IMG/VR virus record: IMGVR_UViG_3300020394_000940
Coordinates: 1-23,559 of that record
Strand: one strand, 5' to 3'
Length of the DNA stretch: 23,559 nucleotides
Source: a virus
Part shown: positions 1-23,559 of the stretch, piece after piece
Layout: every line of letters begins with the position of its first letter
Position numbering within the stretch: position 1 is the first letter of the stretch
Made by a program: the position numbers and the translations under genes
The notes under the pieces: model-generated
Told to the model about the DNA's origin: nothing
Database searches by the model: none
What the model saw: only the letters and a program-made list of their open reading frames with translations

Positions 1-1
1 T

Positions 2-1381
2 ACCACGCTCGGCAGCCAGAACATGGTCGTCAAGGGCGCACTCAAGGAGGTTATCGGAACCACCTACAACGTGACGACCGGATCTGACTTCAGGCTCGCC
101 TCACAGACAAACGCGTTCATTACAGCTCGAGTAAACGCAAACATGGCCGCACCTTCGATATCTGTCTTCGGCGATACGGGAACTATCGGTGGACAGAACG
201 TGATCATGTACAACTACAACATGTATACAGGACATTCCATATCTGCAGGAGATACCGTCACCGTGCCGACAGTATACGGAGACCTGCAGGGTACAGCAAC
301 TCAGGCCATGATATCAAATCAGGCCGGACTGCATCCTTCTTCGGGATCTCATGCTGGTGCCGGTTACGGTTACACTGCCTCGAGCACGACGGTAGACACA
401 ACCGCCACTGCAGAACCAACAGCATCAAACGTATCTCAGCTCGTTCAGAACTCGAGTGTAGGATCGCCTATCGTTCAGGTAGACGCGTCAGACGCTCTCT
501 TTCAGGCGATTGACAGAACTGCAGATAACGGTAACGTTTCAAATCGAGATCTCTCGACTCGTGAGGTTCGATCAAAGCTTCGTGATGCAGGTACTCTTGC
601 CAACACGATATTCGTTACAAATCAAATCAGCTCCGGAGTTCTCTCGGCAGACTTTGCATCTTCGGCTCCTCCGAGCCTCGGAAGAATCGTTGCGAAGTCA
701 CCTACACCTATAATCGGTGTAAGAACTATAGGACAGAAGCAGCCGGGAGGTGTGACGAAGAAGATCACTCCTAAGCCTATACCTCGTGCGATAACACCAG
801 ATCCTAACTTCAATCCAAACAGAGAGGCATTCATCTCTTCTTCTACTAAGCTTGGAAGAGGTATCACGATGGCGAAGTTCTTAGGAGGACGTGGAGATAA
901 AGTGACTCTTGATCATATCACTTCAGATGCAGAAAGACATGCTATCGCAAGGCAGTTCTATCTTCAGGCCGAAGCTCTCAAGTCTGTGCAGAACGATCAT
1001 TCAGGAAGATTCAAGGATCATAGAATGGTTGTGGTAGAAGGCCTTTATAGAAAAGGTCCTAACGAGACTCTTACACCAGGATCATTTAACGATCTCGCTA
1101 CAAAGGGTCAAGTCGTAGTTTATGAGTTACTTGGTGGAAGCGGAAGACCAGATCTTCTTAAGACATTTGATCTTGCAGTTCACCTGAAAGATAATCTTTT
1201 CTATGACAAGCTTACTCTGAACTATGATAAGTTTGATCCGAGTGGAGCCTTAAATGCTCAGATCATCATACAGATGCCGCTTGTAGCAGAGGATTATAAC
1301 TGCAATTACAAGATGGAGATTGAAACTCTCTTCAATAACAAGCCACAAGCAACAAAAGAATTCATTGAAATCTTGGCATAA
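2..1381 (+). CDS. gp5-like baseplate hub/tail spike protein, C-terminal part (cut by window start)
   Basis: The reading frame is open to the first bases of the window, so the in-frame ATG at 23 is probably internal and about 459 residues of a longer protein are visible. The first ~130 visible residues are rich in G, S, T, N and V, as expected of a beta-structured spike. A low-complexity Ala/Thr/Ser linker follows, then the segment LSTREVRSKLRDAG, a Pro-rich basic stretch, and a compact C-terminal domain ending EIETLFNNKPQATKEFIEIL. In T4-like marine phages this position just before gp25 is usually held by gp5, the OB-fold hub and spike protein at the baseplate centre, and the C-terminal region resembles my memory of cyanophage gp5. 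No T4-type lysozyme domain is visible in this part. A different hub or spike protein is possible. The 5' end is much more GC-rich than the rest of the window. Confidence 0.55.
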   Translation, partial: TTLGSQNMVVKGALKEVIGTTYNVTTGSDFRLASQTNAFITARVNANMAAPSISVFGDTGTIGGQNVIMYNYNMYTGHSISAGDTVTVPTVYGDLQGTATQAMISNQAGLHPSSGSHAGAGYGYTASSTTVDTTATAEPTASNVSQLVQNSSVGSPIVQVDASDALFQAIDRTADNGNVSNRDLSTREVRSKLRDAGTLANTIFVTNQISSGVLSADFASSAPPSLGRIVAKSPTPIIGVRTIGQKQPGGVTKKITPKPIPRAITPDPNFNPNREAFISSSTKLGRGITMAKFLGGRGDKVTLDHITSDAERHAIARQFYLQAEALKSVQNDHSGRFKDHRMVVVEGLYRKGPNETLTPGSFNDLATKGQVVVYELLGGSGRPDLLKTFDLAVHLKDNLFYDKLTLNYDKFDPSGALNAQIIIQMPLVAEDYNCNYKMEIETLFNNKPQATKEFIEILA

Positions 1382-1385
1382 AAGA

Positions 1386-1393
1386 TATAAATA
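1386..1393 (+). promoter_or_regulatory. T4-type late promoter before gp25
   Basis: Exact TATAAATA octamer in the 31-base gap between the gp5-like gene and gp25. T4 late promoters need only this -10 element, which is read by the gp55 sigma factor with the gp45 clamp. It is followed by an AAGGA ribosome binding site at 1402-1406, six bases before the gp25 start. Confidence 0.8.
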
Positions 1394-1412
1394 GAAGGGA
1401 CAAGGAAAACAA

Positions 1413-1853
1413 ATGGCAAAAGCATTCTCGGTAGAAGACGGAAATCAGGATACTTCCACCCTCAGATCGAGGAGGAATAGAGAGTATTCAGATATTGACT
1501 TGAGTTTTCTCAAGAGTGCTTCTGGTGACGTGTTTAAGAAGACCTCTGCAGCTGCAGTAAAGCAATCTGTAAAGAATCTTCTTATGACAAACTGGGGTGA
1601 GAAACCTTTTCGACCTGTGTTTGGAGGAAATCTCAATGATCTCTTGTTTGAGCTTGCTGACAATCCTACGATATCAACTCTTGCTCCTAGGATAGAGAAC
1701 GTAATAAACAACGAGGAACCAAGAGCAGAAGTGCAAGATATTAAGGTCTATAACGAGGCTGATAGGAACTCCATCAGGTGTGTAATAACATTTAAAGTTG
1801 TCAATGTACAAGAACTTGTCACACTTACAACTTCAGTATCGAGGATAAGATAA
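1413..1853 (+). CDS. 25: Baseplate wedge subunit gp25
   Basis: This 146-residue protein belongs to the GPW/gp25 family (T4 gp25 is about 132 residues). It is a core baseplate wedge part, homologous to sheath-initiator/wedge proteins of contractile injection systems, and helps join the wedge to the tube/sheath start. Visible family features are YSDIDLSF near residues 25-32, a helical AVKQSVKNLL segment, the hallmark KPFRPVFGGNLNDLLFE (T4 has RPFDPEFGCDLSDQLFE), IENVINNEEPRAEV (T4 has IESAVRNYEPRIDK), and a C-terminal beta strand region. The start is fixed by AAGGA six bases upstream and by a late promoter in the gap. The stop overlaps the gp6 start as TAATG, which suggests translational coupling. 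The N terminus carries about 20 extra polar residues compared with T4. Confidence 0.95.
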   Translation: MAKAFSVEDGNQDTSTLRSRRNREYSDIDLSFLKSASGDVFKKTSAAAVKQSVKNLLMTNWGEKPFRPVFGGNLNDLLFELADNPTISTLAPRIENVINNEEPRAEVQDIKVYNEADRNSIRCVITFKVVNVQELVTLTTSVSRIR

Positions 1854-3694
1854 TGGCAACAAATATTACTACCACGCAGCTTGATTTCAATAATATCAAA
1901 ACAAGTTTAAAAACTTTCCTTGCTGCAAAACCAGAATTCAAAGATTATAACTTTGAAGGATCAGGACTCAGTAACATTCTCGATGTCCTTGCTTACAACA
2001 CTCACTATAATGGCCTACTTGCAAACTTTGCACTTAACGAATCTTTCCTTAATACAGCACAACTTCGAAGTTCAATTGTATCTCATGCACAAACTCTTGG
2101 ATATGCACCAAGATCTGCAACCTCAGCTGCAGCAATATTAAACATATCAGTGAATCTTGCCGGTGTGGCAGGAAGACCTGCAACCATTACACTTTCTGAG
2201 GGAAGAACATTTACCTCTTCTATAGCAGGAACTACATATACTTTTAGAACTCTTAAAGATCACTTTGCTACAGATGACGGTACAGGAAACTATGTCTTCA
2301 AAGAGACAGATGGCACAGATGGAATATTTGTATTTGAAGGTGAAGAAAAAACAAAGACATTTTTTGTAGGCGAAGCATCTGAAAGACAGATCTACGTAAT
2401 ACCAGATCAAACAATTGATACCTCTACCGCTAAGGTTCTTGTATATCCAGACGTAGCTTCCACAACATTCGATACATATCTAGATATTAACAAGGCTATT
2501 AGAGTTACATCCACTTCACAGTTCTATCAACTTGTAGAATCACCAAACGGAAACTATGAACTTAACTTTGGTGATGGAGTTTCTATAGGTAAAGCTCCGG
2601 CTGCAGGTTCAGTTGTAAAAGTTTCATATCTTTCAACACTCGGTAGTGCTGGAAACGCAGGATCTACATTTACACCAAGTGCAAACATACAAGTAAACGG
2701 TGTTGAATATCCACTTACAGTTGTTACGCAATCAAACAGTGCAGGTGGTGCAGCAAGACAAACAATCGAATCTATTAAACAGAATGCACCTATTGCTTTC
2801 TCATCACAGCAAAGACTTGTAACTGCAGAAGATTATAGAGCTCTTATCCTATCTAACTACTCGGCTGTGACTGACGTTATTGCTTGGGGTGGAGAGGATA
2901 ATGTTCCAACAAACTATGGTAACGTGTATGTAGCACTTAAGTTTGCAGATGGAACATCTGAATCACAAAAGCAAACTATCAAAGATGGTATTGTAGCAAA
3001 TCTCACGACAAGTCTTTCTATCATGTCAATCGGCACGGTGTTTGTTGATCCTATAGAAACTTTCTTAGAGATTATTTGTGGATTTGATTTTGATCCTTCA
3101 AAGACATCACTTACTCGAGCTACTACCGAAGCACGTGTTTTCACGGAGATAATTAACTATTTTACAAATACACTTGATAAGTTTGGTAGCACTTTTAGAA
3201 GATCTAATCTTTTAACAAATATTGATGCACTAGGTGATTTTGTAATTTCATCTCGTATTGATGTTAAGTTACAACAAAGACTTGTACCTACAGTAGCAGC
3301 ATCAGTAAGTTATGATATTCAATTTCCTGAAGAACTTGCTGCTCCAAACGCAGCCACTCATACAATTTCATCTGGTCCATTTAGATTCAATAATGATGTG
3401 TGTAGATTTAGAAATAAACTTGGAACAACCACGATTGAGATCGTAAACATTTCAACAGATGTTCCTCAAGTAGATAATGCTGGCGCATACTTTCCTGCGG
3501 CCGGTAGGATATCTCTCGTAGGATTTGCTCCTGAAGCTCTCATAAGTGGTACTGATTTTATTAAGGTTACAGCTGATCCTCTCAATCAAGCGACAGTGAA
3601 GCCTTTACGTAACTTTGTTCTTAAGATTGATACTGATGCGTCCTTTGCACAAGGCACAATTGATACTCAAACAACTGAGGTGACTCTTACATGA
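1853..3694 (+). CDS. 6: Baseplate wedge subunit gp6
   Basis: This 613-residue protein (T4 gp6 is about 660) forms the dimeric core of the baseplate wedge with gp25 and gp53 and makes the inner ring. Strong N-terminal matches to T4 gp6 include DYNFEGSGLSNILDVLAYNT (T4 DYDFEGSRLNVLCDLLAYNT), then ESFLNTAQLRSSIVSHAQTLGY (T4 ESFMRTANLRSSVVQAAQDNGY). Further on, YELNFGDGVSIG and QQRLVTAEDYRALI (T4 QQRCVTATDYDTFV) mark the conserved middle, which is related to gpJ of P2-type phages. The C-terminal ~100 residues are beta-rich and more divergent. The gene overlaps gp25 by TAATG at its start and the next gene by ATGA at its end, consistent with coupled translation of wedge parts in fixed ratio. Confidence 0.95.
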   Translation: MATNITTTQLDFNNIKTSLKTFLAAKPEFKDYNFEGSGLSNILDVLAYNTHYNGLLANFALNESFLNTAQLRSSIVSHAQTLGYAPRSATSAAAILNISVNLAGVAGRPATITLSEGRTFTSSIAGTTYTFRTLKDHFATDDGTGNYVFKETDGTDGIFVFEGEEKTKTFFVGEASERQIYVIPDQTIDTSTAKVLVYPDVASTTFDTYLDINKAIRVTSTSQFYQLVESPNGNYELNFGDGVSIGKAPAAGSVVKVSYLSTLGSAGNAGSTFTPSANIQVNGVEYPLTVVTQSNSAGGAARQTIESIKQNAPIAFSSQQRLVTAEDYRALILSNYSAVTDVIAWGGEDNVPTNYGNVYVALKFADGTSESQKQTIKDGIVANLTTSLSIMSIGTVFVDPIETFLEIICGFDFDPSKTSLTRATTEARVFTEIINYFTNTLDKFGSTFRRSNLLTNIDALGDFVISSRIDVKLQQRLVPTVAASVSYDIQFPEELAAPNAATHTISSGPFRFNNDVCRFRNKLGTTTIEIVNISTDVPQVDNAGAYFPAAGRISLVGFAPEALISGTDFIKVTADPLNQATVKPLRNFVLKIDTDASFAQGTIDTQTTEVTLT

Positions 3695-4644
3695 GGGAAC
3701 GTACTCTAACAGATTTCCAAAGGCATAACGATAGTTTTAGAAGAAATCAAGTTCTTGAAGTTCTTCCTGAATATTATCAAAGAGACTATCCTTTTCTATT
3801 AACATTCTTAGAAGAGTACTATGCTTATCTAGATTCAGATGAAACTTTTTCTGCAATCAACGAGCTATTTGGAATAAGAGATATTGAAAGAACGCAGTTA
3901 AAGTTTCTTGATCAGATATTTGCTGAAGTTGGAGGAGGCGCTGGAGCTGGTAACTTCACAGATCCAAGAGAAGCTCTTAGAAACTTTGCAAATTATTTTA
4001 GAGTTAAAGGAACGTTATTCTCATCTGAAGGATTCTTTAGAGCATTCTTTGGAGAAGAGGTTGAGGTAATATATCCTAAGAAAGATCTATTCATAGTGAA
4101 TGAATCTTTGATTGGTCCTCAATCAATTAAATTTATTCAAGATGGAAAACTATTTCAGATCTTTTCTATATTGATTAAGTCATCTATACCACTTTCACAA
4201 TGGAACACATTATATAAGAGATTTGTTCATCCGGCTGGTTGGTTCTTAGGAGCTGAAGTGTCATTCGATACAACTACAACTATCGGTATAAATACCCCAG
4301 ATGTAATTGAAACGAGTGTTACAGATATTGTCGTATCAAGTACAAGTCTACCTCTATTACCGGGTGCTTTAGCGAAACCATACGAGATGGCAGTGTTCTT
4401 AGGAGATGGATCTGACTCAGATACAGATCAAACTATTATTAGACATAGAAGAGTTAGCGAATATGCAAACGTAGAAGTCGATGAATTGGTTGCAAGTTAT
4501 GGACAGATTGCACCGAATCCAGATGGATTATTGGATATCAATTCACCAACGTTTGATGAGGATTCTGGCAGACCTACTGGAGCTGTGAGAATGAGTAATA
4601 CTATTGAAAGAATGAGTTTTGATAGATTCGAGGACTACTTATGA
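3691..4644 (+). CDS. Baseplate wedge protein homologous to the C-terminal region of T4 gp7
   Basis: This 317-residue protein aligns with only the last third of T4 gp7 (about 1032 residues). Matches are the FLLTFLEEYYAYL helix (residues 36-47), DPREALRNFANYFRVKGT (91-108; T4 KRDAVARFFESRSYDFYSTKG), FFGEEVEVIY (119-128; T4 LYNEEVEIEI) and SIPLSQW then RFVHPAGWF (165-185; T4 LPSSRW then RFVHPVGFGF). In T4 this part of gp7 contacts the gp6/gp25/gp53 core bundle and ties gp8 and gp10 to the wedge, so an equivalent anchoring role is likely. The motif LPEYYQRDYP near residue 25 is one I associate with marine T4-like phage structural proteins. The start overlaps the gp6 stop (ATGA). The homology is my visual comparison; the assignment is fairly strong, but the name gp7 covers only a domain. 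Confidence 0.75.
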   Translation: MRERTLTDFQRHNDSFRRNQVLEVLPEYYQRDYPFLLTFLEEYYAYLDSDETFSAINELFGIRDIERTQLKFLDQIFAEVGGGAGAGNFTDPREALRNFANYFRVKGTLFSSEGFFRAFFGEEVEVIYPKKDLFIVNESLIGPQSIKFIQDGKLFQIFSILIKSSIPLSQWNTLYKRFVHPAGWFLGAEVSFDTTTTIGINTPDVIETSVTDIVVSSTSLPLLPGALAKPYEMAVFLGDGSDSDTDQTIIRHRRVSEYANVEVDELVASYGQIAPNPDGLLDINSPTFDEDSGRPTGAVRMSNTIERMSFDRFEDYL

Positions 4645-4645
4645 T

Positions 4646-4653
4646 TATAAATA
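4646..4653 (+). promoter_or_regulatory. T4-type late promoter before the gp10-N-like gene
   Basis: Exact TATAAATA starting two bases after the TGA stop of the gp7-like gene, within a 41-base gap, 32 bases before the next ATG. Its position in one of the few real gaps supports function. Confidence 0.75.
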
Positions 4654-4685
4654 CAGCTATACAATTTTGAAAGAGATTATAAACA

Positions 4686-5660
4686 ATGGCAAGACAAAAT
4701 ATTTTTACTGGCACTACTGCAAATGATGGTACAGGAGATACTCTCCGTAATGCTGCCACTAAGATAAATGCTAATTTTAGAGAAGTCTATACTAGACTTT
4801 CTGGAGATTCTACTGGTATTACAGGGCAGGTGCAGTTTGCGTCTGACGGTGTTAAGTTTGAAGGTACATTGACTGACAGTAACAACACAACTGTAAAGGT
4901 TGTAAATCCTACTGGCATAAGAACACAAATCTTGCCTGATAAAACAGGAGCTATAATTGTCGACAGTGCTACACAGACCCTTAAAAACAAAACCATTTTA
5001 TCGCCAACATTCACAACCCCTTCAATCAAGGATAATGATCTCAGTCACTCGTATAACTTTGTTGTGTCTAATTTGGTGGCTGATCGTAACGTAAACCTAC
5101 CACTACTCAACGATTCAGATACGTTTGTATTTAATAAGACAACGGCTGTACTCGAAAACAAATCACTTACATCACCGACCATTACGACAGGAAGACTTGT
5201 CACAGGAGTCAATGATGTAAACGGTGCACGATTGATGAGCGTAACAGCTACTGCAAATGCTGTTTATAATGTAACTCTTGCCAATGGAGATTCTGCAACA
5301 GGATTTCCAACATTGTCTTCAAGTGGTGCAAATACAAATATCAATCTACAAATTGATGCAAAGGGGCAAGGTTCAGTTTCGCTTAAGAAACTTGCGATGA
5401 CGTCTTCTACAATCACTTCAACCGGAACAGTTTCTGACTTAGCAGGTCACATCGTTATTAACAGTCTCACAGCTCTTGCACTGACGTTGAACGATGGAAC
5501 GACTGTAGGAGAACAAAAGATATTTACTAACAAAGGAGCTGGTACTGCTACAATCACTCCGACAAGTCTTGCCGATGGAACCAGCTTTACACTTGCACAG
5601 AATAAAGCAGCGATGTGTATATGGGATGGGACAAACTGGTTTAGAATAGTTTCAGCATAG
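4686..5660 (+). CDS. Baseplate/fibre attachment protein with gp9/gp10-type N terminus
   Basis: This 324-residue, beta-rich, Ser/Thr/Asn-rich protein has an N-terminal motif, DGTGDTLRNAATKINANF (residues 15-32), matching T4 gp10 (DGTGDYLRKGGIKINENF) and, more loosely, T4 gp9 (TGDILFDGGNKINSDF). In T4 this short N-terminal module binds the wedge, so the protein is probably a wedge-bound fibre or connector. The middle carries repeated strand patterns of the type KNKTILSPTFTTPSI and ENKSLTSPTITTG. The end, MCIWDGTNWFRIVSA, resembles a receptor or cap fold also seen in gp10 domain 2 (GRWEYVKN). It lies between the gp7-like and gp8 genes, is preceded by its own late promoter, and has only a weak GAG-type ribosome site. 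It is shorter than T4 gp10 (602 residues) and lacks its C-terminal domains. Whether it replaces gp10 or gp9 is not clear. Confidence 0.65.
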   Translation: MARQNIFTGTTANDGTGDTLRNAATKINANFREVYTRLSGDSTGITGQVQFASDGVKFEGTLTDSNNTTVKVVNPTGIRTQILPDKTGAIIVDSATQTLKNKTILSPTFTTPSIKDNDLSHSYNFVVSNLVADRNVNLPLLNDSDTFVFNKTTAVLENKSLTSPTITTGRLVTGVNDVNGARLMSVTATANAVYNVTLANGDSATGFPTLSSSGANTNINLQIDAKGQGSVSLKKLAMTSSTITSTGTVSDLAGHIVINSLTALALTLNDGTTVGEQKIFTNKGAGTATITPTSLADGTSFTLAQNKAAMCIWDGTNWFRIVSA

Positions 5661-5669
5661 GGATAGAAA

Positions 5670-7076
5670 ATGACAGCAATTGCAACAAATAAATTAAAAA
5701 GATTCTTTATTGAAAAACTCTTCGATGATATTGGTGATTCGAATCAGAGATACTATTTAGGAATCGGCGAATCACAAGACTGGGATAGCGCTGACTTGGC
5801 TCCTACACCAATACAATCTAATGTAGAAGAAAGAAATGCGCGGACTAAACTTCAATCTATTAAAAACGCAGAGATATTTTCATTTGTTGTTCCTCGTTAC
5901 AACTGGATTTCTGGTACAACCTATGAGGCTTATGATGATTCACTAGCATCACAAACTAACTACTATGTTTTTACGGACGAGAACAAGGTGTTCATGTGTT
6001 TGCAGCAAGGTAAATCTTCTTTCGGTACAGCTGTTACTTCAACTGTGAAACCTACTGGAGAATCACGTCAACCTCTTTCTACAGCTGATGGATATGTGTG
6101 GCAATATCTCTATACTATCTCAGCTTTGAAAGCTACTCAGTTTGTTTCTGCTAATTTCATACCTGTTCAAAAAGTTATAACTCCTACCGACGCTAACGAG
6201 ACAAAACAAAAGCAGATACAGGATTCAGCCGAAGTAGGTCAGATATTAGGAATTAAAGTTACTTCACCGGGAACTGGATACACCGGTGCACCTACAGTAA
6301 ACATTACGGGTAGAGGTCAAGACTCTATCGGTATGACCACTGGATTAATTACAAAAACAGCAGCAGCCACCGCAACAGTTTCCGGTGGCGCGGTTGTTAA
6401 GATTGAAATGAACGATTCAGGAAGCGGAAAGGCTTTTGGTAGAGGATATGACTTTGCTTCTGTAACTCTTACTGGTGGAGGAGGAACTGGTGCAAAAGCA
6501 ACACCTATTCTTACCACAAATGAAGATTCCGGAATGGGTGCTGATGCGAGAAAAGATTTAAGATCATTTGGAATTATGTTCAATGCTAAGATCACCGGTG
6601 ATGAGAATAAGAAGTTTATTATCGGAAATGATTTCAGACAAGTGACTCTATTGAAGAATCCTTTGATTCCTAAAGAGTCCTCACTACCAGATTCAGCGGT
6701 TCAAATTGATGCAGAAATAGCATTAAGGTCATTGAAGTTTGCAACCGTATCACAGAACTTTACAAAGGATAGAACAATCCAAGGTGTTTCATCTAATGCA
6801 AGAGCTTACATCGATGATTTCGACTCATCAAGATTGTATTATCATCAGACAGAAGAAACCGGCTTTGGTAAATTTGCTGAGGCTGAAACTATTCAAGAGA
6901 CAAATGGTAACGGTGAAGGAGTGCTAGAAGCTGCAGCGACAGATGCTGACTCAGATGCTTTCATTGAGTCAGGTGTAAATATAGCTAGCGGTAAGGTTAT
7001 GTTCATTGATAATAGAGCAGCGGTGACAAGAGCAACGGGTCAAACTGAAGACATTAAGATTGTAGTACAATTATAG
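5670..7076 (+). CDS. 8: Baseplate wedge subunit gp8
   Basis: This 468-residue protein is longer than T4 gp8 (334). gp8 is a dimeric baseplate wedge protein that binds gp7 and gp10. Landmarks matching T4 are FSFVVPRYNW (residues 70-79; T4 DAVIPRRDWG), STADGYVWQYLYTI (137-150; T4 EPGDGYVWEYLFEI), NDFRQVTLLKNPL (320-332; T4 KGFRQISIITNPL) and the C-terminal VMFIDNRAAVTRATGQTEDI (T4 MIYMENRPPIIMAMDQTEEI). Between the second and third landmarks, about residues 190-285, is an extra Gly-rich beta repeat with SPGTGYTGAPTVNITGRG and TLTGGGGTGAKATP, absent from T4 gp8. The gene follows the previous stop after nine bases that hold an AGGGAT ribosome site, and is followed after eight bases by the next gene, so it is part of the same unit. 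Confidence 0.92.
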   Translation: MTAIATNKLKRFFIEKLFDDIGDSNQRYYLGIGESQDWDSADLAPTPIQSNVEERNARTKLQSIKNAEIFSFVVPRYNWISGTTYEAYDDSLASQTNYYVFTDENKVFMCLQQGKSSFGTAVTSTVKPTGESRQPLSTADGYVWQYLYTISALKATQFVSANFIPVQKVITPTDANETKQKQIQDSAEVGQILGIKVTSPGTGYTGAPTVNITGRGQDSIGMTTGLITKTAAATATVSGGAVVKIEMNDSGSGKAFGRGYDFASVTLTGGGGTGAKATPILTTNEDSGMGADARKDLRSFGIMFNAKITGDENKKFIIGNDFRQVTLLKNPLIPKESSLPDSAVQIDAEIALRSLKFATVSQNFTKDRTIQGVSSNARAYIDDFDSSRLYYHQTEETGFGKFAEAETIQETNGNGEGVLEAAATDADSDAFIESGVNIASGKVMFIDNRAAVTRATGQTEDIKIVVQL

Positions 7077-7084
7077 GATAAGAT

Positions 7085-10000
7085 ATGCCAATTTCATTTA
7101 CAGAGAATTTACTATCATCAACTTATAGAGACGACTATAAAGATAGTAATAACTTTCATAGAATCTTGTTTAACTCTGGAAGAGCTTTGCAAGCACGTGA
7201 ACTTACACAGTCACAAACTATCTTGCAAAAAGAGATCGCGAGATTTGGAAAAAATATTTTCAAAGAAGGTGCTGCTGTAAATCCCGGTGGAATACTTGTA
7301 AATAGAAAATACGAATTCATAAAGCTTAACACCACTACTAATGCTTTACCTACTGACGTTACACCATTGATCGGAGACGAGTTTACTTCTGCTCCTACTG
7401 GAATTAAGTTTGTAGTATTAGAAATTGTTGCAGCAACATCAACGGATCCTGCAACTCTTTATGTGAGATACACAGATACCTCTGGAGGTACAGCTGGCTC
7501 AGAACCTGTTAGAGTTCCACCCGGAGAAAACATCACTGGTGCAAATTCAGGAGAAGTTCTTACAGTTCAATCTACAAATACTACAACTGACAAAGCTGTT
7601 GGTGTAGGAACTCGAGCATCTGTACATGGAGGTGACTTCTTTGTGCAGGGGCATTTTGTTAATGCTCAGCCTCAATCAATATTGATTGACAAGTATGGCA
7701 ACAGGCCTACTAAAAAAGTTGGATTTAAAGTTATACAAGATGTGGTCACAACTGCAGATGATGAGACACTCTTTGATAATCAAGGTGTGCTTCCAAATAA
7801 ATCAGCTCCTGGAGCAGATAGATTTAGAATCAGACTTGAGTTAACCACTCAGGATTTAGTTCTTGCAAATGAAAACTTTGTCTTCATGGCAGAAGTTGTT
7901 GAAGGTAGAGTTATGCAGACAGTTACTGGATTTGACCAGTACAATAAGATTAATGATCTTCTGGCTGCAAGGACAAAAGAAACAAACGGTGACTTTAATG
8001 TCAAGCCTTTCTTAATTAAGTTCGATGAAGATGATTCATTTCCAACTAAACTAAAGTTAAACGTTTCAAATGGTGTTGCTTATGTAAATGGATACAGAGC
8101 AAATCAACCTGTTCCTCAAAAGCTCAGTATTGATAAAGCACAGGACACAGTTACCATCAACAATCATGTGGCGATTGCTCAATACGGTAACTACTTTGAC
8201 ATTCAAGGAAATGTTGCGAATACAGGCGGCTTGGCTGTGACTCGTAATATTCGTGATTTGCCAAATATTGGGACTATGGAGAAGATGGATCTGAGATCCT
8301 CATTTAACTATGACTCTGCACCATTTCAAACTGCTGCTATAGGAACTCGCATTAGTGCAATCACTAAAGCTAATCCAGCAGTTGTCACAGTAGATAGTGC
8401 TTCGAATCTTCGTACTGGTGATAAAGTAAGAATCACAGGTATCGTTGGTATGACTCAATTGAATTCACAGGAACTATATGTTAGAACTACTTCAAATCCT
8501 GTCACATCATTTGAGTTATATGTTGATCCGGATTTACAAGTAGGACTTAACTCATCTGCTTACGGAACATTTAGTGCAGATGCTGGTGCAAAGATCGATT
8601 GGGGAACTTTAGGTAAAGCTCATGTAAGATATGTTCAGAACTTTAGCACTGGTGTTTACAGATGGTATCTGACAGATATTCAGATGAACCCAGGAAAATC
8701 TACTCGTCAGATCAGATCAATTGGAACTGCACAGAACAATGTAGGTAATATAGTTCTTGATGGGCTAACTGGAAATGCTGTACTTAAAGGAACTACTAAC
8801 AACTCACTTCTCTTTCCTCTACCAGAACAAAGAGCAAAGACTTTAACAGATATATCTTTGGAAGTTCAAAGATCATTTATTGGAAGTCTTGATGGAAGTG
8901 GTAAATTCTCATCCACGCTTTCTGCATCTGGAGAAACATTTGCAAATACTGCACAGTGGGTTGTAACATCTACAACTATTGGAGATCATAAGCCAAGATC
9001 AGGGTCATTCGCAATAAGTGGTGGCGGAATAACATTTGAATACACAGACGATTCAGGAGCAACTCAGGCTGGAGAGACCGTGCAGATTCTTGCGAAGGTA
9101 GCTAAGTCTCAAGGTGCTGTTCGTCCTAAAACACTTCAAACACTTGAATTAAAAGGACTAGACTTTGACTCAAACGGTGGAGCGGAAATAGTTCCAGCAC
9201 AGATCACTCTTCAAAAGCCAGATCTATTTAAAGTACTAAAGATTCTTGATAGCAGCGATTCATCTGACATCTCAGATAGATTCATTATTGATAATGGTCA
9301 AAGAGATAACTTTTATGGACCAGCAAGATTGATCTTAAAGGGTGGTGCTTCACGACCTTCAGGTACAAATAAAGTAAGAGCTAAGTTTCAGTACTTTACA
9401 CACGGTGCTTCTGGTGACTTCTTTACTTCACAGTCTTATTCAGGACAGATTGATTACGGTAAGATTCCAAAGCATACGAGAGCAGATGGAAATGTTGTTG
9501 AAGTTCAAAACTTTGTAGACTTCAGACCGCGTAAGGCAGATGCAAATCTTAAGACAGGATTCAGCACTGGATTTGATTCATCTTCTGCTGTGGTTAATGA
9601 GCTTCCAACTCCTACAGATAATATTCAGGCTGATGTAGAATATTACATGCCTCGACATGATAAGCTTGTTATTGATGAAGGGTCAAAGGTAAGACTCCTC
9701 AAAGGTACTTCAAGTCTTGATCCTAAGTATCCTGAGCTTCCTAATAACTGTTTAGAGCTTTACAGAATTAAATTGAATCCATTTACTTTTCATGATTCTG
9801 ATTTAGACATTGACCAGATCGAGCAAAAGAATTATACCATGAGAGATATTGGTAAGCTTGAAGAAAGAATTGATCAGGTCGAAGAGATGGCAAGTCTAAG
9901 CTTACTAGAAGTTGACTTGAAAAACCTTTCAGTGCTTGACTCAACTGGTGCAGATAGAACTAAAGCAGGTTTCTTAGTTGATAACTTTAGAGATCAGCTT

Positions 10001-12592
10001 GCATCAAACGTCGGAACTCTTGAGTATAGAGCTTCAATTGATCCAAGAGATCAGATCATGAGACCATCTTTCTTTGAAGACGCTATTGGCCTTGTGTATG
10101 ATTCAGCACAGTCAACTAATACTAGAAAGATGGGTGATAATATCTATCTTAAATTTACAGAGCAACTTTTCTTAAACCAGCCTCTTTATTCGCAGACTGA
10201 AAACATCAATCCTTTCCAAGTGATTGTTCATAGAGGAAGATTGAGAATATCACCGGGTTCAGATGACTGGAAAGAAGTAAAGCGACTTCCACCTAGAGTT
10301 ATTGACGGTGGATTCAGATTGAATCCTAATCAGGCAAATCTCTGGAATAGTTGGGAGTGGGCATGGGGTGGTACACCTTTAAACAGGCTTGCTGGAAGAA
10401 CTTTACAAAACACATCTAGCAATAGTGTTGAGGTTAGTGGTAATACTACTCGAACTTTTAGAAATACTAGTATCACAAGAGTTGTACATAGTGAAACTAT
10501 TAGAGAGTTCATTGAAGATAAGGTTGTTGATGTAGCAGTCATTCCATTTGCAAGATCAAGAAAGATTTATTTTAGAGCTCAGGGGATGAGACCTAATACA
10601 CAGATCTTCCCGTACTTTGATGGAATAAGAGTTGATGATTGGGTTAGAGAAGAACCTTTCCAAAATATTTCAGATGATCCTACACAATACGGAACAAGAT
10701 TTAATAGAGCAACAACTCACCCTGAAGGTTCTTCACCTCTGATTGCTAATGCTGCAGGTACGATTGAAGGATCATTCTTCTTGCCTAATACAAATGCTAT
10801 TAAGTTTAGAACTGGTGAAAGAGAACTTAAGTTCCTTGATATCACAGTAGATAATCAGGTAGATGCTGCTTCAATTGCAAGTGTGGTTTATACTTCAAAG
10901 GGAATACTTGAAACAAGACAAAGAAATTTCAGATCAACTAGACAATTAGATATTGTAAGAAATACAAGTAGAACTCTCATTGCTTTCCAGCAGGAAGATG
11001 ATGATAATAATGATGACGGCGGATCTGACCCATTAGCCCAGTCATTTAGAGTTGTACAACCTAACGGAATCTTTGCCACAAAGGTTGGTATTAGGTTTGC
11101 TACAAAAGATACAGTGATACCAGTGCAATGTCAGATCCGTCCTCTTGTAAATGGTATGCCTTCTGCCGAGGAGATTGTTCCTGGCGCAGTGAAATATCTT
11201 GAGCCTTCTTTGGTTAATACATCAGCAGATGGTACTGCACTCACTTACTTTAGTTTTGATGAGCCAGTTTACTTGAACGCTGGTGTGGAATATGCAATTG
11301 TTCTACTCGCAGAATCAATTGACTATAATGTGTATGTTGCAGAAACCGGAGAGTTTGTATTCGGATCAACTGAAAAGAAAATTACTAAGCAGCCTTCAAT
11401 GGGATCTATGTTCAAATCACAGAACGGTTCAACTTGGGAACCAGTTCAAAACTTTGACATGGCATTTGAATTACATAGAGCTGAATTTGTACCTTCAGGA
11501 AATGCTATCCTAGAAAACGCACATCCTCCATTTGAACTTTTAAATGTTGATGCTATCACAGCAACTTCAGGATCTACAAGGCTCGTTGTTCATCAACCAG
11601 ATCATGGCTTTAAGAGAACAGACAGAGCGAGAATCATGGGTCTTGATTCTTCCACTTCATATGCAGGTATCCTAGGTTCAAACATCATGGGCGTCAGAGT
11701 AGTTGACTCTTCTGATAATGACTTCTATACAATCACGGCCGGTACGGCTGCAACCTCAACAGGTGCGATTGGTGGAAGTACGATGTTTGCAGAGAAGAAC
11801 ATAGTGTTTGAACAGTTTACACCTTCAATTCAAACTATGATTCCTACATCTACTGATATATCTTTAAGCGGTAAGTTTACAACTGCTCAGTCAATTGCTG
11901 AAGATGTGCCGACCAAAGATTATAAGAAAGATGCGTTGTTCTCTACGCTTTCACTTGGTGAAAATAACTACTTCAATGATCCAGTCATGGTTCCATCGAA
12001 AAGAAATAGTGATCAGAACTTAGGCGTTGGAATTAACTCAACTACGTTTGCTGTGGCCATGAACACGATTTCCCCGGTTGTATCACCAGTTCTAGATATG
12101 CAAAGAGCTTCACTCTGGACAGTACATAACAGAATTGATTTCCAAGATAGTGGATCTGCAACTTATCCAAGAGGCGGTGCAGCAGGAACTTATCATACAC
12201 CTCTGGTCTATGTTCCAGAAACAGATAACACGGGTGGAACCTCAATTGCAAAGCATGTCACAAGACCAGTTGTTCTTGAAGCAGATGCAGTAGGATTGAG
12301 AATGACATTGGCAGCTAACAGGCCGACTGGTTCTGATTTCAGAGTTTACTACAAAGCCGTTACTGATGATGTAGCATTTGAAGATGTTAAGTGGACAGAA
12401 ATTATAAGAGAGAATGATCTACCAAGAGATGAGGATAGAATCACATTTAGAGATTATACATATCTGATAGGTGGACAAGGTGGAAATCTTCCTCCTTTCT
12501 CAAAATTTATTATTAAGATCGTAATGCATTCAACTAATAATGCTAGAGTTCCGGTATTTAAAGATCTTAGAGTTATAGCGATGGGAGCATAA
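7085..12592 (+). CDS. Giant baseplate/tail structural protein, DUF4815-like
   Basis: This 1835-residue protein is the largest in the window. The N terminus (YKDSNNFHRILFNSGRALQA, then RELTQSQTILQKEI) and the segment ending YTMRDIGKLEERIDQVEEMA (about residues 915-935, probable coiled coil) resemble what I recall of phage proteins carrying DUF4815. Near residue 1304 an acidic linker, EDDDNNDDGGSDPLAQSF, leads into a beta-rich C-terminal region with a repeated family look: VPVQCQIRPLVNGMP, SFDEPVYLNAGVEYAIVLL, and MGSMFKSQNGSTWEPVQNFD. This layout is typical of large wedge or fibre proteins in marine T4-like phages. It follows gp8, where T4 has gp9/gp10, and may act as a peripheral wedge arm or replace the N-terminal part of gp7 that is missing from the 3691-4644 protein. 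The ribosome site is AGGA, and the stop overlaps the next start as TAATG. The structural role is probable; the exact role is unknown. Confidence 0.7.
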   Translation: MPISFTENLLSSTYRDDYKDSNNFHRILFNSGRALQARELTQSQTILQKEIARFGKNIFKEGAAVNPGGILVNRKYEFIKLNTTTNALPTDVTPLIGDEFTSAPTGIKFVVLEIVAATSTDPATLYVRYTDTSGGTAGSEPVRVPPGENITGANSGEVLTVQSTNTTTDKAVGVGTRASVHGGDFFVQGHFVNAQPQSILIDKYGNRPTKKVGFKVIQDVVTTADDETLFDNQGVLPNKSAPGADRFRIRLELTTQDLVLANENFVFMAEVVEGRVMQTVTGFDQYNKINDLLAARTKETNGDFNVKPFLIKFDEDDSFPTKLKLNVSNGVAYVNGYRANQPVPQKLSIDKAQDTVTINNHVAIAQYGNYFDIQGNVANTGGLAVTRNIRDLPNIGTMEKMDLRSSFNYDSAPFQTAAIGTRISAITKANPAVVTVDSASNLRTGDKVRITGIVGMTQLNSQELYVRTTSNPVTSFELYVDPDLQVGLNSSAYGTFSADAGAKIDWGTLGKAHVRYVQNFSTGVYRWYLTDIQMNPGKSTRQIRSIGTAQNNVGNIVLDGLTGNAVLKGTTNNSLLFPLPEQRAKTLTDISLEVQRSFIGSLDGSGKFSSTLSASGETFANTAQWVVTSTTIGDHKPRSGSFAISGGGITFEYTDDSGATQAGETVQILAKVAKSQGAVRPKTLQTLELKGLDFDSNGGAEIVPAQITLQKPDLFKVLKILDSSDSSDISDRFIIDNGQRDNFYGPARLILKGGASRPSGTNKVRAKFQYFTHGASGDFFTSQSYSGQIDYGKIPKHTRADGNVVEVQNFVDFRPRKADANLKTGFSTGFDSSSAVVNELPTPTDNIQADVEYYMPRHDKLVIDEGSKVRLLKGTSSLDPKYPELPNNCLELYRIKLNPFTFHDSDLDIDQIEQKNYTMRDIGKLEERIDQVEEMASLSLLEVDLKNLSVLDSTGADRTKAGFLVDNFRDQLASNVGTLEYRASIDPRDQIMRPSFFEDAIGLVYDSAQSTNTRKMGDNIYLKFTEQLFLNQPLYSQTENINPFQVIVHRGRLRISPGSDDWKEVKRLPPRVIDGGFRLNPNQANLWNSWEWAWGGTPLNRLAGRTLQNTSSNSVEVSGNTTRTFRNTSITRVVHSETIREFIEDKVVDVAVIPFARSRKIYFRAQGMRPNTQIFPYFDGIRVDDWVREEPFQNISDDPTQYGTRFNRATTHPEGSSPLIANAAGTIEGSFFLPNTNAIKFRTGERELKFLDITVDNQVDAASIASVVYTSKGILETRQRNFRSTRQLDIVRNTSRTLIAFQQEDDDNNDDGGSDPLAQSFRVVQPNGIFATKVGIRFATKDTVIPVQCQIRPLVNGMPSAEEIVPGAVKYLEPSLVNTSADGTALTYFSFDEPVYLNAGVEYAIVLLAESIDYNVYVAETGEFVFGSTEKKITKQPSMGSMFKSQNGSTWEPVQNFDMAFELHRAEFVPSGNAILENAHPPFELLNVDAITATSGSTRLVVHQPDHGFKRTDRARIMGLDSSTSYAGILGSNIMGVRVVDSSDNDFYTITAGTAATSTGAIGGSTMFAEKNIVFEQFTPSIQTMIPTSTDISLSGKFTTAQSIAEDVPTKDYKKDALFSTLSLGENNYFNDPVMVPSKRNSDQNLGVGINSTTFAVAMNTISPVVSPVLDMQRASLWTVHNRIDFQDSGSATYPRGGAAGTYHTPLVYVPETDNTGGTSIAKHVTRPVVLEADAVGLRMTLAANRPTGSDFRVYYKAVTDDVAFEDVKWTEIIRENDLPRDEDRITFRDYTYLIGGQGGNLPPFSKFIIKIVMHSTNNARVPVFKDLRVIAMGA

Positions 12593-12807
12593 TGAGACCT
12601 ACACATAAATTAAAAGTTGAAGGTGCTACTGGTTTCGTGAGAGACATGAGTAATGGCGCTATCCTGTATACAAAGCAGGAAGAAGTTAATGAGGCGAGGC
12701 ATCGTAAAGCGCAAAGACTCGCAAAGGAAAACAGAATTGATAAACTAGAAAATGATGTTTCAGAAATAAAAGAAATGCTAAAAGTATTGGTGGAGAAAAA
12801 TGGCTAA
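12592..12807 (+). CDS. Small coiled-coil phage protein, conserved type, function unknown
   Basis: This 71-residue protein has two parts. The first is a short beta hairpin-like segment, KVEGATGFVRDMSNGAILYT (residues 8-27). The second is a charged helix from about residue 28 to the end, with ENRIDKLENDVSEIKEMLKV showing heptad spacing of I/L/V, a likely coiled coil. Small proteins with a VRD...GAI segment followed by a Lys/Glu-rich coiled coil are, as I recall, common in T4-like marine phages next to large structural genes; I know no assigned function. It overlaps the preceding stop (TAATG) and the following gene by eight bases, so it is almost certainly translated with them. It could be a minor virion part or an assembly factor. 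Confidence 0.7.
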   Translation: MRPTHKLKVEGATGFVRDMSNGAILYTKQEEVNEARHRKAQRLAKENRIDKLENDVSEIKEMLKVLVEKNG

Positions 12808-13321
12808 AAAAATATCAGTAGATGTCAATGAACTCATTGAACAGTGGAGGGTCAAGACTAATACTCTCGCAAACCAAGTAGGTGATCTCGATGACTTAAC
12901 AGACAGCGCGGCAAATGTAGTTGCAGCGATTGTGGCTTTACAAGACGCTTCGGTAACAGGTCCTGTCACGGTACGTATTAACGATATTGTTAATGCTAAT
13001 AACGCGTTAAAATTTCCAGTAGATAGTTCAAGAGTTGGAACCGGTGCGATAACAGCTACAAAGTTTGCTGATAGTTCTATAACTACTCCTAAGTTTGTAC
13101 CAGATGCTGTAGACTCTAATGCACTTGGTGCAAATGCAGTTCATGCTCAACATATAGATAATGATGCAATAATTAATCGTCACTATGCAGACTCATCTAT
13201 TGATGCTGCATTTATTAAACAAAATCAAATCACATCTAGAGAATTCAAAGGACTCGTAACGTTCACTATCAAGAGCGATAGTGGAACGACATTGAAGCAA
13301 ATATTTGGCCCAGGAACTTGA
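12800..13321 (+). CDS. Short fibre-like structural protein
   Basis: This 173-residue protein has an N-terminal helical segment (VNELIEQWRVKTNTLANQVG, residues 9-28) of the kind that opens many T4-like marine fibre proteins and probably docks to the baseplate. A run of imperfect short repeats follows, with I-T/S-x-x-K/H-F/Y-A-D-S-S-I spacing (AITATKFADSSITTPKFVPD, later IINRHYADSSIDAAF). This is typical of a trimeric fibrous shaft, in which each turn contributes a strand. The C terminus (FTIKSDSGTTLKQIFGPGT) is short and could fit into a partner. The start lies eight bases inside the previous gene and the next gene begins three bases after the stop. The fibre assignment rests on composition and repeats, not on recognised homology. 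Confidence 0.6.
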   Translation: MAKKISVDVNELIEQWRVKTNTLANQVGDLDDLTDSAANVVAAIVALQDASVTGPVTVRINDIVNANNALKFPVDSSRVGTGAITATKFADSSITTPKFVPDAVDSNALGANAVHAQHIDNDAIINRHYADSSIDAAFIKQNQITSREFKGLVTFTIKSDSGTTLKQIFGPGT

Positions 13322-13324
13322 ACT

Positions 13325-14422
13325 ATGGCGGTGAGAAAACCTTTAAAGTATGTAGCCGATACATTACAGGAAATGACATCAGCTGAAATAGCTGCATTCA
13401 TTCCTTATTGCAAATGGGCATATGCTCTGCATCCTTCGGTTGATGTAAGTACATTGAGCTCGCGTGGCAATGGAACTGAATACACCAGATCATCACTACT
13501 GACTACAACAGATACAAGAAAAATTAACACACAAGTAGCATCTGGCGTTAGTAGTTTTCCATCACAAGGCTCGCTGGGCGGAATAGGTACTGTAACAACT
13601 AATGTTGAATTATTTCAATACGTACTAAATCAAAACTCTGAGCTGTTTCAAGGAAGAACTAAAGTAGACAACAGGCCTCCAAGAACATATCCAATATATT
13701 GGGATGGGTCAGCTATAAGGCCAATGAGTCAGCAAGATATGTTTGACACTTTTTATTCAACTGCTTTGACAGAACTTGCAGACGGAACGGATCAAGATGG
13801 AACGTTTAGAATTTCCACTGATGCGAGCTTAGCTGGACATACCGGAAACAATGCAACTAAAGTATGGAGTGTTGGCGTTCTACCCGGCGGAAATATAGGG
13901 CCTTTACCTGATGGAGATGGTAGCGGAAGCGTGACTGGAATGATAGACACCCGAGCAAATGCTGGTGCGTATTCTATCCCATCACAAGTGTATGGGGATC
14001 AGCCTACAACTATAAACACATACACGGTTCTTCAAACTTACTCAGGAGATAATCCACCTGCAACTTTGAAACCTTTATACATCGATTCAGCTGGTGACGC
14101 GTTTCAATTTAAGCTTGAAAGAATGCCGTACTATAATTCTGGCAATAACAGCGTAGATGATGACTTAACATATTTGTCAGCATTGATAGGTAAAGATATG
14201 ATGGCATACGCTTCATATAAAGCAGCAAGCACAAATCAAAGAATACGTTATCACGCTTCATCTGGAAATATTAGAGGTTCTCAAATGACCGACACGGTGC
14301 TGAATGGATCTGGTGCATACACCACTCACCAGTTCAATACAGATAATTATACTGCAACAAACTTTCCTAATGGATCGCCGGTGACACAGAGCACATACAC
14401 TTTAAGAATAGAAAACGCATAG
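13325..14422 (+). CDS. Tail fibre-like or baseplate-associated structural protein
   Basis: This 365-residue protein opens MAVRKPLKYVADTLQEMTSA, a start I associate with virion structural proteins of marine T4-like phages (a KPL..V..TLQEM.. segment). The following region contains WAYALHPSV near residue 32 and a Gly/Ser/Thr/Asn-rich beta body. Residues near 118-135 (RPPRTYPIYWDGSAIRPM) and the Gly-rich stretch GPLPDGDGSGSVTG (about 197-210) look like exposed loops. No enzyme motif is seen. It starts three bases after the preceding fibre-like gene with AGGA as ribosome site (nine-base spacing), and ends just before the AGGAG of the next gene. This is probably the last gene of the first structural module. 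A receptor-binding or fibre-tip role is plausible but unproven. Confidence 0.55.
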   Translation: MAVRKPLKYVADTLQEMTSAEIAAFIPYCKWAYALHPSVDVSTLSSRGNGTEYTRSSLLTTTDTRKINTQVASGVSSFPSQGSLGGIGTVTTNVELFQYVLNQNSELFQGRTKVDNRPPRTYPIYWDGSAIRPMSQQDMFDTFYSTALTELADGTDQDGTFRISTDASLAGHTGNNATKVWSVGVLPGGNIGPLPDGDGSGSVTGMIDTRANAGAYSIPSQVYGDQPTTINTYTVLQTYSGDNPPATLKPLYIDSAGDAFQFKLERMPYYNSGNNSVDDDLTYLSALIGKDMMAYASYKAASTNQRIRYHASSGNIRGSQMTDTVLNGSGAYTTHQFNTDNYTATNFPNGSPVTQSTYTLRIENA

Positions 14423-14431
14423 GAGTTAATT

Positions 14432-14938
14432 ATGTCATTAGAAAATGCAAAACTTATGATGGCCTACTACACACATGAAGATAGGACTAACTGTAGAGCC
14501 GAATGGATGAAAGATGATGGTAATATCTATGCTGAAGACATTAGGCCAGAACCTGGGAATGCACTATGGGAAGATCTCTTAGAGCACTGTGATCTCGAAG
14601 ACATTCAGAACTGGACATTTCAATATCAGCATGAATCAAGAAAAGGATTTGAAGAAGATGTTATTGAGGTCGCAAGGAAAGAAGGTTTAGTTTGGGATGT
14701 GAGAGATGCTGATGCAATGGAACTCTATAAAGGATTTGCAAAAGCTATCTTTGATAATGATTGGGAAAATGATAAGTTAGCAAAAGAAAAATTATTCTGC
14801 TTTAAGCTTCAGGTGTTTGAACTAAATACTTTTAAGAAGTCAAAGAATAAAGAACTGAAAAGCCAACTTAGGAAATGCCAGAATATGATAGAGGCGGTGA
14901 CTATAGCATGTCAGATTCATCAAGAAATGTACAGCTAG
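14432..14938 (+). CDS. Unrecognised acidic helical protein
   Basis: I do not recognise this 168-residue protein. It is acidic and mostly helical in pattern, with many Trp residues (WMKDDG, LWEDLL, NWTFQYQHES, LVWDVRD, NDWEND) and an amphipathic C-terminal half (KLAKEKLFCFKLQVFE, then LKSQLRKCQNMIEAVTIACQ). There is no signal peptide, membrane segment or catalytic motif that I can see. The start is well supported by AGGAG, which overlaps the previous stop (TAGGAG), seven bases before ATG. Its end overlaps the nitroreductase-like gene, so the two are probably co-translated. It may be a small regulatory or chaperone-like protein. Its place between the fibre genes and the enzyme island does not decide its function. 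Confidence 0.6.
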   Translation: MSLENAKLMMAYYTHEDRTNCRAEWMKDDGNIYAEDIRPEPGNALWEDLLEHCDLEDIQNWTFQYQHESRKGFEEDVIEVARKEGLVWDVRDADAMELYKGFAKAIFDNDWENDKLAKEKLFCFKLQVFELNTFKKSKNKELKSQLRKCQNMIEAVTIACQIHQEMYS

Positions 14939-15534
14939 AAAAAATTATAAAGCAATCTTCTTGGTGCCAAAGAAACTGGAATCTATCTAAATCAATATCC
15001 GAAAGAGATATCCAAACTTTAAAGTACGCGGTCACTCATTGTCCAAGTAAACAGAATCGCGTATTTTACAAAGCTCTATTCATTCAAGATAGAAATATCA
15101 TACAAGCAATTCATGATTCATCTGATTCATTTACTATCAGATGGGATCCTCATGAAGCTGTTACCAATACACAAACACTAGCAAATCTTTTAGTAGTCTT
15201 TGTAAGAGACAGAGATGAAAACACACTTGCGCGTACAGAAAAAGAATATGACAAAGGTGTGATAGATGGAAAAACTAAAACTGATGAAGATCGTTCAGTA
15301 GGAATTGCAGGAGCGTATCTAGCATTTGCTGCCAATATGTTAGGATACAGAACAGGATTTTATAACATACTTCATAATAAGAAAAGAGTTGAGTCTATAC
15401 TAAACACTTCTAATGTCTTGCTTTCTGTAGGTGTTGGATTTCATAATGAAGACGTGAATATCAGACAATCTCATGTTTGGCCTGAATTTACATATCCATC
15501 GTTTGAAAAAAATATTCAGGTTGAAGACATATGA
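14908..15534 (+). CDS. Nitroreductase-fold protein
   Basis: This 208-residue protein carries features of the FMN-dependent nitroreductase superfamily. At residues 21-50, RNWNLSKSISERDIQTLKYA leads into the CPSKQN loop, comparable with the family's N-terminal Arg and P-S-x-x-N signature that contacts FMN. At 130-152, SVGIAGAYLAFAANMLGYRT matches the family's Gly-Ala...long helix...lGy/lG segment. VGVGF (174-178) fits the late strand. Family members reduce nitro groups, quinones or flavins with NAD(P)H; the substrate here is unknown. The RxxxR-type phosphate contact is only partly visible, so activity is uncertain. I chose ATG at 14908 (GGTGA seven bases upstream). The ATG at 14875 would add 11 residues, but its AGGA lies only one base away. 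The gene overlaps the previous one by 31 bases, and converges on and overlaps the dioxygenase gene by 19 bases. Confidence 0.65.
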   Translation: MSDSSRNVQLEKIIKQSSWCQRNWNLSKSISERDIQTLKYAVTHCPSKQNRVFYKALFIQDRNIIQAIHDSSDSFTIRWDPHEAVTNTQTLANLLVVFVRDRDENTLARTEKEYDKGVIDGKTKTDEDRSVGIAGAYLAFAANMLGYRTGFYNILHNKKRVESILNTSNVLLSVGVGFHNEDVNIRQSHVWPEFTYPSFEKNIQVEDI

Positions 15535-16136
15535 TTGATCAACTTCATTACTGTCTTATCATTTATCTCAATATTGAAAACTAGAAATGAGCAATCATAA
15601 ACTGCAAACACAGTATGTTCTTGTAAAGTGTTTATGAAATAAGCTCGACCGTGTTCAAAAAATAGTGGCTTATCCTCAAGACAAAACCACATCGAAGGTG
15701 GGTTACAATTCTTCAGTGGCACAAATAGTCTAAATACATCTACACTTCCACGTGGTCCACCATGATCTCTATGAGGTGGAAACATTCCTCCCGGCTGCAT
15801 GCGAATAACATGACTCCTGCCGACATGTCCGTCAAAAGGATCTGTATATGTTCGAACATAATCAGCGGCCTCAGTAGGTTGGTTAAATGACATTTCATTC
15901 AACCTAACTTTATTCTCTATACAATATTCTTTGACCGAATCTAAATCTGGTACACCAGTGAATCCTCCATCCAATGAATATAGGCTTAATCCTTCACGCC
16001 CAGGTTTCTTTCTAGGATTGTATGGTTTCCATAAATGAGAAAAGTGTTTAAGATCACTTAACGTTTCATTTGGAGATTGATAAAGGTTTAAAGAAAATTT
16101 AGACCCATACTGCAGGATATCTTTATATGTCGACAT
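15516..16136 (-). CDS. 2-oxoglutarate/Fe(II) dioxygenase-like, Asp/Asn beta-hydroxylase type
   Basis: This 206-residue protein has a double-stranded beta-helix metal triad pattern. His122-x-Asp124 lies in MFPPHRDHGG, and a distal His174 in INTLQEHTVF is about 50 residues later. SHVIRMQPGG just before the HxD and FEHGRAYFINT just before the distal His fit the aspartyl/asparaginyl beta-hydroxylase and related 2OG oxygenase family (typical pattern GxxxxPHxD...H). Arg136 (VFRLFVPL) could bind 2-oxoglutarate. Such enzymes hydroxylate protein side chains or small molecules using O2, Fe(II) and 2-oxoglutarate, releasing CO2 and succinate; the substrate here is unknown. It is the last gene of the - strand unit, with a good ribosome site (GGTGGAG five bases before ATG on the - strand) and a 14-base overlap with the upstream glycosyltransferase-like gene. 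Confidence 0.75.
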   Translation of the reverse strand: MSTYKDILQYGSKFSLNLYQSPNETLSDLKHFSHLWKPYNPRKKPGREGLSLYSLDGGFTGVPDLDSVKEYCIENKVRLNEMSFNQPTEAADYVRTYTDPFDGHVGRSHVIRMQPGGMFPPHRDHGGPRGSVDVFRLFVPLKNCNPPSMWFCLEDKPLFFEHGRAYFINTLQEHTVFAVYDCSFLVFNIEINDKTVMKLINHMSST

Positions 16137-16680
16137 ATTTACTCCACCACCCTTCTTCTTTCATGTGTTCATGTCTTTGATTGAATAGGTACACCGGATA
16201 ATCCTTCTCTTCCTGTTCAGTTTGAAAAGAAACAAATCCATCCTCAAATAATTTAGGCTTGAAGTATTTCCAAAGATACTCATCTATGCCTTTCCAGAAT
16301 CTTGTGTAGTACCAATCTAAATCTTCATGTATTTTATCATGTATATGTGAGTAGTCTCCACGCCAGGATAATATACTTGAGTTCATAGGTAATGTGTTCC
16401 AACTTGGCTTGAGTGCATGTAGTTCTTCGGTTAGAAATCTATTACAATCTCCTTTTATGATTGTGTCAAGATCAAAGTATATATTTTGGCAATCATCTTT
16501 AAAGTACTTGAACATCAGTAACTTATTAAATGTATTGTACTCATCATTGTAGACGTGATCTCTTATCACATGAAAGGAATCGTATTTGATATTTGAATAT
16601 GTATCAATCATATGCTTGATTCTATTCTCATACCAAACATCATACTTAGCACCGGTTCGTACTAATATAACTCTAGTCAA
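16123..16680 (-). CDS. Glycosyltransferase-like protein with DxD motif (compact)
   Basis: The protein opens TRVILVRTGAKYDVWYENRI, resembling the first strand and nucleotide-binding loop of GT-A fold (GT8-like) transferases. It has YNTFNKLLMFKYF before IYFDLDTIIKGD, where FDLD (residues 69-72) is the candidate metal/nucleotide-sugar DxD. The end, PVYLFNQRHEHM, is of the kind that closes the active site in GT8-like proteins. At 185 residues it is short but seems complete. I prefer the TTG at 16680 as start: the conserved-looking first strand begins there, the overlap with the upstream gene is then eight bases (TTGACTAG), and a GAG lies seven bases upstream. An ATG at 16734 would add 18 residues with no family look and overlap by 62 bases. 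The sugar donor and acceptor are unknown. Confidence 0.65.
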   Translation of the reverse strand: MTRVILVRTGAKYDVWYENRIKHMIDTYSNIKYDSFHVIRDHVYNDEYNTFNKLLMFKYFKDDCQNIYFDLDTIIKGDCNRFLTEELHALKPSWNTLPMNSSILSWRGDYSHIHDKIHEDLDWYYTRFWKGIDEYLWKYFKPKLFEDGFVSFQTEQEEKDYPVYLFNQRHEHMKEEGWWSKYVDI

Positions 16681-17176
16681 GACTGTACTCGAAATTTTGG
16701 CAGGTTTCAGATTTGTTGATAAGCTTTGCACCATTTCTAATATGAAACTTAGTAGCCATCTCTGTTAATGGACTCAATGTGACAAGCCTTTTTATTGAAT
16801 ATGATTCTTTCACTAAAGCTTGTAACTCATTCACAATAGTTCTTCCAGCTCCCGGTTTGTTACTCCATACAGTGTATGCAACGGCGATGGATCCTGTAGT
16901 GAAACGTTCACGAATATCATCCATTGTTCTACCACATCCGAGACATATATCATTTTCATCAAGTTTACAGACTCCTATGCAAGGTGAATCTTCTAGTTTG
17001 AAAAGTTCTAATTCCTCTTCGCTGGTTGGCACTTCTTTACAATGACATACACATATTACTGCAGACAAGTCGTCTAGCACAAACACCTGTTTTCCAGAAC
17101 CTATCTTTTCAAGATGAGGTCTTACTGGATCTTCCTTAAGAATCTCTAATTCATTTTCTTCTATTTCTCTAACCAA
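16673..17176 (-). CDS. GNAT-like acetyltransferase with internal DUF1289-type four-Cys insert
   Basis: This protein has about 167 residues from TTG at 17176, or 171 from TTG at 17188; there is no ATG near. The frame shows an N-terminal half (RPHLEKIGSGKQVFVLDD, then AVICVCHCKEVPTSEEELEL) and a C-terminal half (VAYTVWSNKPGAGRTIVNEL, then KRLVTLSPLTEMATKFHIRN) that together look like an acetyltransferase of the GNAT superfamily. PGAGR stands at the acetyl-CoA pyrophosphate loop (usual pattern R/QxxGxG/A). Between the halves sits DSPCIGVCKLDENDICLGCG, a C-x3-C-x7-C-x2-C module matching DUF1289 (usual SPC.GVC.L.....C.GCGR). DUF1289 probably binds a metal. Three more Cys residues precede it (CVCHC). 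The start at 17176 gives an eight-base overlap (TTGGTTAG) with the upstream gene. Substrate unknown; the fold call is moderate, the DUF1289 call stronger. Confidence 0.65.
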   Translation of the reverse strand: MVREIEENELEILKEDPVRPHLEKIGSGKQVFVLDDLSAVICVCHCKEVPTSEEELELFKLEDSPCIGVCKLDENDICLGCGRTMDDIRERFTTGSIAVAYTVWSNKPGAGRTIVNELQALVKESYSIKRLVTLSPLTEMATKFHIRNGAKLINKSETCQNFEYSLD

Positions 17177-17978
17177 AGCTATACTCAAAATTTTTATTTA
17201 CGTGGTGAATTAAATGTGCAATCACTGTATGATCTGGCATACCCGGTCTTCTCTTATCCAGTATATAATTCCATGCATCTCCTGTATTGTGATGAGGCAC
17301 ACCATACTTTTCAATAATATATGTTATGAACACTTCGTTGTTATAACAAAAATATTTTGAAATCTCTTCAGGATACAGGCTATCTTCTTTTGCTTCATCC
17401 AATGTATCCTTACATTCTTGTAGTCTTTCTTCAAACGACAAATTCTTTATGACTTCCTTTCCTGCTGTCACTACTCCTGTATTGTACAGGATAGGACTTG
17501 TGTCTTTATCTTCCAGCTGTAGCATTGCATTCTTTGCGCAGGTTTTAACATACACGTTCCTCTCATCAAATGCATCATTGTCAAATAAGAATTGTAATCT
17601 TTCACCTCTTATCTGACCAACATAACTTCTTTCTAATGATAGAGCATTAATCTTGCTGAGATCCAGCTCCTCAAATACATTTTTATTTGTGTTAGGAACC
17701 ACATCAAAATCAAGATAGCATACTTCATCATATCCTTCTTTCACAAAGTCTTGTAAAGCAATGAGCTTTTCCAAGTTAACGTCTACATAATCTCGTATCT
17801 CTGTATTGATTAAGATATAATCAGCCTTGCATCTTTCAGCATATACTTTCTGTAAAGATTCCAGATGTTCTTTATATGCTTCATACTTTGATCTCTTATC
17901 ATCAGGCGCAGACGAATGCTCCTTGAGATCATTCGTATAGATGCTGTATATTATTCTCTTTGCACCATGATTTGACAT
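17169..17978 (-). CDS. Glycosyltransferase-like protein (paralogue of its upstream neighbour)
   Basis: This 269-residue protein has a GT-A-like order of motifs: first strand KRIIYSIYT (residues 7-15), a helix with KYEAYKEHLESLQKVYAERC, VCYLDFDVVPNTNKN with candidate DxD at 89-92, LYNTGVVTAG (164-173) as the acceptor-side strand, and a C-terminal AHLIHHVNKNF that resembles the metal-binding His of GT8-like enzymes. The same motifs in the same order occur in the gene upstream (KRIIYSLYI, ILYLDFDAVP, VFNTGIIGIN, IIHIVNKRF), so the two are paralogues. ATG at 17978 has a good ribosome site (AGAGG seven bases before ATG) and lies 50 bases inside the upstream gene. The stop overlaps the GNAT-like gene. 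Donor sugar and acceptor are unknown. Confidence 0.65.
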   Translation of the reverse strand: MSNHGAKRIIYSIYTNDLKEHSSAPDDKRSKYEAYKEHLESLQKVYAERCKADYILINTEIRDYVDVNLEKLIALQDFVKEGYDEVCYLDFDVVPNTNKNVFEELDLSKINALSLERSYVGQIRGERLQFLFDNDAFDERNVYVKTCAKNAMLQLEDKDTSPILYNTGVVTAGKEVIKNLSFEERLQECKDTLDEAKEDSLYPEEISKYFCYNNEVFITYIIEKYGVPHHNTGDAWNYILDKRRPGMPDHTVIAHLIHHVNKNFEYSFG

Positions 17979-18843
17979 AGCTAAACCTCTTATTCACGAT
18001 ATGTATTATCTTGGCCTCTTCTTGAATATGACTAGTCTTATCAAAAAACATATGCCAATCATTATCCAGTAGTTGAGTAGGAACTTTATTGAGCATTGTT
18101 TTATATCCCCAAATAGTTTCGTTGTCCCAACCAAACATTGACCTCACATAGTCAGGCCACATCCCATTATCATCCTCTTTCAACTCATCCATCATATTCA
18201 TAACATAATCAAAGTCATCAAAATAATTAAGACGGTTCAGATGTTCTCTATTTATTCCTATGATTCCGGTATTAAACACCTGTGAGTAATCACCATCGAT
18301 CCCATCATATAAAACCATGGCTCTTTGATTCCAATACTTTGCGGTAGGAGATCTATTAGAAGCTTTACCAAACTTCTTTCTTTGCCTTTCATCAAATAGT
18401 ATATGCTCTAAAAATTGAACAGCTCTATCTGTACTTGTCTTTATAGCTATTCCATCATTTAGATTCCATACATCAAAGAAGTTTTCGGTAGTTACTGGAA
18501 CAGCATCAAAATCTAGATAAAGGATCTCATCATATTCATTAGCAAGCTCATATAATAAATGCAGCTTATAAAAGTTAACTATGTTGTATCCAGTTATCTG
18601 AGGATATTTATTCTGAAACCATGCCTGATAATCTAAGTATTTTTTATCAGCTATAAATAACTTATAGTCTACGCCTATCTTGTCAGCATACTGTTCATGC
18701 ATTTTTGTGAGCCAAGGCGACCACTCTTGAAATAAAAGTTTTGTTCTCTCTGTCTTTGGAAGAGTGTCACCTAAGTAAGGCGGTTGATAGTCCAGCATTT
18801 CTTTTGGAATATCAATATATAGACTGTATATAATTCTTTTCAT
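17929..18843 (-). CDS. Glycosyltransferase-like protein, first gene of the - strand unit
   Basis: This 304-residue protein has GT-A-like motifs: KRIIYSLYI at the N terminus, VDYKLFIADKKYLDYQAWF, a long helix NIVNFYKLHLLYELANEY, ILYLDFDAVP with candidate DxD at residues 110-113, VFNTGIIGIN (189-198) and EAKIIHIVNKRFSYVKSW (276-293). It is longer than its downstream paralogue, mostly in the region between the DxD and NTG motifs (KFGKASNRSPTAKYWNQR). It resembles small phage and host glycosyltransferase-like proteins that act on surface glycans, but I cannot assign a CAZy family. Its ATG shares the palindrome CATG with the divergent methyltransferase start, and no clear ribosome binding site or promoter is visible upstream on the - strand. 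Translation may be weak or leaderless, or the true start may lie elsewhere. The downstream four genes all overlap, so it probably leads an operon. Confidence 0.65.
   Translation of the reverse strand: MKRIIYSLYIDIPKEMLDYQPPYLGDTLPKTERTKLLFQEWSPWLTKMHEQYADKIGVDYKLFIADKKYLDYQAWFQNKYPQITGYNIVNFYKLHLLYELANEYDEILYLDFDAVPVTTENFFDVWNLNDGIAIKTSTDRAVQFLEHILFDERQRKKFGKASNRSPTAKYWNQRAMVLYDGIDGDYSQVFNTGIIGINREHLNRLNYFDDFDYVMNMMDELKEDDNGMWPDYVRSMFGWDNETIWGYKTMLNKVPTQLLDNDWHMFFDKTSHIQEEAKIIHIVNKRFSYVKSWCKENNIQHLYE
18652..18659 (+). promoter_or_regulatory. Candidate late promoter, antisense inside a glycosyltransferase-like gene
   Basis: Exact TATAAATA on the + strand, 182 bases before the methyltransferase start and antisense to the gene in which it lies. 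It could drive the methyltransferase, for which no other promoter is visible. Octamers of this kind are expected by chance a few times in AT-rich DNA of this length, so confidence is low. Confidence 0.3.
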
Positions 18844-19450
18844 GGATATATGTATTATGCTTTATAACTACCACACTCTTCTAGACGTGATTGATTACAG
18901 TTCAGAGATCAGTCCGAAGCATGTTAGACCTTTGATCAGGCATCTTACTAATGAGCAACTTGAAAGTAAGAAGTGGGTATGTGATGAACTTGAAACTTAT
19001 ATGAAAGCTATTGATGAGCCGAACGTGCTAGTCCTAGCCGGTTGGTTCGGATTGCTTGCACAAATGATTCGTAATAGATATGATGCTAAAGTAACATCAA
19101 TTGATATTGATCCTATGTGTGCTAAGTTTGGAAGAATGCTTTATGACAAAGATATTACATTCAAGCACAAGGCAATAGAAGACTTTGGGCATAGAGATAC
19201 CCGAAGTCATAATATCATTATATGTACATCATGCGAACATGTTTCAGATGAAGTTCTTCATGATTTCCTTTCTTTAAGAGAACTTGGAACGTTGGTTATA
19301 CTTCAATCTAATAACTATTATATACCAGAACACATCAATTGTAAACCAAAAAATGAAGATTTTGTAAAAAGTTTGCCTCTCAGAAAGGTGTTGTATAGTG
19401 AAACGATGTCTTTTGAAAGATATGACAGGTACATGGTCATAGGATTATAA
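18842..19450 (+). CDS. SAM-dependent methyltransferase-like protein
   Basis: This 202-residue protein has Rossmann-fold methyltransferase features. Motif I-like NVLVLAGWFGLLAQMI lies at residues 61-76, with the Gly-rich turn as AGWFG. VTSIDIDPMC (84-93) has the acidic residue expected to hold the SAM ribose. NIIICTSCEHVSDEVLHDFL (124-143) occupies the motif IV position. The late strand region is LGTLVILQSNNYYIPEHINC. Family members methylate small molecules, glycans, proteins or nucleic acids; the target here is unknown. It starts divergently from the - strand unit on the same CATG, and ATG at 18857 is an alternative with no better ribosome site. It is followed by a late promoter and the second fibre module. 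Its small size and place suggest that it belongs functionally with the modification-enzyme island. Confidence 0.65.
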   Translation: MDICIMLYNYHTLLDVIDYSSEISPKHVRPLIRHLTNEQLESKKWVCDELETYMKAIDEPNVLVLAGWFGLLAQMIRNRYDAKVTSIDIDPMCAKFGRMLYDKDITFKHKAIEDFGHRDTRSHNIIICTSCEHVSDEVLHDFLSLRELGTLVILQSNNYYIPEHINCKPKNEDFVKSLPLRKVLYSETMSFERYDRYMVIGL

Positions 19451-19453
19451 ATA
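19446..19453 (+). promoter_or_regulatory. T4-type late promoter before the second fibre module
   Basis: Exact TATAAATA that overlaps the TAA stop of the methyltransferase gene and lies 31 bases before the ATG of the BppU-like gene. It probably starts late transcription of the whole downstream fibre module. Confidence 0.78.
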
Positions 19454-19484
19454 GATCCGAAGGAACTTTATTTAGAGATAGGCC

Positions 19485-19844
19485 ATGGCACAATACGAAG
19501 AACTACAAATTGACCAGGGCACTGATGTATCTATCAATCTTGAACTCACAGATACAGCCGGTGTCATAAAGAACTTGACTGGCTATACTGTCAAGGCTGG
19601 AATAAAAAAGACATATAACACAAAAGACTCGGACGCAACTCTATTCACATCGACAATCACATCTCCTTCAACAGCAGGTAAAGTCAACTTAGCTTTGACT
19701 AATATACAGACCAATACTACCAATATGCCGGCTGGAAGATATGTGTATGATGTAGAGTTGTCAAAACTTGATAGTAGCAACAATAATATAATTGAAAGAA
19801 TTCTTGAAGGTATCGTTACTGTAAAGCCCCAAGTCACGCCCTAG
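19485..19844 (+). CDS. BppU-like immunoglobulin-type domain protein
   Basis: This 119-residue all-beta protein opens EELQIDQGTDVSINLELTDT, followed by NLTGYTVKAGIKK and ATLFTSTITSPSTAGKVNLA. The C terminus is MPAGRYVYDVELSKLDSSNN and EGIVTVKP. This strand order matches the N-terminal domain of BppU, the upper baseplate protein of lactococcal phages: D-x-G-x-x-x-x-x-x-L, then (V/A)xxxI, then a Y-x-Y/F-D-V/L strand. In BppU this domain attaches receptor-binding parts to the baseplate. Here it directly precedes the large fibre gene, ending ten bases before it, so an adaptor or fibre-base role is likely. A late promoter lies just upstream; the ribosome site is weak (GATAGG). Confidence 0.65.
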   Translation: MAQYEELQIDQGTDVSINLELTDTAGVIKNLTGYTVKAGIKKTYNTKDSDATLFTSTITSPSTAGKVNLALTNIQTNTTNMPAGRYVYDVELSKLDSSNNNIIERILEGIVTVKPQVTP

Positions 19845-19853
19845 GAGACGTTG

Positions 19854-22800
19854 ATGGCAACAAAGGTAATAGTAGGCGACAAGACGATTGTCAAAAAAGT
19901 CGTTGTCGGCGTACCTCAATCGCAGAACATTGCTGCGCAAGGTCTTATAGCTACACTTGGCGATGTTGACGGTACGGTCAATAGATCAAACGGTGTACTT
20001 TTAAGATATGATTCTGATGCTGCAAAGTGGAAACACATTCAGCTTAAGACTGCACTTGCTCAAAATATCAGTATCACTAATGTTCCAAATGTAGGTGGAA
20101 CTCTTGCTTTTGATTCGAATGCTGGTGGTGTATTTACATTCACCGGTCCTACTCCTACACAGATAAGACAACACTACAGCGCCTTTTCTCAAAATAACGA
20201 TCTTACCTATGATTCAACAACAGGTAAGTTTAGCTTTAATGATTCTGACTTTGCACGAACAGATCGCAGAGACATATATCACAGGGGATTAAAGCTTCCA
20301 ACTGCTCAACATATAAGTTTCAAAGATTCATCTACTACCATAAAAGAATCTGGTGGTGATTTTGAATTTAGAAATAAATCAGGCAATATTAATATACTGC
20401 CTAATGACGGCCAATCACTTGTTGTAAAATCAGATAGTGATGGCTCACTTATCATACAGGCAAGTGATGTTGGTGGTGTACAACTTTATCATACAAGCGG
20501 AAAAGAAAGATTTACAACAACTGACTCTGGTGTAAGAGTTAAAGGTGACTTTATTGTCGATTCAGATGCAGTTGTTAACGGAACACTTTATGTCAAGCAG
20601 GCCACAACCCTTAACAGTACGTTAACGGTTGAAGATTCAGCTCATATTAAAGATGGGTTGACAGTTGATTCAGATCTTAAAGTAAAAGGTAATATTATTG
20701 TTGATGGAACTCTTACGAGTTCTATTACACCTGCAAATGTAAGAGAACATTTCAGTGCAGGTGGAGATCTTACTTATGATTCTTCAACTGGTAAGTTTAG
20801 CTTTGACGTTGAGGCAGTATACACAAAAGCTAATTTTGATTCTGATTTAGGATTAGCAAACACAGGACAACTTCCAGAAGGAAGCAATTTATATTTCACC
20901 ACAGCTAGAGCACGCCAATCAGTATCTGTAACTGACAATGGAGGTGATGGATCACTTTCATATGATAGTGGAACTGGTGTTATATCATACACAGGACCTA
21001 GTGCTGAAGAAGCACGGCTTCATATTTCTGTTAATGATGTCGGTGGCGACGGAAGTCTTTCTTATGATAACACTTCAGGTGTCATAACATACACAGGTCC
21101 AAGTGCTGCTGAAGTACGAGCACACTTTAGTGCTGGTGCAAGTTTAACTTACGATGCTTCAACCGGTCAATTCACGACAAACCAAGCACTCGACTCAAAC
21201 AGCAATGTTACTTTCAATCAAGTAAGAGGCCCTGCTGAATTCATCATTGATCCGGCTGCTGTAGGTGATAACACTGGAACAGTCAAGATCCTAGGTAACT
21301 TACAGGTTGAAGGAACACAGACTACGCTCAACTCAACTGCAGTTACTATAAATGATAAGAACATTGTAATTGCAGATAGTGCTGCTGATAGTTCAGCCTT
21401 ACATGGTGGAGGCATTACATTTGGTGGTGCTAACATTGGCAATAAACCTACATTTAGTTATTCTCACGCTGATAAGAGATTTCAGTTCAATAGAAATATA
21501 CAGGCTGACAGTTTTATTGGTGACGTCACAGGTAATGTAACCGGTAACTTAACCGGAAATGTTACAGGTCAAGTCAGTGACATATCAAATCATACTACTA
21601 GTGATTTAGCAGAAGGTTCAAATTTATATTACACTGACACCCGAGCAAGAAATGCTGTAAGCGCAGTAGATTCTGGTGGTGATGGTGCATTCTCATATGT
21701 AGCAGCTACAGGTAAGTTTAAGTATCGTGGACCTAGTGCATCAGAAGTAAGAGCACACTTTTCAGCTGGTGGAGACCTGACATATGATTCAACAACTGGT
21801 AAGTTTCAGTTTGATGTAGAATCTGTTTACACAAAAGCAAACTTTGATTCTGACTTAGGACTTGCAAATACGGGTCAACTGCCTGAAGGATCGAATCTTT
21901 ATTACACAACAGCAAGAGCTGACTCAGCATTTGATGTAAGATTAGCCACAAAGACAACAAGCGATTTGGCTGAAGGATCTAATCAATACTACACTGAAGC
22001 TAGAGTCAATACAGTATTCGGGAAGAGAACAACTGACTCATTATCAGAAGGTTCTACTAATTTATACTTCACAAATGAAAGAGCACAAGATGCTTTAAGT
22101 TCTTCATTTGTTCATTCCAATCATACTAATATAACTGCTACATATGATGATCCTTCTGGTGAAATAAGAATAGCAGCAGCTCAACAATTTAATGACTCAG
22201 ATGCAAGACATGCAATTACAGTTGCAGATTCGGGTGGATTTGGCCATCTTAATTACAATCAAGATGCAGGCCTGATACAATACAAAGGTGTTACTTCTAC
22301 AGAAATAAGATCACAATTCTCAGCTACAGGAACTGGATTCCAGTATGATAGTGCAACTGGTAAGTTTACATTAACACCAGCAGCAACTTATAATAAAGCT
22401 AAATTTGATTCTGACTTCAATTTGACCTCAACAGATTCTTTATCTGAAGGAAGCAGTAACTTATATTTCACAGAACCAAGAGTCAATACCGTCTTCGGAA
22501 AAAGAACAACAGATTCATTATCCGAAGGAACTACGAATAAATACTATACAGACACTAGAGCAAGAAATGCACTTACAGTCATTGATTCTGGTGGCGATGG
22601 CAGACTTACATATACAGCATCTACAGGAAGATTAGTATATAAAGGTCAAAATGATTCAGAGTTCTTCCAGCATCTTGAGGATAATGGAAGCAGCCTAGGG
22701 GAACTTACATATGACTCTTCTAATAAGTTTAGAGTTACTTCTGCGTTCTTTACTGGCAAGCCTACAGCCGGTACATTGTCGACAGATTCGGATAAGATCC

Positions 22801-22913
22801 TTATATTAGATGCTACTGATGGTGCACTAAAACAAGCTGGAGTTCAACAGCTTGCAACAGCTGCAGCTGGTGTAGGAAACACAGCTAAGTTATTAGCATT
22901 TATTGGATTATAA
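19854..22913 (+). CDS. Large repeat-built tail fibre protein
   Basis: This 1019-residue fibre protein starts at ATG 19854, with AGGAG six bases upstream; the TTG three bases earlier is not needed. The N terminus (ATKVIVGDKTIVKKVVVGVP) is short and probably the attachment end. The shaft is built of repeats. A module of the form GGDGxLxY...TGxxxYxGPSxxEVRxHFSA occurs about five times, and a strand unit of the form (T)xDxLxEGSxNLYFT occurs about six times. A 54-residue block occurs twice almost unchanged (20751-20912 and 21759-21920). A VTGNVTGNLTGNVTG run (near 21527-21571) and a segment NLQVEGTQTTLNSTAVTIND resemble cyanophage fibre proteins. No catalytic motif or C-terminal chaperone domain (such as the S74 peptidase type) is visible; the end GVGNTAKLLAFIGL is short, so a separate chaperone or tip protein may be needed. 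It is likely a long or side tail fibre that contacts the host. Confidence 0.8.
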   Translation: MATKVIVGDKTIVKKVVVGVPQSQNIAAQGLIATLGDVDGTVNRSNGVLLRYDSDAAKWKHIQLKTALAQNISITNVPNVGGTLAFDSNAGGVFTFTGPTPTQIRQHYSAFSQNNDLTYDSTTGKFSFNDSDFARTDRRDIYHRGLKLPTAQHISFKDSSTTIKESGGDFEFRNKSGNINILPNDGQSLVVKSDSDGSLIIQASDVGGVQLYHTSGKERFTTTDSGVRVKGDFIVDSDAVVNGTLYVKQATTLNSTLTVEDSAHIKDGLTVDSDLKVKGNIIVDGTLTSSITPANVREHFSAGGDLTYDSSTGKFSFDVEAVYTKANFDSDLGLANTGQLPEGSNLYFTTARARQSVSVTDNGGDGSLSYDSGTGVISYTGPSAEEARLHISVNDVGGDGSLSYDNTSGVITYTGPSAAEVRAHFSAGASLTYDASTGQFTTNQALDSNSNVTFNQVRGPAEFIIDPAAVGDNTGTVKILGNLQVEGTQTTLNSTAVTINDKNIVIADSAADSSALHGGGITFGGANIGNKPTFSYSHADKRFQFNRNIQADSFIGDVTGNVTGNLTGNVTGQVSDISNHTTSDLAEGSNLYYTDTRARNAVSAVDSGGDGAFSYVAATGKFKYRGPSASEVRAHFSAGGDLTYDSTTGKFQFDVESVYTKANFDSDLGLANTGQLPEGSNLYYTTARADSAFDVRLATKTTSDLAEGSNQYYTEARVNTVFGKRTTDSLSEGSTNLYFTNERAQDALSSSFVHSNHTNITATYDDPSGEIRIAAAQQFNDSDARHAITVADSGGFGHLNYNQDAGLIQYKGVTSTEIRSQFSATGTGFQYDSATGKFTLTPAATYNKAKFDSDFNLTSTDSLSEGSSNLYFTEPRVNTVFGKRTTDSLSEGTTNKYYTDTRARNALTVIDSGGDGRLTYTASTGRLVYKGQNDSEFFQHLEDNGSSLGELTYDSSNKFRVTSAFFTGKPTAGTLSTDSDKILILDATDGALKQAGVQQLATAAAGVGNTAKLLAFIGL
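20751..20912 (+). repeat. Tail fibre 54-residue repeat, copy 1
   Basis: Encodes a block from FSAGGDLTYDSSTGKFSFD through NLYFTTARA. It has the same length (162 bases) as copy 2 at 21759-21920 and differs at about five residues, while many third codon positions differ. Confidence 0.85.
20940..22660 (+). repeat. Degenerate array of GGDG/YxGPS shaft modules
   Basis: Five copies of a ~30-residue module begin near 20940, 21042, 21675, 22232 and 22590. Each has a Gly-Gly-Asp/Phe-Gly turn, a Y strand, a TG or similar turn, and (in the first three) a YxGPS then E-x-R helix cap. Spacing is irregular, with other shaft units between. Confidence 0.7.
21759..21920 (+). repeat. Tail fibre 54-residue repeat, copy 2
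   Basis: Encodes FSAGGDLTYDSTTGKFQFD through NLYYTTARA, the near-identical partner of the block at 20751-20912. Confidence 0.85.
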
Positions 22914-22936
22914 AGACAAATGAAAAAGAAAAATTA

Positions 22937-22944
22937 TATAAATA
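22937..22944 (+). promoter_or_regulatory. T4-type late promoter after the fibre gene
   Basis: Exact TATAAATA in the 58-base gap between the fibre gene and the next small structural gene, 27 bases before its ATG. Confidence 0.8.
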
Positions 22945-22971
22945 AAGTAAAATATCTAAAGTGGACGTGAC

Positions 22972-23298
22972 ATGGCAGCCAGTTTTCAACAAGGTCTTAC
23001 GGCAAATGCTGGGACCACAGAACAAACGATTTACACGGCGCCAGCAGGAACACACCTTCTAATAGGTGTGATTGCTACAAACATTTATGGTTCTACTTTG
23101 GGAGTGACGGTTAAGTTAGTTAGGAGTTCAACTGAATATTATATCGCTTATGATAGGAGAATTGATGCTAACACAACACAGGATTTATTGATGGGAACTA
23201 AGCTTTCTTTGACAAATGGCGACTTGATCAAAGTAAGTTCAACTGCTGATAATGCATTTACAGTGATTGCCACAGTAACACAGGACGTATTGACATAA
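22972..23298 (+). CDS. Small beta-sandwich virion protein, marine phage type
   Basis: This 108-residue all-beta protein has TANAGTTEQTIYTAPAGTH (residues 10-28), followed by strands LLIGVIATNIYG, VTVKLVRSSTEYYIAYDRRI and LTNGDLIKVSSTADNAFTVI. This is the pattern of small phage structural proteins in which a PAGT turn opens an Ig-like or jelly-roll domain (I-Y-x-x-P-A-G-x-x...I.....N). I recall similar proteins beside fibre genes in marine T4-like phages, but know no assigned T4 name. It has its own late promoter in the upstream gap and couples to the next gene by TAATG. It could cap or decorate the fibre. The function is not established. Confidence 0.6.
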   Translation: MAASFQQGLTANAGTTEQTIYTAPAGTHLLIGVIATNIYGSTLGVTVKLVRSSTEYYIAYDRRIDANTTQDLLMGTKLSLTNGDLIKVSSTADNAFTVIATVTQDVLT

Positions 23299-23549
23299 TG
23301 CTTGCTATACACAAAAGTTTAGATACCATTGACACTATACATGATAAGACCTTTTATGGTTTAAGAACAGATTCAACAAGTGCATTGTCGATCGATGTTA
23401 TGAAGTCAAACGATAGCAGTCCTATAGTCCTTCCCGAGGATGATTATGCTAAAGACCCAGATGGATACCGACAGTACTTTTGGGCAAAAGACGCAATAAC
23501 GTTTCGAATGAACGCTAACACAGGACATCTGGAGATGGTTATTCTATGA
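23298..23549 (+). CDS. Small unrecognised protein in the fibre module
   Basis: I do not recognise this 83-residue protein. It shows DTIHDKTFYGLRTDSTSALS near the N terminus, a central Asp/Pro-rich stretch (PEDDYAKDPDGYRQYFW), and an end with RMNANTGHLEMVIL. There is no membrane segment or enzyme motif. The TAATG overlap with the preceding beta-sandwich gene and the ATGA overlap with the following gene show that it belongs to the same transcription and translation unit, so it is probably a minor virion or assembly protein. Confidence 0.6.
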   Translation: MLAIHKSLDTIDTIHDKTFYGLRTDSTSALSIDVMKSNDSSPIVLPEDDYAKDPDGYRQYFWAKDAITFRMNANTGHLEMVIL

Positions 23550-23559
23550 CACAAGTAAT
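23546..23559 (+). CDS. Start of a further gene, cut by window end
   Basis: An ATG overlaps the preceding stop as ATGA, and the frame is open to the end (first residues MTQV). A GGAG at 23531-23534, eleven bases upstream, may be its ribosome site. The overlap style is the same as at other junctions here. Nothing can be said about its product. Confidence 0.45.

Follow-up and report, generated by a model that had tools for sequence, protein, structure and literature searches.

We find that a 23,559-nucleotide stretch of viral DNA (the window; IMG/VR record IMGVR_UViG_3300020394_000940), which comes from a marine, T4-like, pelagimyophage-like relative within the Kyanoviridae, most likely carries a late-expressed glycan-tailoring cassette whose predicted target is either the virion fibres or a host surface glycan. 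The direct observations are a fixed genomic site, glycosyltransferase (GT) copies lying antisense to the structural genes, a GT pair of constant order and, in relatives, late promoter boxes. The conserved core of the island is this tandem GT pair, usually accompanied by a methyltransferase-fold gene (MT) and by a third glycosyltransferase (GTa), whereas the 2OG/Fe(II) oxygenase (AspH), the nitroreductase-like flavoenzyme (NTR) and the GNAT/DUF1289 protein are optional and found elsewhere in relatives.

The seven enzyme-like genes recognized by an earlier sequence-only reading all lie where it placed them, with fibre or baseplate genes on both sides, and they are real genes rather than chance open reading frames because other marine phage contigs encode a related protein for every one of them. 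Among isolates, Pelagibacter phage Mosig comes closest in the island genes; its VrlC gene matches window positions 7085-12592 (E 3.5e-171). The upstream flank consists of VrlC-type baseplate and fibre genes, with four small genes separating the VrlC gene from the island start, and the downstream flank of an L-shaped-fibre-assembly-like gene followed by a 1020-aa fibre-like protein. Two + strand genes bound the island: o14432 (14432..14938), a conserved gene with no assigned function that adjoins the GT pair or occupies the equivalent site in most relatives, and s19485 (19485..19844), similar to L-shaped tail fibre assembly proteins (phrog_3304, 1e-16). Counterparts of o14432 occur in Mosig and in phage C48C1 (OQ984149), the latter without the GT pair. 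Two C48C1 genes at the equivalent site were considered by eye as a DxD glycosyltransferase and an oxygenase and set aside, having no library or PDB match.

This region type is already known: the site matches the host recognition cluster described in pelagimyophages (Zaragoza-Solas et al. 2020, PMC7029224), reported there as hypervariable, GT8-rich, located downstream of VrlC beside tail fibres and sometimes bearing radical SAM cassettes. The window island likewise lies downstream of VrlC and beside fibres and contains GT8-like GTs, but it is compact (4.5 kb) and includes AspH, NTR and a decarboxylase-like GNAT. The far boundary of the published cluster is the neck gene gp14, whereas the window ends inside a fibre module and gp14 lies outside it. 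In the available text of PMC7029224 we found no mention of an antisense GT pair of fixed order.

AspH, GTa, GNAT/DUF1289, GTb and GTc follow each other in a five-gene - strand run with overlaps of 14, 62, 20 and 50 nt, flanked at either end by NTR and MT on the + strand; the start codons of MT and GTc share 2 nt (18841-18844). That five overlapping genes oppose the surrounding late genes, as had been described, agrees with these coordinates and, for the glycosyltransferases, extends to relatives: 40 of 41 GT copies in 23 non-identical bounded islands run antisense to the structural genes.

The tandem pair consists of GTc (17929..18843, -), the first member, and GTb (17169..17978, -), the second, both assigned from family matches to Glyco_transf_8 (PF01501) and from their tree. 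The profile was matched by 5 of 14 family members (best 3.2e-6) and the DxD motif is invariant, while GTb of the window alone falls under the cut-off (0.0088); GTb also has a sub-threshold NCBIfam match to LIC_10202. The order of the pair is constant, the tree separating members by position at 91 of 91 tips, and L022 and L039 carry a fusion of the two. The near relative L019 carries a GTc copy 94% identical to that of the window. GTa (16123..16734, -) has an invariant DxD and a weak GT-A, glycogenin/LgtC-like profile similarity (glycogenin E 0.013, LgtC-type E 0.29), the weakest class assignment of the seven, and shares 38% identity with a Mosig homologue. Single-protein scans of viral contigs with GTa and with o14432 found nothing. 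A cellular origin of the GT family was also considered and rejected: a scan of genome contigs, using one short peptide pattern that could miss cellular homologues, gave only three matches, and every contig concerned also bears phage structural genes and is a phage contig binned as a MAG.

T4-like phages are known to modify their DNA by means of glycosyltransferases, and DNA hypermodification could in principle explain the presence of these enzymes. We regard this as highly improbable, since the GTs match GT8-type enzymes best rather than DNA glucosyltransferases, late boxes are associated with the island in relatives and a restriction system is reported in only 1 of >100 SAR11 genomes in the available text of PMC7029224.

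The composition of the 23 bounded islands distinguishes the core from its companions. Of these, 17 have MT and 19 have GTa, but only 6 have AspH and 4 have NTR; the smallest islands are reduced to the GT pair alone (L058) or have either GTa or MT in addition (L073, L104). Larger islands carry a DegT aminotransferase, radical SAM/SPASM and carbamoyltransferase genes, which represent sugar-tailoring chemistry. The seven genes had been suggested to form one pathway, which is not supported, and we reject a conserved unit of all seven because AspH, NTR and GNAT are optional and relocated, in contrast with the clustering of the GT pair, MT and GTa. Could these be simply unrelated accessory genes gathered at a hypervariable site, with no common pathway beyond the GT pair? 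That NTR, AspH and GNAT are each optional and also found elsewhere would fit, but the repeated clustering of the pair with MT and GTa, the conservation of pair order and the adjacency of GNAT relatives to an MT in L011 and L012 make this improbable. Synthesis of a small-molecule or peptide natural product, with radical SAM, oxygenase and nitroreductase as tailoring enzymes, appears less probable still: radical SAM/SPASM, 2OG oxygenase, nitroreductase and decarboxylase-like GNAT do co-occur in relatives, but a core synthetase or precursor peptide was not identified, and the constant core, which is the sole content of minimal islands, is made of glycosyltransferases.

The optional enzymes are nonetheless recognizable at the family level. 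AspH (15516..16136, -) is placed by alignment in the Asp/Asn-hydroxylase/cis-proline-hydroxylase class of 2OG/Fe(II) oxygenases; its HxD...H iron ligands and 2OG-binding Arg (H122-R-D124, R136, H174) are invariant in 8 aligned members, 6 of which match PF05118 (best 1e-7), though the window protein itself does not, and the Mosig homologue is 42% identical. Collagen had been cited as a precedent for hydroxylation followed by glycosylation; no window protein contains a Gly-X-Y run of four or more, and a collagen-like target is not supported. NTR (+) is open from 14875 to 15534, with a start at 14908 that agrees with those of relatives. Its family profile matches PDB nitroreductases (6e-5); against PF00881, the window protein scores below cut-off (0.032) and one relative reaches 3e-4. 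In L026-L030 and L040, NTR is located between gp25 and gp6.

The GNAT/DUF1289 protein (16673..17188, -) has a GNAT fold interrupted at residues 68-93 by a DUF1289 Cys motif (PF06945, E 2e-11, 44 bits against a cut-off of 27, covering positions 1-26 of 47), an insertion absent from its GNAT relatives in the alignment. Structure models, predicted from alignments without Mosig rows, support the fold (pLDDT 84; GNAT chains at Z 10.5-12.6), with SxtA-DC, malonyl-CoA decarboxylase (MCD), GphF and CurA at Z 12.6-11.8 and other GNATs at 11.5 and below. Sequence comparison gives MCD at 9.5e-5, with a second motif also aligned. In MCD, the TLSP serine and the FHxxNGA histidine form the catalytic pair; the phage counterparts, S139 and H149, are invariant in 10 aligned members and both motifs align to MCD. 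The phage protein shares fold and motifs with MCD, CurA, GphF and SxtA, but it is much shorter, lacks the inter-motif segment and carries the DUF1289 insertion. Sequence and, by a narrow margin, structure point to malonyl-CoA-decarboxylase-type GNATs as its nearest predicted relatives, rather than to the acetylation previously envisaged. The Mosig homologue lies at 110 kb, outside the island, and is devoid of DUF1289. This decarboxylase-like GNAT with its DUF1289 insertion is a concrete enzyme still to be assigned.

MT (18842..19450, +) is a class I SAM-fold enzyme by alignment and structure (Rossmann methyltransferase fold, Z 17.9 over 155 residues); its motifs, GGWYG, TSCEH and HIN, are divergent. 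Its best PDB sequence match is spermidine synthase, but assignment as a spermidine synthase/aminopropyltransferase was discarded: the catalytic D(S/T)(S/T)DP position reads TSCEH and structure comparison gives generic class I methyltransferases. Its NCBIfam matches (UbiG, 17.7 bits versus 102.95; SigI; CntL) are sub-threshold. More generally, no island protein matched NCBIfam above its curated cut-off, and PHROGs supplied a functional name only for GTb, as a 'transcriptional regulator', and that below threshold (E 0.51). Family-level evidence supports the enzyme classes initially suggested, although most of the proteins in the window, taken singly, do not reach the curated Pfam cut-offs. Two labels need to be adjusted, GNAT/DUF1289 being closest to the malonyl-CoA decarboxylase type and the methyltransferase having a class I SAM fold but motifs that diverge.

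The reversed orientation had been taken as a sign of separate timing, which promoter analysis does not support. In relatives, the T4-type late box TATAAATA occurs at 14 of 94 antisense operon heads, compared with 8 of 474 internal antisense genes (p 5e-7) and with 41 of 321 structural genes (p 0.6), that is, about as often as at structural genes; L003, for example, has a facing pair of late boxes between GTc and MT. The antisense genes would thus be expressed late, alongside virion genes. In the window, TATAAATA at 18652..18659 (+), inside and antisense to GTc and identical in L009, is a candidate promoter for MT, and no more than a candidate because it lies within conserved coding sequence. 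Another late box, at 19446..19453 (+), belongs to the downstream fibre-assembly gene. The GTc head has no exact late box in the window, the nearest sequence being TATAAAGC. A sigma-70 scan of 12500-20500 was little informative (41 sites against 32.9, sd 5.6, in shuffles).

What, then, is glycosylated? We tentatively favour a compact form of the accessory glycan-tailoring island that marine T4-like relatives of pelagimyophages have at a fixed site, bounded by the VrlC/fibre genes and by the fibre-assembly gene, and whose GTs would act late on a virion surface protein. In favour of this reading, GTc distances correlate with those of GTb (Mantel r 0.36) and MT (r 0.31). GTc and then GTb would add sugars sequentially to an acceptor, GTa might extend or prime the glycan and the MT-fold enzyme might cap or modify it, while AspH, NTR and the decarboxylase-like GNAT could tailor sugar or acceptor in this phage, with radical SAM, DegT aminotransferase or carbamoyltransferase genes used in their place by relatives. 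The acceptor would be, by a slight preference over the host envelope, a fibre or baseplate component. In the Mosig (EXVC030M) island (54.7-71.8 kb), AspH, GTa, GTc and MT all have homologues and an NTR-like gene is present, between homologous boundary genes, but this island contains 24 genes, including DegT, radical SAM, carbamoyltransferase and others, and a single GTbc gene. Sugar transfer by phage enzymes onto phage products has a precedent in the virion O-glycosylation of mycobacteriophages (Freeman et al. 2023, as cited in PMC11652166), although that case concerns other phages and hosts and a demonstrated acceptor, the acceptor of the window island being a predicted one.

Alternatively, and with a somewhat lower but still appreciable probability, the cassette might remodel the host surface, altering LPS or its O-chain so as to block adsorption of rival phages, or of the phage's own progeny on debris. 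Such a role is put forward in PMC7029224 for the host recognition cluster with its many GT8 enzymes, a family said there to act mainly in LPS biosynthesis, and host O-chain modification is favoured in the text available; the DegT aminotransferase and carbamoyltransferase of expanded islands would also suit surface sugars. GTc distances are uncoupled from the divergence of s13325, a putative fibre encoded close by (r -0.09), which fits host remodelling and weakens the virion-acceptor reading, because a fibre-specific transferase might track its fibre. By contrast, late boxes in relatives suggest expression at a time when exclusion is less useful, and the single genome-contig scan with one short peptide pattern retrieved no homologue of these GTs from a cellular genome.

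The constant core (the ordered antisense GT pair, usually with MT) together with swappable tailoring enzymes defines a testable unit of two to three genes and poses a plain question, whether it is the virion that is glycosylated or the host surface that is remodelled. In a more speculative and rather unlikely extension, marine T4-like phages would share an order-fixed antisense two-GT module that is apparently confined to viruses and that, in the late phase of infection, provides their own tail fibres with a variable, elaborately tailored glycan. If true, glycosylation of fibres would characterize pelagimyophage-like viruses in general and would be diversifying rapidly among them.

The 23,559-base IMG/VR contig codes for T4-like baseplate and fibre proteins, including homologues of gp25, gp6 and gp8, and for a large VrlC-type protein that matches the VrlC gene of Pelagibacter phage Mosig EXVC030M with an E-value of 3.5e-171. 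The VrlC-type protein is followed by small fibre genes, by the island (14908-19450), by a gene resembling those for L-shaped fibre assembly, and finally by a 1020-aa fibre-like protein. Kyanoviridae is the family entered in the database records of both Mosig and phage C48C1 (OQ984149). All seven island genes listed in the sequence-only reading are indeed found in the window, each with protein relatives: on the + strand a nitroreductase-like gene (NTR) and a gene with a predicted class I SAM fold (MT), and between them, on the - strand, a 2OG/Fe(II) oxygenase (AspH), a glycosyltransferase-like gene (GTa), a GNAT/DUF1289 gene and a tandem pair of GT8-like glycosyltransferases (GTc first, GTb second).

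Scanning viral contigs with an alignment of the GTb/GTc family yielded 304 relatives, of which 80 were retained. We compared 23 non-identical islands, bounded on one side by the fibre-assembly gene (s19485 in the window, 19485-19844, + strand) and on the other by o14432 (14432-14938, + strand) or by the putative fibre gene s13325. The glycosyltransferase family occurs in all 23 by selection, accompanied by GTa in 19, MT in 17, AspH in six and NTR in four. Its copies run opposite to the structural genes in 40 of 41 cases, and 11 of the 17 MT copies share the orientation of the structural genes. The slot between GTb and GTa holds the GNAT gene in the window, and several relatives code for a radical SAM protein there; the island of Mosig is 24 genes long. 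The island is accessory, since the 38-kb stretch of C48C1 that we read lacks the glycosyltransferase family, GTa, MT, NTR, AspH and GNAT. At the equivalent site (L130:33598-35030) C48C1 carries two other genes, 0203 and 0204, for which no search gave an assignment; an IDADME motif occurs in one of them and a WHNN motif in the other. Three related contigs (L048, L049 and L050) are filed under bacterial metagenome-assembled genomes, two of Gammaproteobacteria and one of Rhodobiaceae. Since both phage structural genes and the same island are present on them, they are apparently phage contigs that were assigned to bacterial bins.

GTb and GTc form a single family with an invariant DxD motif in the alignment, and five of 14 members match Glyco_transf_8; GTa, judged by its sequence, appears to be a more distant GT-A-like protein. 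The members of the pair separate in a FastTree phylogeny into first and second according to their position (91 of 91 tips, split support 0.75), and in two contigs a pair of this type is fused into a single ORF of about 570 aa (L022:12276-13997 and L039:17683-19392). Distances among GTc sequences correlate with those of GTb, MT and o14432 and more weakly with those of s19485; no correlation with s13325 distances was found.

In the oxygenase family the HxD...H motif and an R are invariant, and PF05118 is matched by six of the eight members. The NTR family profile matches solved nitroreductases. In six other contigs (L026-L030 and L040) an NTR homologue lies inside the baseplate operon, between gp25 and gp6 and on the same strand. 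MT is, from modelling, a predicted class I SAM fold; its top PDB match by sequence is spermidine synthase, an identity that we rejected because the catalytic motif is replaced by TSCEH. The divergent MT and GTc share two bases of their start codons in the window (18841-18844), and the gap between them ranges among relatives from overlap up to about 45 nt. The gene described initially as a GNAT/DUF1289 fusion (16673-17188, - strand) does contain both elements, but DUF1289 is an insertion within the GNAT fold, with a match that covers only the first 26 of 47 profile positions; in the alignment its Cys segment is present in the window and in the near relative L009 and absent from eight other relatives. 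The GNAT family profile matches malonyl-CoA decarboxylase (9.5e-5), and the TLSP and FHxxNGA motifs are both conserved in the family. Its structural model ranks SxtA decarboxylase, MCD, GphF and CurA at the top, with ordinary GNATs within about one Z unit. In two contigs (L011 and L012) an MT homologue lies directly 3' of a GNAT relative devoid of DUF1289, with radical SAM genes around.

The reversed orientation of the central genes had been read as a sign of timing separate from that of the structural genes. The motif TATAAATA, the T4 late box, occurs six times in the window, always on the + strand, versus 1.67 copies expected, and four of these copies precede structural genes by 19-32 nt. 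In relatives it is found at 14 of 94 antisense operon heads versus eight of 474 internal antisense genes (Fisher p 5e-7), upstream of 41 of 321 structural genes, and in 0.8% of random 95-mers, in counts that are not fully independent as only sequences with an identical upstream stretch were dropped. One relative (L003) has two facing boxes between GTc and MT; an exact box was not found at the head of GTc in the window. Because late boxes head antisense operons in relatives, separate timing does not follow from the conserved orientation, and the proposal is not supported.

In the passages covered by a limited literature check, we found no mention of the order-fixed antisense glycosyltransferase pair, of the swappable third gene in the GTb-GTa slot, or of a decarboxylase-like GNAT with DUF1289 inserted. 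The type of region itself has already been described as the host recognition cluster, for which the published view is modification of the host O-chain (PMC7029224), a role that we regard as possible for this island. The core of the island is glycosyl transfer, and its variable parts are tailoring chemistry. We tilt by a small margin towards glycosylation of the virion, which is tentatively our favoured role for the island, because late boxes occur in relatives, the island keeps a fixed site next to the fibre-assembly gene, and a single scan of limited reach turned up no cellular homologues.
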